Below, piece by piece: positions 1 to 64,000 of a stretch of 64,000 bases of DNA. The notes under the pieces were generated by a model, which ran no database searches, was not told the DNA's origin, and saw only the letters and a program-made list of their open reading frames with translations. The stretch's first letter is position 1, and each line of letters begins with the position of its first letter. The position numbers were made by a program, and so were the translations under genes. This DNA comes from Couchioplanes caeruleus (GTDB taxonomy: Bacteria; Actinomycetota; Actinomycetes; Mycobacteriales; Micromonosporaceae): positions 5,456,001-5,520,000 of the forward strand of contig NZ_RJKL01000001.1 of NCBI RefSeq assembly GCF_003751945.1. Reading direction: 5' to 3'.

Positions 1-48
1 GGGTATTCGGCGCTGCTGCGCGCGTACCGGCAGGAGAAGGGCCGATGA
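1..48 (+). CDS. C-terminal end of an upstream gene, probably ABC transporter ATPase (partial)
   Basis: The first 48 bases are open in frame 1 and read as the last 15 residues of a protein (ending YRQEKGR) before a TGA at 46-48. That stop overlaps the ATG of the next gene in an ATGA arrangement, which implies translational coupling. An ATPase subunit is inferred only because the next two genes look like membrane subunits of an ABC exporter; no ATPase motif lies inside the window. Confidence 0.5.
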   Translation, partial: GYSALLRAYRQEKGR

Positions 49-1394
49 CCCGGGCGTTCGGCATCCAGTTGCGCCGCTCGGCGGCGCCCTTCTGCCTGCT
101 GTTACTGCTCGTCCTGGGTCTGACCTCCCTCTTCGCCTCCCCCGGGGTGTGGATCGAAGGATGGCTGTTCCTCGGCACCGGCCAGCGGACCTATCTCGTC
201 TTCCTGTGGCCGCTCGCCCTGGCGCTGGGCGCCTGGCAGATGCGTCAGGAGCACCGCGCCGGGGTGGACGAGCTCTTCGCCGGCACGGCGAAACCCCGGT
301 GGCAGCGGGTCACCGTCACGGCGGCGGCCCTGGCCGTCGCCGTGACGGTGGCCTACGCGCTGACATTCGCGGTGGCCGCCGGATGGATGGCCGGCTCCGC
401 GACCCACCTGCCCGGCGCGGTGCCCGCGATGGTGGCGGTCGGTGCGCTGTCGATGGTGGCGGCCGTATGCGCCGGCATGGGTGTCGGACGCCTGTTGCCA
501 CATCTGGTGACCGCACCCGCGCTGGCCGTGGTCGGCTTCGCGCTGCAGCTCTCCCTGCCGGTCATCTTCCGCGACAGCGACTGGCTCGCCAACCTGCTGT
601 CGCCGTTCATGACCCGGCCCTGGGACGCCTACTTCACCCTGCCGGCCCGGTTCAACCTGGGCCAGGCGGTCTGGCTTACCGGCCTCGCCGGGTCCGGGCT
701 GCTCCTGCTCGGCGCCGCCACCCGGCTGTCCCGGACGGCGGCGGTGCTGCCGGTGGTGCTCGGCCTGGGCGTGGCCGTGGCGCTCGCCCCCCGGGTGGAC
801 AATCACAGCACCCCGTGGGTCCGTGACCTCGTCGCCGCCGAGCTGGTCTGCACCGACGACGCCCCTCGGGTCTGCGTCACCCGGGTGCACACCGAGCTGC
901 TGCCGGAGGTGGCCCCGCTGGCCCGGGAGGCGCTGTCCAAGGTCAAGGATCTCCCCGGGGCGCCGCACACCGCCGTGGAGGACTGGACGCTGAACTACCG
1001 CGACGACCGGGACGCGCCGGTCAAGGCCGCCGGCCCGGACACGCTGGAGTTCACCGTCCACGTCGACGGCAGGGGCGAATTATCGCGCCCGCGAAGCTTC
1101 GTCCCGATGACACTCGAGCAGCTCGTCTTCCGCGACTGCGCCGAAGCGTCCGACGAGCGGTTCGCCGAGGACGCGGCGGCCGCCGAGGTCATCGGCTTCT
1201 GGCTGGCCGGGCAGGCACTCGATCCGAACGAGTCGTTCGACGACGGCGAGCTGAAGCGCAAGCGCCAGCTCTGGGACGTGCTGCAGGCGTTGCCCCGGGA
1301 GCAGGCGTTGCAGCGAATCGCGGCGGTACGCACCGCGTCCACCGGCTGCTCCGGCAGCAGCCTGGCCGGCATCCTCGAGGGGCCCGCGCGATGA
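45..1394 (+). CDS. ABC-2-type transporter permease-like membrane protein
   Basis: This 449-residue protein has about six hydrophobic segments in its first 250 residues (for example LLLLLVLGLTSLF near residue 20), then a soluble C-terminal region of about 200 residues with several Cys. The N-terminal layout is that of permease subunits of ABC exporters; the large soluble tail is less usual and may be extracytoplasmic. It overlaps both the preceding coding region and the next gene by ATGA, so all three were probably translated as one operon. The substrate cannot be read from sequence. The permease call rests on topology and operon context, not on a diagnostic motif. Confidence 0.7.
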   Translation: MTRAFGIQLRRSAAPFCLLLLLVLGLTSLFASPGVWIEGWLFLGTGQRTYLVFLWPLALALGAWQMRQEHRAGVDELFAGTAKPRWQRVTVTAAALAVAVTVAYALTFAVAAGWMAGSATHLPGAVPAMVAVGALSMVAAVCAGMGVGRLLPHLVTAPALAVVGFALQLSLPVIFRDSDWLANLLSPFMTRPWDAYFTLPARFNLGQAVWLTGLAGSGLLLLGAATRLSRTAAVLPVVLGLGVAVALAPRVDNHSTPWVRDLVAAELVCTDDAPRVCVTRVHTELLPEVAPLAREALSKVKDLPGAPHTAVEDWTLNYRDDRDAPVKAAGPDTLEFTVHVDGRGELSRPRSFVPMTLEQLVFRDCAEASDERFAEDAAAAEVIGFWLAGQALDPNESFDDGELKRKRQLWDVLQALPREQALQRIAAVRTASTGCSGSSLAGILEGPAR

Positions 1395-2008
1395 GGTGGA
1401 CGTGGCTCTACCTGCGCTCCCGTGGTGTCCCGGCCTCCGCCGGCACGGGCGTGGGACTCGTCGTCACGGTGTGCGCGCTCTGGTCGGCGTTCGCCAGGCC
1501 GCGGGACGTGGACTTCCCCCTGGTCCTGCTCGTCGTGGTCCTGCTGGTCTCCGCGGTCTGCGCAACCCTGGCCGGGCCCGACGACGCGCTGGACCGCACC
1601 GCGGCGAAGCCCTGGAAACCGCTGCGGCTGGTCCACCTGCTGAGCGCCTACGCGGTCATGATGGCGCCCCTGCTGCTGACCCGGGTGACGGCCGGGCGGT
1701 TCGGGCCCGTCGCCGAGGTCGCCCGCGACGCCGGCGGCCTGCTTGGGCTGACCGCCCTGGGCGCGGTGCTGATCGGTGCGCACCGGGCATGGCTCCCGCC
1801 GCTGTTGTGGACCCTGCCCGCGCTCTACTTCAGCGCCAGCGGCGGCTCCTCCGAGAGGGCGGCGACCCGGGCCCTCACCTGGATGGTGCAGCCGATCGGC
1901 GACCGGCCGGCCGCGATCATGGCGGCGGCGCTGGCCGTCGCCGGACTGGTCGCCTATGCGCTGCGCGGCACCCCGCTGCGGCCCGCCTCCGATCCGGCAC
2001 CGGCCTGA
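1391..2008 (+). CDS. Integral membrane protein, probable ABC transporter partner
   Basis: A 205-residue protein with about five hydrophobic stretches (e.g. FPLVLLVVVLLVSAVCATL) and no recognisable catalytic motif. Its ATG overlaps the stop of the permease-like gene (ATGA at 1391-1394), so it is the last gene of that operon. It probably forms part of the same membrane complex, but that is inference from position. Its stop lies one base from the stop of the converging acetyltransferase gene, leaving no room for a dedicated terminator between them. Confidence 0.65.
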   Translation: MRWTWLYLRSRGVPASAGTGVGLVVTVCALWSAFARPRDVDFPLVLLVVVLLVSAVCATLAGPDDALDRTAAKPWKPLRLVHLLSAYAVMMAPLLLTRVTAGRFGPVAEVARDAGGLLGLTALGAVLIGAHRAWLPPLLWTLPALYFSASGGSSERAATRALTWMVQPIGDRPAAIMAAALAVAGLVAYALRGTPLRPASDPAPA

Positions 2009-2009
2009 G

Positions 2010-2972
2010 TCAGACCGGCGCCTCGCGGGTCAGATAGGTGTGGTGGGTGCGGAAGCCCAGCTTCCGGTAGAGGGCGACCGCGGCCGTATTGCGCTCCTCG
2101 ACCTGCAGATAGGCCCGCGCCGACCCCTGCTGCATCGCCCACCCCGCCACGGCACGCATGACATGGGCCGCCAGCCCGCGCCGCCGCGCCGCCGGAGCGG
2201 TCTGCACCAGCGCCATCCCCAGCCAGCGGTCCGGCCCGCTCACCGCGCCGCGGGCCACGGCGAGCAGGTCGCCGTCCTCGTCGCGGACATGAGCGAAGAC
2301 CGCCACGGGTACGCCGGTGAGCACCTGTTTCGCCATCGCCGGCAGGGTGCCCTTGTGCTCGGCGACCATCGCGTACCAGTCGTCGGTGGGCGAATCGGCG
2401 AGTTCGACCGGGGGCAGATCGTCGCGGACCGGCAGGGATTCGAGCAGGCCCGGCACCCGCGCGGTCTGCACCAGGGTCAGCGGGCGGGACGTCCAGCCCC
2501 GCGCGTCGAGGGCGGCGTTGACCGGTGCCGCCAAAGGCATCGGGGCGTTGACGAGGGGGCGCTGGCCGCGGGCCGCGTACCACCGTTCGACCGCGTCGAT
2601 CGCGGCGTCGAGGGTGCGGTCCGGGTCGCCTACCGCCAGGGCCGAGTTGGCCCGGCCGGTCCAGCCGCCGGCCGACCGCAGGATCCAGGCGCCGAGCCGG
2701 GCCTGCACCGGGGCCGGCCAGCCGTCGTTGGCCGCCAACTCCAGGGCGGCCACCTCGGCGGCCGGCGGCCGGCGCGCGGCCGGCACCCGTTTCGCCCGGT
2801 GCACGTCCTTGAGCGGGACCCGCAGCGTCCCCTTGGCCGTCGCGAGAGTGAGATCCGTCTCCGTCAGCTCGACGAGTTCCCCGAGCGCATCCGTGAAAAG
2901 GGGGCGATCCTGGGAAACACCTACAATTCGACGAACTACCACCCGGTGTCCCACATCCTGCCGTCGGAGCAC
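2010..2972 (-). CDS. GNAT-family N-acetyltransferase
   Basis: A 320-residue protein whose C-terminal third carries the GNAT acetyl-CoA site: a QTAPAARRRGLAAHVM segment (the R/Q-x-x-G-x-A loop) and the closing motif NTAAVALYRKLGFRTHH. The N-terminal half (about residues 1-170) is less conserved and may be a second, degenerate GNAT lobe. The GTG start at 2972 is supported by an AGGAGG six bases upstream. It is divergent from fdxA across an 80-bp promoter region. The acceptor substrate is unknown. GNAT genes beside fdxA occur in related actinomycetes from memory, which supports the lineage call but not a function. Confidence 0.8.
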   Translation of the reverse strand: MLRRQDVGHRVVVRRIVGVSQDRPLFTDALGELVELTETDLTLATAKGTLRVPLKDVHRAKRVPAARRPPAAEVAALELAANDGWPAPVQARLGAWILRSAGGWTGRANSALAVGDPDRTLDAAIDAVERWYAARGQRPLVNAPMPLAAPVNAALDARGWTSRPLTLVQTARVPGLLESLPVRDDLPPVELADSPTDDWYAMVAEHKGTLPAMAKQVLTGVPVAVFAHVRDEDGDLLAVARGAVSGPDRWLGMALVQTAPAARRRGLAAHVMRAVAGWAMQQGSARAYLQVEERNTAAVALYRKLGFRTHHTYLTREAPV

Positions 2973-3052
2973 GTCCCACCTCCTCCCGGCGAGATACTAG
3001 GCTCTGCCCGTACCGTCGCACGTGAGCGGCGTGGCTCTGGAAGGGAAAGACC

Positions 3053-3379
3053 GTGACCTACATCATCGCTGAGCCCTGCGTCGATGTGCTGGACAAGGCA
3101 TGCATCGAGGAGTGCCCGGTCGACTGCATCTACGAGGGCAACCGGATGCTCTACATCCACCCCGATGAGTGCGTCGACTGCGGGGCGTGCGAGCCGGTCT
3201 GTCCGGTCGAGGCGATCTTCTACGAGGACGACGTCCCGGAGCAGTGGAAGGACTACACGAACGCCAACTACGAGTTCTTCGAGGATCTCGGCTCCCCCGG
3301 CGGCGCGTCGAAGGTGGGCAAGATCGAGAAGGACGCGACGTTCGTGGCGGCGCAGGCGCCGCGCGGGGACGCGCACTGA
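3053..3379 (+). CDS. fdxA: 7Fe ferredoxin FdxA
   Basis: This 108-residue electron carrier has the classic 7Fe pattern: by family comparison Cys9, Cys17 and Cys50 bind a 3Fe-4S cluster and Cys21, Cys40, Cys43 and Cys46 bind a 4Fe-4S cluster, with the signature [17 protein letters not shown]-terminal helical tail follows, as usual for actinobacterial FdxA. The GTG start at 3053 has a GAAGGGAAAG ribosome-binding site. FdxA acts in the cytoplasm as a low-potential donor, for example to cytochromes P450. The next gene, dapC, starts two bases after the stop, so the two are cotranscribed. Confidence 0.95.
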
Positions 3380-3381
3380 CC

Positions 3382-4467
3382 GTGCTTTCGGCGTCGCTGC
3401 CCGATTTTCCCTGGGACCAGTTGGAGCCGGCCAAGGCCGTGGCGGCCGCCCATCCGGACGGCATCGTCGACCTGTCGGTCGGCACCCCGGTCGACCCGGT
3501 GCCGGCGCCGGTCCAGAACGCGCTGGCAGCCGCCGCGGATGCGCCGGGCTACCCGCAGACCGCGGGGACCCCGGCGCTGCGCGCGGCGATCACAGCCTGG
3601 CTGGCCCGGGAATGCGGCACTACGGGTAGCCCCGCGGTGCTGCCCACCATCGGTTCCAAGGAGCTGGTGGCGTGGCTGCCCACCCTGCTCGGCGTCGGTC
3701 CCGGCGATGTCGTCGTCATTCCCCGGGTGTGCTACCCGACGTACGAGGCGGGGGTGCGGCTCGCCGGTGCCGAGGTGGTCCGCAGCGACTCGCTGACCGC
3801 ACTCGGTCCCGACCCGCGGGTCAAGCTGATCTGGATCAACTCGCCGTCGAACCCGACTGGCAAGGTCCTGCCCCCGGCGCACCTGCGCAAGGTCGTCGAC
3901 TGGGCCCGGGAGCGCGGCGCGGTCGTGGCCGCCGACGAGTGCTACCTCTCGCTGGGCTGGGAAGAGACCCCGGTGTCGGTCCTGTCCGACGAGGTCTGCG
4001 GCGGCGACCACACCGGCGTGCTGGCCGTCCACTCACTGTCCAAGCGGTCCAACCTGGCGGGGTTCCGGGCGGGTTTCGTCGCCGGTGACCCGGCCGTCGT
4101 GGCGGAGTTGCTCGCGGTCCGCAAGCACGCGGGCATGATCGTTCCGGCGCCGGTACAGGCGGCGATGATCGCGGCCCTCGGCGACGAGTCGCACGTCGCC
4201 GCCCAGCGAGACCGGTACGCGGCCCGCCGCGCGGCACTGCGGGCGGCGCTGACCGGCGCGGGTTTCACGATCGAGCACAGCGGCGCGGGGCTCTACCTGT
4301 GGTCGACCCGCGGCGAGGACTGCTGGAAGACGGTCGACTGGCTCGCCGAGCGGGGCATTCTGGCGGCGCCCGGCGCCTTCTACGGCCCGGCGGCGGCGCA
4401 GCACGTGCGCGTCGCCCTGACGGCCACGGACGAACGGGTCGCGGCGGCGGTCGCCCGCCTCGCCTGA
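3382..4467 (+). CDS. dapC: Succinyldiaminopimelate aminotransferase DapC
   Basis: A 361-residue PLP-dependent class I/II aminotransferase. The phosphate/PLP region includes NSPSNPTGK, the aspartate that contacts the pyridine nitrogen lies in AADECYLSLGW, and the Schiff-base lysine is Lys221 in HSLSKRSNLAGFRAGF. DapC converts N-succinyl-2-amino-6-ketopimelate to N-succinyl-diaminopimelate in lysine and cell-wall DAP synthesis. The GTG at 3382 is chosen because it starts two bases after fdxA and gives the usual length; upstream in-frame codons lie inside fdxA. The fdxA-dapC pair is common in actinomycetes and supports this over a generic aminotransferase. Confidence 0.88.
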   Translation: MLSASLPDFPWDQLEPAKAVAAAHPDGIVDLSVGTPVDPVPAPVQNALAAAADAPGYPQTAGTPALRAAITAWLARECGTTGSPAVLPTIGSKELVAWLPTLLGVGPGDVVVIPRVCYPTYEAGVRLAGAEVVRSDSLTALGPDPRVKLIWINSPSNPTGKVLPPAHLRKVVDWARERGAVVAADECYLSLGWEETPVSVLSDEVCGGDHTGVLAVHSLSKRSNLAGFRAGFVAGDPAVVAELLAVRKHAGMIVPAPVQAAMIAALGDESHVAAQRDRYAARRAALRAALTGAGFTIEHSGAGLYLWSTRGEDCWKTVDWLAERGILAAPGAFYGPAAAQHVRVALTATDERVAAAVARLA

Positions 4468-4470
4468 TCC

Positions 4471-4575
4471 GACGAGATCGCGGGCGGAAGCCGAAGCCTC
4501 TACCCGACGAGAACGCGGGCGGAAGCCGAAGCCTCTACCCGACGAGATCGCGGGCGGAAGCCGAAGCCTCCGCCC
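4471..4575. repeat. Three tandem 35-bp repeats
   Basis: Units at 4471-4505, 4506-4540 and 4541-4575 begin GACGAGATCGCGGGCGGAAG and are almost identical: unit 2 has A for T in the GAT, and unit 3 ends CGCCC instead of TACCC. They fill the space between the convergent dapC and ChW genes. There are no spacers, so this is a minisatellite rather than a CRISPR array. Confidence 0.9.
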
Positions 4576-4578
4576 GCG
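4549..4578. terminator. Hairpin terminator between convergent genes
   Basis: A perfect 10-bp stem (CGCGGGCGGA at 4549-4558 with TCCGCCCGCG at 4569-4578) encloses a 10-base loop. It forms only in the third repeat copy, whose altered end supplies the matching arm. It has no U-tract, which is normal in high-GC actinomycetes, and could serve both dapC and the converging ChW gene. Confidence 0.6.
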
Positions 4579-4600
4579 CCGGTACCGCGGCCGGGATCGG

Positions 4601-5194
4601 CTAGGCCAGCACCTTCAGCGCCTCCAGGCGCAGGCTCTGGCCGACGGTGCCGACCTCTACCCAGTTCCAGTGCTTGGCGCAGTCCCAGCCCTGCCAGCCG
4701 ATGTTCTGGACGTGTGCCTCCGCGCAGACGCGCTTGGCGGTGCTGAGGCGCAGGGCCTCCAGGCGCAGCGACTGACCCGTGGTGCCCACCGTGACGATCC
4801 GGTTCTTGCCGGCGCAGCGGGTGCGCATCCAGCCGATGTTCTGCACGTGCGCCTTGGCGCAGATGCCGCCGGTCTTGGTGGTCAGGATGGAGATCGCCTC
4901 CATGCGCAGCGACTGGCCGGTGGTGCCGGCCATCACCGGGTGGCCGGAGCGGTTGCAGCGCCAGCCCTGCCAGCCGATGTTCTGCACGTGCGCGTTGACG
5001 CAGACGGCACCCTTGAACTTGGCCGTGTAGGCCTTGGCCGCGCTGCTCAGCGCCGGAGCCTGGACCGTGGCCGGAACCGTGGTCGGGGCCGCCGGTGCCG
5101 CCGAGGCGGCGCCGCCGTGGATGGGCAGGATGACGGTTGCGGCGGCGAGGCCGGCCACAGTCGCCTTGCGAAGGAGGTGAGTAATCCGGATCAT
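4601..5194 (-). CDS. Secreted protein with three ChW repeats
   Basis: A 197-residue protein with a Sec signal peptide (MIRITHLLRK, hydrophobic core, Ala-rich cleavage region near residue 33) and then three repeats of about 45 residues. Each contains HVQNIGW followed later by G-T-x-G-Q-S-L-R-x-E-A, the pattern of the ChW family (hydrophobic repeats with a conserved Trp). ChW proteins are surface or secreted proteins thought to bind polymers or partner proteins; no catalytic domain is present. The ATG at 5194 is preferred because it gives a standard signal peptide; an in-frame TTG at 5215 would add seven residues. It is convergent with dapC. Confidence 0.8.
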   Translation of the reverse strand: MIRITHLLRKATVAGLAAATVILPIHGGAASAAPAAPTTVPATVQAPALSSAAKAYTAKFKGAVCVNAHVQNIGWQGWRCNRSGHPVMAGTTGQSLRMEAISILTTKTGGICAKAHVQNIGWMRTRCAGKNRIVTVGTTGQSLRLEALRLSTAKRVCAEAHVQNIGWQGWDCAKHWNWVEVGTVGQSLRLEALKVLA

Positions 5195-5283
5195 GGTCGA
5201 CAAAGTACCGCCCAAAAGGGACTGAAGACCCCAGGAGCCTCTGAAGTTCGCGAGTCGCCTCTATCGGGTGATCAAGCACGATC

Positions 5284-5308
5284 GTTTGACGGCGGAATCG
5301 TCGGGTAG
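5284..5308 (+). promoter_or_regulatory. SigB-type promoter of the catalase gene
   Basis: GTTTGA at 5284-5289, 13 bases, then GGGTAG at 5303-5308, 42 bases before the catalase ATG. This fits the general-stress sigma consensus (GTTT near -35, GGGTA near -10). A sigma factor of that family is encoded just downstream at 7831, so the link is plausible. Confidence 0.6.
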
Positions 5309-5350
5309 CCGCTGGAAAGCCCCGCTACTCGTCCTTGGAGGACCGACCCG

Positions 5351-7606
<2,256 letters not shown>

Positions 7607-7622
7607 CCCGTGCACCCACGAG

Positions 7623-7650
7623 GCCCCCCTGCCGGGTGGGCCTTGGGGGC
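7623..7650 (+). terminator. Possible catalase terminator hairpin
   Basis: GCCCCC at 7623-7628 can pair with GGGGGC at 7645-7650, starting 16 bases after the katE stop; an alternative AGGCCC/GGGCCT pairing (7621-7626 with 7638-7643) overlaps it. The stem is short and the loop long, so this is weak. It also covers the proposed start of the next small ORF. Confidence 0.3.
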
Positions 7651-7701
7651 TACGGCTTCTACATCAACCTTTCGGTGTGGTTCTTCTGGCTGTTCGGATG
7701 A
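7636..7701 (+). CDS. Possible 21-residue aromatic miniprotein or leader peptide
   Basis: A GTG-started ORF encodes a peptide ending GFYINLSVWFFWLFG, with 8 of 21 residues aromatic and overall hydrophobic. Its bases are clearly less GC-rich than the flanks (repeated TTC, TGG, TAC), unlike a random open frame in this genome. It ends 129 bases before the sigma-factor ATG. No good ribosome-binding site precedes the GTG, so translation is uncertain. It could be a leader peptide, a small membrane peptide or chance. Confidence 0.3.
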   Translation: MGLGGYGFYINLSVWFFWLFG

Positions 7702-7727
7702 GTTTGGCCGTCCCTTGCTGTGGGGCA
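7702..7727 (+). promoter_or_regulatory. Possible SigB-type promoter of the sigma-factor gene
   Basis: GTTTGG at 7702-7707, 14 bases, then GGGGCA at 7722-7727, about 104 bases before the sigma-factor ATG. The -35 part matches the SigB-family consensus but the -10 part is a poor match to GGGTA. It is listed because such sigma genes often regulate themselves. Confidence 0.3.
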
Positions 7728-7830
7728 AACGTTCGGGCGACGTGCGATCGATTCCGGCATTTCCGGTCGTCGCCCGTCGGTGTGGGAACAGGGCCGCCGA
7801 CACTCGGTGGCTGGATTCGAAGGAGTCTCC

Positions 7831-8637
7831 ATGACCGTTATCGCCGCCCCTGTCGACAGCGCCGACCTCGCTGCTGATGCCTCGGCGACGACGGACCGCG
7901 CGAGCGAGCTGATCGCCGCGGTCGCCGCCCTGCCCGTCGGACATCCGTCCCGGGCCGCGGTGCGGGACCGCGCGATCGAGGCGTGGATGCCCCTGGCGCG
8001 GCACCTGGCCAACCGGTACACGGGCCGCGGCGAGCCGCTCGACGACCTCATCCAGGTGGCCGTGATGGGCCTGATCAAGGCGGTCGACAGGTTCGAGGCG
8101 GACCGCGGTGTCGAGTTCGCCGGATTCGCGATCCCGACCATCGTCGGCGAGCTGAAGCGTCACTTCCGCGACCGCACCTGGTCCATCCGGGTCCCGCGGC
8201 GCCTGCAGGAGCTCCGTCTGGCGATCACCGCGGCGAACAACACGCTCAGCCACACGCTGGGCCGGTCGCCGACGGTCGCGGACGTGGCCGACCACCTCGG
8301 TGTCACCGAGGAGGACGTGCTCGAGGGCCTGGAAGGCGCGCGCGCCTACAGCGCGACCAGCCTGTCCACCCCGATCAACGCCGACGGCAGCGCGGAGCTC
8401 GGCGACACCCTCGGCGGCGAGGACGTCGCCTTCGAGCTTGCCGAGACGCGTCTCGCCCTCGGCCCGGCGCTGGCCCGGCTGGACGAGCGCGAGCAGAAGA
8501 TCATCGCGCTGCGGTTCTACGGCAACCTGACCCAGTCGCAGATCGCCGAGCAGGTGGGCATCTCGCAGATGCACGTCTCCCGGCTGCTCACCAAGGCCCT
8601 CGCCAAGCTGCGCGGCCACCTGGAGCTCGCCGTCTGA
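7831..8637 (+). CDS. RNA polymerase sigma factor, SigB/SigF/SigG family
   Basis: A 268-residue group 3 sigma factor. Region 2 reads ARHLANRYTGRGEPLDDLIQ then GLIKAVDRFEADRGVEFAGFA, region 3 follows (LQELRLAITAANNTLSHTLGRSPTVADVADHLG), and region 4 ends with the helix-turn-helix LTQSQIAEQVGISQMHVSRLL. There is no extracytoplasmic-function or principal-sigma extension. Members direct stress, osmotic and developmental genes and are held by anti-sigma kinases released by STAS antagonists; proteins of those types are encoded at 50709-51888, though a direct link is speculation. The ATG at 7831 has AAGGAG eight bases upstream. Confidence 0.93.
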   Translation: MTVIAAPVDSADLAADASATTDRASELIAAVAALPVGHPSRAAVRDRAIEAWMPLARHLANRYTGRGEPLDDLIQVAVMGLIKAVDRFEADRGVEFAGFAIPTIVGELKRHFRDRTWSIRVPRRLQELRLAITAANNTLSHTLGRSPTVADVADHLGVTEEDVLEGLEGARAYSATSLSTPINADGSAELGDTLGGEDVAFELAETRLALGPALARLDEREQKIIALRFYGNLTQSQIAEQVGISQMHVSRLLTKALAKLRGHLELAV

Positions 8638-8700
8638 GCCGGTCCGAGCCGGGGGCCGTCATGGGTCCGGGTCGTCCGAGCCCGCCGTGCGTGCAGGACG

Positions 8701-9630
8701 TCAGCGGTCCACAGTGCCCGGTGGCGCCATGATCCGCAGGGCGTTGGGGTCGACGCCGATCCGGACGGGGGTCCGCCCGCACGGTTCGCCGTCGACCTCC
8801 ACCCGGGTCGGCCGGTCGGTCTCCAGCCACAGCTCACCCACCGCCAGGAACGGTTCCTCGCGCAGCGTGCGGCGGTGCCCGGTGGCGGCGTTGCGGGCGG
8901 TCTCGCGCAGCAGCCCCCGCCGGCTAGCGCCGCCCACCGGGTAGGCCACCAGCAGCCGGTCGTCGGCGTCCGCGTCCTCGGTGATCGGCCGTCCGGCGTG
9001 GAAGCCGCCGTTGGCCACGTACAACTGATGGGTGCGGAACTCGTGCTGCCGGCCCCCGGCCCGGACCCGGGCCCGCAGCGGCCGGTGCCGGGCCAGCAGG
9101 GCCAGGGCGGTCATCGGGTACGCGAGCCGCCCCACGACCCGCTTCAGCCGCCGGGGCGCCTTGATCATGACGTCCGCGGAGAGTCCGACGCCGACGTGGT
9201 TGGTGAACAGCAGGTCCCCGACGAGGCCCAGGTCGACGTCGACCACCGTGCCGTGCGTCAGCGTGTCGACGGCCTCGCCGAGATCGAGCGGCACGCCCAC
9301 CGTACGGGCGAAGTTGTTGGTCGTGCCCAACGGCAACAGTCCGAGTGCGATGTCGCGATGGGCGAGCACCCGGGCCGCCGTGCTGATCGTCCCGTCGCCG
9401 CCGCCCACGGCCAGCAGGTCCGGACTCAGCGCGGCGGCGGCCGTGAGGCTCGCCTCCAGCTCGCCGGGCCGGTGGACGGGAAAGTCGCCGAGCAGCCTGA
9501 ACCCGGCGGCGAGGAGCCGGGACCGGGCGTCGGCATAGAGCCTCCCGCCGCGCCGGGAATGGGCGTTGACCACCAGGGCCGCCCGTCGCTCGCCGTGGAT
9601 GTCCGCACTGAGCTGCTGCTTCGTCCGCAT
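8701..9630 (-). CDS. Diacylglycerol/lipid kinase-like protein (DAGK catalytic domain)
   Basis: This 309-residue protein has the lipid-kinase fold of the DgkB/YegS group: an N-terminal ALVVNAHSRRGGR nucleotide-binding segment, the signature GGGDGTISTAARVL near residue 80, and LPLGTTNNFARTVG just after. The C-terminal beta-rich lobe (GVGLSADVMIK to the end) completes the fold. Such enzymes phosphorylate diacylglycerol or related lipids at the inner membrane face; the exact lipid is not readable. It converges with the sigma-factor gene. The ATG start places the conserved region at its normal distance. Confidence 0.88.
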   Translation of the reverse strand: MRTKQQLSADIHGERRAALVVNAHSRRGGRLYADARSRLLAAGFRLLGDFPVHRPGELEASLTAAAALSPDLLAVGGGDGTISTAARVLAHRDIALGLLPLGTTNNFARTVGVPLDLGEAVDTLTHGTVVDVDLGLVGDLLFTNHVGVGLSADVMIKAPRRLKRVVGRLAYPMTALALLARHRPLRARVRAGGRQHEFRTHQLYVANGGFHAGRPITEDADADDRLLVAYPVGGASRRGLLRETARNAATGHRRTLREEPFLAVGELWLETDRPTRVEVDGEPCGRTPVRIGVDPNALRIMAPPGTVDR

Positions 9631-9739
9631 CGGCGATGACCCTACCGGTCAGGCGGTGCAGCGGATGCGCCGTCGCACGATGCGGATGGCGAGGACTGTC
9701 ACCGTGACATGCCCCCATGATCCAGCGAATAGGACTGAG

Positions 9740-10030
9740 CTACCCGATAGCGACCCAGACGTCGTCGAGGGCGCCCGGGAACTGGTCGTTGTCGCGGTAG
9801 GCGCCCTTGCCGCCGATGCTGAGCGGGATGGTGTTGGAGACCGACAGGGTGGCCGGAACGGTGGTGCTGCCCCGGCAGCGGCCGTCGACCCCGGATGGAG
9901 AGCCAGGTGCCCCGGCGGCGGCACTCCAGGGTGTGCCAGGCATTGTCCGCGACCGTGATGCTGCTCCGGGCGATGTGGACGCGGCCCCGGCGTCCACCAT
10001 GGCGCAGCTCGGCTTGCCCGCCGGGAGCTG
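9740..10030 (-). pseudogene. Frameshifted remnant of a LamG-like (concanavalin-fold) domain gene
   Basis: The 3' part (9740 to about 9895) reads LSIGGKGAYRDNDQFPGALD followed by DVWVAIG and a TAG, the closing strands typical of secreted LamG-like domains. The matching upstream part (about 9895-10030) is in another frame: GRVHIARSSITVADNAWHTL then ECRRRGTWLSI. Joined, they give the second half of one domain, so at least one frameshift near 9895 and loss of the 5' part are needed. No start codon or signal peptide is left. I read this as a decayed secreted-protein gene. Confidence 0.6.
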
Positions 10031-10046
10031 ATGGCCGAACGGCGGG

Positions 10047-10736
10047 CTACTCGTCGTCTTCCTGTGAGTCGTCCTCGACGGATTCGTCGGAACCCTCGGG
10101 GTCCGCGTCCTCCAGCTCGTCGCCGACCACCGGTGCGTCGACCCAGAGGGCGCGGAGCTGGTTCTGCATGAACGCCGTCAGCCGTGCCCGGTACTCCCGG
10201 TCGAAGTGCTCCAGCGACTCGATCTGCCGCTGCAACGCCTCCCGCTTGGCGCCGAGGCTGCCGACCGTGTCCTCGTACCGCTGGTGCGCCTGGAGCTTGA
10301 GCTGATCCGCCTGCTCTTCGGCCTTCTTGGCGACGGCCTGCGCCTGTGCCCGCGCCTCCGAGACGATCTGGTCCGCGCTACGCCGCGCCTCCTCGGCCTG
10401 GGCGCGCGTCTCGCGGGCCGCCTTCTCGGCGGTCGCCCTCGCCTCGGCCAGGACCTTGTCGGCCTCCCGCCGGATGTTCTGCGAGTGGGCCTCCGCATCC
10501 GCCGCGATCTTGTCGGCCGCCGCCTGGGCGTCCGTACGGATCTTCTCCGCCTGGCGGTTGGCGATGGCGATGTGTTCCTCGGCCGTCCGCTGGGCCAGCG
10601 TGAGCACCTGGAGGGCCTGGTTCGGATGCATGGTGCCCGGCACGATCAACGGATGCTCCGAGGTCGCGGTGTCCGGAGAGGATCCGGCGAGGACGGCCTT
10701 GATGCGGTCCTTGATCTGGTGCTCGGTCACGGTCAC
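10047..10736 (-). CDS. Coiled-coil DivIVA/ATP-synthase-B-like cytoplasmic protein
   Basis: A 229-residue protein. After a short N-terminus comes a helix beginning HPNQALQVLTLAQRTAEEHI, then a long Ala/Glu/Gln/Arg heptad region (residues about 65-180, with repeats such as ADKIAADAEAHSQNIRREAD) and a very acidic tail (DADPEGSDESVEDDSQEDDE). Such proteins act as scaffolds in polar growth or as assembly stalks; none has a catalytic site. The GTG at 10736 is chosen for its AGGGGAG six bases upstream; the frame stays open further upstream but that part has no coding character. It lies between two relic genes. Confidence 0.75.
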   Translation of the reverse strand: MTVTEHQIKDRIKAVLAGSSPDTATSEHPLIVPGTMHPNQALQVLTLAQRTAEEHIAIANRQAEKIRTDAQAAADKIAADAEAHSQNIRREADKVLAEARATAEKAARETRAQAEEARRSADQIVSEARAQAQAVAKKAEEQADQLKLQAHQRYEDTVGSLGAKREALQRQIESLEHFDREYRARLTAFMQNQLRALWVDAPVVGDELEDADPEGSDESVEDDSQEDDE

Positions 10737-11041
10737 GGCGATCTCCCCTGGGGTCGTGGGCGGACTTCTCGTCGCAGGACTGATAACGGGTGAGGGCCAC
10801 CCTTCGGCGCGGCAGTGAGACATGACTCGCCGTGTCGGGTTCTCGCTCCGCCGGGCCGCGATGGCCGGTGAGCCGACCGGATGGCGGAGGTTGGCTGTTC
10901 GGGCCACTTCCCGGACGCTCGGGCGCCGGTTTCTCAGGGAGCGTGGCCGGGTCCTCGGGTGGTTGATCCGGCCACGCTGCACGTCCGGACCGGTGCCATG
11001 GGAGAGCCCATGCCGAACCTCCGGCGCCTTGCCCGGTCGCC

Positions 11042-11209
11042 GTGGCCGTGGGCGGCCGGTCCCCGGGCATCCTCGAGCGCATCGACGCGGGTGCGCGGGT
11101 GCGCGGCACGCTGGTGTTCGATATCCCGCGCCGCACGCGGCTGACGTCGATCGTGCTGCGGGACTCGGCCCGTACCCGGGGAGTGCGCATTTCGCTCGTG
11201 CGGGCGTAG
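11042..11209 (+). pseudogene. Remnant of a DUF4352/telokin-like domain
   Basis: The frame reads ILERIDAGARVRGTLVFDIP, then TRLTSIVLRDSARTRGVRIS and a TAG at 11207. This resembles the final strands of DUF4352-type immunoglobulin-like domains of secreted or lipoproteins, where V.G.LVFD.P is followed by a Leu-x-Ser motif. An in-frame stop lies at 10964 and there is no start, signal peptide or first half of the domain. The 305 bases before it (10737-11041) hold no other gene I can support. The relic ends ten bases before the next gene. Confidence 0.45.
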
Positions 11210-11218
11210 GTTTCTCGG

Positions 11219-11887
11219 ATGGCTGAGCAACCCATGATCGTGGTCCGCGGCGAGGCCGTCCGCGAGGTGCCACCGGAGATCGCGCAGTTCTCCGTCACCG
11301 TGTCCGCGCGCGACAAGGATCGGCAGGTCGCCCTCTCCCGGCTGGCCGAGCGGGCCGCCGCCCTGCGTGCCACGCTCGACGGCTACGCCGACGCGATCGA
11401 GCGGCGCGACACCGGCGGGATCCAGGTGCGTCCCGAGCTCAAGCGCGGCGGCGAGCGCGTCTCGGCGTACGTGGGCAGCGTCAGCACCACGGTCACGGTG
11501 ACCGACTTCGGCACGCTCGGCGAGATGCTGCTGCGGCTGGCCGACGCCGAGCAGACGGCCATCTCCGGTCCCTGGTGGCACTTGCGCTCCGGCAGCCGGG
11601 CGGGCGCCGACGTACGGCGGGAGGCGATCGCCGACGCGCTGGGCCGCGCCCGGGAATACGCGCAAGCCGTCGGCGCGGAGGTGGACCGGCTGATCGAGAT
11701 CTCCGACGAGGGCGCCGGCGGTGGCGGTGGCGGCGGCATGATGCGCGCGGCCGCCTTCGGTCTGGAATCCGCCGAGCTGGAGCTCGAAGTCGATCCTCAG
11801 CCGCAGACCGTGCACGCCGCAGTGGTGGTACGGGTGTCTATTACTGAGCCTTCGGCTTTGTCGGAAATGTGTGACAAAAAGATATAA
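11219..11887 (+). CDS. SIMPL-domain (DUF541) protein
   Basis: A 222-residue protein with the SIMPL/DUF541 layout: an opening strand MIVVRGEAVREVPPEIAQFS, a DKDRQVALSRLAERAAALRA helix, and the late segment REAIADALGRAREYAQAVGA. A Gly-rich run (GAGGGGGGGMM) sits in a loop. There is no signal peptide, so it seems cytoplasmic, unlike many periplasmic relatives of Gram-negatives. The family has no settled biochemical role. The last 15 residues diverge from the family and the DNA there (11841-11885) is unusually AT-rich. Confidence 0.78.
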   Translation: MAEQPMIVVRGEAVREVPPEIAQFSVTVSARDKDRQVALSRLAERAAALRATLDGYADAIERRDTGGIQVRPELKRGGERVSAYVGSVSTTVTVTDFGTLGEMLLRLADAEQTAISGPWWHLRSGSRAGADVRREAIADALGRAREYAQAVGAEVDRLIEISDEGAGGGGGGGMMRAAAFGLESAELELEVDPQPQTVHAAVVVRVSITEPSALSEMCDKKI

Positions 11888-11955
11888 GGGAACTCTTCAG
11901 ATCGGGCTCTCCACGCCGATGGGTGTATTTCCCGGTCCTGAAGGGTGTGAGTGCG

Positions 11956-13275
11956 ATGGCTTTGCCGCAGCTCGGCGCCTGGGTGTTGGAAGAGCTGCCG
12001 AAGCTCAACCTGGCAATCCTGCGCGACGTCCTGGCCCCGCGGGCGCTGACCGAGGCGCTGGACGAGATGGTCCTGCCCGAGCTGCCCCTCCCCGAGCGAT
12101 TGTCCGCGGCGGAGGCGCAGCAACTGGTGGTCAACCTCGGCTTCGTGGGTGCCTCCGTGGCGAGGCACTACCAGGAGCGCACGCCCGGCGGTAAGGAAAC
12201 GCCGGAGCGGGCGTTCGAGGGGCTCGAGGCCGGTGCCGAGCGGATTCCCTTTCAGCGGTACTTCGCCGGACTCGCCGACCGGACGGGCACCGGTCACGAC
12301 CATCGCGACAGCTATGCCTCGCTGGTGCGGTGGAACGTGGGCACGGTCGAGGTCCGCCTGGGCGAACGGACCGTGGCGGTGCTGCCGGGGGTGTTCGACG
12401 ACGGTCGTACGCGGACGTACACCGGCACCAGCGGTGAGGAGAACTTCTTCGCGCTGGTCAAGAAGGGCGAGGCGGTCGAGCGCGCGGTGAACGACCTGCT
12501 CGAGCCGCTGACCGGCCCGGAGACCCGGTGGGACTGCCCGGAGACGGCGTCGCGGGTGCGTACCGCGACGGTGCTGGTGGACGCCCTGCGCCAGCTCTTC
12601 CTGGAGTTCGCGGCGCTGCCGCCGGAGCACAGCATGCCTCCCGAGCACTTCATGGACGTGTTCCGCCAGTTCGCCGTGCACTGGACGCCGGGCGACATCC
12701 CGCCGAGCGGTGCCCTGGACATCGAGGGACTCAAGCGCGACTTCCTGCTCGGCATCGCGATCCCCGACTACGACAAGCACGTGCGCCGGTTGTTCCCGGG
12801 ACTGCTGACCGAGGAACGGCAGGCGCTGGAGAACCTGATGGCGCGGCCCACCCTGCCCCGGCGGATGGCCGCCGACCTCGGCATCGACCTCGACCGGCTG
12901 CCGGCCGCCGGCCTCGGCGAGCTCCGGGGACTGATCGGCCACCACCACCCGGTGCTGAACGACTGGTACGACCTGCTGACCGCGCACGCCCGCGCCGCCG
13001 GTTCGCATCTCATGCTGAGCAAGAAGTTCCTGTTCAAGCCGCAGCGCAAGCGCGACGCCGAGGGTCTCGGCGACCGGCCCCTGGTGTCGAACCGGTCCGG
13101 CACGACCGGCATGACCGAGACCTACCTGGAGCGGCTGACCCGGGCCCGCCGTCAGCACGTGCTGGCGGAGCTGCGCCCGGCCCTCGATCCGGAAGTCCGG
13201 GAAGGCGCGCCGATAAGTGCGGTACGGTCGGGTTTGATGGAGATTGCACCGGTCGAGGTGCGGTTGGTGTCCTAG
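11956..13275 (+). CDS. Unrecognised 439-residue cytoplasmic protein
   Basis: I do not recognise this family. It has no signal peptide, membrane segment or Walker motif. Features include an acidic helical N-terminus with LPELPLPERL, a mixed region WNVGTVEVRLGERTVAVLPG, a histidine cluster IGHHHPVLNDWYDLL near residue 340, and a basic segment KKFLFKPQRKRD. Two DxDR-like turns (GIDLDRL) are present. The ATG at 11956 has AAGGG ten bases upstream; a GTG at 11947 and an upstream ATG at 11923 are in the same frame. It is 46 bases before the sensor-kinase gene and may be cotranscribed with it. Confidence 0.7.
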   Translation: MALPQLGAWVLEELPKLNLAILRDVLAPRALTEALDEMVLPELPLPERLSAAEAQQLVVNLGFVGASVARHYQERTPGGKETPERAFEGLEAGAERIPFQRYFAGLADRTGTGHDHRDSYASLVRWNVGTVEVRLGERTVAVLPGVFDDGRTRTYTGTSGEENFFALVKKGEAVERAVNDLLEPLTGPETRWDCPETASRVRTATVLVDALRQLFLEFAALPPEHSMPPEHFMDVFRQFAVHWTPGDIPPSGALDIEGLKRDFLLGIAIPDYDKHVRRLFPGLLTEERQALENLMARPTLPRRMAADLGIDLDRLPAAGLGELRGLIGHHHPVLNDWYDLLTAHARAAGSHLMLSKKFLFKPQRKRDAEGLGDRPLVSNRSGTTGMTETYLERLTRARRQHVLAELRPALDPEVREGAPISAVRSGLMEIAPVEVRLVS

Positions 13276-13318
13276 GGACAGCCGCGCCCGCCGCGGGCTA
13301 GGCGGTAGCCGGGAGCGG

Positions 13319-14503
13319 ATGGTGGGCACGAAGGTGAACGGCAACCCGGCGGCCGAAGTGCGGCCACCGGCGCAGGTCGGCCACGAGCAGTTGATGGCGC
13401 TGCTCGACCACACGTCGGCCGTTATCTACATGCGTGACGCCGACGGCCGTTACATGCTGGTCAACCGCGAGTACGAGCGGCTGTTCCAGTTGCGCCGGGA
13501 GAACATCGTGGGCCTGACCGACCACGACCTGTTTCCCAAGGACACGGCCGACGCCTTCCGCGCCAACGACTTGCAGGCCTTCGCCCGGGGCGTACCCGTG
13601 CAGATGGAGGAGGAAGTCCCCGGCGACGGCGAGGTACGCACCTACATCACCGTCAAGTTCCCGCTCATCGACGCGACCGGGCACCCGTACGCCGTGTGCG
13701 GCATCTCCACCGACATCACCGACCGCAAGCGTGCCGAGGAACAGGTACGCCAGCTCAACGCGAACCTGGAACTGCGCGTCCGCGAGCGCACCGCCGAACT
13801 CGAAGCGTCCACCCGTGAGCTCGACGCGTTCGCCTACTCGGTCTCCCACGACCTGCGCGCGCCGCTGCGCAGCCTGGAGGGCTTCAGCCAGGTCCTGCAG
13901 GAGGACTACGCCGACGTCCTGGACGAGCAGGGACAGCAGTACCTGCGCCGGATCCAGGCCAACGTCGGCCGCATGGCGCAGATGATCGACGACCTGCTGG
14001 GCCTGTCCCGCGCGACCCGCACCGAGCTGCACCGTGAGCACACCGACCTCTCGGCGCTGGCCCGCGAGGTGATCGCCGAGCTACGCAACGCCGACCCCGG
14101 CCGTGAGGTGGAGGTCGGCGTGGCCGAGGGGCTGGTGGCACAGGCGGACCCGCACCTCATCCGCCTGGTGCTGCAGAACCTGCTGGGCAACGCCTGGAAG
14201 TTCACCGCGAACCGGGCCGACGCCACCATCACGATGGACTCCGCGCCCTGCCACGGCATCGAGGTGTTCGCCGTGACCGACAACGGGGCGGGCTTCGACA
14301 TGCGCTATTCGCACAAGCTCTTCGACCCGTTCCAGCGGCTGCACTCGGCCGCCGAGTACGAGGGCACCGGCATCGGTCTGGCGATCGTGCAGCGGATCAT
14401 CACCCGGCACGGCGGGCAGATCGTCGCCGACAGCTCGCCCGGCAACGGCGCGACGTTCCGGTTCAGTCTCACCCCCGCACCCGGCGACTGGGAGATCCGA
14501 TGA
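13319..14503 (+). CDS. Cytoplasmic PAS-domain sensor histidine kinase
   Basis: A 394-residue kinase with no membrane segment. Order: PAS domain (residues about 20-135, MALLDHTSAVIYMRDADGRY), a short coiled coil, HisKA with phospho-acceptor His177 in SVSHDLRAPLRSLEGF, and HATPase with N-box NLLGNAWKFTANR, G1 DNGAGFDM and G2 GTGIGLAIVQRI. It would sense a cytoplasmic cue and phosphorylate a partner, most likely the response regulator that overlaps its 3' end. The ATG at 13319 is close to a GGGAG; GTG 13322 is an equally good start. Confidence 0.88.
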   Translation: MVGTKVNGNPAAEVRPPAQVGHEQLMALLDHTSAVIYMRDADGRYMLVNREYERLFQLRRENIVGLTDHDLFPKDTADAFRANDLQAFARGVPVQMEEEVPGDGEVRTYITVKFPLIDATGHPYAVCGISTDITDRKRAEEQVRQLNANLELRVRERTAELEASTRELDAFAYSVSHDLRAPLRSLEGFSQVLQEDYADVLDEQGQQYLRRIQANVGRMAQMIDDLLGLSRATRTELHREHTDLSALAREVIAELRNADPGREVEVGVAEGLVAQADPHLIRLVLQNLLGNAWKFTANRADATITMDSAPCHGIEVFAVTDNGAGFDMRYSHKLFDPFQRLHSAAEYEGTGIGLAIVQRIITRHGGQIVADSSPGNGATFRFSLTPAPGDWEIR

Positions 14504-14937
14504 CCGACGGACCCATCCTGCTGGTCGAGGACAACCCCGACGACGTGATGTTCACGGTGCGCGCGTTCGCCAAGAACCACATCAAGAACGAGGTCATCGT
14601 CGCGAGCGACGGCGAGGAGGCGCTGCGGCTGCTGCTGCCCGAGGACGGCAGCCCGCCGCTGAAACCGGCGCTGATCCTGCTCGACGTCAACCTGCCGAAG
14701 GTCAACGGGCTGGAGGTGCTGCGCCACATCCGCGACGACGAACGCACCATGGGCCTGCCCGTCGTGGTGCTGACCACCTCCAACGAGGAACGCGACATCG
14801 TGCAGAGCTACCGACTCGGCGCGAACAGTTATGTCCGCAAGCCGGTGGTCTTCGACGAGTTCCTGGCCGCGGCCAAGGTGCTGGGCGTGTACTGGCTGCT
14901 CGTCAACGAACCGCTCCCGCCCGGGCTGGGCCGGTGA
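14500..14937 (+). CDS. Single-domain response regulator (Rcp1-like)
   Basis: A 145-residue receiver domain without an output domain: acidic pair in LLVEDNPDDVMFTVRA, phospho-acceptor Asp62 in LILLDVNLPKVNG, Thr in VVLTTSN, and Lys in NSYVRKPV. The DNPDD start and the long beta4-alpha4 region resemble Rcp1-type regulators that pair with soluble phytochrome-like kinases. It overlaps the kinase stop by ATGA, so it is the likely phosphorylation target. Having no DNA-binding domain, it must act by protein contact or phosphorelay. Confidence 0.9.
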   Translation: MTDGPILLVEDNPDDVMFTVRAFAKNHIKNEVIVASDGEEALRLLLPEDGSPPLKPALILLDVNLPKVNGLEVLRHIRDDERTMGLPVVVLTTSNEERDIVQSYRLGANSYVRKPVVFDEFLAAAKVLGVYWLLVNEPLPPGLGR

Positions 14938-14944
14938 GGACGGC

Positions 14945-16873
14945 GTGGACCCGTGTCACCTGCTCGTCATCGACGACAACGACGACGACGCCTTCCTGAT
15001 CGCGCGGCACCTCGTCCGCGCCGGGCTGACGGTCGAGCACACCCGCGTGGACACGGCCGCGGACGTGTCGGCGGCCCTGCGCGAGCGATCGCCCGACGTG
15101 GTCATCTGCGACTACAACATGCCGGCGCTGCGGGCCGAGGAAGCCCTCGAGCAGATCCGCCGGCAGGACCCGGACATCCCGTTCATCCTCGTCTCCGGCG
15201 AGGTCGGCGAGGAGACCGCGGCGGCGGTGATGCGCGCCGGCGCGCAGGACTTCGTGCTCAAGAGCAAGCTGGCCCGCCTGGCGCCCGCCGTGCAGCGCGA
15301 GCTCCGCGAGGCCGCGGAGCGCCGGCAGCGCCGCCGGGCCGAGTCGGCCCTGCGCGACAGCGAGGAACGCTTCCGGCTGCTCGCCGAGCACGCCCAGGAC
15401 ATCATCTTCCGGTACCGCCTGCTCCCGGAGCCCGCCGTCGAATACCTGAGCCCGGCCATCGCCTCGATCATCGGGCGGGCGCCCGACGACTTCTACGGCG
15501 ACCCGGACCTCATCTTCCGCCTGGTCGAGCCGGAGGACCGGTCGGCCCTGGAGCGGTCCTGGCGGTCGCCGCGGCCGGGCACGGTCACCGTCCGGTGGCG
15601 CGGGCCCAGCGGCGAGACCGTCTGGACCGAACAGCGGGCGGTCGCGATCGCCGACGACGCCGGCCGGGTCGTCGCGGTCGAGGGCATTCTGCGCGACACC
15701 ACGGAACAGGTGCTCGCCGAGCAGCAACGCGCCGAGTTGGAACGGCAGTTGCGCCAGGCCGAGCGCCTCGACTCCCTCGGCCAGCTCGCCGGCGGGGTCG
15801 CACACGACTTCAACAACCTGCTGGCGGTGATCTCGGGCTACGCGGCCATGATCGCCGAGGATCTTGCGCCGGACGATCCCGTCCAGTCCGACGTCAACGG
15901 CATCCAGCAGGCCGCCGCGCGGGGTACGGCCCTGATCCGCCAGTTGCTCATCTTCAGCCGCCTGGAGCCGTCCCAGCCGGAGGTCCTCGACCTCAACGCC
16001 GTCGTGCAGGAGATGCAGAAGCTGTTCGGCCGTACGCTCGGCGAGGACATCGAGATGACCACGATGCTGCAGCCCGGCCTGCCGCCGGTGACGATGGACC
16101 GCAGCAAGCTCGAACAGGTGCTGATGAACGCCGTCGTCAACGCGCGCGCCGCGATGCCCACGGGCGGCCGGCTGACCATCGCCACCGGCGACGCGGGCGA
16201 CACCCCGGTCGGCGGAGGGTCGGCCGTGACGCTGACCATCACCGACACGGGCTGCGGAATGTCCCCGGAGGTCGCCGCGCGTGCCTTCGAGCCCTTCTTC
16301 ACCACCAAGGGGCGCGGTCAGGGCACCGGTCTCGGCCTGGCCACCGCGTACGGGGCGGTGACCGAGGCGGCCGGCACCATCGAGCTGGAGTCCCGGCCGG
16401 GCCAGGGCACCACTTTGCGGGTCTGCCTGCCCGCGACCACCGCTCCCGCCTCCGGCGCCGCCGACGACGCCCCACCCCCGCCCTCCGGCGACACCGGCCA
16501 GATCGTGCTGGTCGTCGAGGACGAGGACGCCGTCCGCGACATCGTCTGCCGGATCCTGACAAAGGCCGGATACCGGATCCACCGAACCGCGACGCCGCAC
16601 GAGGCGCTCAAGCTGTGCCTCGAGGACCGGGTAAAAATCGACGTCCTGCTCACCGATGTCATCATGCCCGGCATGTCGGGCACCCAGCTCGCGGCGGAAT
16701 TGCGGCGCAACCGGCCGGACCTGCCGGTGCTCTTCATGTCCGGCTACACCAACGGCATTGCGCCCGGCGGGCAGGAGCTTCCGCCGGACGCCCCGCTGCT
16801 GCGCAAGCCGTTCGGTAAGGACATGCTCCTCGCCGAACTGCACCGGCTTCTCCGCCATGGCGCCGGCTCGTAG
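14945..16873 (+). CDS. Hybrid kinase: REC-PAS-HisKA-HATPase-REC
   Basis: A 642-residue soluble hybrid kinase. An N-terminal receiver (LVIDDNDDDAFLIARHL, Asp in VVICDYNMP) is followed by a PAS domain (SEERFRLLAEHAQDIIFRYR), HisKA with His287 in LAGGVAHDFNNLLAVISGYA, HATPase (DTGCGMS, GLGLATAYG), and a C-terminal receiver (VVEDEDAVRDIV, LLTDVIMPGM, LLRKPFGKDM). The FNNLL after the His marks the subclass often joined to receivers. The GTG at 14945 has GAGGA upstream and starts seven bases after the previous stop. Together with the two genes before it this forms a complete soluble phosphorelay. Confidence 0.9.
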   Translation: MDPCHLLVIDDNDDDAFLIARHLVRAGLTVEHTRVDTAADVSAALRERSPDVVICDYNMPALRAEEALEQIRRQDPDIPFILVSGEVGEETAAAVMRAGAQDFVLKSKLARLAPAVQRELREAAERRQRRRAESALRDSEERFRLLAEHAQDIIFRYRLLPEPAVEYLSPAIASIIGRAPDDFYGDPDLIFRLVEPEDRSALERSWRSPRPGTVTVRWRGPSGETVWTEQRAVAIADDAGRVVAVEGILRDTTEQVLAEQQRAELERQLRQAERLDSLGQLAGGVAHDFNNLLAVISGYAAMIAEDLAPDDPVQSDVNGIQQAAARGTALIRQLLIFSRLEPSQPEVLDLNAVVQEMQKLFGRTLGEDIEMTTMLQPGLPPVTMDRSKLEQVLMNAVVNARAAMPTGGRLTIATGDAGDTPVGGGSAVTLTITDTGCGMSPEVAARAFEPFFTTKGRGQGTGLGLATAYGAVTEAAGTIELESRPGQGTTLRVCLPATTAPASGAADDAPPPPSGDTGQIVLVVEDEDAVRDIVCRILTKAGYRIHRTATPHEALKLCLEDRVKIDVLLTDVIMPGMSGTQLAAELRRNRPDLPVLFMSGYTNGIAPGGQELPPDAPLLRKPFGKDMLLAELHRLLRHGAGS

Positions 16874-16934
16874 CGGTCCGGCCGATCCACCCGTTTCGAC
16901 CGCGCGAGCCGCCGCGATCGGCGAGACTCGCACC

Positions 16935-18245
16935 ATGCGTCGATTGTTGCTCCGGATCGCCAACGTGAACCCGGAGAGCGTGACCACGCACTCGGACCGC
17001 GTCCTCTACTGCTCCATCGGCGTCTTCATCGTGCTCTATTTCGGGTACGCGACGGTGGGCGGCGCCGCTTTCGTCGATGCCAGCGCCAACTACACCAACC
17101 CCTGGTATCAGTGGCTGGTCGGCCCGCTGGTGGCGACGGGCGTGGTCGCGTACGACCGGGCGGTGGTCGGCCGGGTGGCGATCAACTTCGAGAACCTGGA
17201 CTCGCCCGACCCTAACGAGCTGCTGCGCAAGCCCACGCTGGGCCTCTACTTCGGCCGGGTCTGCCTCGCCCTGCTCTTCGCGGTGATCATCACCGAGCCG
17301 CTGATGCTGGAGCGCTACAAGGGCGAGATCGACGCCCACCTCAACGACGTGCACAACGCGGAGATCAGCGAGATCGAGAAGGGCGGGGCGATCGCCGCGT
17401 ACGATGCCCGCCTGGCGGAGCTCAAGAAGGTGACCGCCGCCGAGAACAAGGCGGTGCAGGCGCTGAACACGCGGGCGGCCGAGAAGCGCCGCGATGCCCG
17501 CCAGCTCTACGCCCAGGCGGTGGCCGACTCCGAAGGCGAGGGTGCGTCCCGCAAGGCCGGCTGCCCGCCCGGTGGCTTCTGCGACACGCTGGTCAAGCGG
17601 TCGCGGGGCCTCGACGCCGAGGCGGCCCAGCTCGACGCGCAGGCCGCGCGGCTGCAGGAGAGCCAGAAGGCGGCCCGGGAGTCGCGCGCCGCCGAGGAGA
17701 CGGACCTGACCAACAAGATCAAGGCGCAGCGGACGAAGAACGCCGAGGCGATCGCGGCCGACGCCGGCTTCGGCGCCCGCACCAAGGCCATGTGGTTCCT
17801 GGTGAGCACCGACTTCTGGGGCATCGGCCTCTTCTACGTCGGCATCGCGCTCCTGCTGGTCGCGCTGGACTGCGCCGCGGTGGGACTCAAGATCGTCTCC
17901 CACGGCAACGCGTACGAGCGCACCGAGGCGCGGCTGGCCCGCGGCCGCGAGCACGAGGCGGCGATCGGCTACGAGCAGGGCCTGAAGGACGCCCGCCGGT
18001 ATGCCGAGGCGGCCTCCCGGGTGATGGCGGAGAGCATAGGCAAGGCCTCGCACGACGAGGAGCTGGCCGACATGGCGATGGAACGGGCCCGGGCACACCT
18101 GTACGACAGCGTGGCGGGCATGCCGATCCCGCCGGTGTCGTCCGTGCCGCTGATCGACCATCACCCGGCGCCGAGCCCACCGCACGGCCCGCCTCCGACG
18201 CTCCACGATGTGGACAGCATTGATGTGGACAGCATCAGGGCGTAG
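16935..18245 (+). CDS. DUF4407 membrane protein
   Basis: A 436-residue protein with about four membrane segments: two near residues 25-75 (VLYCSIGVFIVLYFGYATVG), one near 105-125 (VCLALLFAVIITEPLML), and one near 300-320 (WGIGLFYVGIALLLVALDCA). Between the third and fourth is a charged, Ala/Glu-rich coiled coil of about 160 residues that should be extracytoplasmic. This is the DUF4407 layout; the molecular role is unknown. The ATG at 16935 has only a weak ribosome-binding site. It follows the hybrid kinase by 61 bases. Confidence 0.82.
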   Translation: MRRLLLRIANVNPESVTTHSDRVLYCSIGVFIVLYFGYATVGGAAFVDASANYTNPWYQWLVGPLVATGVVAYDRAVVGRVAINFENLDSPDPNELLRKPTLGLYFGRVCLALLFAVIITEPLMLERYKGEIDAHLNDVHNAEISEIEKGGAIAAYDARLAELKKVTAAENKAVQALNTRAAEKRRDARQLYAQAVADSEGEGASRKAGCPPGGFCDTLVKRSRGLDAEAAQLDAQAARLQESQKAARESRAAEETDLTNKIKAQRTKNAEAIAADAGFGARTKAMWFLVSTDFWGIGLFYVGIALLLVALDCAAVGLKIVSHGNAYERTEARLARGREHEAAIGYEQGLKDARRYAEAASRVMAESIGKASHDEELADMAMERARAHLYDSVAGMPIPPVSSVPLIDHHPAPSPPHGPPPTLHDVDSIDVDSIRA

Positions 18246-18256
18246 TGCAAATTGCA
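18246..18256. promoter_or_regulatory. Near-palindrome TGCAA-A-TTGCA
   Basis: An 11-base near-palindrome lies directly after the DUF4407 stop. The same 11-mer on the opposite strand forms the core of the longer palindrome at 25185-25197. Two copies in 64 kb of high-GC DNA suggest a binding site, but this one is not clearly in front of a gene. Downstream, 18384-18460 has imperfect GGAGATT-containing repeats and no gene up to 18493. Confidence 0.3.
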
Positions 18257-18493
18257 GGAGGGGGGCTACGATTTCACTCCGGTACACCGCCAGCCCACGC
18301 TCTGTTTTCGGCGGTGGCGCCGGGTTCGAGGAGCGGCGGAGGCGGCGAGCGATCGCCGTCGCCGCCGTGGCCCGTCCAGGCGGCGGCTGGAGATTTGCGG
18401 CGCTGCCGGAGATTGCCACGGCCGCGGGGCTGCAGCGGCTGGAGATTGCAGCGGCCGGAGGGCGGCGGCGGGAAGGCGCGGCGGGCGCCGCGG

Positions 18494-18796
18494 TCACCGC
18501 GGCGGGGTCGGCCCGCCGGTGGCGCTGGTCCGGGGCCGGGGTTCGCAGCCCACGACGCGGATCGCCCGATGCGGGACCGGCCGCATCACCGGCGCCGCAA
18601 GCCGCGCGGCGTAGCGCGCGCGGGTCGACGAGGTTCCCAGCGCGAGCCGGAGCTGTTCGAACTCGTCGCTGGACAGGATGACGCTCGCCATGTCCAGCGC
18701 CTCCCGCCGGGATCTGCACCGCGGAAGAGCCACGACGACTCCGTGCGGCGTCTTCACACGGACCGCGATCGGCAGTTCGGTCATGCAGACGCGCAT
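18494..18796 (-). CDS. Small hypothetical cytoplasmic protein (100 aa)
   Basis: A 100-residue basic protein beginning MRVCMTELPIAVRVKTPHGV, with no signal peptide or membrane segment and an unstructured Arg/Pro-rich tail. The first 60 residues look like a small folded domain (VVVALPRC, then DMASVILSSDEFEQLRLALG); no family is recognised. The ATG at 18796 is fixed by a strong AGGAGG four bases upstream. It lies beside the XRE regulator on the same strand, 167 bases downstream of it. Confidence 0.55.
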   Translation of the reverse strand: MRVCMTELPIAVRVKTPHGVVVALPRCRSRREALDMASVILSSDEFEQLRLALGTSSTRARYAARLAAPVMRPVPHRAIRVVGCEPRPRTSATGGPTPPR

Positions 18797-18963
18797 GGTT
18801 CCTCCTGGGATTCGCTGATTGCGGCGGTCGCGATCGAGGCGCGGTGCGGCCACGGCTACTGAATGTGTATCCGCCCACACTCTATGAAGCATTCGGCATG
18901 ATCGATGCGTGCAGCGCAGATTTCTTGCGATCCGAAAACGGGACGAAACGGCCGCGGCCCGGA

Positions 18964-19344
18964 TCACGCCGATCGATCGGCGCTCAGCAGGGACTGGACC
19001 AGCGCGAGGACGTGCCGCCGGTCGTCGGGGCTGAGCCGGGACAGTGCCGCGACCAGGATGGTGATCTCGGGGTCGGTGACCGGCTCCTGCCAGGTGGCGA
19101 GCCCGGCGGCCGATGCGGCCGCGGCGCGGACGGCGTCGAGGGGCACGGCGAGTCCCTCGGCCAGTCCCTCCAGGGTTGCGGGATGCGGCGGGCGCCGCAG
19201 ATGCTCGGCCGTGGCGAGGTGGTGGACGGTGGAACGCGGGATGCCGCCACGCCGCGCGACGTCGGCATACGACCAGCCCTGCTCCGCCATCCGGTCCCGG
19301 ATGAGCTGCTGGAGAGGGTTCATCGGCATCCCGGTCGTCGTCAT
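18964..19344 (-). CDS. XRE (Cro/C1-type) transcriptional regulator
   Basis: A 126-residue protein with an N-terminal Cro/C1 helix-turn-helix: LIRDRMAEQGWSYADVARRG, then GIPRSTVHHLATAEHLRRPP and TLEGLAEGLAVPLDAVR. The C-terminal 50 residues (DPEITILVAALSRLSPDDRR) are helical and may mediate dimerisation. It is divergent from the glutamine-rich gene across 166 bases that contain a perfect inverted repeat at 19467-19489, the obvious candidate operator. It probably controls its own transcription and that of the rightward genes. Confidence 0.85.
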   Translation of the reverse strand: MTTTGMPMNPLQQLIRDRMAEQGWSYADVARRGGIPRSTVHHLATAEHLRRPPHPATLEGLAEGLAVPLDAVRAAAASAAGLATWQEPVTDPEITILVAALSRLSPDDRRHVLALVQSLLSADRSA

Positions 19345-19466
19345 GTGTCGTTCGCTGTGGGTTGTCTCGGGTGCTCTAGTTCAGAGAAGTTCATAATTTA
19401 CCGCGCAAATATATCGAACCAGTTCAACCCCTTGTCCGGCACCATCGTCGAGCGTAGCGTCCGATG

Positions 19467-19489
19467 TCGATGGACAACCTGTCCATCGA
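19467..19489. promoter_or_regulatory. Perfect inverted repeat, candidate XRE operator
   Basis: TCGATGGACA (19467-19476), spacer ACC, then TGTCCATCGA (19480-19489): ten-base arms with no mismatch, ending 21 bases before the start of the glutamine-rich gene and in the divergent region shared with the XRE gene. The position suits a repressor of the rightward gene. The surrounding 19390-19460 is AT-rich and probably carries both promoters. Confidence 0.6.
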
Positions 19490-19510
19490 GGTTGGACGTT
19501 GGGAGGCACG

Positions 19511-20104
19511 ATGTCAGCCATGACGTACGCACCCACCATGTCGGGGACGAGCCAGGGCCAGATGTTCGGCGGCTGGGGCGACAGCGCGTACGGTCCGCAG
19601 CAGCAGAGCGGCCAGACGATGGGTCAGCAGCCGCTGCAGCAGCACTTCGCGCAGCAGCAGCTCGCACTCCGCATCGCTCAGCAGCTCATCCGGCAGCAGG
19701 TCACCCAGGTGCTGGCGCAGCAGCCGGGAATCATCCAGCAGCTCGAGCACATGCAGCTCATCCAGGTGCAGACGCAGTCGCACCCGCTGGTGCAGGTCCT
19801 CGCCCAGCAGCCGCTCGTGCAGCAGATCGCGCAGCAGACCATCCAGCAGCTCACGCAGTCGGGCATGCTGCAGGTCGCGCACCAGGTGGCCCAGCAACTC
19901 GTGCAGCAGCAGCTGATCCAGCAGACGGTGCCGCAGCAGGGCTACGGGCAGCAGGGCATGGGCCAGCAGTTCGGCCAGCAGGGCTTCGGGACCCCGAGCT
20001 TCGGGCCGCAGCAGCAGTACGGCCAGCAGCAGTTCGGCCAGCCGCAGTTCGGCCAGCAGCAGAGCCCGTACGGGAGTTTCACTCCCGGGCAGTTCGGCCG
20101 CTGA
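19511..20104 (+). CDS. Glutamine-rich low-complexity protein
   Basis: A 197-residue protein in which roughly a third of residues are Gln, in patterns such as AQQPLVQQIAQQTIQQLTQS. The middle (residues about 35-140) alternates Gln pairs with Leu/Ile/Val and could form amphipathic helices; the ends are Gly/Phe/Tyr/Gln-rich (QQFGQQGFGTPSFGP) like prion-type low-complexity segments. There is no signal peptide or Cys. The ATG at 19511 has GGGAGG upstream; an ATG at 19499 in frame is less well placed. The subtilase-like gene follows on the same strand. No family is recognised; a self-assembling scaffold is a guess from composition. Confidence 0.75.
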   Translation: MSAMTYAPTMSGTSQGQMFGGWGDSAYGPQQQSGQTMGQQPLQQHFAQQQLALRIAQQLIRQQVTQVLAQQPGIIQQLEHMQLIQVQTQSHPLVQVLAQQPLVQQIAQQTIQQLTQSGMLQVAHQVAQQLVQQQLIQQTVPQQGYGQQGMGQQFGQQGFGTPSFGPQQQYGQQQFGQPQFGQQQSPYGSFTPGQFGR

Positions 20105-20252
20105 CCGGTCCGAGCCGGACAACCGCGATCGCCTACCTGCGCCGCCGGCGGCCACCGCCGCCGTGACGCGGTGGCAGGCCTCCCGATCGCCGCGCGGCCG
20201 GCGCGGCAGCCCTCGGCGGTGGCCGGACCCAGTCCGGTCGCCGCCGACGCAC

Positions 20253-20333
20253 ATGCGTTCCCGCGCCGATCCGGGACGATCCGGCGGCGCCATGTCATGC
20301 GTTCCCGCGCCGGTCCGGGACGATCCGGCGGCG
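20253..20333. repeat. 37-bp direct repeat, two copies
   Basis: Copies at 20253-20289 and 20297-20333 start ATGCGTTCCCGCGCC and differ at a single base; the period is 44 bases. They lie in the 253-base gap between the glutamine-rich gene and the subtilase-like gene, just before the latter's ribosome-binding site. They look like a recent local duplication or a paired binding site. The rest of the gap holds GC-rich palindromic sequence (20141-20152) and no gene. Confidence 0.85.
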
Positions 20334-20357
20334 TCACCTCAGTGGAAGGAGCACGCC

Positions 20358-22229
20358 ATGCCCGAGCAGGGCCAGGCACCCGGCACCGGCCGGCCGAAGG
20401 GACGGCCCGACAAACCCACGGATCGGCCGGCCGAGCCCCGCGTCGCCGCCACCCGACCGGGTGGGACCGACGACACCCCGCGCGGGCAGGGGCCGCGCGA
20501 CTCCGGCGACGAGACGGGCGGACGCCCCGAGTCCGTGCGACGCCGCCCCGAGCGGTATCTGGTCGCGCCGACCGGCTGGGCGACCATGCCGGGACTCCCC
20601 GGCACCGCCGACCCGGCCGCGGCCGGGCAACAGCTCATCGAGGCGCTGCAGCGCGACCCCGCCCTGCACGTGTTGCGGGTCATCCGCAGTGCCGCGAGCG
20701 AGTCGAGCCCCGGCGACCAGGCCCCCCTCGTCACCGGCATCCGGTTCCCGACGGTCGCCGTGGTCGAGGCCACCCCGGAGCAGGCGGCGATCCTGGCCGC
20801 GCGCCCCGAGTTCCACGTCGACATCGACCACCCGCTGCGGCACGGCGAGCAACTGCCAGTGCCCCCCACGGTCCCGGGCACGGGCACTCTGGACCAGTCG
20901 CTGTCGGTGCGGTTCCGCGTCCGCGACGAGCGCGACGAGCCGCTGCGCGACGCGGTGGTCTACGTGCACGGCGGCCTCTACCCCGTCGTGGGCCGCACCG
21001 ACGCCGACGGCGCCGTCGAGCTGACCGTGCCGGCCGAGTCCCTCGAGGCCGTACGCGGCGTCTTCGTACGCCCGCGGTCCGACTGCTGGAGCACGATGCT
21101 GAAGTCGCCGTCCCTGTCGGCCACCGAGGCGAACCCCGTGGTCTGCCGGCGGCTCGACACCGCACCCCGCGAGCTCACCGCCGACGGCTGGGCCCGGCGC
21201 GCGATGAACTTCGACCGGCTCCCACCGACCTATCGCGGCCACGGCGTACGCATCGCGGTGATCGGTTCGGGCGTCGACGCCGGACGCCTCGGCGCCGCCG
21301 AGGGCGTCATGTCCGGGATCAACGTCGTGGGCCAGGATGAGAAGGCCTGGGACCAGGACGCGATCGGACGCGCCACGCACGCCGTCGCGCTGATCACCGG
21401 ATCCGACGGTGACCAGGCCGGAGGCCTGGCCCCCGAGGCGGAGGTGCACGTCTGCCGGGTCCTGCCCGGCCGGCTCAGCGACCTCATCGAGGCGCTTGAC
21501 TACTGCATCGCCCAGGAGGTCGACGTCATCGACCTCGGCGTCTACACCGAGGGCGCGGCCGGGCTGGTGGCGTACAAGCTGGAGGAGGCCCGGCAGGCCG
21601 GCATCCTCTGCGTGGCGGCGGCCGGTGACACCGGCGGACCGGTCACGTTCCCCGGCACGCTCGCCCCGATCTTCACCGTGGGGGCCGTCGGGCAGTTGGG
21701 CACGTACCCGCCGGAGAGCCACCATGCCACCCAGCAGAGCGGGATGCCGACCCGGGAGGGCTTCTTCGTCGCCCGGTCTAGCTGCACGGGCCGTGAGGTG
21801 GACGTGTGCGCGCCGGGCGTCGCGGTGATCTCCGCGGTCGGCCCCGAGGGCCGGGCGGCCTTCGACGGCACTCCGATCGCGGCGACCCACGTCGCCGCGC
21901 TGGCGGGGCTGGTCCTCGCCCACCACCCGGACTTCCGGTACGGCTTCGGCATGCGCGGACCGGCCCGGGTGCACCGCCTCACGCAGTTGATCAAGTCGAG
22001 CTGCCGGCCGCTGCCGGGTGCGGACCCGTACCGCTGCGGCGCCGGGCTTCCGGACGCGGCCGTCGCGGTCGGGCTGGTCCCGCAGTGGGCGCCGTACGGC
22101 ATGTCGGAGGCCCCGGGCGTCCCGTTCGACGCAGCCGCCTCGGCAGCCACGGCATCCCCACCGGCCGCGATGACGCTCGTGGCGGCCATACGGGCGGCCG
22201 GCTACCTGCTGCCCGACCCCGATGAGTGA
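20358..22229 (+). CDS. Catalytically degenerate subtilase-fold (S8) protein
   Basis: A 623-residue cytoplasmic protein with no signal peptide. Layout: disordered N-terminus (1-75), an uncharacterised domain (about 80-175), an immunoglobulin/carboxypeptidase-regulatory-like domain (about 185-245, LRDAVVYVHGGLYPVVGRTD), then a subtilase domain (about 290-600). In the subtilase part the catalytic Asp is Gly303 (AVIGSGVD where VIDSGVD is expected), the His is kept (His341, RATHAVAL), and the nucleophile Ser is Pro506 (GTPIAATHVA instead of GTSMAAPHVA). The oxyanion Asn is also Asp (AAGDTGG). It should be inactive as a protease. The ATG has GGAAGGA upstream. Confidence 0.82.
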   Translation: MPEQGQAPGTGRPKGRPDKPTDRPAEPRVAATRPGGTDDTPRGQGPRDSGDETGGRPESVRRRPERYLVAPTGWATMPGLPGTADPAAAGQQLIEALQRDPALHVLRVIRSAASESSPGDQAPLVTGIRFPTVAVVEATPEQAAILAARPEFHVDIDHPLRHGEQLPVPPTVPGTGTLDQSLSVRFRVRDERDEPLRDAVVYVHGGLYPVVGRTDADGAVELTVPAESLEAVRGVFVRPRSDCWSTMLKSPSLSATEANPVVCRRLDTAPRELTADGWARRAMNFDRLPPTYRGHGVRIAVIGSGVDAGRLGAAEGVMSGINVVGQDEKAWDQDAIGRATHAVALITGSDGDQAGGLAPEAEVHVCRVLPGRLSDLIEALDYCIAQEVDVIDLGVYTEGAAGLVAYKLEEARQAGILCVAAAGDTGGPVTFPGTLAPIFTVGAVGQLGTYPPESHHATQQSGMPTREGFFVARSSCTGREVDVCAPGVAVISAVGPEGRAAFDGTPIAATHVAALAGLVLAHHPDFRYGFGMRGPARVHRLTQLIKSSCRPLPGADPYRCGAGLPDAAVAVGLVPQWAPYGMSEAPGVPFDAAASAATASPPAAMTLVAAIRAAGYLLPDPDE

Positions 22230-22329
22230 CGGCTGACAGTGCGACCGGAGGCCGCCGGGTGGACGCGAGTCCGCCCGGCGGCCTCGCCGTCTCACCGCTC
22301 GCAGAAGTTCCTCCAGCCTTGCCGCGGAT

Positions 22330-22372
22330 TTGACGGCGGCTTGAGTCCCGGTTGAGGGAGCGGGCCGAACTA
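22330..22372 (+). promoter_or_regulatory. Triple 11-bp TTGAG-type box with GCCGAACT (TasA-like gene)
   Basis: Half-sites TTGAC, TTGAG and TTGAG start at 22330, 22341 and 22352, exactly 11 bases apart. Six bases after the last TTGAGG comes GCCGAACTA (22364-22372). The ATG is 54 bases downstream. The same layout occurs before two other genes (55900-55940 and 59949-59991). Direct repeats of one helical turn are typical of OmpR/PhoB-type regulator sites; the regulator is unknown. Confidence 0.6.
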
Positions 22373-22425
22373 CTCCTCTGACAGCGAGAGATGGCCGGTG
22401 CGCCGGTCGGTGAGAGGAACACAAG

Positions 22426-22995
22426 ATGCAGTTCCGCGGAACGAAGATGCTGGCGGTGGCGCTCACGGTGACCGGCGGAATCGCGATCAGCTCCGGCGTC
22501 ATGTGGCAGGCCTCCAGCGCGGCTTTCACGGCGAACACCGGCAACAGCGCGAACACCTGGAATGCGGGTACGGTCGAACTCAGCGACGACGACAACGGCT
22601 CGGCGATGTTCTCGCCCACCAACCTGCGGCCCGGTTCGACCGGCGAGAAGTGCATCAACGTCTCGTACACCGGCAGCCTCGCGGCCACGGTGAAGCTGTA
22701 CGGCACCGCCGTCTCCGGCGATCTCGCCCCGCACATCGACCTGGTGATCGAGGAGGGCAGCGGCGGCGGCTACGGCACCTGCACCGGCTTCACCCCGTCG
22801 GGCACCGCCTACACCGGCACGCTGGAAAACTTCGGCGCCACCAAGAACAACTTCGCGAACGGCGTCGGCACGTTCGCCCCGGCATCGGCCGACAACAAGA
22901 CCTACCACATCACGTACACGTTGAACGCGTCCACGCCGGACATCAAGCAGGGTACCTCCGCGGCGGCGACCTTCACGTGGGAAGCGGCGAGCTGA
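22426..22995 (+). CDS. TasA/camelysin-like secreted protein (SipW-type substrate)
   Basis: A 189-residue protein with a SipW-cognate type signal: MQFRGTKMLAVALTVTGGIA, then SSAAFTANTGNSANTWNAGT at the cleavage region and first strand. The body is a beta-sandwich of the TasA/CalY kind (FSPTNLRPGSTGEKCINVSY, a two-Cys domain). In Bacillus such proteins form biofilm fibres after cleavage by SipW. Its gene is followed two bases later by a SipW-like peptidase, which strengthens the call. Upstream is the triple TTGAG box. Whether it forms fibres here is inference. Confidence 0.82.
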   Translation: MQFRGTKMLAVALTVTGGIAISSGVMWQASSAAFTANTGNSANTWNAGTVELSDDDNGSAMFSPTNLRPGSTGEKCINVSYTGSLAATVKLYGTAVSGDLAPHIDLVIEEGSGGGYGTCTGFTPSGTAYTGTLENFGATKNNFANGVGTFAPASADNKTYHITYTLNASTPDIKQGTSAAATFTWEAAS

Positions 22996-22997
22996 CC

Positions 22998-23603
22998 ATG
23001 ACCACCCTGTCCGCACCGGCCGGATGGGCCGGAACCCACCAGCCGGCCGGACGCCGCCGGTCGAGCGGACGCCGCACCGTCCCGCCGGGCCTGCCGTCGC
23101 TGCTGCTCCGGTTCGTCGCCATCGCCATCCTGGCGGCCGTGGGCGCGCTCGTGGCGTGGAGCTCGGTGCCGGCGATCTGGGGCTGGACCCCGGTCGCGGT
23201 CGTCAGCGAGTCGATGAGCCCGTCCCTGCACCGCGGTGACGTCGCCGTCACCTCGGCCCCGCCGGAGAACTGGACGCCGATCGTCGGCCAGGTCGTGGTC
23301 GTTCCCGACCCCCAGCACCCGGGCCAGACCCGCATCCACCGCATCTCCGGCATCGACGAGAACGGCCTGCTGATCACCCGCGGCGACGCCAACGGCAGCG
23401 ACGACAGCTTCCGTACGGCACCCGACCAGGTCAAAGGCATCGGTCGCCTGCTGATCCCCGGGGTCGCCCTGGCGACGCTGGACATGCGGGAGGGCGACCC
23501 CGCGATGTTCGTGGCCCAGACGGTCGCCGTGCTCGGCGCGGTCGCCCTCGTTCTGCGACCGGCCCGCCGGGCGACGCCCGACGGACTTGACGGCTCGCGG
23601 TAA
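22998..23603 (+). CDS. SipW-like signal peptidase I (ER type)
   Basis: A 201-residue membrane peptidase. After a first membrane segment (FVAIAILAAVGALVAW) comes the nucleophile Ser72 in VVSESMSPSLHRGD. The general base is His114 (QTRIHRISG) rather than Lys, the mark of SipW/ER-type enzymes, and the late GDANGSDD motif is present. A second membrane segment (MFVAQTVAVLGAVALVL) is near the C-terminus. It should cleave the TasA-like precursor encoded two bases upstream. Two membrane-anchored beta-sandwich proteins at 25593 and 27485 might be further clients, but they lack a clear cleavage site. Confidence 0.88.
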   Translation: MTTLSAPAGWAGTHQPAGRRRSSGRRTVPPGLPSLLLRFVAIAILAAVGALVAWSSVPAIWGWTPVAVVSESMSPSLHRGDVAVTSAPPENWTPIVGQVVVVPDPQHPGQTRIHRISGIDENGLLITRGDANGSDDSFRTAPDQVKGIGRLLIPGVALATLDMREGDPAMFVAQTVAVLGAVALVLRPARRATPDGLDGSR

Positions 23604-23649
23604 GGCTTCTACGGTCGGCCCACAACTGAAGATCGCGCTGCTCGAGCCC

Positions 23650-23834
23650 TGGCGGGAGAGCACCCGACCCGGTCGGGACGCCGAAGGAGCAACCCCTCCC
23701 CGAGAATCTCTCAGGCACAGATACCGCCAACGGCGAGGCGACTCTGGAAAGCCGGGACCACCCTAGGACCCGCACCCACGGTGCAAACCGCCTCGCGGCG
23801 GTGAAGCTCTCAGGTATAGATGACAGAGCGGGGA
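23650..23834 (+). promoter_or_regulatory. Tandem glycine riboswitch (gcvT type)
   Basis: Two consecutive glycine aptamers precede the serine dehydratase. Aptamer 1 runs from GGCGGGAGAGC (23651) through CGCCGAAGGAGCAA to AATCTCTCAGGCACAGATAC near 23724. Aptamer 2 begins CGACTCTGGAAAGCCG (23739), has GGTGCAAACC, and ends GAAGCTCTCAGGTATAGATG and ACAGAGCG (23829). The CTCTCAGG-(C/T)A core and the closing P1 stems are clear in both copies. The second aptamer ends 32 bases before the ATG, so glycine probably controls translation or elongation into sdaA. Confidence 0.93.
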
Positions 23835-23860
23835 GGGTCATCTGCGACCAGGGAGCCTTC

Positions 23861-25171
23861 ATGGCGGTCAGCGCCTTCGACCTCTATTCCATCGGGATCG
23901 GTCCGTCGTCCTCACACACGGTCGGCCCGATGCGGGCTGCGCGACTCTTCGCGGCCGCACACCCCGGCGCGTCCCTCGTGCGGGTCGAACTGTTCGGCTC
24001 GCTCACCGCGACCGGCCGCGGTCACGGCACCGACGGCGCGATCCTGTTGGGCCTCGAGGGTGAGGATCCCGCCGTCGTCGACCCCGACCGGGCCGCTGTG
24101 CGCGTCGAGGAGATCCGTACCGACGGCAAGCTGCTGCTCAACGGCGCCCGGCCGGTCTCCGTCGAGTTCGTCCGGCACCGGCGCAGCCTGCCCTACCACC
24201 CCAACGCCCTGCGGTTCAGCGCCGACGACGGCCCCGAGGTGACCTACTACTCGGTCGGCGGTGGGTTCGTGGTCGAGGAGGGGGCGAGCACCGATCCGGA
24301 CGCGACCGTGCTGCCGCATCCCTTCGCCACCGGCGACGAGCTGCTGGAGATCTGCCGGCGGGAGGGCACCTCGGTCTCCGGCGTGATGCTCGCCAACGAG
24401 CGCGCCTGGCGCACCACCGACGAGATCCACGACGGCCTGCTGCACATCTGGGAGGTCATGCGCGGCTGCGTCGCGCGCGGCCTGCGGACGGACGGCGTCC
24501 TGCCGGGTGGCCTGCGGGTACGCCGGCGCGCCCCGGCCCTGCACGCCGAGCTGATCCGGCGCCAGGACTCCGACCCTCTGCACGTCATGGACTGGGTGAA
24601 CCTCTTCGCCCTCGCCGTCAACGAGGAGAACGCGGCCGGCGGGCGGGTGGTCACCGCGCCGACCAACGGCGCGGCCGGCATCGTCCCGGCGGTGCTGCAC
24701 TACTTCACCCGGTTCGTGGCCGGCGCCGACGACGAGGGTGTGGTCCGCTTCCTGCTCACCGCCGCCGCGATCGGCATCCTCATCAAGGGCAACGCGTCGC
24801 TCTCCGGGGCCGAGGTCGGCTGCCAGGGCGAGGTCGGCTCCGCCGCGGCGATGGCGGCCGGCGCGCTGTGCGAGGTGCTCGGCGGCACCCCGGAGCAGGT
24901 GGAGAACGCGGCCGAGATCGCTCTGGAGCACAACCTCGGGCTCACCTGCGACCCGGTCGGCGGGCTGGTGCAGATCCCGTGCATCGAGCGCAACGCGATC
25001 GCCAGCGTCAAGGCGATCAACGCGGCGCGGCTCGCCCTCAACGGCGACGGCGATCACCGGGTCAGCCTCGACACCGCGATCCGCACGATGCGCGACACCG
25101 GGCGCGACATGTCGAGCAAGTACAAGGAGACGTCCCGCGGCGGACTGGCGGTCACCGTCGTCGAGTGCTGA
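23861..25171 (+). CDS. sdaA: L-serine dehydratase (iron-sulfur, single chain)
   Basis: A 436-residue enzyme that deaminates L-serine to pyruvate and ammonia. The N-terminal beta domain opens with [20 protein letters not shown] and the C-terminal alpha domain holds the cluster-binding cysteines in [23 protein letters not shown] and VQIPC. The SSSHT and NEENAAGG motifs are typical. The ATG at 23861 follows GGGAG by five bases. It sits alone behind the glycine riboswitch, so high glycine probably turns it on and serine made from glycine is disposed of as pyruvate. The gene ends before the palindrome at 25185. Confidence 0.93.
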
Positions 25172-25184
25172 TTCGTCGGATAGG

Positions 25185-25197
25185 GTGCAATTTGCAC
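25185..25197. promoter_or_regulatory. Palindrome GTGCAA-T-TTGCAC
   Basis: A 13-base perfect palindrome around a single central T lies 23 bases before the start of the next gene, where a repressor site would be expected. Its inner 11 bases are the reverse complement of the site at 18246-18256. I cannot assign the regulator. Confidence 0.45.
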
Positions 25198-25219
25198 TCG
25201 CCGACCTGGAGCGGAGACG

Positions 25220-25579
25220 GTGAAGGTAGATCTGAAGGACCGCCGGATCGTCATCGGCGTCGCGGTGGCCGTCGTGGTTCTCGTCGGACTCGCCATCGGC
25301 CGCTCCGCTCAGGACGCGGGCCCGGGCCGGCTCGACGACGGCGCGGAGAGGGCCTGCACCGCCTTTGCCGCAGGCTACGCAGATGCCGGCACCAAGACGG
25401 CCCGCCTGTCCCTCGCCGACGAGGTCGGCAAGCGGGCGGCCGACAGCGGGAACGCGCGGATCGCGGAGCGGGCCACCGCGCTGGGCCGCAGCGCGAACGA
25501 GACCGCCACCGCGTGGAAGGCGGACGCCACCGCCTTCACCCAGGCCTGCCGGGACGCCGGTTGGAGCTCGACGGGCTGA
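25220..25579 (+). CDS. Small membrane-anchored extracytoplasmic protein
   Basis: A 119-residue protein with an N-terminal membrane anchor or signal ([18 protein letters not shown]) and a mostly helical exported part with two Cys ([15 protein letters not shown] and [10 protein letters not shown]) that could form a disulfide. There is no lipobox. The family is not recognised. The GTG start at 25220 has GGAGACG upstream. Its only clear regulatory feature is the palindrome at 25185. It converges with the gene at 25593. Confidence 0.65.
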
Positions 25580-25592
25580 CCGGCGACCCCGG

Positions 25593-26195
25593 TCAGGGGC
25601 GGCGGGCCTCGCCGGTGATGCGGACCGGCACGGTGAAGACGGCGCCGCGGCAGGCCTCGTCGGCGTCGGCCGCCATCCGGAGCGCGCCGGGCACGGTGAA
25701 GACGGCCACGTCGTTGCGGGCGACCTCCCAGCGCACCGCCAGGTCCGGCCGCGCGATGCTGACGCCGTGCCGCTCGCAGCCGTTCTCGCGGTGTTCGTCG
25801 TCGGCGATGACGTTTCCGGTGCCCGCCGCGACCGAGGAGACCCGGATGGCGAAGTCGTTGTCGTTCAAGACCGTCACGGTCAGGTCGCCGGTGGAGCCGG
25901 GCGCCAGCGGCACGTCGAGGCTGGAGCGTCCCCTCAGTCCCATCTCCACCGAGGCACCCGCCCCGGTCGAGTCGCTTCCCGAGCCGGTGATCTTCCAGTA
26001 CGCCCACATGGCCCCGGCGTTGACGATGACGGCCGCCACCGCGGCGGCCACCAGGATGCCCCGGGTCCGCGGGTCCAGTCCCCGCCGGCGCGGTATCGCC
26101 CGGAAGGCGGGCTCGTCGAGCTCGGGTTCGCTCGCGGCCGGGGGTGCGGTGGTGTCCTCCGCCCGGGTGTCCCCGGGCTTCTCGCTGCTCAGCAC
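25593..26195 (-). CDS. Membrane-anchored beta-sandwich protein (paralogue A)
   Basis: A 200-residue protein with an acidic, disordered cytoplasmic N-terminus (1-55), one membrane segment (GILVAAAVAAVIVNAGAMWA) and an exported domain with strands SLDVPLAPGSTGDLTVTVLN and DNDFAIRVSSVAAGTGNVIA, plus two Cys. It is clearly related to the protein of the frameshifted gene at 27485-28638. The GTG at 26195 has GAGG six bases upstream; GTG 26207 is an alternative. The fold resembles fibre or TasA-type domains only loosely. No enzyme motif is visible. Confidence 0.68.
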   Translation of the reverse strand: MLSSEKPGDTRAEDTTAPPAASEPELDEPAFRAIPRRRGLDPRTRGILVAAAVAAVIVNAGAMWAYWKITGSGSDSTGAGASVEMGLRGRSSLDVPLAPGSTGDLTVTVLNDNDFAIRVSSVAAGTGNVIADDEHRENGCERHGVSIARPDLAVRWEVARNDVAVFTVPGALRMAADADEACRGAVFTVPVRITGEARRP

Positions 26196-26627
26196 GGCTC
26201 GCCTCACGAGTCCACACCGGCCTCGGGGGCGGTGCTCACGGAGCGGGGCGTCGCGGTCGGGGCGAGCCGTCTGCGGGACGTACGCATACGGGGCTTCCTT
26301 CTGCGAGGTTGCGGGTGTTCCAGCCGGTCGCCTCGCGGCGTCCGGGACGCCGCGTGGTGACACCTACAGTGCCCGATTCGGGGGCTCGCCGAGATCGGCG
26401 TTCCGTCTCGCGTTGCCCGCGCATGACTCAGTCAGGACAGCCGGTACGGGCTAATTCCTCCGGGGGAGCGGCGGTCGTCGCGCCGATCTTCGCAAGGTGC
26501 GCCGCTATGCCCGGCGATGACGATTGACCAGCGGTTACATGGCTGTTAACACCAAGAATCGGGGCGGGCAAACGTGAGCCCCGGTGGCGAACGTGGCTCG
26601 TCTCGCGGCGACCCTCCCGCGACCGGG
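26196..26627. other. Intergenic region without a supported gene
   Basis: No open frame here has coding character. The stretch 26520-26580 is relatively AT-rich (including GTTAACACC) and is the likely promoter region for the leftward gene starting at 26195. Nothing else is assigned. Confidence 0.5.
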
Positions 26628-26735
26628 CCGGCCCGCTCAGCGGCTCCCGGAGCGACGTCGGCGCCGGCCCGCTCAGCGGCTCCCGGAGCGACGTCGGCGC
26701 CGGCCCGCTCAGCGGCTGCCGGAGCGGCGCCGGCG
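26628..26735. repeat. Three tandem 36-bp repeats
   Basis: Units at 26628-26663, 26664-26699 and 26700-26735 begin CCGGCCCGCTCAGCGGCT. Units 1 and 2 are identical and unit 3 has a few changes. The period is a multiple of three, so every frame reads as 12-residue repeats, but no gene clearly uses them: the leftward gene at 26709 ends inside unit 3. Confidence 0.9.
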
Positions 26736-27011
26736 CCGGCCGCCCGGCAGAGGCGCCGGCTCGGTCTGGATACGGCGGCGCGCGTGGCCGACGACGTGCT
26801 GCCGGTCCAGGTCGCACCCGCCGGGGGTGTGCTGGCGCCTGCGGATGGCCAGGTCGAACATGGAGTTGGACGCTTGGTCGTAGCCGGTGCGGTAGTCCTC
26901 CTCCCGGTCCAGTCCCTGCTTGTACCACTGGTGGATGCGTCCGGTCGCGTACCTGCTGGCGACGACGAAGGCGAGCGCGAACAGCGCTTGGATGATGCTG
27001 TTGCCAGGCAC
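26709..27011 (-). CDS. Small single-pass membrane protein with HQWY motif (paralogue 1)
   Basis: A 100-residue protein with an N-terminal membrane segment (IIQALFALAFVVASRYA) followed by GRIHQWYKQGLDREEDYRTG and YDQASNSMFDLAIRRR; the rest is basic and disordered. The HQWY-x-x-G...YR-x-G...QAS-x-x-x-F-x-LA core is shared with the neighbour at 27040-27393. The GTG start at 27011 matches the paralogue start but has no close ribosome-binding site. The stop lies within a tandem repeat, so the C-terminus may vary between strains. Function unknown. Confidence 0.55.
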   Translation of the reverse strand: MPGNSIIQALFALAFVVASRYATGRIHQWYKQGLDREEDYRTGYDQASNSMFDLAIRRRQHTPGGCDLDRQHVVGHARRRIQTEPAPLPGGRRRRRSGSR

Positions 27012-27039
27012 TGTCGTGACTCTGCTTCCTTCCGTGGTG

Positions 27040-27393
27040 TCAGACCTGGTGGTGCAGCAGGCGGGCGGTCTCGCGGCGCTCGGCGTGGACGTCGGTGGCG
27101 GTGCGGGCGGGCAGGTGGTGCCGCGGGACGACGGCGCGGACCTGAGCGGGCGCTGGGCTCGCCGCTGCGGTCGGCGCGGCCGAGGCCGCGGCAGGCGCGG
27201 ACCCCACCGGGTGGTTGCGGACGGCGAGTTGGAACAGCGTGCGCGACGCCTGGTTGCAGCCCTTCCGGTACGCCAGATCGCGGTTGAAGCCATGCCGGTA
27301 CCACTGGTGCACCCGCCGGGCCACGTACGCGGTGAAGATGACCGTGGCAACCGAGAGGGCGAGCTGGAGGGCGATGGAACCGGCTGGTGTCAT
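27040..27393 (-). CDS. Small single-pass membrane protein with HQWY motif (paralogue 2)
   Basis: A 117-residue protein: membrane segment (SIALQLALSVATVIFTAYVA), then RRVHQWYRHGFNRDLAYRKG and CNQASRTLFQLAVRN, and an Ala/Pro/Arg-rich tail. It is a tandem duplicate of the protein at 26709-27011. The ATG at 27393 has no ribosome-binding site, but a -10-like TAATAA lies 11 bases upstream in AT-rich sequence, so the transcript may have a very short leader. The two copies are 28 bases apart on the same strand. Function unknown. Confidence 0.6.
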   Translation of the reverse strand: MTPAGSIALQLALSVATVIFTAYVARRVHQWYRHGFNRDLAYRKGCNQASRTLFQLAVRNHPVGSAPAAASAAPTAAASPAPAQVRAVVPRHHLPARTATDVHAERRETARLLHHQV

Positions 27394-27484
27394 GTTTCAG
27401 ATGTTATTAGTTGCTGCAGGGAAAGTAAGCCGTCTGTAACGGCAGTACGGGCATACGCCCAGGCGCCGCGAATTGACTGTTTGT

Positions 27485-28638
27485 TCACGGTGTTTCGCGT
27501 GACACGACCAGGCTTTTATGAACTTCGACGGACTTCTGGTCAGCCGTCTCCTCCTCGGCCACCGGCATCTCCGAAGGGGACGGCTGGTGATCCGTCGGCG
27601 GCTCCACCGGCGCCGCCGTCGTACCCTGCTCGGGCTCCGGCGGTGCCGGCGGCACGATCGCGGGGGCCGGCTCCGAATCCGTCGGCACCGGCACCGGCGC
27701 CGGAGTCGCCGGCCCGGCCACCGCCCCGGCGTCGTCGGCCGCACCGGCACCCGCCGGCGCGGCCGCGCCGGAACCGAGCGGGGGCGGCACCCGGCCATCC
27801 CCGGCACCCGGCAGGACGACCACGCCGTCGACCACCACCGGCGCGGGCTCGCCCGGAAGCGGGATCGGCGGGCTGTGCCGGCCGGCCGGTCCGGTCCAGA
27901 AAGCACCGTGGGCCGCCACGACGGAGTACGTCACGAGACAGCCGGCCCGCGGATGCTCGTCGACACAGCTATGGCGATCGACCGGTATGTCGCAGGCGAG
28001 CTGCGTGACCGGTCCGAGGTGGCGACTCACGAGATACCGCTGCACCGGCGTATCCGCGGCGATCTCGACCCGGTCCCACTCGATCCGTGGTCCCCGCACG
28101 AGCAGACCGTCCGCGGTGCTCCGCGGCTCGCCCCCGGGCAGCGTCGCGGCCGGCGCCTCCACGAGCGCCGCACCGGCGATCGGCAGCCGGTACCGCAGGA
28201 AGCGATACACAGCCCTGACTCCTGACATGCTCACGCCGACGTCGCAGGGCCGCGGGCGGACGCCGATGGAGTTCTTCGGCACCTTCCACGACACGGCCAG
28301 CACGTCGGCGCTGACGAGCACCCCGGTCTGCAGGCAACCGGCGTCGCGGTGCGCCGGGTCGGCCGTCACTCTCCCACCGCCGGGGCTGATGGAGGTGATC
28401 CGCACCGGGAAGTCGTTGCGGTTGGTCACCGTCACGGTCAGCCGGCCGACGCACCCGGATACAGCGGCTCGCTGGTGTCTGAGCGGCCCTGCAGTTCGAG
28501 CTCCACGGCGGAGCCGGCGACGTCGACGCCAGTGCCCGCTCCGCCGAGCCTCCAAGCGGCCCAGGCCGCGCCGGCCGCACCGAGCGCGACGACGGTGGTG
28601 ACGACAACGGTGGTGGACCGCCTGTTGAACACACGCAT
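27485..28638 (-). pseudogene. Frameshifted gene for a membrane-anchored beta-sandwich protein (paralogue B)
   Basis: The ATG at 28638 (GAGGA upstream) opens a frame encoding a membrane segment (STTVVVTTVVALGAAGAAWA) and LQGRSDTSEPLYPGASAG, then hits TGA at 28438. The domain continues in another frame as RLTVTVTNRNDFPVRITSIS and runs to 27485 with a Pro/Ala-rich tail. Comparison with paralogue A (APGSTGDLTVTV) shows that one extra base near 28441-28447 would restore a single frame of about 384 residues. The cause is a real 1-base deletion, programmed frameshifting or a sequencing error. Confidence 0.65.
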
Positions 28639-29081
28639 GCGCGCTTGTCCTCGTGCGAACGGGAAGATGTGGCTCCGGCCGCCGGGACACGGCCGGAGCC
28701 ACGGGGAATGAATTGCCGGGCGCCCTCCGGTGGAGGCGGAACGGGCGCGGCACAACATTCCCGGACGAAGGGCAGAAACGTGATCGGATGTCCGTGCGGC
28801 ATTCCCGCCGGATGAAATCCCGCTTCTGCGCTCACCGGTTTGCCCCGTTCGAGGTACGGCGCCGCACGTGCGGCATCGGCCGTCGATGCGCGGCCGCCGG
28901 CGTTCCACACTGCACAATCCCGTCACCAGCGACGACATGCGGCTACCACCTTCCTCGGTCGATCTTCAAATCGGTGTCGATCACGCTCCGTCGCTGCCTG
29001 CCGGGTTCGTAGACGGCAGTCGCACGATGCCGGTCGACCGGCGGTGAATCGGCGGTGCATGATGTCTCCCGATCGCCCGGC
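28639..29081. other. Intergenic region without a supported gene
   Basis: Open frames here have no coding character. The part nearest 28639 should contain the promoter of the leftward frameshifted gene. No repeat or RNA motif is recognised before the hairpin at 29082. Confidence 0.5.
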
Positions 29082-29108
29082 GCGGCGTCTCCGTTGGGGA
29101 GACGCCGC
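29082..29108. terminator. Strong hairpin, probable terminator of the polysaccharide operon
   Basis: GCGGCGTCTCC (29082-29092) and GGAGACGCCGC (29098-29108) form an 11-bp perfect stem with a 5-base loop. A second, weaker stem uses GCGTCTC (29127-29133) and GAGACGC (29151-29157). Both lie downstream of the leftward operon that ends near 29263, so they probably end its transcripts. Confidence 0.65.
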
Positions 29109-29262
29109 CTCTTCGCAGGTAGGACGGCGTCTCGTAAAGAAAACGCTACGGAGACGCGGCCGGAGATCGGGCCTTCGTGCGGTGAATTCCGGGTTTTGAT
29201 CATTACCCTGCGTCCGGTCGGATGAGCCCGGGAGAGTGATGCCGGGGACCCGGCCACGGCGC

Positions 29263-29511
29263 TCAGACGCCGACCGTGGCGGACCGACGGCCCTGGCGTG
29301 CGGACCATCGCTGCGAGATCTCGGCCAGGTCTCCCTGATACCGGTGCGAGCGGTGGATCAGGTCGCGCCGGGTGTCCGGGTGCAGCAGTCGCTCGATGAC
29401 CGGCGCCGCGCCGGCGGCGGAGAAGGCGCCGTACTCACACCAGGCGTCCGGCTGGCCGACGCCGGCCATCACGCCTTCGGTCTTGCGCGTGAGATTGCCG
29501 CGCAATATCAC
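29263..29511 (-). CDS. Possible 82-residue protein or orphan C-terminal fragment
   Basis: The frame has good codon character and reads GNLTRKTEGVMAGVGQPDAW, then APVIERLLHPDTRRDLIHRS. It is in the same frame as the GT4 gene and is separated from it only by that gene's TGA at 29545, with no further stop between. A GTG at 29511 could start it but its ribosome-binding site is weak. It may be a small gene, the tail of a lost gene, or a readthrough extension. The family is not recognised. Confidence 0.35.
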   Translation of the reverse strand: MILRGNLTRKTEGVMAGVGQPDAWCEYGAFSAAGAAPVIERLLHPDTRRDLIHRSHRYQGDLAEISQRWSARQGRRSATVGV

Positions 29512-29544
29512 GCCTTGCTCTCGCGCTTGGCTCAGGAGATCGGT

Positions 29545-30753
29545 TCAGCTCGGGCGCCCGGCGAGGCGCCGGGCTGTCGCCGTCCTTCCGGACGTGCGGC
29601 CCAGTAGCTCGTCGAGGAGCCGCACATAGGAAACGATCTGCCCGTCCAACGTGTGGCGTCGCTGGACATGCGCGATTCCCCCTGCACCCAGTCGGGTACG
29701 CAGCTCGCAGTCGGCAAGCAGGGCGCTGAGGTGCCGGCGCAGCGCCGCGACGTCGCCGGCGGGGGCGAGCAGGCCCGTCCCACCGTCCACAACGGCCTCC
29801 GGCACCCCGGCCACCCGGTATCCGACCACCGGGACTCCGCAGGCCTGCGCCTCGAGCATGCCCAGCGGCATCCCCTCCACCAACCCGGCGTGCACGAGCA
29901 CGTCCGCGGCGCGGAAGATGTCCGCCACGTCGGACCGCCTGCCGGCGAAGGTGACCTGGGAGCCGAGCGTCTCCCGGGCGAGCTCGCGCATCTGCCGGGC
30001 GTACTCGGGGTAGCTCGAGGTGACCCCCACGATCGCCAGATGCCAGCCGGGCCGGCCACGATGCGGCGTCATCGCGGTGATGATGTCCTCGATGCGCTTG
30101 TCCGGGTCGATGCGCGTGACCGCCACGACGAGGACGTCGTCCGGTGCGGCTCCCAGGCCTGCGCGGACGCCGGCGTCGGCGGCACCGGGCCGGAAGATCG
30201 CGGTGTCGACACCGTTGGCGATGACCGTCACTCTCGACCGGGTGCGCAGCGACAGCCCCGCGGCGACGGCCCTGCTCACGGCGACGCTCGCGTCCGCCGT
30301 CCGCACCGCCGCGGCGCGCAGCACGGCTCCGAACCGGTGGGGCATCTCCTCGTGCAGGTGCAATACGGCGGGCCTGCCGGCGGCCCGAGCGGCCAGCGCC
30401 GCGTCGAGGTGGATCGCGTGCCCGTTGGCGTGCACCGCGTCGCAGCCCGACGAGGTGATCGCGTCCCGGATCAGGGCGCGGGTACGCCAGAGCTGCGCGC
30501 CCTCACGCAGCATCGCCCGCGCGCTGAGTCTGCCCCGGTGGCCGTCGCTGCGTACCGACCGGACGATCGGCAGCGGCAGCGCGATGTGCGGCAGTCCCGC
30601 GGCCTTCCACGCCTGCGCAAGGTCCAACTCCGGCGGCCCGGCCAGGGTCATCTCGACACCGTGGCGCGCCAGTCGGGGTGCCATCCGCAGCAGATAGGCC
30701 TGGGCACCCCATACACCCACCGCCTGGTCGAGCACCAACAGTCGCAGGGGCAC
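29545..30753 (-). CDS. GT4-family glycosyltransferase
   Basis: A 402-residue GT-B enzyme. The N-terminal acceptor lobe starts LRLLVLDQAVGVWGAQAYLL and the C-terminal lobe has TRIDPDKRIEDIITAM, then the donor site EGMPLGMLEAQACGVPVVGY with the E-x7-E motif of GT4 retaining transferases. There is no membrane segment, so it acts at the inner membrane face on a lipid-linked acceptor, by analogy. The GTG at 30753 is six bases from the preceding stop. It is the last clear gene of the leftward operon. Confidence 0.88.
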   Translation of the reverse strand: MPLRLLVLDQAVGVWGAQAYLLRMAPRLARHGVEMTLAGPPELDLAQAWKAAGLPHIALPLPIVRSVRSDGHRGRLSARAMLREGAQLWRTRALIRDAITSSGCDAVHANGHAIHLDAALAARAAGRPAVLHLHEEMPHRFGAVLRAAAVRTADASVAVSRAVAAGLSLRTRSRVTVIANGVDTAIFRPGAADAGVRAGLGAAPDDVLVVAVTRIDPDKRIEDIITAMTPHRGRPGWHLAIVGVTSSYPEYARQMRELARETLGSQVTFAGRRSDVADIFRAADVLVHAGLVEGMPLGMLEAQACGVPVVGYRVAGVPEAVVDGGTGLLAPAGDVAALRRHLSALLADCELRTRLGAGGIAHVQRRHTLDGQIVSYVRLLDELLGRTSGRTATARRLAGRPS

Positions 30754-30759
30754 CGTGAA

Positions 30760-32037
30760 TCACACTCCAAGGTTCTCGATCGCGGGGCGGGGCGAGTCGC
30801 GGCCGTTCAGCACGGCGATGGGATCCGCCGCCATGAGCGTCAGCGCGTGCCCGATCCGTCCGGTGTCCAGGACGCCCGCGTGGAAGCTCGCGGATAGATG
30901 TACGGCTCGGCCGGTCTCGGTCACCGCGAAGGTCAGTCCCTGCGGACCGGCGGGCTGCACGCTGCCACTCCACACCGGAACCCTTCCGGCTCGCCAGGGG
31001 AGACGTTCGATGGGCAGAGGACGCCCCAGATAGGTGAAGGCGAGTTCCGCCTGCGGACGCAGCGGTGCCGTGACGGGGGAAGCCGGGGGACGCCGGCCGA
31101 ACATCAGCCCGGCGCCGAGCGCGGTCAGCGGCCGGCCCACCGCGCCGGCCCTGGCGATCAGCTCGGCGATCCGCGCCGCCGGCATCGCGGCGGACATCGC
31201 CATCAGCAGGCCCACCGAGAAGTTGCCGTGCAGCTCCGGGTATTGCGCCGGCAAGTAGCGGCGGACGTCGTACAGGACCCGGACCTCCGGACTGATCGGC
31301 ACTCCGCTGAGGTCGAGGGCCCGCATGACCAGGGAGAGGCCGACGGCCGCGCTGGTTGCTCCGGAGGCGCTAGTCTTGCGCCAGCGCCGGACCTCGGCGG
31401 CGAGCTCGCCGGGGATCCGTTGATAGAGGGTTACCCGTTGCGGGGACCACGGCCGCGTGGCGACCTCCGCCGCAGACGGCGCGTGCCGGATCGCCCGGGC
31501 GGCGGCCAGCACGCGTTTCGGCGAGCGGCCGAAGAAGTCTCCGAGCGCGGAGACGAACGGGGGCATGACCGGCCGCGGCGGGAATGGCACCGGTTCGCCG
31601 GTGGCCGCCGTCTCCAGGAGGCGCGAGAGCAGCGCCACCAGCGCCCGGCCGTCGCCGATGGCGTGCGACATGCGCAGGGCCACGTGGTCGTGACCCACCG
31701 AGAACGCCAGCGGCCGGTCCTCGCGCTTGTCGTGCACCAGGCCGGTCAGGAAGCGCCCGTAGTCAAGACTCGGATCGGCGTCCAGGTCGGTGACCATGCC
31801 GTCGGCGACGGCGTCAAGATGCGCCGGCGCGGGCCGGCGCCACCGGCGCCCGGACTCGTCGATGGACCAGCCCAGCCGGCTCTCCGGCCAGCGCTCGGCG
31901 GTCCGGGCGATGGCCTCGACCAGGGCCTGCCTGGTCGGCGCGTGCAACGGACCGACCACGGTGGCCGTGGAGGCTGACGTCCAGGGCCGGTCGAGCCGGC
32001 TGATCGGCCGCGTAGCGTTCGGTATCGCAGGGCTCAT
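30760..32037 (-). CDS. Condensation-like acyltransferase
   Basis: A 425-residue protein with the chloramphenicol-acetyltransferase/condensation fold signature: RMSHAIGDGRALVALLSRLL holds the H-x-x-x-D-G catalytic motif near residue 130. The distribution of later conserved segments (HGNFSVGLLMAM, ELAFTYLGRPLP) resembles PapA and wax-ester-synthase-like acyltransferases. In this operon it probably acylates a sugar or glycolipid intermediate. There is no carrier-protein or adenylation partner nearby, so nonribosomal peptide synthesis is unlikely. The ATG overlaps the previous stop (ATGA). Confidence 0.75.
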   Translation of the reverse strand: MSPAIPNATRPISRLDRPWTSASTATVVGPLHAPTRQALVEAIARTAERWPESRLGWSIDESGRRWRRPAPAHLDAVADGMVTDLDADPSLDYGRFLTGLVHDKREDRPLAFSVGHDHVALRMSHAIGDGRALVALLSRLLETAATGEPVPFPPRPVMPPFVSALGDFFGRSPKRVLAAARAIRHAPSAAEVATRPWSPQRVTLYQRIPGELAAEVRRWRKTSASGATSAAVGLSLVMRALDLSGVPISPEVRVLYDVRRYLPAQYPELHGNFSVGLLMAMSAAMPAARIAELIARAGAVGRPLTALGAGLMFGRRPPASPVTAPLRPQAELAFTYLGRPLPIERLPWRAGRVPVWSGSVQPAGPQGLTFAVTETGRAVHLSASFHAGVLDTGRIGHALTLMAADPIAVLNGRDSPRPAIENLGV

Positions 32038-33830
32038 GGCCAATGCACCAGATTCCGTCGCGGGGTGAATTCTCGGGCGCGGAAGACGACGACCTTCTGG
32101 TCCTCGTGCACGACCGTCCACCGGGGATCGCGCCGCATCCGCCTTTCCAGGTTGTCCAGCGCGCGCGGAGGAAGGATGCCGAAGTACCAGTCGTACACGC
32201 GCATCTGATCGCTGATGATCAGGTAGTTGTGGCCGCCGGTGCGGCCGGCGATCAGCTTCATGAACGTCGCGTACGAGGCCTCGGTGTCGAAGTTCGAACC
32301 GACGAGGTTCGCCGAATAGATCATCGGTGAGTCGTAGTCGCGCTTGAACCGGGCGAACTCGGCGTACCGGCCGTTCACCCGTTCGGGCCACACCGGTGCC
32401 GCCACGGTCACATAGGACGGGAGCGGCACGGTGGTGAGCAGCTTGTCGGCGAATTCCACCTGCTGCCGGGTCATCAGATTCGCCGACCAGCCACCGTAGT
32501 AGCCCTGCGCGGAGGCTCCCGCCAGCCAGGCCAAGACGATCACCATCGCGCCGGCCCGGACCAGGCGTGCCTGCAGCGCTTCCGTCAGGGGAGTGGCCAC
32601 CAACAGCGCGCAACCGAGCAGCGAGTAGAGGAAGACGCGGAAGATCGCCTCGCCACCGTAGTTCTGGCCGCCGAGGATGAGGATCGGGCTGAAGGCCAGG
32701 ATGCACGGCGCCAGGATCGGCGTGCCCCTCCTGCGCCCGACGACGGCGCACACTCCCGCGAGCATGAGGTACGAGACCGACAGCGACCGAATCACCAGGC
32801 TCGTCACCTGCTGCCCGAGAACGCCGAGGGTCGGGATGTTCGACTTCGCGTTGCTGATCGGGTCCGCCGAGAAGAAGAGGAAGTGGCTGGCCATCTCCCA
32901 GTTGAGCAGCAGCCAGATCCCGGCGAGGGCCGACATCGGGAACAGGATCCACCACGGCCGCAGCCGGCGCGTCACGATCAGCAGACCGGTGGCCAGCATG
33001 ACCCAGTACGGGGTCAGCTGATGCGTCACCACGATCCCGGCGAACAGCGCCATGGCGACGCCGACGCTCAGCGGCGACGGCCGGCTCCGGAAGCGCCCCG
33101 CGACGGCGAAGAAGCCGAGCATCAGGATGAAGGCCACCGCCTGCGGTGCGAAGTAGTCCTGCGCGACCCAGTTGGTGGCCTCCACGAGGAAAGCGGCGGT
33201 CACGGCCGGCAGCCGCTCCAGCCCCCACGAGCGGGCGGCCACGATCACCAGGCCGACGATCGCGAGATGGACGCCCGTGGTGAACCAGTGCGCGACGGTG
33301 ATCGGCGAGAGCCCGGTGATCTCGCTGAAGTGCGCCGTGACGGCGAACAGGCCGGGCCAGCCGCTGTAGATGTCGACGCCGCGAGCCAGGCTGCCGTGGT
33401 CCTGGATGTAGTCCGCGACACCGATGTGCTTGTACGTCCACGAGTACGGCGGGACCTCGGTGACCAGCGACGTCGTGAGCCGCTCCACGCCGACCAGGCC
33501 GACGGTCGCGGTGACCGCGGCGCCGGTGCTGCGGAACCGCACCGCGAGCACGAAGGCGATCAGGACGGCCAGCAGGGCGGCCGGGTAGGTCGCCGGGCCG
33601 GCCGCGATCAGCCCGTACTGCGAGACCGGCGCATCACGCAGGCCGGGCAGGGAGACGAGCCACAGGACCAGCGCGACGGCGAGGGCGATCCACGGCGCCG
33701 CGACCCGTACGGGAGAGATGTGGTGCCGCCCCCGGCGATGGGGACGGGGAGCGGGCCGAGGGGGTGCACCGGTGACCGCGGCCGAGCGCGCGACGTACAC
33801 GGTGCCGGTACGGACGAGCGTGTCGGTCAC
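32034..33830 (-). CDS. Large polytopic membrane protein, GT-C glycosyltransferase or polymerase-like
   Basis: A 598-residue protein with about eleven membrane segments (WIALAVALVLWLVSLPGL first) and a soluble C-terminal part of about 110 residues. An early loop holds PPYSWTYKHIGVADYIQDHG, which could bear the acidic catalytic residues of GT-C enzymes. It could transfer a sugar from a polyprenyl-phosphate donor or polymerise repeat units; it is the best candidate in this operon for a Wzy-like role, but no diagnostic motif decides. The GTG at 33830 has GGGAG five bases upstream and overlaps the preceding stop. Confidence 0.65.
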   Translation of the reverse strand: MTDTLVRTGTVYVARSAAVTGAPPRPAPRPHRRGRHHISPVRVAAPWIALAVALVLWLVSLPGLRDAPVSQYGLIAAGPATYPAALLAVLIAFVLAVRFRSTGAAVTATVGLVGVERLTTSLVTEVPPYSWTYKHIGVADYIQDHGSLARGVDIYSGWPGLFAVTAHFSEITGLSPITVAHWFTTGVHLAIVGLVIVAARSWGLERLPAVTAAFLVEATNWVAQDYFAPQAVAFILMLGFFAVAGRFRSRPSPLSVGVAMALFAGIVVTHQLTPYWVMLATGLLIVTRRLRPWWILFPMSALAGIWLLLNWEMASHFLFFSADPISNAKSNIPTLGVLGQQVTSLVIRSLSVSYLMLAGVCAVVGRRRGTPILAPCILAFSPILILGGQNYGGEAIFRVFLYSLLGCALLVATPLTEALQARLVRAGAMVIVLAWLAGASAQGYYGGWSANLMTRQQVEFADKLLTTVPLPSYVTVAAPVWPERVNGRYAEFARFKRDYDSPMIYSANLVGSNFDTEASYATFMKLIAGRTGGHNYLIISDQMRVYDWYFGILPPRALDNLERRMRRDPRWTVVHEDQKVVVFRAREFTPRRNLVHWP

Positions 33831-34219
33831 GAGACTCCCTCGGTGCCCGGCACCCGGTGCCGCGCGGCGAACTGGGCGATCGAGATGGTCAGGAAAGCCA
33901 CGGTCGACAGCAGTGGGCGTGGCTGCCACCACGGGATGGAGACGGACGCCGTGACGAGGACGATCCACAGTGCAAGGCCCGTGACGGGGACGGCGGCGAG
34001 GACGAACGACGGCGGCAGGGGGCGCCGGCTCCAGGCCAGCACCGCCGACCCGGGCCCGCCGAGAATGAACAGCAGCATGAGCACGGCCCGCAGCGCCGGG
34101 GGCAGCGCCGGGACGGCGGCGAGGAAGCCGGAGAGGCCGGCGATCCAGGCGACGACGAGGAGCGGGTAGCCGGTCACGAAGTCGAAGACCCGTACGGCGC
34201 GGGAGTGCCGGGGGGTCAT
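33827..34219 (-). CDS. Small membrane protein of the polysaccharide operon
   Basis: A 130-residue protein with four hydrophobic segments (e.g. YPLLVVAWIAGLSGFLAAVP and FVLAAVPVTGLALWIVLVTA). No catalytic motif is visible. It overlaps both neighbours by four bases (GTGA and ATGA), so it is tightly coupled to the GT2 gene before it and the GT-C-like gene after it. It may be a partner subunit of the larger membrane protein. Confidence 0.65.
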   Translation of the reverse strand: MTPRHSRAVRVFDFVTGYPLLVVAWIAGLSGFLAAVPALPPALRAVLMLLFILGGPGSAVLAWSRRPLPPSFVLAAVPVTGLALWIVLVTASVSIPWWQPRPLLSTVAFLTISIAQFAARHRVPGTEGVS

Positions 34220-35484
34220 GAGGCGCGCCGGACGGCGTGGGCGAGGGGACGGCGGCGAGCACCGTGCAGCCGGGCCCGCAGGAGGGCGAGCGGGCCGCGT
34301 AGGACGGCCAGACGCTCGGCACGTCCGAGACCGCCGATCTCCGCGAGGTCGAGGTCCTGGTCGCGGGCGACTCGGGTGATCCTGCCGAGGTGGGCCAGCG
34401 CGTGCACCGACCGCCGGGTGATCATCATCGCCGTCCGGGGCTGGAGCGCGAGCTGGGTGATCCACGCGCCCAGGCCGGTGCCGTAGTCGCGGATCTGCTT
34501 CGTCAGGCTCGCCAGGTCCGGCCGGTGCCGGTGCCAGATGATGGCGGACGGCTCGTAGACCAGAATGTGGCCGTTCAGCAGCACCCGGACGAACATGTCG
34601 ATGTCCTCGCCGCCACCGGTCGGCGAGCCGACGCCGAAGCCCTCGTCGAAGCCGCCCAATGCGAGGACGGTCTCCCGGCGGATGGCGAAATTGGCTCCGG
34701 TGCCGAACCGGCCCACCTCGAAGGGGAACATCGGCTCGGCCGGCCGTGGGTGCCGCAGGGAGAACGACTCCCGGACGCAGTTGCGCGCCCAGGTCACCCG
34801 CTTGTCGAAGTACGCCTGGCACGGCGACGTCAGCTCGACCGAGGGCACCATGCCGGAGACGCAACCGACGCCGGGCTCCGAGCGGAAGCCGGCGGCGATC
34901 CCCGCCAGCCAGCCCGGATCGACGACCACGTCGTCGTCGGTGTATGCGACGACGTCGTGCCGGGCGTGCCGGAGGCCGACGTTGCGGGCACGGGACAGGC
35001 CGGCGACCGGCGCGTCCACGGAGCGGATGCGCGGGTCGCCGAGCTCCGCGACGATCCGGTGCGTCGCGTCGGTGTCCGACCCGTTGTCGACGACCACCAC
35101 CTCGAACCTCCCGTACTCGAGCCGTTGCAGCGAGGCGAGGGCGGTGCGGAGGTGCTCGGGGCGGTTCCGGGTGCAGAGCACGACGCTGATGCCGGGGCCG
35201 TCGTTCGGCTGCGCGGCCGTCGCCGTCGGCAGGGCGGAGATGCGGCGCCACAACTCGGCGCCGTCCACGCGGCCCGCCTCGACGGGCAGCTCGACGAAGC
35301 CGCGGGGTGCCCGGCCGTGGCGGACCAGGAGGCGGGCGCGGCCGAAGCCGGTAGCTCCGGCCAGGGTGAGGGTGGCGGCAGGCACCACGTCATCGGAGAT
35401 CTCACCTACCCAGACGGAGCCGGGCCAGAGGGGTGCCGCCACCGGCAACACCGGTTCCAGCCGGTCGATGTGCGCTGTTCTCAT
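34216..35484 (-). CDS. GT2-family glycosyltransferase with N-terminal extension
   Basis: A 422-residue protein. Residues about 1-105 are an uncharacterised domain. The GT2 domain begins ISVVLCTRNRPEHLRTALAS; the DxD-type metal site is in VVAYTDDDVVVDPGWLAGIA, and the late GGGEDIDMFVRVLLNGHILV gives the ED motif. It should transfer a sugar from a nucleotide donor with inversion. The ATG at 35484 has GGGAG upstream and overlaps the flippase stop. The N-terminal extension with a GT2 core is seen in actinomycete polysaccharide clusters. Confidence 0.88.
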   Translation of the reverse strand: MRTAHIDRLEPVLPVAAPLWPGSVWVGEISDDVVPAATLTLAGATGFGRARLLVRHGRAPRGFVELPVEAGRVDGAELWRRISALPTATAAQPNDGPGISVVLCTRNRPEHLRTALASLQRLEYGRFEVVVVDNGSDTDATHRIVAELGDPRIRSVDAPVAGLSRARNVGLRHARHDVVAYTDDDVVVDPGWLAGIAAGFRSEPGVGCVSGMVPSVELTSPCQAYFDKRVTWARNCVRESFSLRHPRPAEPMFPFEVGRFGTGANFAIRRETVLALGGFDEGFGVGSPTGGGEDIDMFVRVLLNGHILVYEPSAIIWHRHRPDLASLTKQIRDYGTGLGAWITQLALQPRTAMMITRRSVHALAHLGRITRVARDQDLDLAEIGGLGRAERLAVLRGPLALLRARLHGARRRPLAHAVRRAS

Positions 35485-36806
35485 GCGGTCTCCCTGCGAG
35501 AGGATCCGGTGTTCCCTTGCCGTTGCGTCCAGACGATGTGCAGTGCTGCGCAGGCGGTCATCCACACCTGCGCGATCAGGAGGCCCGCGGCGGCGCCGAC
35601 GCCTCCGAAGCGATTCGCCAGCAGCCCGACGGACACGTACAGGACGATCACGGTCATCGCGTTCACGCGCAGCAGCGGACGGACGTTGCGGCGCGCCCGT
35701 TGCAGGGCCGCCCAGATGATGAACAGCGTCCGGGGTATGGCCGCGCCGGCCAGGATGGCGAGGGTCGTGACACCGTCGAGCCCGGCGTACGTCTCGCCCA
35801 GCAGCGGCAGGGCGAAGGGCGCGGTCAGGCTGAGCACGACGGCACCCGCGGTGACCAGGAGCGCCGTGCGGGCCAGGACGACTCTGGCCACGCGGGGGAA
35901 GGGTGCGTCGTCGAGCCCGGCGTGGTGGACGACCAGCGAGACGCCGAGCGCGGCGGGGACGAAGTCGAGCCCCTGGACGATGGCCAGGCAGAGCGCGAAG
36001 ATCGCTCCCTCGGCCGGGCCGGCGACGGCGGTCACCACGAACGGCAGCAGCGTCGTCGCGCCGATCGTCATGGCTCCGGCGGTCATCAGGCGCCAGGCGA
36101 GCGCCTTGGCCTCCGCGGCCAGTTCGGGAGCCGGTGCGGTCTCGTCTGCGGCGGCCGCCAGCCGGAAGACGCGGGGCGTCATGACCAGCACCCCGATCAG
36201 GGCCGGCAGGAGGGTCGCGGTCACCACGACCGGGCCGAACGCGCTCGACAGGGCCAGCACCGGCAGGAAACCGATCTTGCAGACACTGACCAGGCCGTTC
36301 TCGATCGGCAGCCAGCGGGCGCGGCCCATCGCGGCGAGCGCGCAGTCCTGGACGACGAAGTAGCTCCACAACGTGGTCCCGGCGAGAACCAGGAGCACCG
36401 TGCTCACCGAGCCGCGCAGGCCGGGCAGGAACGTGGCCGAGGCGAGGCCGGAGACGAGACCGGTCGCCGCCGCGGTCAGGCCGAGCTGCCGGTAACCGGC
36501 CCGAAGGATCTTCAGCCGCGACGCGCCGGCCCGGGGCAGCAGGCTGACGAAGGCGTCGCCCACGCCGGTGCCGATGACGATCGCGGGTGCGATGATCGCG
36601 GAGAGCAGGGCGGTCTGGATGCCCAGCTCGGACGGGTCCACGGCGCGGGCTGCGACGAGCCAGAACAGCATGCCCAGGCCGGCCGACAGCGACGAGGAGC
36701 CGGCGAGCGCCATCGCGTCGCCGTACATGCGACGGTTGCCGGTCGGAGGCGGGGTTGCGGCGGTTGCGGCGGTCCGTGGCAGCGGTCCGGCGGCCGTGTC
36801 GGTCAT
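35481..36806 (-). CDS. Wzx/MATE-like polysaccharide flippase
   Basis: A 441-residue protein with about twelve membrane segments and the length of MATE/Wzx-type lipid-linked oligosaccharide flippases. The start of the fold reads GDAMALAGSSSLSAGLGMLF. It should move undecaprenyl- or polyprenyl-linked glycans across the membrane. It sits between two GT2 genes and overlaps both by ATGA. A second flippase of this family is encoded at 46894 in the rightward operon, so the locus probably exports two different glycans or stages. Confidence 0.83.
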   Translation of the reverse strand: MTDTAAGPLPRTAATAATPPPTGNRRMYGDAMALAGSSSLSAGLGMLFWLVAARAVDPSELGIQTALLSAIIAPAIVIGTGVGDAFVSLLPRAGASRLKILRAGYRQLGLTAAATGLVSGLASATFLPGLRGSVSTVLLVLAGTTLWSYFVVQDCALAAMGRARWLPIENGLVSVCKIGFLPVLALSSAFGPVVVTATLLPALIGVLVMTPRVFRLAAAADETAPAPELAAEAKALAWRLMTAGAMTIGATTLLPFVVTAVAGPAEGAIFALCLAIVQGLDFVPAALGVSLVVHHAGLDDAPFPRVARVVLARTALLVTAGAVVLSLTAPFALPLLGETYAGLDGVTTLAILAGAAIPRTLFIIWAALQRARRNVRPLLRVNAMTVIVLYVSVGLLANRFGGVGAAAGLLIAQVWMTACAALHIVWTQRQGNTGSSRRETA

Positions 36807-37759
36807 GCGGATCCACTCCCGGCGGTTATCCGTGGCCGCGGCGCTCCCGTTCGCCGGGCCGCCCAGGAGGCCGACGCGGCCCCCGCGGCGGCGCAGGCGA
36901 TCCCCAGCGCCATGGCGGCGGCCCGGTCGAGGCGACCCGTCGCGACGTTGCGGGCCAGCCCGAGCGGAACCGTCCGCGTGACGTACGTCTGCTCGTCGCC
37001 CAGGGCGTCCGGAAGGTCGCGCAGCGCGGCACGCATCTCGATCTTGCCCACGCCCTCGGCGTAGCACCGGCCGGCGAAGAAGCGCAGGGAAGCTCGGTAG
37101 GCCGGCACCTCGTGATCCACGATCGCCCGGGGCACATAGACCCAGTGACCCTGCCGTTCGGCGGCCATGCGGATGCACAGGTCGGTGTCCTCGGGCCGGC
37201 TGACGTCACCGACCTTTCCGAAGCCGGTCCGGAAGCCGCCCACCGCGCGGAAGACGTCGGCACGAACCGCCATGCTTCCGGCCCAGACGTTGCGTACTCG
37301 TGCGGTGGTGGTCGGCATTCCCTTGTAGTGGGCGCCCACCACCCAGCCGAACTCGTCGGGGAACCAGAAGGGCCGGCGGTGATTCCAGACGGGCCGGTAA
37401 CGGCCTCCGGTGCCCACCACGTACGCGTCCTCGAACGGGGCGACGAGTCCTGCCAGCCACGTGGGCGCGGCGACCTCGTCATCGTCCAGAAAGGCGATCA
37501 AGGGGGTACGGGCCCGTGCGGCGGCGACATTCCGGGTGGCCGACGCCCCACGGTTCGGGCCGTCGTTGCCGACCACCACGACCGAGGGGAACTCCGCGCG
37601 CAGCACGGCGCCGAGGGCGGCGTTGTGGTCGACCGCCACGACGATTCCGGCCGGGCGGTGACTCTGCCGCTGGACGGAATCGATCGCGGCCCGGATGCCC
37701 GGCAGGCGTTCCTCGCTGTGGCAGGCCAGCGCCACCGTCACCGCAACGGATTCAGACAT
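36803..37759 (-). CDS. GT2-family glycosyltransferase
   Basis: A 318-residue GT2 enzyme: VTVALACHSEERLPGIRAAI at the nucleotide site, the metal motif LIAFLDDDEVAAPTW, and a later RPEDTDLCIRMAAERQGHWV with the ED motif. The C-terminus ends in a hydrophobic stretch (AAAMALGIACAAAGAASASW) that may tether it to the membrane. The ATG at 37759 lacks a clear ribosome-binding site; an in-frame TTG at 37798 is possible. It is coupled to the flippase gene. Confidence 0.85.
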   Translation of the reverse strand: MSESVAVTVALACHSEERLPGIRAAIDSVQRQSHRPAGIVVAVDHNAALGAVLRAEFPSVVVVGNDGPNRGASATRNVAAARARTPLIAFLDDDEVAAPTWLAGLVAPFEDAYVVGTGGRYRPVWNHRRPFWFPDEFGWVVGAHYKGMPTTTARVRNVWAGSMAVRADVFRAVGGFRTGFGKVGDVSRPEDTDLCIRMAAERQGHWVYVPRAIVDHEVPAYRASLRFFAGRCYAEGVGKIEMRAALRDLPDALGDEQTYVTRTVPLGLARNVATGRLDRAAAMALGIACAAAGAASASWAARRTGAPRPRITAGSGSA

Positions 37760-37801
37760 CGCGGCAGCACGTCCGGGGGGTGAGGGGTGAGTGGGCAAGG
37801 G

Positions 37802-38728
37802 TCACCAGGCACCGCCGACGCGGGTGGGCAGAATGGTGGAGTCGCCAGGTTCGGCGGCGTGCTGCCGGGGCGGGAATGCCGGTGCCTGCCGCATCGCGGG
37901 CAGGTGGCGGGCGGCCGGGCGGGTGGCCGGTCGGGCCGACCGGGGCGTGGCTCGGACGGCCCGCGCCGCCGGGGTCCGGTACTCCTTGGCGATCACCCGT
38001 AGTACGCGCAGGCCGTCCCGGACGGCGTGGAGGTTCGACGCGCCGTGCAGCCGATCGGATTCGTAGCTCGCAACCTCTTGCACCACGAGCGGCGCGACCG
38101 CGGCCCGGATGTTCATCATCGTCTCGACCTCGAAGCCGTCGCCGGTCTGCGGCTCGTGCCCTGATGGCGTGGGCAGTTCGAGGTGCTTGACGGCGTGTGC
38201 CCAGAAGGCGTTGTAGCCGTAGCAGAGGTCGGTGAACGACGCCTTGTAGAGCATGTTGACCAGGCCGTTCAGGGCCGCGTTGCCGGCACGGCGGATCCGC
38301 GTGATGTCGGACGAGCCGCCGCCCAGCGAGAAGCGCGTGCCCTTGACGTAGTCCGCGCCGGTGAGCAGCTCGTCCACGAAGGACACGATCTCGGCGGGGT
38401 CCATGGAGCCGTCGGCGTCGATCATGACGATGATCTCTCCCCGGGCGGCGGCGAAGCCGCAGGCGAGCGCGTTCCCCTTGCCGGACCGCGTCTGGTCGAC
38501 GACGACGATGTCGTCGCGGATGCTGCGGGCGACCTCGACGGTGCCGTCCACGGAGGCGCCGTCGACGACGATCACCTCGAAGACGCCGAGGGGAAGACGC
38601 TCGAGCACCCACGGAATGTTCCGGGCTTCGTTCTTCGTCGGAATGACCACGGAGACCCGGGGGCAGTCGGCCGGCAGAACGGTGACGGATGCAGGCGTTG
38701 CAACGTCCCTCTTACTGGGCTTGGGCAT
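37802..38728 (-). CDS. GT2-family glycosyltransferase, polyprenyl-phosphate mannosyl/glucosyltransferase-like
   Basis: A 308-residue protein of the dolichol-phosphate-mannose-synthase type: RVSVVIPTKNEARNIPWVLE, then VIVVDGASVDGTVEVARSIR and the metal site IIVMIDADGSMDPAEIVSFV. These enzymes load a sugar onto polyprenyl phosphate, the donor used by GT-C membrane transferases, which fits the GT-C-like gene at 32034. The last 55 residues are disordered. The ATG at 38728 has GGGAGA upstream. It is the first gene of the leftward operon. Confidence 0.87.
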   Translation of the reverse strand: MPKPSKRDVATPASVTVLPADCPRVSVVIPTKNEARNIPWVLERLPLGVFEVIVVDGASVDGTVEVARSIRDDIVVVDQTRSGKGNALACGFAAARGEIIVMIDADGSMDPAEIVSFVDELLTGADYVKGTRFSLGGGSSDITRIRRAGNAALNGLVNMLYKASFTDLCYGYNAFWAHAVKHLELPTPSGHEPQTGDGFEVETMMNIRAAVAPLVVQEVASYESDRLHGASNLHAVRDGLRVLRVIAKEYRTPAARAVRATPRSARPATRPAARHLPAMRQAPAFPPRQHAAEPGDSTILPTRVGGAW

Positions 38729-38767
38729 GCGGTTTTCTCCCGGGAATAGGGCGTGCGAATCGGGGAA

Positions 38768-38810
38768 ATTGATTCGGTCAAGGAACGGTCTATTGAGTAC
38801 CTGAATCAAT
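38768..38810. promoter_or_regulatory. Inverted repeat upstream of the leftward operon
   Basis: ATTGATTC (38768-38775) and GAATCAAT (38803-38810) are perfect inverted arms separated by 27 bases, centred about 60 bases upstream of the operon's first start. The region is AT-rich for this genome. It may bind a dimeric regulator that also contacts the promoter. Confidence 0.4.
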
Positions 38811-39096
38811 GTCAGTTTTGCCCGGTTCCTTGCCGCTGAAGCTTCGCGGATCCCCGCGGAGCGCGTCAAGCCGCCGCTACCGGTTTCGGATTATCGCCGG
38901 ATGCCGGCGAACATCCGTAGTTTCCGGCGGTCCGATCAGACGACCCTGTTCGGTGACGACGCACAATTATCCGCGAAGAACCGTTCTGTGCCGTCTCGCA
39001 TTTATCGCCGGAATGGTCGAACGACATTCATGTCCACACACGAAACCGCCCGCGTCCGTACGCACGCGGGCAGTCGAGGTCTTCGCGGACGGTCGG
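38811..39096. other. Intergenic region upstream of the leftward polysaccharide operon
   Basis: It lies between the GH16 stop and the first GT2 gene and probably holds the operon promoter. The short sequence TTATCGCCGGA occurs twice (near 38892 and 39003). No gene is supported. Confidence 0.45.
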
Positions 39097-40563
39097 TCAG
39101 AAGGGCAACCCGGTGTTCCAGATCGAGATCGGACCCACCGCCATCTCCCTGGGGAAAGCGGTCGCGGTGGTGTCGACCTCCCCGGATACGGCCACATTGA
39201 GGATCATGTACTGCGGGCCGCCGAACGGCCACGTCCGGCCGGTCGCGAGTGCGTCCGCGGCCCACAGGCTCATCGTCGGCCTCCGGTCGATGTAGAAGCG
39301 CACCGTTCCGGCATCGAAATAGACGCCGTACTTGTGGGCGCGTGCGTCGACGGGCTCGCCGAGATCGGTGGTGCCGCCCGCCTCCCCCCAGCCGTACGGA
39401 AAATCGGTCTTGGGATTGTCGCTGGCGGCCATGTGTGCCGCCGAGTGGGCCATGGTCGGCCGGGCGCCGACACCCTCGAAGATGTCGAGCTCGCCCGAGG
39501 CCGGCCAGCCCACCTTGTCGATGTCGGTGCCGAGCAGCCAGAACGCGGGCCACAGGCCGGCGCCGGTCGGTGCGGTGATGGGCGCCTCCACGTAGGAGCC
39601 CGGTGCGACGGCGAGCTTGCCCTTGGTGGTGATCCGGGCGCTGGTGAACGTGCGGGTGATGTCGTCCGGACCGGTGAACGTCTCGCGGCGCGCCGTGATC
39701 CTCAGCTTGCCGGTGCCGTCGAGCCGCACGTTCGTGGCCCGCGAGGTGTACGTCTGCGCCTCTCCGTTGCCCCAGCCGTGCCCGCCGAGCTCGTAGTTCC
39801 AGGTGCGGGCGTCCGGAGCCGTCCCGGCCGCTCCGGCGAAGGAGACCACGGTCGACGGCGGCACCGCCATGCGAGCCGGTGCGGGCATCGGCGCCGCGCG
39901 CACGCTGAGGCCGGTGAGCTGAAAGTCGAACGAGCCGCTGGCCGGCAGTCCTAGGTAGAAGGCGGTGTCCGCGAAACCGGGCGCGGTGCAGATGAAGGAA
40001 CGGCTGACGTAGTGCCAGCCGGTGTCGATGAACCTGGGGTACTCCGCGGTCGTGGTGGGCCGGTGCTGATAGTTGGCATTGCCCAGGAGCAGTCCGATCG
40101 GCCGGCCGGAGGCGGCCAGGTCCCGGACCCATCCGCTCATCGTGTAGGTCTTGCCCACCGTGAAGGCGGTCTGCGGGCTCTTCAGCGCGGTGAGGGCGTA
40201 GGCCCAGGTGCCCGTGCCGCCCGAGCGGCTGATCCGCACGCCGGTCGTGACCGGGAACGGGCCTGTGAGGCCGGTCACCCGCTTGACGGCCACGCCGCCC
40301 GAGTGGGACCGGGAAGTCCATCCGGTCAGGGACCTGGCCGCCGAGCCGTTGGTGGCGATCTCCACCAGGCGGGCGGTGGTGGCCTGCGCGCTCTTGACCG
40401 TCCGGGCCACCGACTTCGAGGCCGCGATCGCGCGTGTGCCGTCCGGCATGGTGAACGCCGCGGTCGCGCCGAGGACGAGCACGTTCGCGAGCGCGGTGAG
40501 CCGGGCCGTACGGGTCGCGGGGATGCCGAGCGCCGGATATGCGGCACGCTTGTTTCGGGCCAA
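39097..40563 (-). CDS. Secreted GH16 glycoside hydrolase (beta-glucanase-like) with carbohydrate-binding-type domain
   Basis: A 488-residue exported protein: signal peptide (KRAAYPALGI to about residue 40), a beta-sandwich module (about 75-225, WTSRSHSGGVAVKRVTGLTG) like a carbohydrate-binding domain, then the GH16 domain with the catalytic E-x-D-x-x-E in ASGELDIFEGVGA (Glu358 nucleophile, Glu363 acid/base). GH16 enzymes cut beta-1,3 or mixed-linked glucans or galactans. The TTG at 40563 is the chosen start because GGAGGA lies just before it; upstream GTG at 40614 is in frame. It may trim or remodel the polymer made by this locus. Confidence 0.85.
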   Translation of the reverse strand: MARNKRAAYPALGIPATRTARLTALANVLVLGATAAFTMPDGTRAIAASKSVARTVKSAQATTARLVEIATNGSAARSLTGWTSRSHSGGVAVKRVTGLTGPFPVTTGVRISRSGGTGTWAYALTALKSPQTAFTVGKTYTMSGWVRDLAASGRPIGLLLGNANYQHRPTTTAEYPRFIDTGWHYVSRSFICTAPGFADTAFYLGLPASGSFDFQLTGLSVRAAPMPAPARMAVPPSTVVSFAGAAGTAPDARTWNYELGGHGWGNGEAQTYTSRATNVRLDGTGKLRITARRETFTGPDDITRTFTSARITTKGKLAVAPGSYVEAPITAPTGAGLWPAFWLLGTDIDKVGWPASGELDIFEGVGARPTMAHSAAHMAASDNPKTDFPYGWGEAGGTTDLGEPVDARAHKYGVYFDAGTVRFYIDRRPTMSLWAADALATGRTWPFGGPQYMILNVAVSGEVDTTATAFPREMAVGPISIWNTGLPF

Positions 40564-40729
40564 GGCTCCTCCAGGTGTGCAGGACCTCCTCGGAACGAGG
40601 ACGTGAGCAACCACAGAATCGGATCGAATGGTAGGAGGACTCAGCCCGCCACCGAGATGACAACGATCAAGCGATCGGCGTGGGGCCGCCCGCGGAACGC
40701 GGCGGCCCCACGGCGAACGGCGGTGACCG

Positions 40730-41467
40730 TCAGTCCATGACCTTCAAAGTCCAGCTATTGATCTTCTGCACCGACACGTCCTCACCCGTGCCGCCGGTGA
40801 AGCCCACGAACGCCTTCTTGTAGCCCAGCGCCTTCCGCAGGTCGATCTTCTTTTCCAGGATCTTCATCTCCTGCCCGCCCAGTGCCTTGACTCGCACCTT
40901 GAGCGTCTTGCTCCCCGCGAGCCAGGTGGTCCGGACCCGGACGGTCTGGCCGAACATCTGGATCGGCGAGGGCGCCACCACGGGCTGCACCTCGCCTGCG
41001 GCGCCCGCGGTCACCACGGCGACGTGGTTGTTGTCCACGTCGTTCGGGTTGCGGAAGGTGTCGAGCTCGACGGCGACGCTGTGCGTCATCCCGCCGTACC
41101 CGATGCTGCCGCCGTGCCCGCCGATGGCCGTCGGCCCGTCGTTCTGCAGGACGAACGCGATGCCGTCGGCGTGGCCGACCGCGCCGGTCATCGAGACCTC
41201 GAACGCCGTGTCGAAGGACATCCTGGGGTTGATCTTCACGCGAGACCAGGCCGCGCCGGCCTCGCGCTTGCTGCCGCCGGTCAGGCGGAGCGCGGTGCCG
41301 TCGACGGCGGCGCTGCCCGCCATGCGCAGGCCAGGTCCGGCGCTGAAGTCGGTGTAGCTGATGACCTTTGAGCCGGTCGGTGCGGCCGACGCGGCCGTCG
41401 ACGTGACCGTGCCGGCCAGTGCGGCGGCCAGGATCGTAGCCGCGCACATCGCCAAGCGTTTTCGCAT
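40730..41467 (-). CDS. Secreted L-type lectin-domain protein
   Basis: A 245-residue protein with a signal peptide (MRKRLAMCAATILAAALAGT, cleavage after ASA) and a legume-lectin-like beta-sandwich: HADGIAFVLQNDGPTAIGGH and GGMTHSVAVELDTFRNPNDV-DNNH, which carry the Asp and Asn residues that bind calcium and sugar in this family. The lectin domain fills the protein; no catalytic module is attached. It probably binds the secreted glycan or the cell wall. The ATG has GAGGGGAA upstream. It follows the GH16 gene's 5' side on the same strand. Confidence 0.83.
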   Translation of the reverse strand: MRKRLAMCAATILAAALAGTVTSTAASAAPTGSKVISYTDFSAGPGLRMAGSAAVDGTALRLTGGSKREAGAAWSRVKINPRMSFDTAFEVSMTGAVGHADGIAFVLQNDGPTAIGGHGGSIGYGGMTHSVAVELDTFRNPNDVDNNHVAVVTAGAAGEVQPVVAPSPIQMFGQTVRVRTTWLAGSKTLKVRVKALGGQEMKILEKKIDLRKALGYKKAFVGFTGGTGEDVSVQKINSWTLKVMD

Positions 41468-41579
41468 CGCTTGTTCCCCTCGTACGGTTGAACGGTCGAA
41501 ACCACCTTGAACCGCACGAAAAAGCGAAACGCCGGGAACCGGTGAAGCCTCATACTTTTGGCCGAAAAGTCCTGTGCGT

Positions 41580-42038
41580 TTAGTTCTGGTCCGGCAGCTT
41601 GGCCCGCGCCACCCGATCCGGCCCCAGTCGGTACGTCGGCATCTTGAGCAATTCCGGCGGCAGGTGGTGCCGACCGGTATCCGACAGGTTCTCCCCATTG
41701 CTCTTGCCCGCCAGGCCGTCGAGCCAGAGCCGGTGGGCGTGCTCGAGGGCCGCCGCATCGGGGCGCTTCCGGCGCGGGGAGAGCCGCACCGGCGGCGCCA
41801 CCCGGCGGGGCCGGCCCCGCCACGAGAGGGTCACCCGATAGGTGCGGGCGTGCCAGTAACGCGACACCCGGCCGAGGGGGCCGTCCCGGTCCGTCGCCGG
41901 CCGCCGGGTGCGGCCGTGCCAGTAGAGGGCCGCCATCACGATGGCCGTCGTGGCGAAGGTCGACCAGGCAGTGAAGAGGATTGTCGCCAGGGGGAGGTCC
42001 ACGGCATCGACGGTAACCACGGGGGGGAAGGGCCGCAT
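41580..42038 (-). CDS. Small membrane protein of unknown function
   Basis: A 152-residue protein with one N-terminal membrane segment (LATILFTAWSTFATTAIVMA) and a basic cytoplasmic part that contains GLAGKSNGENLSDTGRHHLP. No family is recognised. The start lies five bases from the palindromic element at 42044-42065, so the gene is probably controlled with the divergent rightward operon. The ATG at 42038 has no clear ribosome-binding site, and the GTG codons at residues 7-8 are alternatives. Confidence 0.55.
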   Translation of the reverse strand: MRPFPPVVTVDAVDLPLATILFTAWSTFATTAIVMAALYWHGRTRRPATDRDGPLGRVSRYWHARTYRVTLSWRGRPRRVAPPVRLSPRRKRPDAAALEHAHRLWLDGLAGKSNGENLSDTGRHHLPPELLKMPTYRLGPDRVARAKLPDQN

Positions 42039-42043
42039 CGGGG

Positions 42044-42065
42044 GATTAACCGCTGCGGGTTAATC
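42044..42065. promoter_or_regulatory. Inverted repeat GATTAACC-N6-GGTTAATC, candidate operator
   Basis: Perfect eight-base arms at 42044-42051 and 42058-42065 in the divergent region between the small membrane protein (leftward) and the glycosyltransferase operon (rightward). Its position, abutting one start and about 195 bases from the other, suits a repressor or autoregulator site. Confidence 0.5.
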
Positions 42066-42259
42066 ACGTTGGGCCGGTTTTCGCAGCCGTTCTCCCGAAG
42101 TGCACCCAACGGAGGTAGGTCGTTCGGGGTCACCAATCGCACCATTTCCGACTAGGACTATCCAGATAGGTGGTTACGAGCCTGTTTTCGGGGTCTTCAC
42201 CCCCACGGTTGCGGAAAGAATGGGTGGACAAACCGGGCAACGGGGGCGGAGCCGACGAG

Positions 42260-42970
42260 ATGCGACATGCTCTCACCAGGGACACGATCGACGAAGAGAC
42301 CGCGGCCGGGAGCAGGACGCCTCGGATCGCCGCGCCGAAGGCGGCGCCGACCCGGCCCCTGCTGATGGATCGCACGGCACGACCGCCGGGACGGCTGATG
42401 CAGCACACCGACCTGGAACTGATCTTCCCGGTCGTCAACCGCGAGGACGACGTGCCGTCCCGGCTCGCGGAGGCCGCGCGCGCACTGCTCGGCCTCGGCC
42501 TCACCGTGTCCCTTGCCGTGGTCGACGGCGGATCCAGCGACCGGACCGTCGAGGCGGTCGACGAGGTCGCCGCCGGCTCGCTGATCCCGATCCGGGTACT
42601 CGGCTGCTCCACCCCGGGGTGGGGCGCCGGCGCGCTGCGGGGAGCCCGCACCAGCCGGGCCCGGTGGGTCGGCTTCGGGGAGCCGACCCCGTTCGGGCGC
42701 GGCACGGTCGACGCCCTGCGCCGCGCCGCGCATCTCCTCCGCGGCGGCAAGCACATCGTCTGCCTCGCCGCCGAGGGTCAGCGGCTCACCGTGATGGACA
42801 AGACCGTCGCCGAGCTGCTGTTCGGCGACGAACTGCCCGACGGCCCGGGATTCGTGCCCGCGCTGCCGGACACCCCGCGGCACGCCGGACTGCGGATGGC
42901 AGCGCACGGGCGTACCGCCACCGACGCCGCATGGGACAGCACCCTGATCCTGCCCCGGATGACGACGTGA
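42260..42970 (+). CDS. Short GT2-like protein
   Basis: A 236-residue protein. Residues about 50-140 show the start of a GT2 fold (DLELIFPVVNREDDVPSRLA, then VSLAVVDGGSSDRTVEAVDE). The usual DxD metal site is not clear: the expected place reads WVGFGEPTPFGRG. It is shorter than a full GT2 enzyme and may be inactive or regulatory. The ATG at 42260 has GGAG upstream. It opens the rightward operon and overlaps the next gene by GTGA. Confidence 0.65.
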   Translation: MRHALTRDTIDEETAAGSRTPRIAAPKAAPTRPLLMDRTARPPGRLMQHTDLELIFPVVNREDDVPSRLAEAARALLGLGLTVSLAVVDGGSSDRTVEAVDEVAAGSLIPIRVLGCSTPGWGAGALRGARTSRARWVGFGEPTPFGRGTVDALRRAAHLLRGGKHIVCLAAEGQRLTVMDKTVAELLFGDELPDGPGFVPALPDTPRHAGLRMAAHGRTATDAAWDSTLILPRMTT

Positions 42971-44463
42971 GCGGACGGCGCTTCCGCGGCGGGTCCGGCG
43001 AGCACGTCGTCTGGCTGAACTTCAAGGACGGTGAGCACCCGCTCGCCGGCGGCGCCGAGGAATACATGCACCAGGTCACCGCGCGGATGGCGGCGGCCGG
43101 CCAGCGGGTCACCGTCGTCACCTCCCGGCCGAAAGGCGCGGCGAGGACCGCGAACATCGGGGGCGCGACCGTACGGCGGATGGGCAACGCCTACACCGTC
43201 TACCTGCGAGCGCTGCTCTGGCTGCTCCGCCACCGCCGGAGCATCGACGCGATCGTCGACACCTGCAACGGCATCCCCTTCTTCTCCCCGCTGGCCGTGG
43301 GTCGGCGGGTGCCCGTCGTCGTGCTCATCCACCACGTGCACCAGACGATGTTCGCCCAGCACTTCCGCTTCCCGCTGGCGCAGATCGGACGGTGGATCGA
43401 GCGGGTCGGCAACCGTGTCGTGTACGGCGAGCGCACCATCGCCGTCGTCTCGCCCTCGTCGCGTACGGAGGTCCGCAGGGTGCTCGGCCTGCGCGGCCCG
43501 GTCTTCGTCTCCGCCAACGGCCAGGCGCCGCTGAGCGTGCCGGGAGCCCGGCGCGCGGAGGCGCCGCGCATCGTCTGCGTGGGCCGGCTCGCCGCGCACA
43601 AGCGCTGGGACCTGTTGCTGCGCGCGATGCCGCGGGTCGCCGAGCTGATCCCGGACGTCGAGCTGCACCTGCTCGGTGACGGCCCGTGCCGCGCCGAGCT
43701 GACCGCGCTGGTCGGCGAGCTCGGCCTGCGGCGGAGGGTGACGTTGCACGGCCGGGTCGGCGACGACGAGCGGAACCGCCTCCTGGCCTCCGGCTGGCTG
43801 ACCGTCTGCACCTCCGAGGTCGAGGGGTGGGGGCTGGCCGTGACCGAGGCGATGAGCCTGGGCGTCCCCGCGGTCGTGCTGGCCTCGCCCGGGCTGCGCG
43901 ACTCGGTGCGCAACCGCAGCACCGGCTGGATCGTCGCCCGCCCCGCCCACCTCGTCGGGCAGTTGACCTCCGCGCTGATCGAGCTGGAGGACCCGGCGGC
44001 CGCCGCGCTCTGGGCCCGCCGCTGCCGGGCCTGGGCCGGCCGGTTCACCTGGGACGCCACCGCCGACCGGATCACCGCGCTGCTCGCCGCCGAGGACGCC
44101 CGGCGGGTCGACGCCGACCGGCGGGCCGTCTGCGACCTCTCCACCGTGGTGGACCTGCCGGTACGCCTCGCCGCCCGGATCGACTTCACCGGGCTGCGCG
44201 GCGTGGACCAGGTCGACTGGGAGACCGGCGACCCGGGTGATCCCGAATCCGGCCGGGTCCGGATCCTGCTGGCCGGCTTCGACGAGACCGACGCGACCGC
44301 GCTGCTGCACCGGCTCGGCGTCGACACCGACCCGGCCGTCACCTGGGTGCGACTGGCCCGCCCGGCCGACCTGCTCGGTTGGAAGCGCGCCGCTGGGCCC
44401 CGCGCGGGCGATCTGCGCCCGTTCTTCGCCGACCACCGCGCCGTGCCGGCGCACAGCGGATAG
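42967..44463 (+). CDS. GT4-family glycosyltransferase with C-terminal extension
   Basis: A 498-residue GT-B enzyme. The N-terminal lobe starts HVVWLNFKDGEHPLAGGAEE (the GGAE acceptor motif), and the donor lobe reads CVGRLAAHKRWDLLLRAMPR and SEVEGWGLAVTEAMSLGVPA with the E-x7-E motif. About 120 extra residues at the C-terminus (CDLSTVVDLPVRLAARIDFT onward) do not belong to the GT4 fold; they might bind a partner or the acceptor. The GTG at 42967 overlaps the previous stop. It ends eight bases before the SGNH gene. Confidence 0.85.
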   Translation: MSGRRFRGGSGEHVVWLNFKDGEHPLAGGAEEYMHQVTARMAAAGQRVTVVTSRPKGAARTANIGGATVRRMGNAYTVYLRALLWLLRHRRSIDAIVDTCNGIPFFSPLAVGRRVPVVVLIHHVHQTMFAQHFRFPLAQIGRWIERVGNRVVYGERTIAVVSPSSRTEVRRVLGLRGPVFVSANGQAPLSVPGARRAEAPRIVCVGRLAAHKRWDLLLRAMPRVAELIPDVELHLLGDGPCRAELTALVGELGLRRRVTLHGRVGDDERNRLLASGWLTVCTSEVEGWGLAVTEAMSLGVPAVVLASPGLRDSVRNRSTGWIVARPAHLVGQLTSALIELEDPAAAALWARRCRAWAGRFTWDATADRITALLAAEDARRVDADRRAVCDLSTVVDLPVRLAARIDFTGLRGVDQVDWETGDPGDPESGRVRILLAGFDETDATALLHRLGVDTDPAVTWVRLARPADLLGWKRAAGPRAGDLRPFFADHRAVPAHSG

Positions 44464-44471
44464 GGGATCAC

Positions 44472-45212
44472 ATGACGATCAAAGTCGTATTTCTCGGCGG
44501 CAGCAGCACGCTGGGACTCGGCGTGCAGGGCCGCTCGTACGCCGTGCGCTACGCGGAGAAGCTCGGCGCCGACGTGGAGACTCTCCAGCTTTCCCGCTCG
44601 GCGCAGACCGTGGCCGACGTGACGCCGGAAACCCTCGAGCGGATCCGTGCCTTCCGGCCCGACGTCGTGCTCCTCTCCTTCGGCGCTGCCGAGGGACACG
44701 TGCACCCGAGCCGGTTCCTGCAGGCCGTGCTCGACCGGTTCGCCCCGCGGAGCTGGCGGGGGCCGGCCGGGATGGAACCGCGGCCCTACTTCTCGCGGAC
44801 GCGCACCAAGCGGGCCCGGCAGATCTTGATTTCCGGGACGAAGGTCCTCATGAAACGCGTGATCATCGGGGCCACCGGCGGTTACCACCGGCTGCCGTCG
44901 GACGTCTTCGAGGCGCGGCTGCGGGAGGTCCTCGACGAGTTGGGGCCGGCCACGAAGGTGCTGATCGGGCTGTGGCGGGTCGACGCCTACAAGTTCCCCC
45001 GCTCCAACCCGGTGCTGCGACACAACGACGGCCTGCTGCGGGCGATCGCCGCCGAGCGCGCCGATGTGCGCTTCGTCGACACCGCCGACGCCGTCCGCTA
45101 CTGGGACGACTTCCTCGACGACCACGCCCACCTGAACGACGCGGGGCACGACCGGGTCGCCGATCTGATCCTGCAGGCCACCAGCCGGACCCCAGCCGCT
45201 GCCGCGAGGTAG
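44472..45212 (+). CDS. SGNH/GDSL-like hydrolase
   Basis: A 246-residue protein with block I IKVVFLGGSSTLGLGVQGRS (nucleophile Ser in GGSST) and block V DDHAHLNDAGHDRVAD (the D-x-x-H pair) of SGNH hydrolases; the Asn and Gly of blocks II and III are less clear. It has no signal peptide. Such enzymes remove or transfer O-acyl groups on sugars or lipids, so it could act on glycan acylation with the acyltransferase at 30760. The ATG has AGGGGA upstream. Confidence 0.72.
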   Translation: MTIKVVFLGGSSTLGLGVQGRSYAVRYAEKLGADVETLQLSRSAQTVADVTPETLERIRAFRPDVVLLSFGAAEGHVHPSRFLQAVLDRFAPRSWRGPAGMEPRPYFSRTRTKRARQILISGTKVLMKRVIIGATGGYHRLPSDVFEARLREVLDELGPATKVLIGLWRVDAYKFPRSNPVLRHNDGLLRAIAAERADVRFVDTADAVRYWDDFLDDHAHLNDAGHDRVADLILQATSRTPAAAAR

Positions 45213-45226
45213 CAGAGAGAAGAGAC

Positions 45227-46897
45227 GTGACCGCCGTACTGGAACTGGAAGCGTCGCCACGGCAAGGTCCGCGCCGGCCGCGGCCGGCCCCGTGGTGGCT
45301 CTTCGCCGGCGTGCTGTCGGTCGCCGCCGCCGCTTACCTGGTCAATCTGCGCGGTGCGCTCGACTTCGACCTCGACGAGGTCATGTACACGATCGCCGGG
45401 CAGAACGTGGCCGGCGCCGACTCGGTCTCCTGGGGCGACCGGCCGACGAGCGTCCACCCGCCGGTGCACTTCCTGCTGGTCGGCGCCTGGACGCTGATCA
45501 CCGGCACCGCGCACGGCAGCGTGGTGGACGCGCTGTTCGGCGCCCGCTACCTGGGCGCACTGTGCAGCGTCCTCGTCGTCGCCGTGGTGGGCCTGCTCGC
45601 CCGGCGGTACACGCGCAACGGATGGCTGGTCGCGGCGGCGATGCTCCTGGCCGTCGGCAACGGCTTCCTGGTGCGCTTCGGGCGTACGGCGCTGATCGAG
45701 CCGACGGCGATCCTGGCCGGGCTGGTGGTGGTGCTGCTCGCGCTGCGGCTGCGGCGCTCGCCCGGCCCCGTCTACGTCGGCGTCGTCGGGCTGGTCTCCG
45801 GTCTCGCCCTGCTGATCAAGGAACCGCTGATCTTCACGGTCCTCGTGCCGGTGCTCGCCGCCGCGCTGGAGCGCGACGGGGCCTACCTGCGGCGTACGGC
45901 GACGGCGGTGCTTCTCGCGATGGCCGTCTGGGGCACCTTCCCGCTGTGGGCCGCGTGGGGCGGCGCCGGGGCGTGGTGGTGGTCGGAGCACGACACCAGC
46001 CTCCAGCGGATCACCGGTCTGCTGCAGGTCAGCGGGCTCAACCGGCCCGGGGTCTCGTCGACCGGCGTGTTCGGCGACACCTTCACCACGTACGTGAGCG
46101 GCTACCTGACCTTCGGACTCGGTGCCGCCGGGCTGCTCGTCCTCGCGTACCGGGGCGGGTTGTTCCACCGGAGGCGGTTGCGGGTCCGAGCGGCGAGCCT
46201 GCTCGCGTTCGGCGTGCTCAGCTACGGGTTCCTGGCGTACTGCGTGGTGCTCGGGCAGGCCAACGAGCAGTTGACCGCGTACTCGGCCGTACCCGCGGTG
46301 CTGCTGAGCGTCCTCGCCTGGGGCGACCGGATGCCGAAGGCGATCGTCGCGGGCGTCGCCGCGATCCTGCTGGTCGGCGGGGTGGCCTGGGCGGTGAACG
46401 TGGCGCTCGCCCGCGACGACGCGACCACGCGGATGGGGGACCTCCTGACCGACTCCTTCGCGTGCGCCCCGGTCAACGCGACCGGGAACGCGCTGCGCTG
46501 GGCGCCGGTGCTGCCGCGCAACCATGTCGAGTCCTTCCGCGACGGTGGGGCCGCCGTCGAGGCCGGCCTCCGCCTGTTCCTCCTCTCGCCCAAGGACAGC
46601 CGGATGCGGTACGGCAACAGCTCACCGGAGCTGGACACCTTCGTGCGCACGTACGGGACGCTCGTGCAGCAGTATCCGAGCCGCCGCTACGAGCGGATCG
46701 AGCTGTGGTCGGTGCCCGGTGCCCAGCTCGCGGGCCGGGAGTGCGGCAACGCCCGGCCGCCCGTGGCCCCGAACGCGTCGGCGTTGCGCTTCCTGGCCCT
46801 GCTCGGTGCGGCGGTGGCGGTAATCGGCGCGGGCGCGTACGGGTGGCATGCCGTTGCCCGCCGCCGCGCGTGGGTCCGAGAGTGGGCGAAGCGGTGA
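45227..46897 (+). CDS. GT-C-type (ArnT/PMT-like) membrane glycosyltransferase
   Basis: A 556-residue protein with about twelve membrane segments. The first exported loop has DFDLDEVMYTIAGQNVAGAD with adjacent acidic residues, and RPTSVHPPVHFLLVGAW follows, the pattern of GT39/83-type enzymes that use polyprenyl-phosphate sugars. A soluble part of about 120 residues precedes the last membrane segment. It is the counterpart of the 598-residue protein in the leftward operon. The GTG at 45227 has AGAAGAG upstream. It overlaps the flippase gene by GTGA. Confidence 0.8.
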   Translation: MTAVLELEASPRQGPRRPRPAPWWLFAGVLSVAAAAYLVNLRGALDFDLDEVMYTIAGQNVAGADSVSWGDRPTSVHPPVHFLLVGAWTLITGTAHGSVVDALFGARYLGALCSVLVVAVVGLLARRYTRNGWLVAAAMLLAVGNGFLVRFGRTALIEPTAILAGLVVVLLALRLRRSPGPVYVGVVGLVSGLALLIKEPLIFTVLVPVLAAALERDGAYLRRTATAVLLAMAVWGTFPLWAAWGGAGAWWWSEHDTSLQRITGLLQVSGLNRPGVSSTGVFGDTFTTYVSGYLTFGLGAAGLLVLAYRGGLFHRRRLRVRAASLLAFGVLSYGFLAYCVVLGQANEQLTAYSAVPAVLLSVLAWGDRMPKAIVAGVAAILLVGGVAWAVNVALARDDATTRMGDLLTDSFACAPVNATGNALRWAPVLPRNHVESFRDGGAAVEAGLRLFLLSPKDSRMRYGNSSPELDTFVRTYGTLVQQYPSRRYERIELWSVPGAQLAGRECGNARPPVAPNASALRFLALLGAAVAVIGAGAYGWHAVARRRAWVREWAKR

Positions 46898-48282
46898 CCG
46901 CCGTCCTGGAGAAGCCCCCGGCGCGGCACAGCACCGGCGCGGGCTGGCTGATGATCGCGACCACCTCCGCGGGCGTCATCAACTACGGGTACGCGCTCGT
47001 GCTCACCCACGGCCTCACCCCGGCCGAGTACGCCGCCTTCGCCGCGGCTCAGGCGCTGCTCATGGTCCGTGCGGCGATCTCCGCGGCGGGCATCCCCTGG
47101 ATCCTCGCCCGGGAGCTCGCCAAGGCGCCCGGGGACCGGGCGCGGCAGGCCGCCGTCACGACGTTCGCCTTCTGGACCAACCTGGTCATCGGCCTGGTCC
47201 TCACCGCGGTCGTGGCCGGTGGCGTCCTGCTCTTCGGTACCGCCCGGGACGCCGTCGTGGTCGCCTGCGCGTCGCTGTGCATGTCCGTCGGCTCCACCGG
47301 CATGGGATACCTGCAGGGCGTCGGCCGGATGGACGCGATCGCGGTGCTGTTCACCACCGAGGTGGTGGTGAAGGCGGTGGTCGGCATCGGGCTGGTCTTC
47401 TGGACCGACCTCGGACCCACCGGCGCGTTGGCCGGGTTCGTCGCGGGCAGCCTGGTCCTGCTCCTGCCGCTGCCGCGGTTCCAGCGCCTGCTGGGGCCGC
47501 CGGTGTGGCGCGCAGGCGAGTCCGCGCTGCTGCGGGCCGCGATCCGGCAGACCCGCATGCAGGCCAACGTCGCGGTCGCCTCCGCCGGGGACACCGTCCT
47601 GGTCGCCGCGCTGGGACTCGGCGGCGCGGGTGGCGGGCCCTATCAGGCGGCGTCGGCGCTGGGCCGGGTGCCGCTGTTCGCCTCGAACGCCGTCTCCACC
47701 GCCGTGTTTCCGCAGTTGAGCCGGGACTCCTGCGCCGAGCGCAAGGCCGGGGCGCTGCGCTCGTACCTGCTGGTCGCGCTGTTGATGACCGGGGTGCTGG
47801 TCACCCTGCCCGGCGAGATCCGCTCGGCGCTGTTCCCCGACGAGTTCGCGACCATCGGACAGTGGCTGCCGTACGCGGCCGTGCTGGGCCTGGCCATCGG
47901 GGCGGTCAACCTCAGCGTGACGTTCCTGCAGGCCGACGACTCGCGGGGCACCGGAGCGCACCTCACCCTGGTCACCGCCGGATACCTCGCGCTGGTCACC
48001 GTCGCGGGCGCGGTCTTCGGCGTGGCGGGCCTCGCCGTCGGGGCGGCGGTCGCGGGGGTGCTCGCGGTGGCGGCCCTCGCGCTGCTCGCTCCCGTACGCC
48101 CGGGGTGGAGGATCCTGCTCCGCTCGCGCCGGAGCCTGCATGACCTCGCCGGGATCGTCGTGGTCTTCGGCGCCCTCGCCGTCGCGGGACACCCGCTGCT
48201 CTGGACGGCGATCGCCGCCGGGGCCGGGCTGCTCGTGCTGGCCGCCAGTTTCCCCGAGTTCATGCCCCGGAGGCGCACGTGA
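46894..48282 (+). CDS. Wzx/MATE-like polysaccharide flippase (second copy)
   Basis: A 462-residue protein with about twelve to fourteen membrane segments and the layout of polysaccharide flippases (GWLMIATTSAGVINYGYALV at the start, ANVAVASAGDTVLVAALGLG in the middle). It presumably moves the lipid-linked glycan assembled by the rightward operon. The first six residues (VTAVLE) and their codons are nearly identical to those of the preceding gene. It overlaps both neighbours by GTGA. Confidence 0.83.
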   Translation: MTAVLEKPPARHSTGAGWLMIATTSAGVINYGYALVLTHGLTPAEYAAFAAAQALLMVRAAISAAGIPWILARELAKAPGDRARQAAVTTFAFWTNLVIGLVLTAVVAGGVLLFGTARDAVVVACASLCMSVGSTGMGYLQGVGRMDAIAVLFTTEVVVKAVVGIGLVFWTDLGPTGALAGFVAGSLVLLLPLPRFQRLLGPPVWRAGESALLRAAIRQTRMQANVAVASAGDTVLVAALGLGGAGGGPYQAASALGRVPLFASNAVSTAVFPQLSRDSCAERKAGALRSYLLVALLMTGVLVTLPGEIRSALFPDEFATIGQWLPYAAVLGLAIGAVNLSVTFLQADDSRGTGAHLTLVTAGYLALVTVAGAVFGVAGLAVGAAVAGVLAVAALALLAPVRPGWRILLRSRRSLHDLAGIVVVFGALAVAGHPLLWTAIAAGAGLLVLAASFPEFMPRRRT

Positions 48283-49427
48283 CGGTACGCATCGGCATCG
48301 ACGGACGGGTGCTCACCGACCGCTATCACGGGATCGGGCGGGTCACCCACGAGCTGATCCTCGCGATGTCGGCGACCTCCGGCGTGGAGCTGGTCGTCTT
48401 CACCGGCGATACCGGCGGGGAAGGTGCCTGCCGTCGTTTCGACCTGGACCTGCTGGCGATGCTGCCGGGCGTCGAGGTCGTGCCGGTGCGGCTGAAGGCG
48501 GTGGACGTGCGGCAGCTCTGGCGTTGGCGCCCGCTGCTGCGCGGCGCGATGGTCGACGTGATGGTCTTCCCGTACCACCTCGGAGCCGCGCCGCTGCTCG
48601 GCCGGCCGGCGGTCGCGCTGGTGCATGACTGCATCCTCGAGACCGACCCGACGTTCGCCCCCTCGTCGCGGGTCGGGCTCGCCTACCGGATGATGACCGC
48701 GCTCGTCGCCCGCACCTCGACGATCGCGACGGTCAGCCATGCATCCGCGCGGGAGGTGGAGCGGTTCTACGGCCGCCGGGTCCATCCCGGCCACGTCATC
48801 GGCAACGGGGTCGACCAGCGGCTGCGGGACGACCCGTTCGCGGCCCGGCGCCTGGAACTCGAGTTCGGCCTGGAGCCCGGGTACGTGCTGCACGTCGGCG
48901 CCCAGCGCCCGCACAAGAACGCCGCCGTCCTCGTCGAGGCGATCGCGCGGGTGCCGGACGCGCGGCTCGTGCTGGTCGGCTCGGCCGACGAACGCTTCGC
49001 CGACGAGGTCGGGCCGGCGATCGACCGGTACGGGGTGGCCGGCCGCGTCACCCGGCTGCCGTTCGTGCCGGAGGAGCTGCTCGGGACGTTGTACGCGCGA
49101 GCGCGGCTGCTCGCGTACCCGTCGCTGGTCGAGGGTTTCGGGTTGCCTGTGCTGGAGGCCATGGTCGCTCGCACGCCGGTGATCGCGAGCGACGTGCCGG
49201 TCCTGCGCGAGGTCGGCGGCTCGGCGGCGCTGTACGTGGCGCCGAGATGCGCCGAGGCGTGGGCGGCCGCGATCACCCGGCTGCTCGCCGACGATGATCT
49301 GCGCGACGGCCTGGTGGCCGCCGGTGCCGCCCACGCCTCGCACTTCACGTGGGATGCCGCTGCCGCGCGGCTGGTCTCAGCGTGTCATTCCCTCACCGGC
49401 ACCTACCTGGCCGACGCGGCGAGGTAA
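48279..49427 (+). CDS. GT4-family glycosyltransferase
   Basis: A 382-residue GT-B enzyme: VRIGIDGRVLTDRYHGIGRV at the acceptor side, then LHVGAQRPHKNAAVLVEAIA and YPSLVEGFGLPVLEAMVART with the E-x7-E donor motif. The opening GIDGR...GIGRV pattern resembles mannosyltransferases of the WbaZ/MtfB type. The GTG at 48279 overlaps the flippase stop. Its last 25 bases overlap the end of the convergent glycosidase-like gene at 49403. Confidence 0.87.
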   Translation: MTVRIGIDGRVLTDRYHGIGRVTHELILAMSATSGVELVVFTGDTGGEGACRRFDLDLLAMLPGVEVVPVRLKAVDVRQLWRWRPLLRGAMVDVMVFPYHLGAAPLLGRPAVALVHDCILETDPTFAPSSRVGLAYRMMTALVARTSTIATVSHASAREVERFYGRRVHPGHVIGNGVDQRLRDDPFAARRLELEFGLEPGYVLHVGAQRPHKNAAVLVEAIARVPDARLVLVGSADERFADEVGPAIDRYGVAGRVTRLPFVPEELLGTLYARARLLAYPSLVEGFGLPVLEAMVARTPVIASDVPVLREVGGSAALYVAPRCAEAWAAAITRLLADDDLRDGLVAAGAAHASHFTWDAAAARLVSACHSLTGTYLADAAR

Positions 49428-50560
49428 GTCGCGTTGACGATGTCGGTCGCGTTCTGCCGGACGATGTAGAGCGCGGCCAGGTTGGCCTGCTGCGCCTGCG
49501 CCATCACGAGCGGCATCTGGGCGGCGGTCATGACGTGGCTGGTCTCCGCCATCGTGCGCAGATGCTTCGCTTTGGCCAGCCCGGCCAGGTAGGACACCGT
49601 GTTGTAGTTCTCGGCCCAGGTGCCGTAGACGACCACCTTCGGGTCGGTGAGCGCCGCGATCTGACGGGTCGCGTCGTAGCCGCGCTGCACCTCGCCGTTG
49701 ATCTCCGGGCTCGAGGTGCCGCCGAGGTTGGTGGCCACGGCCTTCTCGAAGTCGCCGGCGCGCATGCCGTACGAGGGGTACAGCACGGCGGCGTTGCCTC
49801 GGTAACCGGCCGCCCGCAGTGCGGCGATCTGCCAGTTCTGGTACTCCGCCAGGGCGTTGAGGTACCACCGCAGGAACCTGCCGGCCTGGCCGCTCGGGCT
49901 CGGCTGGCCCGGCTTCCAGTTCGGCACGGGGTTCGACCGCTTGGCCTGCACGTCGAAGGCGTAGTAGAGGTTGCGCAGCTTGCCCGTCGCCGGGTTCACT
50001 TTGGACGGGTAGGTGAGCTCGCCCCAGTGGCCGCCGCCGACACGCACGATCGAGAAGTCACCGCCGAGGCGGGTGAAGACCTTCTTGAGGTAGCGCTCGG
50101 CCAGGTAGCGGTGAGCGACGCCGAAGACGAGGTTGGGCTCGGGGGAGTCGGTGTAGGTGTCGCCGTACTGGTCGACGTAGCGGGCACCGGCGCGGCTGAG
50201 CACCCAGGCCGGGGCCTCGTGGACACCGGTGTTGAACGAGATGGTGTATCCGAGCGACTTCAGCGTGGCGATGCGCTTGGCGATGTTGGTGAGGTATGCC
50301 TCGTTGTAGGCGCCCCTGGCCGGCTCGGCCTGCGCCCACGACATCTCGACCAGGACGTCGGTCGCCCCACCGATGTTGTGCAGGCTCGTCATGTCGGCGT
50401 CGGAGTAGTTGCCGATGATGCCGAGCGTGGGAGCGACGGTGGTGCTCACGACGGCTGTCGCGGTGCGGGTTGCACTGGCCTGGGCCTCGGCAGGGGTCAG
50501 GGTGGACAGAGCAAGGGCGGCGGCTGCCGCAGCGGCGATTTTAGTCGAGATGAGCTTCAC
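49403..50560 (-). CDS. Secreted TIM-barrel glycosidase-like protein
   Basis: A 385-residue exported protein: signal peptide (KIAAAAAAALALSTLTPAEA) and then a beta/alpha-barrel type sequence with VLVEMSWAQAEPARGAYNEA, SIVRVGGGHWGELTYPSKVN and VVVYGTWAENYNTVSYLAGL. WGE in the middle and WAEN near the end could supply the acid/base and nucleophile of a clan GH-A enzyme such as GH39 or GH42, but I cannot assign a family. The GTG at 50560 has AAAGG upstream. It faces the rightward operon and is the third secreted glycan-acting protein of the locus. Confidence 0.68.
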   Translation of the reverse strand: MKLISTKIAAAAAAALALSTLTPAEAQASATRTATAVVSTTVAPTLGIIGNYSDADMTSLHNIGGATDVLVEMSWAQAEPARGAYNEAYLTNIAKRIATLKSLGYTISFNTGVHEAPAWVLSRAGARYVDQYGDTYTDSPEPNLVFGVAHRYLAERYLKKVFTRLGGDFSIVRVGGGHWGELTYPSKVNPATGKLRNLYYAFDVQAKRSNPVPNWKPGQPSPSGQAGRFLRWYLNALAEYQNWQIAALRAAGYRGNAAVLYPSYGMRAGDFEKAVATNLGGTSSPEINGEVQRGYDATRQIAALTDPKVVVYGTWAENYNTVSYLAGLAKAKHLRTMAETSHVMTAAQMPLVMAQAQQANLAALYIVRQNATDIVNATYLAASAR

Positions 50561-50599
50561 ACCGTGCCTTTCGGCCCGGCGCCGGCGGCCCGTCGGACT

Positions 50600-50666
50600 C
50601 GCAACCGAGCGCTCCGACGTAGCACCCGAGCTGCAATGATCCGGGTGGCGCAACCGAGACGCTCCG
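50600..50666. repeat. Direct repeat CGCAACCGAG-(A)-CGCTCCG upstream of the glycosidase-like gene
   Basis: Two copies, 50600-50616 (CGCAACCGAGCGCTCCG) and 50649-50666 (the same with one extra A), are 49 bases apart and lie 40 to 106 bases upstream of the leftward GTG at 50560. They may be paired sites for an activator. The gap 50561-50708 contains no gene. Confidence 0.5.
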
Positions 50667-50708
50667 GCCGGGCAACCACCGCGCACCCCTGCGGTGCGAG
50701 AGACGGCG

Positions 50709-51074
50709 TCAGTCGTCGAGCGCCAGTAGATGGGCGGCGTGGGTCAGGCGCAGCAGCCAGGCGACGGACGGCTGCGCCCGGCGGGCCCGGCAGTCGGCGC
50801 CGCGGGAGGTGGCGAGGTGGTGCGCGGCGGTCAGCACCCGGGCGCCGGAGGCGTCGCAGAAGGGCACGCCGGCGAGGTCGAGGACGATCTTGTCAGCGGG
50901 GTCGGCGGTCAGCAGGTCGTACAGGCGGGCGTGCAGTGCCGTCGAGACACCTCCGTCGAGGTCGCCCGCCAGGAAGACCGTGAGCAGCCCGCCGTCGCGG
51001 CTCCACGTCATCGAGGTGCCGGCGGGAAGATCCCCGTTGCAGTGGTCCGACCGGTCGGCGGCGATGTCACGCAT
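50709..51074 (-). CDS. STAS-domain anti-sigma-factor antagonist
   Basis: A 121-residue single STAS domain: TVFLAGDLDGGVSTALHARL, then IVLDLAGVPFCDASGARVLT, where the Ser of DASG is the usual phospho-acceptor. Unphosphorylated antagonists bind an anti-sigma kinase and free its sigma factor. The ATG at 51074 overlaps the end of the HATPase gene, so this antagonist and that kinase-like protein are cotranslated and are probably partners. The target sigma factor is unknown; the SigB-family protein at 7831 is one candidate. Confidence 0.85.
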   Translation of the reverse strand: MRDIAADRSDHCNGDLPAGTSMTWSRDGGLLTVFLAGDLDGGVSTALHARLYDLLTADPADKIVLDLAGVPFCDASGARVLTAAHHLATSRGADCRARRAQPSVAWLLRLTHAAHLLALDD

Positions 51075-51888
51075 CGGCCAGCCACCGGCAGCTCCGAGGC
51101 TTGACGGTCGCCCACACCACCTTCCCGGTGCGGGTCGGTAGGGCTCCCCAGGCCGCGGCGAGCATGTGCACGAGCTCCAGGCCGAGTCCGGGATCCTCGA
51201 TGCGCGTCCGGCGGTCGGGGCTGCGCATCCGGGGCAGCCGGGGGTCGCCGTCGCCGACGGCCAGATGCACGCCGGTCCGCTGCCGGGTGACGGCGACGTC
51301 GATGTCGGTGCCCGCGTGCTGCACCGCGTTGACCACGAACTCGGTGACCACTTGCCGGGCGGCGTGCAGCACGCTCGGGAGCTTCCAGGCGGTGCATCCC
51401 TCCGTGACGAGGCCTCGGGCCACGGCCGCCGCCGAGCGGTCGGGGCCCAGATGAGCCGTGAGCCGATCGGTGCGCGTCCGGCGGCGCAGCAGCGCCGCCC
51501 GTGCCTCCGGCACCGTGGCGTACATCGGCTGGCGGTAACCGGCCCAGCGCCGGCGCAGGATCGCGGCCAGCGGCGCCTGCGTCGGCAGGCACATCACCAT
51601 CGGCACCGGTGGTTGCATCGTGGCGCCCCAGCGGTGCGCGGTCGGCCAGAGCTGGGCGCTGGCGCCGGTCGGGTCCCCCACGTCGTGCAGGTCCACGATC
51701 AAGCCGCCGGGCTGTTCGGCCAGGGTCTGGCGCAGCGCGGTGGCGACCGCCAGATGCAGCTCGCAGTCCCAGCGGCCCCGCACGGTCATCTCGACGATCG
51801 TGGAGTCCAGGTCGGCGATCGCCGTCACCGTCCCCTCGCCGGACGGGGTGGGGTGGCCCAGGAGAAAGGGAAGCTCGTCTTGATCCAT
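51067..51888 (-). CDS. STAS-like plus HATPase fusion, anti-sigma kinase-like
   Basis: A 273-residue protein. Residues about 20-135 look STAS-like (STIVEMTVRGRWDCELHLAV, LIVDLHDVGDPTGASAQLW), and residues about 150-270 are a GHKL ATPase of the RsbW type: N-box VTEFVVNAVQHAGTDIDVAV, G1-like VGDGDPRLPR, G2 GLGLELVHML. Anti-sigma kinase and antagonist-type domains are usually separate proteins, so the fusion could be self-regulating. The ATG at 51888 has GAGG six bases upstream. It precedes and overlaps the STAS gene. Confidence 0.72.
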   Translation of the reverse strand: MDQDELPFLLGHPTPSGEGTVTAIADLDSTIVEMTVRGRWDCELHLAVATALRQTLAEQPGGLIVDLHDVGDPTGASAQLWPTAHRWGATMQPPVPMVMCLPTQAPLAAILRRRWAGYRQPMYATVPEARAALLRRRTRTDRLTAHLGPDRSAAAVARGLVTEGCTAWKLPSVLHAARQVVTEFVVNAVQHAGTDIDVAVTRQRTGVHLAVGDGDPRLPRMRSPDRRTRIEDPGLGLELVHMLAAAWGALPTRTGKVVWATVKPRSCRWLADA

Positions 51889-52133
51889 CGCAGGCCTCAC
51901 GATCCGTGCAGCTCCGGTCCACTCCCCCCATAATCACCTAGATCTATGTAAAGCACCACGCCTCACCATCCTGTGGGACGCCGGTCCGGGCCGAAAAGGC
52001 ATGACTTTTTGTTAACGGCATCACCCGACCGGACGATTTACGGGAGCGAAACACGGCATCGGTCCCGATTTCTTTGCCCCGGGACAATAATGGCGTCCGG
52101 CGGTCCTTCCTTCTTTCATGCGCCGGAGCCCAC

Positions 52134-52556
52134 ATGAGCGTGTTGCTCATCGCCGAAGATGTCGATGACATCGCGATGATTCTCGTCAGACTGTTCCGGC
52201 GGGACGGAATGACGGTACTGCGCGGCGCGGACGGGGCGGAGGCGTACGACCTGGCCGTCGAGCACCGTCCCGACGTGATTCTCACCGACCTCGGCATGCC
52301 GCGCATGGACGGCTGGGAGCTGATCCGGGCCGTCCGAGGCAACGCTGACCTGCGCGACACGCCGGTCGCCATCCTCACCGGCCAGCTCCAGCCCGGCGAC
52401 GCCCGGGTGACGGAGTCGGGGGCATGCTCACTGCTGCTGAAGCCGTGTCCGAACGACGAACTTCGTTCCACCATTCGGCGGCTCGTGGAGAACGGGCCGC
52501 ATGGCCACACGTTCTCGGCCGCAGGATGCCTCAGCCACGCGACGTCGAGTCTTTGA
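52134..52556 (+). CDS. Single-domain response regulator
   Basis: A 140-residue receiver: LLIAEDVDDIAMILVRLFRR, phospho-acceptor Asp52 in VILTDLGMPRMDGWELIRAV, Thr in VAILTGQ and Lys in LLLKPCPNDEL. There is no output domain. The ATG has GGAG upstream; a longer in-frame start at 52074 is less likely. It is followed 73 bases later by a large sensor kinase, its likely partner, and is divergent from the STAS-HATPase gene across a 245-base promoter region (51889-52133) with AT-rich patches. Confidence 0.88.
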   Translation: MSVLLIAEDVDDIAMILVRLFRRDGMTVLRGADGAEAYDLAVEHRPDVILTDLGMPRMDGWELIRAVRGNADLRDTPVAILTGQLQPGDARVTESGACSLLLKPCPNDELRSTIRRLVENGPHGHTFSAAGCLSHATSSL

Positions 52557-52629
52557 CGATGAACGCGGACCCGCGCCGTCGCCATCGGTCCGATTATTTC
52601 GCATTCTCGATCGGTCGGTGAGAATTGTG

Positions 52630-55143
52630 ATGGTCAAGGTCGATCAGGCAGTCCTGGCGGATCCCGTCCGGCTGAAGGCGGTCGAGCTGTCGAAACGGTT
52701 GTTACCGGTTCTGCCGATGCCGGTGGACGAGATCGCCCGGCTGGCGGCCCGGCTGACCGGCGCACCGATGGCGGTCGTGACGCTCGTCGGCAGCGAGGAG
52801 GAGTTCTTCGCGGGCACCTACGCCCTGCCCGAAACGCTGGGTAGCCGGGGGAAGCGGCTCCCGCTGGAATACTCGCTGTGCAAGTACGTCGTCTCCTCCG
52901 ACCATCTGCTCGGCGTCGAGGACATGCGCGCTTCCGACGATCCGGAGCTATGCGAGCACCTGCTGACCAGGGAGTACGGCGTACGCGCCTTCCTGAGCGT
53001 GCCGGTGCGCGACACGGAGGACCGGCCCGTGGGGTCGCTGACGGTGCTCGACACCGAGGTGCGCGGGTGGACCGACGAGCACAGCGCCACGCTGCTGGAG
53101 ATCGAACACCTGCTGCGCCCGCCGGCCGGCTGGACGGCGCTCCCGGCCGCGGTCGACGGCCTCGACAGCGCGGCGCTGCTCGACAGCGTCCCCCAGGCGC
53201 TGCTGGCCGTCGACGCGAACGGCATCATCGTCGGCTTCAACCGCGCCGCGGAAGATCTTCTGGGCTTCACCGCGGCCGAGGTCCGCGGCTGTTCGCTCGA
53301 CGACTGCATCCACCCGGACTACGACCACCAGCCCATCGGCGCCGCGCTCGACCGGCTGTTCGCGGCCGCCCCCACCCGGCCGGTGCGCCGCCAGGTACGT
53401 CTGCGGCACCGCGACGGGCGCCGGCTGCTCACCGAGGTCGCGCTCACCGTCGTCCGCGGCTCGGCCGGTGCGCTGGCGTGCGTGCTCATCACCGACCTGA
53501 CCGGTTCCAAGGCCGTCGAGGAACGAGCCGACCACAACGCCAGCTTCCTCAACGCGCTGCTGGACAGCCTCTCCGTCGGCGTGGTCGCCTGTGACGCCGC
53601 AGGCGGGCTCGTGGTGATGAACCGCGCGCTGCGCGAGGTCTACGGCCTGCCGGCCACGAGCGACCTGCCCACCGACTACGCCACCGCGATCGGGCGCTTC
53701 CTCTACGACAGCGACAACAAGCCGCTGCCTTGGCGAAGCGCGCCGCTCATGCGGGCCTGCGCCGGGGAGTACGTGCGCGACACCGACATCTTCATCGCCG
53801 TCCCCGGCCACCGGAATCGGACGTTCTCCGTCACCGCCCAGCCGATCGTCACTCCCGACGGCCGGCGTACCGGCGCGGTCGCGGTGAGCCATGAGGTCAC
53901 GGCGGTGCGCCGGGTCGAGCGCTTCCGGGCCTGTCACGAGGCCGTCGAGCTCGCGCTGAAGTCCGCCGCGTCGATCGCCGACGCCACCCCGAGCGTCCTG
54001 CAGGCGGTGGTGACCACCCTCGGCTGGTCGGCGGCGGAGCTCTACCTCGTCGACGAGATCACCGGTCAGCTCCACACGGTCGGGCACTGGAACGGCACGG
54101 CGATGGACATCGAGGACTTCTTCGGCCACACCCCGGTCAAGGGCGCGGGTGCCACCGGCCGGGTCTGGAAGACCGGCCAGCCCTTCTGGATCCGGGAGAT
54201 CGGCGAGGCCACCATGCTGCGCTCGCCGTTCGAGCGGGAACGCGTCGAGATCTGCCTGCGCAGCGGCATCCACAGCGTCCTCGCCGTCCCGGTCAGTGAC
54301 GGCCGGTCACTGCTGGGCGTGCTGACCTGCTATGCCGGGGCCGCCGAACACCACGAGGACATGCTGACCGTCCTGCTCGACGGCGTCGCCGCGCAGATCG
54401 GCATCTTCGTCGCGCTCCGCCGGGCCGAGGAGCTGAGCCGGCAGCTCGGCCGGATGCAGGACGACTTCATCTCGCTCGTCGGCCACGAGCTGCGCACGCC
54501 GCTGACCGCGATCACCGCGTACGCCGGCATGCTCGCCGACGACTACAGCGAGGACGACGAAGGCCGCGCCATGGTGCAGAGCATCGAGCGCAACGCCGCC
54601 GAGCTGCAGACGATCGTCGCCACCCTGCTCGACCTCGCCGGCCTGGACTCCGGGCATCTCAATCTGAACATCCGGCGCGTCGACCTCACCACGATCATCG
54701 CCGAGTGCGAGGCGGCTTCCCACCACCACGACGTGCGGTTCCACACCGACATGCCGGACGCCGTCACGATCGACGGCGATCCCGACCGGCTGCGGCAGGT
54801 GGTGCAGGACCTGCTGGACAACGCCGCGAAGTACAGCCCCGGCGGCAGTGACGTCCACGTCAGCCTCGAGACCGACGGGCAGATGGCGGAGCTGTGCGTC
54901 AGCGACGAGGGCATCGGCACCCCGCGCGACGAACGCGAACGCGTCTTCGACCGCTTCTACCGTGGGAGCAACGTCCGCCACCACGGGACGAACGGCAGCG
55001 GGCTCGGGCTGAGCCGCGCCCGCACCATCGTCCACCTGCACGGCGGCACCATCCAGCTCCTCGACAACGAGCCCACCGGCACCGTCGCCGTCGTCCGGCT
55101 GCCCCACGAGCAGGACGCCGCGCTCACCGTACGCCGCCTCTGA
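52630..55143 (+). CDS. Soluble sensor kinase GAF-PAS-PAS-GAF-HisKA-HATPase
   Basis: An 837-residue cytoplasmic kinase. Order: GAF (about 30-160, LEYSLCKYVVSSDHLLGVED), PAS (about 180-300, LLAVDANGIIVGFNRAAEDL), second PAS (about 310-430), GAF (about 440-590, SAAELYLVDEITGQLHTVGH), HisKA with His619 in SLVGHELRTPLTAITAYAGM, HATPase with DLLDNAAKYSPGG, DEGIGTP and NGSGLGLSRART. The first GAF with a Cys in LCKYV could bind a small ligand. It probably phosphorylates the receiver encoded upstream. The ATG at 52630 is preceded by several other in-frame starts. Confidence 0.87.
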   Translation: MVKVDQAVLADPVRLKAVELSKRLLPVLPMPVDEIARLAARLTGAPMAVVTLVGSEEEFFAGTYALPETLGSRGKRLPLEYSLCKYVVSSDHLLGVEDMRASDDPELCEHLLTREYGVRAFLSVPVRDTEDRPVGSLTVLDTEVRGWTDEHSATLLEIEHLLRPPAGWTALPAAVDGLDSAALLDSVPQALLAVDANGIIVGFNRAAEDLLGFTAAEVRGCSLDDCIHPDYDHQPIGAALDRLFAAAPTRPVRRQVRLRHRDGRRLLTEVALTVVRGSAGALACVLITDLTGSKAVEERADHNASFLNALLDSLSVGVVACDAAGGLVVMNRALREVYGLPATSDLPTDYATAIGRFLYDSDNKPLPWRSAPLMRACAGEYVRDTDIFIAVPGHRNRTFSVTAQPIVTPDGRRTGAVAVSHEVTAVRRVERFRACHEAVELALKSAASIADATPSVLQAVVTTLGWSAAELYLVDEITGQLHTVGHWNGTAMDIEDFFGHTPVKGAGATGRVWKTGQPFWIREIGEATMLRSPFERERVEICLRSGIHSVLAVPVSDGRSLLGVLTCYAGAAEHHEDMLTVLLDGVAAQIGIFVALRRAEELSRQLGRMQDDFISLVGHELRTPLTAITAYAGMLADDYSEDDEGRAMVQSIERNAAELQTIVATLLDLAGLDSGHLNLNIRRVDLTTIIAECEAASHHHDVRFHTDMPDAVTIDGDPDRLRQVVQDLLDNAAKYSPGGSDVHVSLETDGQMAELCVSDEGIGTPRDERERVFDRFYRGSNVRHHGTNGSGLGLSRARTIVHLHGGTIQLLDNEPTGTVAVVRLPHEQDAALTVRRL

Positions 55144-55147
55144 GGCG

Positions 55148-55891
55148 TTACAGCAGGGGCTCGATGTGGCGTCGGGGCAGCGGGCCCGGCTTGGCGATGT
55201 AGTAGCCCTGGCCGTGGCGTACGCCCAGTTCCAGCAACTGGGCGTGCTCCGCGTACGTCTCGATGCCCTCGGCGACCAGCATGGCGCCGATGCTCTCGGC
55301 GAAGGTGACCAGCGCGCGGGCGAGGGCGATCCGGACCGGGTCCTGGTCGATGCCGCGGGTCAGCGAGATGTCGAGCTTGATGACGTCGGGCTGGATCTGC
55401 AGGATCTGGCTCAGGTTGGCGAAGCCGGCGCCGGCGTCGTCCACCGCGATCAAAATCCCGGCCGCCCGGAGCAGGTCCATGACCTCGCGCAGCGCCGTGT
55501 AGTCGGTGACCTGGGTGTGCTCGGTCAGCTCCACCGCGATGCGGCGGTGCGCGTGCGCCAGCAGCATGGTGATGGTCCGCGGCGTCAGCAGCGCCTCCAC
55601 CGACGCGTTCAGGCTGAGCCACACGCCGTCCGGCACGTCGCCGAGGCGCAGCAGGGACCGCTCGATCGCCAGGATCTCCAGCTCCACCCCCAGACCGGCC
55701 GCGTCCGCGGCGGCGAACGCCTCCGCCGGGTTCGCGAAGTGCCGGCGGTCGAACCGGGCCAGCGCCTCGTAGCCGTTGACCATCCCGTCTTCCAGCTGCA
55801 CGATCGGCTGGAAGGCGGTCTCGACCGCGCTGCGGTAGAGCACTTCGCGAACGGCCCGGTTGGCGGGCGAGGGGAGCTGCGCGACGGTCAT
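55148..55891 (-). CDS. EAL-domain c-di-GMP phosphodiesterase
   Basis: A 247-residue stand-alone EAL domain. Key motifs are kept: GYEALARF, SLNASVEALL (metal Asn), VELTEHTQV (Glu), VDDAGAGFANL (Asp pair, with Ala for the usual Phe), IKLD (Lys) and VAEGIET (Glu). It should hydrolyse c-di-GMP to pGpG in the cytoplasm. The ATG has no ribosome-binding site and lies nine bases after the promoter element GCCGACT, so the mRNA is probably leaderless. Its promoter shares the triple TTGAG layout with the TasA-like and mini-GT2 genes. It converges with the GAF/PAS kinase gene. Confidence 0.88.
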   Translation of the reverse strand: MTVAQLPSPANRAVREVLYRSAVETAFQPIVQLEDGMVNGYEALARFDRRHFANPAEAFAAADAAGLGVELEILAIERSLLRLGDVPDGVWLSLNASVEALLTPRTITMLLAHAHRRIAVELTEHTQVTDYTALREVMDLLRAAGILIAVDDAGAGFANLSQILQIQPDVIKLDISLTRGIDQDPVRIALARALVTFAESIGAMLVAEGIETYAEHAQLLELGVRHGQGYYIAKPGPLPRRHIEPLL

Positions 55892-55899
55892 GCCGCATC

Positions 55900-55940
55900 A
55901 GTCGGCAGCGGCCCTCAACGCAATCTCAAGCCGCCGTCAG
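55900..55940 (-). promoter_or_regulatory. Triple 11-bp TTGAG-type box with GCCGACT (EAL gene)
   Basis: Read leftward: CTGAC, TTGAG and TTGAG start at 55940, 55929 and 55918, 11 bases apart. Six bases after the last TTGAGG comes GCCGACT (55906-55900). The EAL ATG (55891) follows at once. The first half-site overlaps the stop of the EAL-HDOD gene. The spacing is identical to the boxes at 22330 and 59949. Confidence 0.6.
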
Positions 55941-57214
55941 CGAAAGGCAAAGCTTCGGGTGAGTTCCTCGTGGCGGGTGTCGTCGTGCGTGGCGGCGACG
56001 GTCTGGGCCGACCAGCGCATCGCGTCCATGACGGCGCCGGTGAGGTCGTTGCCGCCGCGGTTGAAGCCCATCATGACCATGTCGCCGCGCTCGTACGCGT
56101 CGACCACCCGCAGCATCCGGCCGAGCGGGCCGGTGCCGCGGGTCAGGGCCGCGCCGATGTCCGCGGTCAAGGGCAGGTGGCTCACCAGCGATGCCGGGGT
56201 GATGCCGAGGAGCTGGGCGACCGCGGTGATGAGCCCGGCCACGAACGCCGCGTCCGGGTCGGTGTCGAACCGCGCCGCCAGGTTGTGGCACAGCCGGGCC
56301 CGGGTCAGCGCGTTGGTCAGTTGGACCTCGGTCTCCTCGGCCACGTCGTCGACCGTCATGAGCATCGCCCAGCGGCGGATGTGGCCCAGGCCCAGCAGCA
56401 TCACGGCCTGGCGGATCGACGACACCCGGCGGATCGAGCCCACGGCGGCGCTGTTGCTGGCCCGCAGCACCCGCATGGTCAGCGCCGGGTCGCTCGAGAC
56501 GATCTCCACGATCCGGTCGATGTCGACGTCGGCCGCGTCCAGCGCGGCGAGCAGCTCCACCCGGCGCGACTTGAACGGAGGGATGCAGGCGGCGGTCATC
56601 ACCTGAGGGCGGCTGAGCACGTAGCCCTGGCGCAGCTCGATGCCGTACCGGTCGCACAGGGCCAGGTGGTCCAGCGTCTCCAGACCCTCGGCGACGATCT
56701 CGATGCCGGGGAAGCCGCGGAAGAAGGCGAGCTGCTCCTCCAGGCGCTCCGGGTCGCAGCTCGGCAGGTCCAGCTTCACGTACGAGGCCAGCGGCAGCAG
56801 CCGCTCGTGCCCAGATCCCCAGACGAAGTCGTCCAGCGCGATGGGGTAGCCGGCGGCGACGAGGTTCGACACACCCGCCACCACGGCATCGTCGACCTCG
56901 ATCGTCTCGAGCACCTCGAGGACGACGCTCTCCGGGCCGAACGGGAGGATGAGCTCGCCGGTGAGGAACTCGCGCGTCATGTTGATGAAGCACATGCGGT
57001 CGCCGACGATCTCGTCGAGCCCGAACTCGGTGAACGCGTTGACGAGGACGTGGCTCGTCGCGTACGCGTCCCGCCGGTCGGCCTCGACGGCGCTGGTGTT
57101 GCCGCGGAACAGCAGCTCGTAGCCCGCGATGTCACCGTGCGCGTCGAAGATCGGCTGCCGCCCGATGTGCACCTGGCGGGTGCCCGGCTGAGTGAACTCC
57201 TGCCGCTTGTCCAT
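55937..57214 (-). CDS. EAL-HDOD signalling protein (YuxH-like)
   Basis: A 425-residue protein: an EAL-type domain (residues about 15-210) and an HDOD domain (about 215-405). The EAL part keeps GYELLFR, INMTREFL, LEVLETIE, LDDFVWG, VKLD and VAEGLET, but with the divergent form seen in YuxH/CdgJ-type proteins, many of which are inactive phosphodiesterases acting by protein contact. The HDOD part reads IPPFKSRRVELLAALDAADV to LGHIRRWAMLM. In other bacteria such proteins act in motility and c-di-GMP pathways. A FliA-like promoter precedes it. It lies 45 bases before the EAL gene on the same strand. Confidence 0.87.
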   Translation of the reverse strand: MDKRQEFTQPGTRQVHIGRQPIFDAHGDIAGYELLFRGNTSAVEADRRDAYATSHVLVNAFTEFGLDEIVGDRMCFINMTREFLTGELILPFGPESVVLEVLETIEVDDAVVAGVSNLVAAGYPIALDDFVWGSGHERLLPLASYVKLDLPSCDPERLEEQLAFFRGFPGIEIVAEGLETLDHLALCDRYGIELRQGYVLSRPQVMTAACIPPFKSRRVELLAALDAADVDIDRIVEIVSSDPALTMRVLRASNSAAVGSIRRVSSIRQAVMLLGLGHIRRWAMLMTVDDVAEETEVQLTNALTRARLCHNLAARFDTDPDAAFVAGLITAVAQLLGITPASLVSHLPLTADIGAALTRGTGPLGRMLRVVDAYERGDMVMMGFNRGGNDLTGAVMDAMRWSAQTVAATHDDTRHEELTRSFAFR

Positions 57215-57221
57215 GGCGTGA

Positions 57222-57249
57222 CGATCGGCCGCCTTGATCTTCTCTTGAG
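57222..57249 (-). promoter_or_regulatory. FliA-like promoter of the EAL-HDOD gene
   Basis: Read leftward: CTCA (57249-57246), 16 bases, GCCGAT (57229-57224), ten bases before the ATG at 57214. The GCCGAT box matches the -10 of flagellar (FliA/SigD) sigma promoters, and TCAAGAGA-N11-GCCGATCG fits the classical spacing. Two half-sites TTGA (57234 and 57245 on the other strand), 11 bases apart, overlap it. Either reading needs experiment. Confidence 0.45.
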
Positions 57250-57319
57250 CGTTCTCTGCGGGAAACCTGACCGTGGGGCCACGCCCGCGGTGGGCGCGGC
57301 CCCACGGGCCGATCGTCGA

Positions 57320-58972
57320 TCAGGAACCGCCGGAGATGTACCAGTAGCCGGTCACCGCCGCGGCGGGCACGTCCGGGCTGACCGCGCCCTTGCCCCAGAA
57401 GTAGTCGTTCATGCTGACCGCGCCGCCGGGCCCGATCGGGCCCATGCTGGCCCAGACCACCGAGGCGGGCTGGTCGTCGATCGACGCCTGCGCCCAGGCG
57501 CTGCGCACCGGCATCGGCTTGTTCCACCACAGGAACGGCGTCCGCAGCATGTAGTTCGCGTACGTGCCGCCGTGCGAGGCGCTGTGGTACGACACCGTGT
57601 GGAAGCTGTTGATCTGGTGCAGGCCGGCGAACGCGGGACCCCAGCGCTGCCACCACCGCTGGCCGCCCGAGTCACTGGCGAGCACCAGACAGGTGAACAG
57701 GCTCATCCACTCGACGTCGCCGTTGCCCCAGCGCGCGTCGGTGTTCGACAGGAACGTGTCGTCGTTGCTGCTGCACCCCGAGAAGCTGAACCCGGTGGGC
57801 GACCCGTGGCCCTGCCAGTAGGTCATGTCGACGTGGTCGGTCCAGTCGCTGTCGTCACCGCCGAACGCCGGATCCTTGAAGTCCTGCTCCCAGGCGTTCT
57901 GATCGGTCCAACTGAACTCGACCGGAATGCCGCGGGAGGAGAACTGGCCGTTGAACGAGGCGAGGTTGGTGCCGGTGTGCGGCAGCCCGGAGCACGGCCC
58001 GGTGCCCTCGCTGCCGACGTCGGCCCGGCCGTACGCGCGGGCGGTCACCCGGTCGGGACCGGGGCGCGGTGCGGGCGGCGGGGGCATCTCCGGGAGCTGC
58101 GCGTCCAGCGCGGCCGGCACGACGACGATCTGGGCGCGGCTGCCGTCGGCGTGGAAGCCGGAGCAGCGCAGGCTCGGCTCGATGGTGCGCACGCCCGCCG
58201 ACAGCGCCGGCGCCCAGTAGACCGGGGTGGCAGAGGCGATCCGTACCCTGCCGGCCATCGCCTCGGCGCAGCGGGACTGTGCCCCGGCGGCGTCGACGAC
58301 CGCGACCGAGCCCGTCTGCGCCACCGTACGGGTGCTGTAGGACAGGGCCGTGGCCTTACCCTTGCCGTCGAACGCGATCCGGATCTTGGCACCGGGTCCC
58401 TCGTACGGCAGCCCGGCGAGGGTGAAGGAATAGGAGACGCTGGTGTCCAGCGCGGCCGACACGGTCGTCTGTCCCCGGCGGTCGACCGCGGTGATCGTGG
58501 TGTTTCGTGCGCTCGCCTTCGCGCCTCGCGGCGTGAGTTTCGCCGTCGCCAGGGCCTGGGCCGCCCGCCGCAGCGCGTCACTCGAGCCGATGGTGCGCAG
58601 GCGCCTGAGTGCGGCGACGTCGAGCACCGTGGTGGTGGTCGGCTGCCCGTCCTCGTCCTTGCCGGGCCGGCCCGCCGTCTTGGTCGGCACGGCCAGGAAC
58701 GACTGCTCGGCGGCGTAACGGACACTGCCGTCCTCGCCGCGCGCGAGGCGGATCCCCAGGGCCTTGCCCAGCCCTGAGGCCTGCGCCGCGGTCAGGCCGC
58801 TCGAGCGTACGGCGAAGACCGGCAGCGTCGCCGCCGTGTCCGCTCCCGTCGCCGCGGCCGCTCCCGCCGGGGCGGCGATCGCGCTCACGCCCAGCGGCGC
58901 GACGACCGCCGCCGTGAGCAGGGCGGCGGTCGCCCGTCGCCGGCGTCTCGGTGTCTGCGTCTTGCTCCCCAT
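57320..58972 (-). CDS. Secreted protein with DUF6345-like C-terminal domain
   Basis: A 550-residue exported protein with a signal peptide (ATAALLTAAVVAPLGVSAIA, cleavage near AGA) and an N-terminal region of about 250 residues of beta-rich, PepSY-like repeats (VAALRRLRTIGSSDALRRAA). The C-terminal 220 residues contain DHVDMTYWQGHGSPTGFSFS, VEWMSLFTCLVLASDSGGQR and SFHTVSYHSASHGGTYANYM, which resemble the DUF6345 family of presumed hydrolases: a Gly-His pair, then a Cys, then a His. That suggests a caspase/gingipain-like layout, but this is inference. The ATG at 58972 has a GGGGG upstream; GTG 58975 is an alternative. Confidence 0.68.
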   Translation of the reverse strand: MGSKTQTPRRRRRATAALLTAAVVAPLGVSAIAAPAGAAAATGADTAATLPVFAVRSSGLTAAQASGLGKALGIRLARGEDGSVRYAAEQSFLAVPTKTAGRPGKDEDGQPTTTTVLDVAALRRLRTIGSSDALRRAAQALATAKLTPRGAKASARNTTITAVDRRGQTTVSAALDTSVSYSFTLAGLPYEGPGAKIRIAFDGKGKATALSYSTRTVAQTGSVAVVDAAGAQSRCAEAMAGRVRIASATPVYWAPALSAGVRTIEPSLRCSGFHADGSRAQIVVVPAALDAQLPEMPPPPAPRPGPDRVTARAYGRADVGSEGTGPCSGLPHTGTNLASFNGQFSSRGIPVEFSWTDQNAWEQDFKDPAFGGDDSDWTDHVDMTYWQGHGSPTGFSFSGCSSNDDTFLSNTDARWGNGDVEWMSLFTCLVLASDSGGQRWWQRWGPAFAGLHQINSFHTVSYHSASHGGTYANYMLRTPFLWWNKPMPVRSAWAQASIDDQPASVVWASMGPIGPGGAVSMNDYFWGKGAVSPDVPAAAVTGYWYISGGS

Positions 58973-59088
58973 CACTGACCCCCGTGTCTGTGCTCCGGCA
59001 CCGGTCGGTGCCGCGCCCAGTATGGGAGCGGGAATTCGGGGAAAATGTGGTTATCACGGGCGAGACGGATAGGCGACAGCCGCGCCGC

Positions 59089-59535
59089 TCACTGCTCGGG
59101 CTGGGACGTCCCCACCGCGGTCACCTGGTCGACCGGCTTGCGGGTCACCTCGGACTTGACCAGCTTGCGGGACTTCTCCCGCCCGTCGGCGTAGACGACC
59201 TCGTACGTCAGGGTCTGCTCGCCGTCGATGCCCTCGGAGCGCAGCTCCTTCTCGCCCTCGGCCAGCCAGTTGTCCTTGATCGTGCGGGTCTTGAACTTGA
59301 CCGGCTTGGTCTCGGTGACCGTGCGCTTCCCGTCCCCGGTCGGCGCCGGCGGGCTGCTCGGCGCCGACGACGCGGGCACGCGTTCGCCGTTCTGCCAGGC
59401 CGGATTCGCCGCGTCATCGCCGGAGGAGGCGCCGCCGACGGCGAAGGCGCCACCGAGGGGCACGACCAGCGCGGCTGCGATCAGGCCGCCTTTCTGCAGG
59501 GGCTTCAAGCGCGACCACGCGCCCGTCGGGTTCAT
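59089..59535 (-). CDS. Membrane-anchored or secreted G5-domain protein
   Basis: A 148-residue protein with an N-terminal membrane segment or signal (GGLIAAALVVPLGGAFAVGG), a Pro/Ser linker and a G5 domain: KFKTRTIKDNWLAEGEKELR, then DGEQTLTYEVVYADGREKSR and the closing KPVDQVTAVGT. G5 domains bind N-acetylglucosamine-containing polymers and occur with resuscitation-promoting factors and peptidases, but no catalytic domain is present here. The ATG at 59535 is preceded by an in-frame GTG. It is 56 bases from the next small membrane gene. Confidence 0.8.
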   Translation of the reverse strand: MNPTGAWSRLKPLQKGGLIAAALVVPLGGAFAVGGASSGDDAANPAWQNGERVPASSAPSSPPAPTGDGKRTVTETKPVKFKTRTIKDNWLAEGEKELRSEGIDGEQTLTYEVVYADGREKSRKLVKSEVTRKPVDQVTAVGTSQPEQ

Positions 59536-59591
59536 CACCCGCACAGTCTGGACGTCCTCTTCCGGCGCCAGATCCTCCGTTCGGGTGATCC

Positions 59592-59813
59592 TCAGCTCGC
59601 CGGCGAATCTACCGGCAGGGTGACGCCGGAGGACGAGGCAGGGTTCGGCCGGGGCGGCTGCGGCGACTCGCGCGACACGCCGAAGACGAGCAGGCCCAGC
59701 AGTCCGGTCAGGAGCAGGGCGGCGATGGCAAACTCGAGCTTGTCCCGCCGGCGGATACGCCACATTCCGCGGGACGGGATCTCGTCGTACCACCGGGGTT
59801 CGTGTTCGCTCAC
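59592..59813 (-). CDS. Small single-pass membrane protein
   Basis: A 73-residue protein with a charged cytoplasmic N-terminus (SEHEPRWYDEIPSRGMWRIR), one membrane segment (EFAIAALLLTGLLGLLVFGV) and a Pro/Ser-rich tail. No family is recognised. The GTG at 59813 gives the compact form. It lies just upstream of the G5 gene on the same strand and may be cotranscribed. Confidence 0.6.
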   Translation of the reverse strand: MSEHEPRWYDEIPSRGMWRIRRRDKLEFAIAALLLTGLLGLLVFGVSRESPQPPRPNPASSSGVTLPVDSPAS

Positions 59814-59948
59814 CGCACCAGTCTTCGCCCGAGCCTTGGCCGGCGTGATCGGCGAAAGAAGCAAAAATATTTAGCCTCTTTCTCGACGACGTGCCGGCCC
59901 TTCGGCTCGTTGTCCATGTCCGAGCCCTTTCCAGGCTTTGCGCGGGTG

Positions 59949-59991
59949 TTGAGCGACGGCTGAGGTTGCATTGAGGTTGCCGGCCGAACTA
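59949..59991 (+). promoter_or_regulatory. Triple 11-bp TTGAG-type box with GCCGAACT (mini-GT2 gene)
   Basis: Half-sites TTGAG, CTGAG and TTGAG start at 59949, 59960 and 59971, each 11 bases apart. Six bases after the last TTGAGG comes GCCGAACTA (59983-59991), and the ATG is at 59998, so the transcript is nearly leaderless. The layout matches the boxes at 22330 and 55900. Confidence 0.6.
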
Positions 59992-59997
59992 TGGGGC

Positions 59998-60432
59998 ATG
60001 ACCTACTCGAACCTCCTCGCCGTTCCGCCCGTGGTCGTCGCCGGACCCGCCCGTGACCTCTCCCCGATGCCGTGGCCGTACCGCGTGGCCGCCGTCGAGC
60101 TCAGCGTCGTCGTTCCCTTCCACCGCACGGGCCCCCGGCTCCAGGAAGCCCTGAAGCGGATCAGCGACGCCCTCAACTCCCAGGGAATCGCCTTCGAGAT
60201 GATCGCCCTGTCCGCCCGTCCCGGCGCCGGATCCTCCCCGGAGCTGGACCGTATGCCCCACACCCGCGTCGTCACCTCGGGCTCGATCGAGGACAAGGGC
60301 GCGGCCCTGCACCTCGGCTTCGCCATGGCCCGCGGCGCCTGGATCTGCTTCGTCGACATCGACGAGGACGCCGAGATCGACGGATACGAGCTGATCGAGC
60401 ACTTCCACCGGGCCCGCGAGAAGAACCTCTGA
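59998..60432 (+). CDS. Short GT2-like protein (half-domain)
   Basis: A 144-residue protein with the opening of a GT2 fold: ELSVVVPFHRTGPRLQEALK, then MIALSARPGAGSSPELDRMP and the metal-like IDEDAEIDGYEL after WICFVD. It ends where the second half of a normal GT2 domain would begin, so it lacks the acceptor side. It may be a regulatory or partner protein. The DxD-like IDED is kept, so nucleotide binding is possible. The ATG at 59998 has no ribosome-binding site; the triple TTGAG box lies just upstream. Confidence 0.7.
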   Translation: MTYSNLLAVPPVVVAGPARDLSPMPWPYRVAAVELSVVVPFHRTGPRLQEALKRISDALNSQGIAFEMIALSARPGAGSSPELDRMPHTRVVTSGSIEDKGAALHLGFAMARGAWICFVDIDEDAEIDGYELIEHFHRAREKNL

Positions 60433-60469
60433 CCCGGCGGACCGGACGTTCCACGAAAGGCTGAGCCCC

Positions 60470-60682
60470 GTGCCAGCAGGACCTGACGTACTGACCCTTC
60501 CCTTCGCGGCCCTGGCGGTGTTGCTGTACCTGAACGCCACCCTGCGGCGCGATCCCGACGACGCCGGCGACGGCCCGCGGCGGAGGCGGACCGACGGATC
60601 CTCGCCGACAGCGCCTGAGCCGCACCGCGGAGATCAGGAACGCGAGGCCTGGACGAAGAAGCGGTGGGCGGTCACCGTGTAG
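60470..60682 (+). CDS. Possible 70-residue membrane protein
   Basis: A GTG-started frame encodes a short hydrophobic N-terminus (LTLPFAALAVLLYLNATL) and a charged, disordered tail. It follows the mini-GT2 gene by 37 bases and could be its operon partner, but its last 49 bases overlap the end of the convergent methyltransferase gene. An AAAGG precedes the start at longer than usual spacing. No homology is recognised. Confidence 0.45.
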   Translation: MPAGPDVLTLPFAALAVLLYLNATLRRDPDDAGDGPRRRRTDGSSPTAPEPHRGDQEREAWTKKRWAVTV

Positions 60683-61374
60683 TGCCCGTCCGCACGGATC
60701 CTCGCGTCGATCCGGCGCAGCGCCCGGTCGTACCGCTCCGGGCTGAAGTCGCGCACCTGCCACGGCACCACGCGCAAGTGCCACACGATCGCGCCGACGT
60801 CGTGGAAGGTCAGCGGCGGGCGCTCCTCGCGGACGTCGGTCACCTCGAGCCCAGCCCCCTCGAGGGCCGCGACCGCCGTCGCCGCCGTCCACGTCTGCAG
60901 GTACGGCGGGGGCGCGCCCAGCTCCGCGTTCAGATCCGCCAGGTCGTCGCTGCCCACCTGCTGCGTCAGCACAGTGCCACCCGGCCTCAGCAGCCGGGCG
61001 ATGTCCTCGGCCGGCAGCCGCCCGTGCCGGCTCAGCACGACGTCGAACTCCTCCTCGCCGCCGGGCAGCTCGGTGACCACCGAGACGCCGAACGGCGCGA
61101 GCCGGTCGCGAGCCACGGGAACGTTCGGCGTCCAGCTCTCCACCGCGACGGTGTGCGCCGGCAACGGCGCCAGCTCCGCGAGCAGCTCCCCACCGCCCGT
61201 GTCGAGGTCCAGCATGCTGCCGGCCCGGCGCACCGGCGGCCGGGCCAGCGCCGGGTACGACCACGACGGGTCGGAGCCGACCGCGCGCCCGTCGAGCCAG
61301 GCGAACTCCCAGCCCGTGACGGGCACGGCGGCGGCCTCACCCACGAGCTGGTCATAGAGCCCTCCGGAACGCAT
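60634..61374 (-). CDS. Class I SAM-dependent methyltransferase
   Basis: A 246-residue protein with the SAM-binding motif I SMLDLDTGGGELLAELAPLP near residue 55 (D-x-D-x-G-x-G), a following acidic VAVESWTPN, and motif-III-like LRPGGTVLTQQVG. The substrate is unknown; small-molecule O- or N-methylation is likely from length and lack of RNA motifs. It is divergent from the isochorismatase gene across 268 bases that contain a 23-bp tandem repeat. The ATG is at 61374. Confidence 0.83.
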   Translation of the reverse strand: MRSGGLYDQLVGEAAAVPVTGWEFAWLDGRAVGSDPSWSYPALARPPVRRAGSMLDLDTGGGELLAELAPLPAHTVAVESWTPNVPVARDRLAPFGVSVVTELPGGEEEFDVVLSRHGRLPAEDIARLLRPGGTVLTQQVGSDDLADLNAELGAPPPYLQTWTAATAVAALEGAGLEVTDVREERPPLTFHDVGAIVWHLRVVPWQVRDFSPERYDRALRRIDARIRADGHYTVTAHRFFVQASRS

Positions 61375-61445
61375 GCCGCGACCGTATCGGGGTGCGGGGT
61401 TCCGCGCGATCCGATCGCACCCCCCACTGCGGCCGCTGTCAGCAG

Positions 61446-61525
61446 GATCACGCCTGCGCTGCCCGGGCGATCACGCCTGTAGTGCCCGGGCGATCACGGC
61501 TGCGATGCCCGCGCGATCACCGCTC
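61446..61525. repeat. 23-bp tandem repeats containing GATCAC
   Basis: Units at 61446-61468, 61469-61491 and 61492-61514, with a partial fourth to about 61525, start GATCACGCCTG and share TGCCCGGGC. They lie in the divergent region between the methyltransferase and the isochorismatase genes. They may be a binding-site array or a minisatellite. Confidence 0.85.
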
Positions 61526-61642
61526 ATTCCTCCTCGGGCGGCGTCGCCGGACCACGCCGAGTACCGCGCGAATCGCGTCGGAGTTGTCGTACCCCCGGCA
61601 TAGTCTCGCGGGGATAGCGATCGACCAGCGCATGGAGGCCCC

Positions 61643-62209
61643 ATGACCACGCTTCCCGACCGTCCGAACACCGCCCTCGTCGTCATCGACGTGCAGAAGG
61701 GCGTCGTCGGCCAGGCCCACGACCGCGACAAGGTCGTCGCCAACATCGCCGCCCTCGTGGAGAAGGCCCGTGCCGCCGGCACCGAGATCGTCTGGGTCCA
61801 GCACAACAGCGACCAACTCCCCCGCGACAGCGACAACTGGCAATATGTGCCGGAGCTGGTGCGCCGTGATCCCGAGCCGGTCGTGCACAAGACCTACGGT
61901 GACTCTTTCGAGGAGACCGACCTGGAGTCGGTGCTCGCCGACCGCGGCATCGGCCGCCTGATCGTGGCGGGCGCCCAGACCGACGAGTGCATCCGGTCGA
62001 CGCTGCACGGCGCGCTCACCCGCGGCTACGACGTGACGCTGGTCGCCGACGCCCACACGACCGAGGACCTCTCCGAGTACGGCGCCCCGACGCCGGACAA
62101 GGTCATCGCCCACACCAACCTCTACTGGAAGTACCACAAGGCCCCCGGCCGGACGGCGGGCACGGTGGACACCGCGGAGATGGACTTCGCCGCGGCATCC
62201 CCGGCCTGA
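61643..62209 (+). CDS. Isochorismatase-family cysteine hydrolase
   Basis: A 188-residue protein with the Asp-Lys-Cys triad of this family: Asp16 in ALVVIDVQKGV, Lys83 in VVHKTYGDSF and Cys116 in GAQTDECIRSTLHGAL. Members include nicotinamidases, isochorismatases and N-carbamoyl-amine hydrolases; none of the substrate-specific motifs is decisive here. It is cytoplasmic. The ATG at 61643 has a GGAGG upstream. It stands alone, followed by a 311-base gap. Confidence 0.87.
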   Translation: MTTLPDRPNTALVVIDVQKGVVGQAHDRDKVVANIAALVEKARAAGTEIVWVQHNSDQLPRDSDNWQYVPELVRRDPEPVVHKTYGDSFEETDLESVLADRGIGRLIVAGAQTDECIRSTLHGALTRGYDVTLVADAHTTEDLSEYGAPTPDKVIAHTNLYWKYHKAPGRTAGTVDTAEMDFAAASPA

Positions 62210-62520
62210 CCCGGGGTCGCGCCCGCTCGATCGAGCAGGCGCCCGCGGAGCCGGCTGCCCGCGGCCGGGAGCGGGCCGGGACCCGAGAGGGGCCCGGTGC
62301 GGGCCTGGATCCGGGTGCGGGCTGGGGTCCGAGCGGCCCCGGGGGCTGGGCGCGGGCGCACAGGTCTACCTCCGAGGCAGGTCGGCCACGGTTTCGGTAC
62401 GACTTTCGTCCGATCGCGGGGGCGGGCAAACCCCGCTCCGCGGCGATGCGGCCGGGGCCGGCCGGACGGGATAGTCGTCTCATCGCGGGGATGGTCGCCG
62501 CGGAGACGAGGAGAGAGCCG
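62210..62520. other. GC-rich intergenic region
   Basis: It consists of GC-rich, low-complexity sequence (many GGGCC runs) that stays open in several frames without coding character. It should contain the end of the isochorismatase transcript and the promoter of the next gene. No element is recognised. Confidence 0.5.
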
Positions 62521-62904
62521 ATGAGGAACAACGTGGGCGTCATGGACGTCACCGACGATCTCGACCGGACGCTGCTCGCCGTCGCCGGTCCCGCCCGGTG
62601 GGTGGCCGGGCCCCGTGACGTGCTCGCCGAGGCCATCGCGGACCTGTCGTCCGCCCGGCCGTCCCCTCCCTCCGCCTCGACCCCGCCGGCTGTGGCGTCT
62701 CCGCTGGCCGGGGCGGCTGCGGCGCCTCCGCTGGCCGGGGCGGCTGCGGCGCCTCCGCTGGCCGGGGCCGCTGCGGCCGGGGGTGCGGCGTCGGCCGGAT
62801 CCGGTCAGGTGGTGGCCATCCTGACCGATCCCGCGGTGATCCGGATCGGGTGGCTCGCCGCGGGTATCTCGACCTTCTTCCTCGCCCTCGCCGCCCTCCT
62901 CTGA
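62521..62904 (+). CDS. Small tail-anchored protein with PLAGAAAAP repeats
   Basis: A 127-residue protein: N-terminal helical region (DVTDDLDRTLLAVAGPARWV, residues 8-45), a Pro/Ala-rich linker with three 9-residue PLAGAAAAP-type repeats, and a C-terminal membrane segment (IGWLAAGISTFFLALAALL) that ends the protein. This is the topology of a tail-anchored protein with a cytoplasmic head. The ATG at 62521 has GGAGAG upstream. No family is recognised. The NTPase gene that follows 72 bases later is in the same direction. Confidence 0.65.
   Translation: MRNNVGVMDVTDDLDRTLLAVAGPARWVAGPRDVLAEAIADLSSARPSPPSASTPPAVASPLAGAAAAPPLAGAAAAPPLAGAAAAGGAASAGSGQVVAILTDPAVIRIGWLAAGISTFFLALAALL
62701..62781. repeat. 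Three 27-bp tandem repeats inside the tail-anchored protein gene
   Basis: Units at 62701-62727, 62728-62754 and 62755-62781 start CCGCTGGCCGGGGC. The first two are identical and the third has diverged at its end. The period keeps the reading frame, so copy number can vary without breaking the protein. Confidence 0.85.
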
Positions 62905-62976
62905 CCCCTACCGGGGCAGCGCCTGCGGCGTTCTTCGCGACCGGGCGGCCCGGCGTGTGGCGGATACCATGGCGGG

Positions 62977-64000
62977 ATGCCCGTCCTTGCCGACCTAACC
63001 GCGGACGACAACGGACCGGGCGCGACGGCCGACGTCTGGGGAGACACCGAATTCCGCCGCCAGCTCCACAAAGGCGTGCCCCGCAACTATTGCCGGCCGC
63101 ACTTCTTGCACAGCGGCGACGACGACGGCTCTCACACTCTGCCGGCCGACATCGATGCCCTGGTCGAGGAGCTCACCCAGCACCGGCCGAAGACCTGGAT
63201 CATCACCGGCGGTCCGGGCAGCGGCAAGACGTCCATCGCCGCGGCGGTGGCGGCCGATCTACTCGATCGTGACACCGTGCCGGTCGTGCTGGACGCCCGG
63301 GTCTGGCCCACCGTGGACGCTTGCGCCGAGCTACGCGACGTGCTGCTGGCGCTGCGCCCGGACGAGATACCGGCGCCGCTGTGGAAGTCGCGGATCAAGC
63401 ACAAGCGGTGCGTCGTGATCATCGACGGCCTGAACGAGATCGCCCGGCAGTGGGGTGACACACCCGCCTGGCGGTTCGTGAAGTCCATCGTCGAGGGCGG
63501 CCACCCCTTTCCGGTGCTCGCCACGATGCGGCACTTCACGGACGAGCCGCAGGAGTCGCTGACCCGGCCGGTGAACCTCCTCGACCTGGCGCCGCTGACG
63601 GATGCCGAGGTCACCCGGTATCTCGCCGCCGTGGGGCTGGACGCCGGCGACCTGTTGCGCCTGCGCAGCCAGGACGACTTCGAGGATCTTTACTCGAATC
63701 CGCTTCTGCTTTCCCTGCTGGCCAACCTCCTCGGTCCGCAGTCGAACGGCAGCTCGGACCGTTTCCGTCGCGACGGTCACCGCCAAGGCGGCCAGGGCGC
63801 GGCGGGTGGCACGCCACCCACGGCGGGTGGCACGCCACCGTCCCGCGGCAGACTGCTGCTCCAGACCGTCCAGCGGGCGCGGCGGCACCGGCGGCTCTCC
63901 GCCGGCGAGCTGGAGATCGAGCGCGGCGGCCTGCAGCTCGAGTCGGTCATGGTCGCGGCGGCGTCGTGTGCCTTCGGGAACCCCGGAAGCGAAGGGCACT
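62977..64000 (+). CDS. NACHT-type STAND NTPase, 5' part (cut by window end)
   Basis: At least 341 residues are in the window and the gene runs off the end. The P-loop GGPGSGKTS is at residues 78-86 (WIITGGPGSGKTSIAAAVAA) and Walker B is CVVIIDGLNEIARQW with Asp150. These and the following LLDLAPLTDAEVTRYL and YSNPLLLSLLANLL are typical of NACHT-like STAND ATPases. The 75-residue N-terminus before the P-loop is short. The C-terminal sensor and any effector domain lie outside. Such proteins serve in signalling or phage defence; neither can be decided here. An alternative ATG at 62969 is out of frame. Confidence 0.82.
   Translation, partial: MPVLADLTADDNGPGATADVWGDTEFRRQLHKGVPRNYCRPHFLHSGDDDGSHTLPADIDALVEELTQHRPKTWIITGGPGSGKTSIAAAVAADLLDRDTVPVVLDARVWPTVDACAELRDVLLALRPDEIPAPLWKSRIKHKRCVVIIDGLNEIARQWGDTPAWRFVKSIVEGGHPFPVLATMRHFTDEPQESLTRPVNLLDLAPLTDAEVTRYLAAVGLDAGDLLRLRSQDDFEDLYSNPLLLSLLANLLGPQSNGSSDRFRRDGHRQGGQGAAGGTPPTAGGTPPSRGRLLLQTVQRARRHRRLSAGELEIERGGLQLESVMVAAASCAFGNPGSEGH
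63801..63839. repeat. 21-bp repeat with inverted-repeat cores inside the NTPase gene
   Basis: Two units (63801-63821 and 63822-63839, the second truncated) contain GGGTGGC-AC-GCCACC arms, each able to form a short hairpin. In frame they encode AGGTPPT and AGGTPPS. They form a loop insertion after the Walker B part. Confidence 0.7.

Follow-up and report, generated by a model that had tools for sequence, protein, structure and literature searches.

A ladder of four 11-bp repeats probably serves as a response-regulator operator in place of the −35 element, mostly beside a putative flagellar-type −10, in an Actinoplanes-group regulon

Promoters of the pho-box type carry 11-bp direct repeats, the last of which lies close to the −10 element, and they have no −35 element. 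In Actinoplanes missouriensis, the response regulator TcrA is described, in the passages available, as binding the two-unit box GCA(A/C)CCG-n4-GCA(A/C)CCG and controlling sporangium genes (PMC12691653), and the species has three known FliA-family sigma factors (PMC13293333). WhiG promoters of Rubrobacter (TAAA / GCCGATAA) precede DGC/PDE genes, and Actinoplanes is said to lack RsiG, according to excerpts of one study (PMC8325347); in excerpts of another, a Streptomyces phosphodiesterase is reported to act on the WhiG/RsiG pair (PMC13232838). Three further papers give context on Actinoplanes sigma factors and regulators, their passages concerned containing nothing on the box described here (PMC10733313, PMC11064477, PMC11960193), and our literature search found no title or abstract opening describing it.

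The promoters analyzed here share with PhoB/pho-box promoters the 11-bp direct repeats, the position of the last repeat near the −10 and the lack of a −35, but differ in their TTGAG core, their four units, a −10 that appears mostly flagellar-type, and their EAL, GT2 and surface-protein targets. Like the TcrA regulon, as far as its partial account goes, they belong to this group of organisms and would pair a response regulator with an operator made of 11-bp direct repeats (PMC12691653). With WhiG/FliA promoters, as excerpted, they have in common a GCCGA −10 and c-di-GMP enzymes among the targets (PMC8325347); the −35 is TAAA in WhiG promoters and CT[AC]A in this genome's flagellar promoters, whereas the boxed promoters have no CTNA at the N16 position. 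Judged from sequence, we consider it likely that the ladder is a regulator's operator that replaces the −35, is combined mostly with a flagellar-type −10 and defines an Actinoplanes-group regulon.

The window, meaning the whole 64,000-nucleotide stretch of Couchioplanes caeruleus DNA analyzed (contig 1, bases 5,456,001–5,520,000), was originally predicted to contain three half-sites spaced 11 bp apart before each of three genes, followed by a TTGAGG-N6-GCCGAACT or GCCGACT tail. All three boxes lie exactly where they had been placed, with this spacing and this tail. The three named half-sites hold in each case, but the total of three does not, since a fourth unit upstream had been overlooked and the array comprises four repeats. 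The sequence of the box with its tail was likewise correct, but GCCGAACT is more plausibly a flagellar-type (FliA/WhiG) −10 than an operator element. The relevant features of the window are:

22319..22357, + strand: ladder of four 11-bp units before the TasA-like gene, from the alignment; units start at 22319, 22330, 22341 and 22352
22364..22370, + strand: GCCGAAC in the sequence, putative flagellar-type −10, with the invariant A at 22368
22426..22995, + strand: TasA-like secreted protein, 189 aa (label of the original prediction), with a leader and an SD-like GAGAGGAA ahead of the ATG
22977..23603, + strand: ORF downstream of the TasA-like gene, 208 aa, signal-peptidase-like by eye
55148..55891, − strand: EAL-only protein, 247 aa (PF00563, 168 bits), with its ATG at the presumed transcription start
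55900..55906, − strand: GCCGACT, putative −10 of the EAL gene, with A at 55902
55913..55952, − strand: ladder of the EAL gene, its units beginning at 55951, 55940, 55929 and 55918 leftward, the first unit being TTTGC
59938..59976, + strand: ladder of the mini-GT2 gene, its units beginning at 59938, 59949, 59960 and 59971
59983..59989, + strand: GCCGAAC, putative −10 of the mini-GT2 gene, with A at 59987
59998..60432, + strand: mini-GT2, 144 aa, matching a GT2 domain in its N-terminal portion (28.5 bits to PF00535, over positions 1–89 of the 168 in the profile)

Transcription would begin at 55891 for the EAL gene, at 59998 for the mini-GT2 gene and near 22379 for the TasA-like gene. The TasA-like product gave no family match in Pfam and NCBIfam searches at E ≤ 1e-3 and only weak matches to PDB profiles, the best being a nanobody (E 0.011), followed by fibre proteins (E ≥ 0.07). 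Orthologues of the TasA-like gene also have the ladder ahead of them (L172, L205, L210/L211, L217, L230, L023).

Within the window, YTGAS-N6-YTGA-N7-TTGAG matched exactly at the three sites only. At ≤1 mismatch, four matches were found against 0.02 (sd 0.14) in 100 shuffles, the fourth being the first site shifted by one unit, which bears out the expectation that three equally spaced sites would hardly arise by chance. A two-unit version of the box was not above chance in the window (7 found, 11.2 expected at ≤2 mismatches), so the signal resides in the whole array. The proposed scan of the genome (8.43 Mb) for the three-unit pattern plus tail (≤3 mismatches) returned ten sites, against none for the reversed pattern; the rates were not random and the sites did not lie inside genes. 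The ten sites and the genes that follow them are:

607,022: mini-GT2 gene (L009:7072-7503)
607,613: EAL gene
610,061: GT2 gene
618,223 and 635,373: Fn3 protein genes
5,478,330: TasA-like gene (window 22330)
5,511,940, − strand: EAL gene (window 55940)
5,515,949: mini-GT2 gene (window 59949)
6,498,687, − strand: GT2 gene
7,024,779: gene for a LamG-like secreted protein, so labelled by eye

Pfam and NCBIfam yielded no match for the LamG-like protein. A different own-genome pattern, run at ≤2 mismatches, gave 31 matches and its reversed control 10, so its matches with two mismatches are largely noise. Weaker candidates in this genome precede a 101-aa protein (G000:C1:48694), a 137-aa ORF (631346, − strand) and a secreted protein (2629056).

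In a 60-genome scan (≤2 mismatches), the box occurred in 10 of 36 same-genus genomes, our own included, and in 0 of 24 others, the control giving 0 in each group. Alignment of 35 sites (10 from our genome and 25 from relatives) placed the units CTTGCC, TTGA, YTGAG and TTGAGG at offsets −11, 0, 11 and 22, with GCCGA[AT]C at offset 34, six bases past the last unit. The fourth unit, CTTGCC or similar, is marked by a T at offset −11 in 33 of the 35 sites. A position weight matrix tested with one genome left out at a time found 40 matches above 14 bits in 812,540 bases (both strands counted), all intergenic as judged by a home-made codon-usage gene caller, which missed the following gene at L067, L069 and L073. 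Shifting one unit by a single base (a spacer of N6 and not N7 after unit 1) left 4 matches in 4 of 67 genomes, two of which (G000, G023) overlap real sites; the reversed control left 1. We regard the box and its regulon as real with near certainty.

For the following counts, we used 101 distinct sites found with a four-unit pattern that specified no −10 (105 matches in 23 genomes that carry the candidate regulator described below, identical sequences counted once); this set does not include G012:C12:787259, a site before a TasA-like gene (L023, tail GCCGAAC), or the contig-end site G079:C54. Altogether, 88 of the 101 sites precede genes of six classes: GT2 (30), mini-GT2 (26), EAL (15, including one site whose best-scoring frame was wrong (RR)), Fn3 (10, including L221, which is only 28% alike), TasA-like (6) and LamG-like (1). 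The 13 sites without a target match comprise one contig end, five and two sites before small proteins, and five that are unexplained. The first five small proteins (L233, L235, L237, L238 and L239, in G079 and G029) look similar to one another, with 71–80 aa and a YPTLGR..VD...LGRT-like stretch, and start at the boxed ATG; the other two, of 95–97 aa (L240, L243), resemble the protein behind the own-genome candidate at 48,694. The five unexplained ladder sites (L214, L220, L223, L241, L244) have an xAnnnT-type −10, and four are GGCA- or TGCA-like; possibly they belong to another regulator or arose by chance.

Several of the targets are paralogous (EAL, mini-GT2, GT2 and Fn3), as would be expected if genes had been duplicated together with their upstream DNA and the shared sequence reflected descent and not function. 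We consider this explanation very improbable, because the box is common to six gene classes, of which four or more have no sequence relationship, and because conservation is concentrated in the repeat cores and the −10 while spacer letters vary. Moreover, the start codons of the TasA-like and Fn3 genes lie tens of bases farther away, yet the spacing of ladder and −10 is exact, and divergent EAL copies hold the register. When the ladder was scored at a fixed distance from the ATG of 36 distinct EAL-only copies, 32 scored 11–17 of 20, and each of these outscored its own registers shifted by 3–8 bases, which served as the control for a bias toward the ladder introduced by picking the ATG, among in-frame candidates, for the best ladder. 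The remaining four copies (G017, G006, G064, G072) scored 7–8; all lie behind a boxed mini-GT2 gene, and they therefore fit the expectation for an operon. Mini-GT2 itself, of ~144 aa and with a DxD-like stretch, may be an enzyme, a pseudo-enzyme or a regulator. A search of 5.8 billion found 14 relatives at E ≤ 1e-3, of which eight are named: five from Actinoplanes and one each from Couchioplanes, Pseudosporangium and Nucisporomicrobium; on this basis, we take the genus to which the genome counts refer as the Actinoplanes group. As a separate observation, three boxed GT2 genes of 258–259 aa with near-identical upstream regions (L191, L247, L248) are scattered over one chromosome of G029, perhaps a recent expansion.

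The original prediction had tentatively ascribed the box to a single OmpR/PhoB-type regulator encoded outside the window, having observed that no response regulator within it carries a DNA-binding domain. Among 60 called genes of the window (phmmer, E ≤ 1e-3), we found three receiver-domain proteins and no match to an OmpR-type DNA-binding domain. A candidate regulator gene starts at 608,526 on the same chromosome (L009:8527-9234), 100 bp behind a boxed EAL gene. Its product has the receiver and winged-helix domains of RegX3, MtrA and PrrA (PDB 2oqr, 2gwr, 1ys6), with both Response_reg (PF00072, 103 bits) and Trans_reg_C (PF00486, 90.9 bits) above cut-off, and it falls below the cut-off of the best 25 of 100 matched NCBIfam models, led by CreB (214 bits, cut-off 273), MtrA (210, cut-off 300) and PhoB (206, cut-off 296). 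D54, T81 and K103 are invariant in 12 orthologues, as are residues 191–204 of the DNA-binding domain; we take D54 and K103 to be the conserved phospho-acceptor Asp and Lys.

The regulator is present at 80–100% identity in 22 of 67 genus genomes, next-best proteins reaching at most 58%, and in a 23rd (G006), where a run of N interrupts its gene. The box tracks its distribution: at ≤2 mismatches, the tail-free four-unit box occurred in 23 of 23 regulator genomes versus 6 of 44 without the regulator, and a limit of ≤1 mismatch left 22 of the 23 and none of the 44 (Fisher 8.5e-17, calculated as if the genomes were independent of one another, although they are not). The six regulator-free genomes had one match each, all with two mismatches; four fall in the start region of the same unrelated 334–336-aa gene, one inside a gene and one before a 112-aa gene. 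The reversed four-unit control matched once in the 67 genomes. The EAL-only type (best match ≥61% identical to that of the window) is present in exactly the 23 regulator genomes, and 14 of the 44 others have EAL matches of at most 56%, all in longer frames; regulator, EAL gene and box thus constitute one inherited module. In 22 of the 23 genomes, the regulator gene lies 50–171 bp downstream, on the same strand, of an EAL (15) or mini-GT2 (7) gene, these distances being approximate since the home-made caller misses or trims some starts; in the exception, G024, it lies behind an unrelated gene. Because the three components travel together, their co-occurrence could reflect common descent or linkage. 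Outside the genus, searching covered the 24 genomes mentioned above and 80 of at least 594 loci with regulator relatives, the best of which is 56% identical among the matches listed; near these loci, no box above 12 bits was found in 1,828,360 bases on both strands.

Co-occurrence and linkage thus support the predicted regulator outside the window, and the linked OmpR/PhoB-type protein very probably binds the ladder. The alternative that it is a bystander and that TcrA or a SARP-type activator binds instead seems unlikely to us. SARP operators also have 11-bp spacing, and a 1136-aa protein that looks SARP-like by eye lies beside the G018 cluster; no such protein is present in the other regulator clusters listed. 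The box at 59937 resembles the TcrA box on the opposite strand with two mismatches, but none of five boxed sites compared contains the TcrA box, the best match in them having 2–5 mismatches of 14. TcrA, in the part of its description available, acts as a global activator in Actinoplanes and has a box of 11-bp direct repeats (PMC12691653), but it is the linked regulator that the box follows genome by genome.

We then considered the −10 element, using the same 101 sites. GCCGA was exact at offset 34 in 55 and shifted by one base in none; the other tails comprised a one-mismatch class (26), ACCGA (2) and an xAnnnT class (18) at offsets 37–42, in the same register. Many of this last class look housekeeping-like, and it includes CATNCT, CAGAAT and CAGGAT as well as our own mini-GT2 site at 607,022 with GTCGA. 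The sigma factor is therefore not uniform across boxes. All 101 sites have A at offset 38, which the pattern did not demand, and C at 36 and G at 37 occur in 92 and 85 sites, respectively. Because CTNA at the N16 place was found in 0 of 101, these are not ordinary FliA promoters. The first ATG or GTG lies at offset 49 in 42 sites and at 50 in 28. A transcription start at offset 49 would make the invariant A38 the −11 position and messages with an ATG or GTG there leaderless; most boxed enzyme genes thus appear to begin at or beside the transcription start. The TasA-like and Fn3 genes keep the ladder and GCCGA at exact spacing, although their leader is longer and includes an SD-like stretch, which argues that GCCGA is not start-codon context.

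The flagellar promoters of the genome provide a reference. CTCA/GCCGAA is the consensus for Actinoplanes flagellar promoters, of which our literature search found no printed statement, and the own-genome flagellar promoters match it. In ~209 kb of own sequence, CT[AC]A-N16-GCCGA[AC] occurred eight times (reversed −35 control, 2). Five of these matches are intergenic and stand 49–85 bp ahead of a called start, within the flagellar region or next to it; a sixth, at 51 bp, fell inside a gene according to the caller, and two are unrelated. The genome has flagellin genes (four matches, three of them strong). Spacing of N17 also gave eight matches (control, 1), six of them inside genes. Four sigma proteins of this genome fit FliA_WhiG best (176–192 bits against a cut-off of 189.6, one above and three just below), with SigBFG scores of only 80–90 bits; the idea that a true FliA/WhiG sigma is absent was accordingly dropped. 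Seven genomes of other families reach 270–288 bits for FliA_WhiG, which none of 36 genus genomes does. Since both the flagellar promoters and FliA_WhiG-type sigma proteins match, we infer that GCCGA is a flagellar-type −10 and that the ladder replaces the −35; use of a flagellar-type sigma factor at GCCGA boxes is, on balance, somewhat favoured. Alternatively, the regulator could recruit a HrdB-type polymerase to the same regulon, GCCGA being a poor −10 compensated by the activator. The 18 xAnnnT sites in the same register would fit this, as would the universal A38, which corresponds to the −11 A of any sigma-70-type −10, but the specificity of GCCGA goes well beyond that of a decayed TAnnnT (C36 and G37 as counted above) and equals the −10 of the genome's own flagellar promoters. 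We regard recruitment of the housekeeping sigma factor throughout as doubtful.

On the reading we prefer, with a flagellar-type −10 at most boxes, the four repeats would form the operator of the linked response regulator, two dimers of which would occupy adjacent positions from about −60 to −22 and substitute for the −35 contact, in the manner of PhoB-like class II activation. In sequence, the repeats are one turn apart, stand at a fixed distance from the −10 and lack a −35, as in PhoB-like class II promoters. RNA polymerase carrying a FliA/WhiG-family sigma factor would be the partner. The geometry makes activation by the regulator likely, although DNA alone cannot separate an activator from a repressor. 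The module would turn on the standalone EAL protein, by family a predicted c-di-GMP phosphodiesterase, together with secreted proteins and the glycosyltransferase-like GT2 and mini-GT2 proteins, and may thereby affect c-di-GMP; a developmental function is suggested by the kinds of target only. Because its gene lies downstream of a target-class gene, the regulator may amplify itself. In its fullest form, the proposal is that a PhoB-type regulator activates a FliA/WhiG sigma factor at promoters that lost this sigma factor's own −35, through four one-turn repeats, the ladder also serving housekeeping-type −10s; we see this as evenly poised between true and false. On that proposal, with the ladder working at housekeeping-type −10s as well, operator and sigma choice would evolve separately.

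What was a repeat noticed by eye is now a defined regulon open to testing, for which a candidate regulator, the targets and a predicted start base can be named. Should the part on sigma be true, a response regulator would take the place of the −35 toward a flagellar-type sigma factor, and an EAL protein would be tied to late development in Actinoplanes, reportedly without RsiG according to the excerpts (PMC8325347). In zoospore-forming actinomycetes, such a two-key promoter would link the flagellar stage with glycosyltransferases, surface proteins and an enzyme that degrades c-di-GMP.

The regulator's own neighborhood (L009:5902-17999 and L081), much of which recurs in other regulator genomes, holds Fn3 proteins, a GT4, a flippase-like protein and a membrane protein resembling MmpA (187 bits against a cut-off of 210). 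It looks like a surface-glycan cluster, and its make-up resembles the imp sporangium-matrix cluster as partly described (PMC12691653). At ~632–635 kb (L081), this cluster also encodes two kinases, one of them a hybrid histidine kinase with Hpt, which are possible signal sources.
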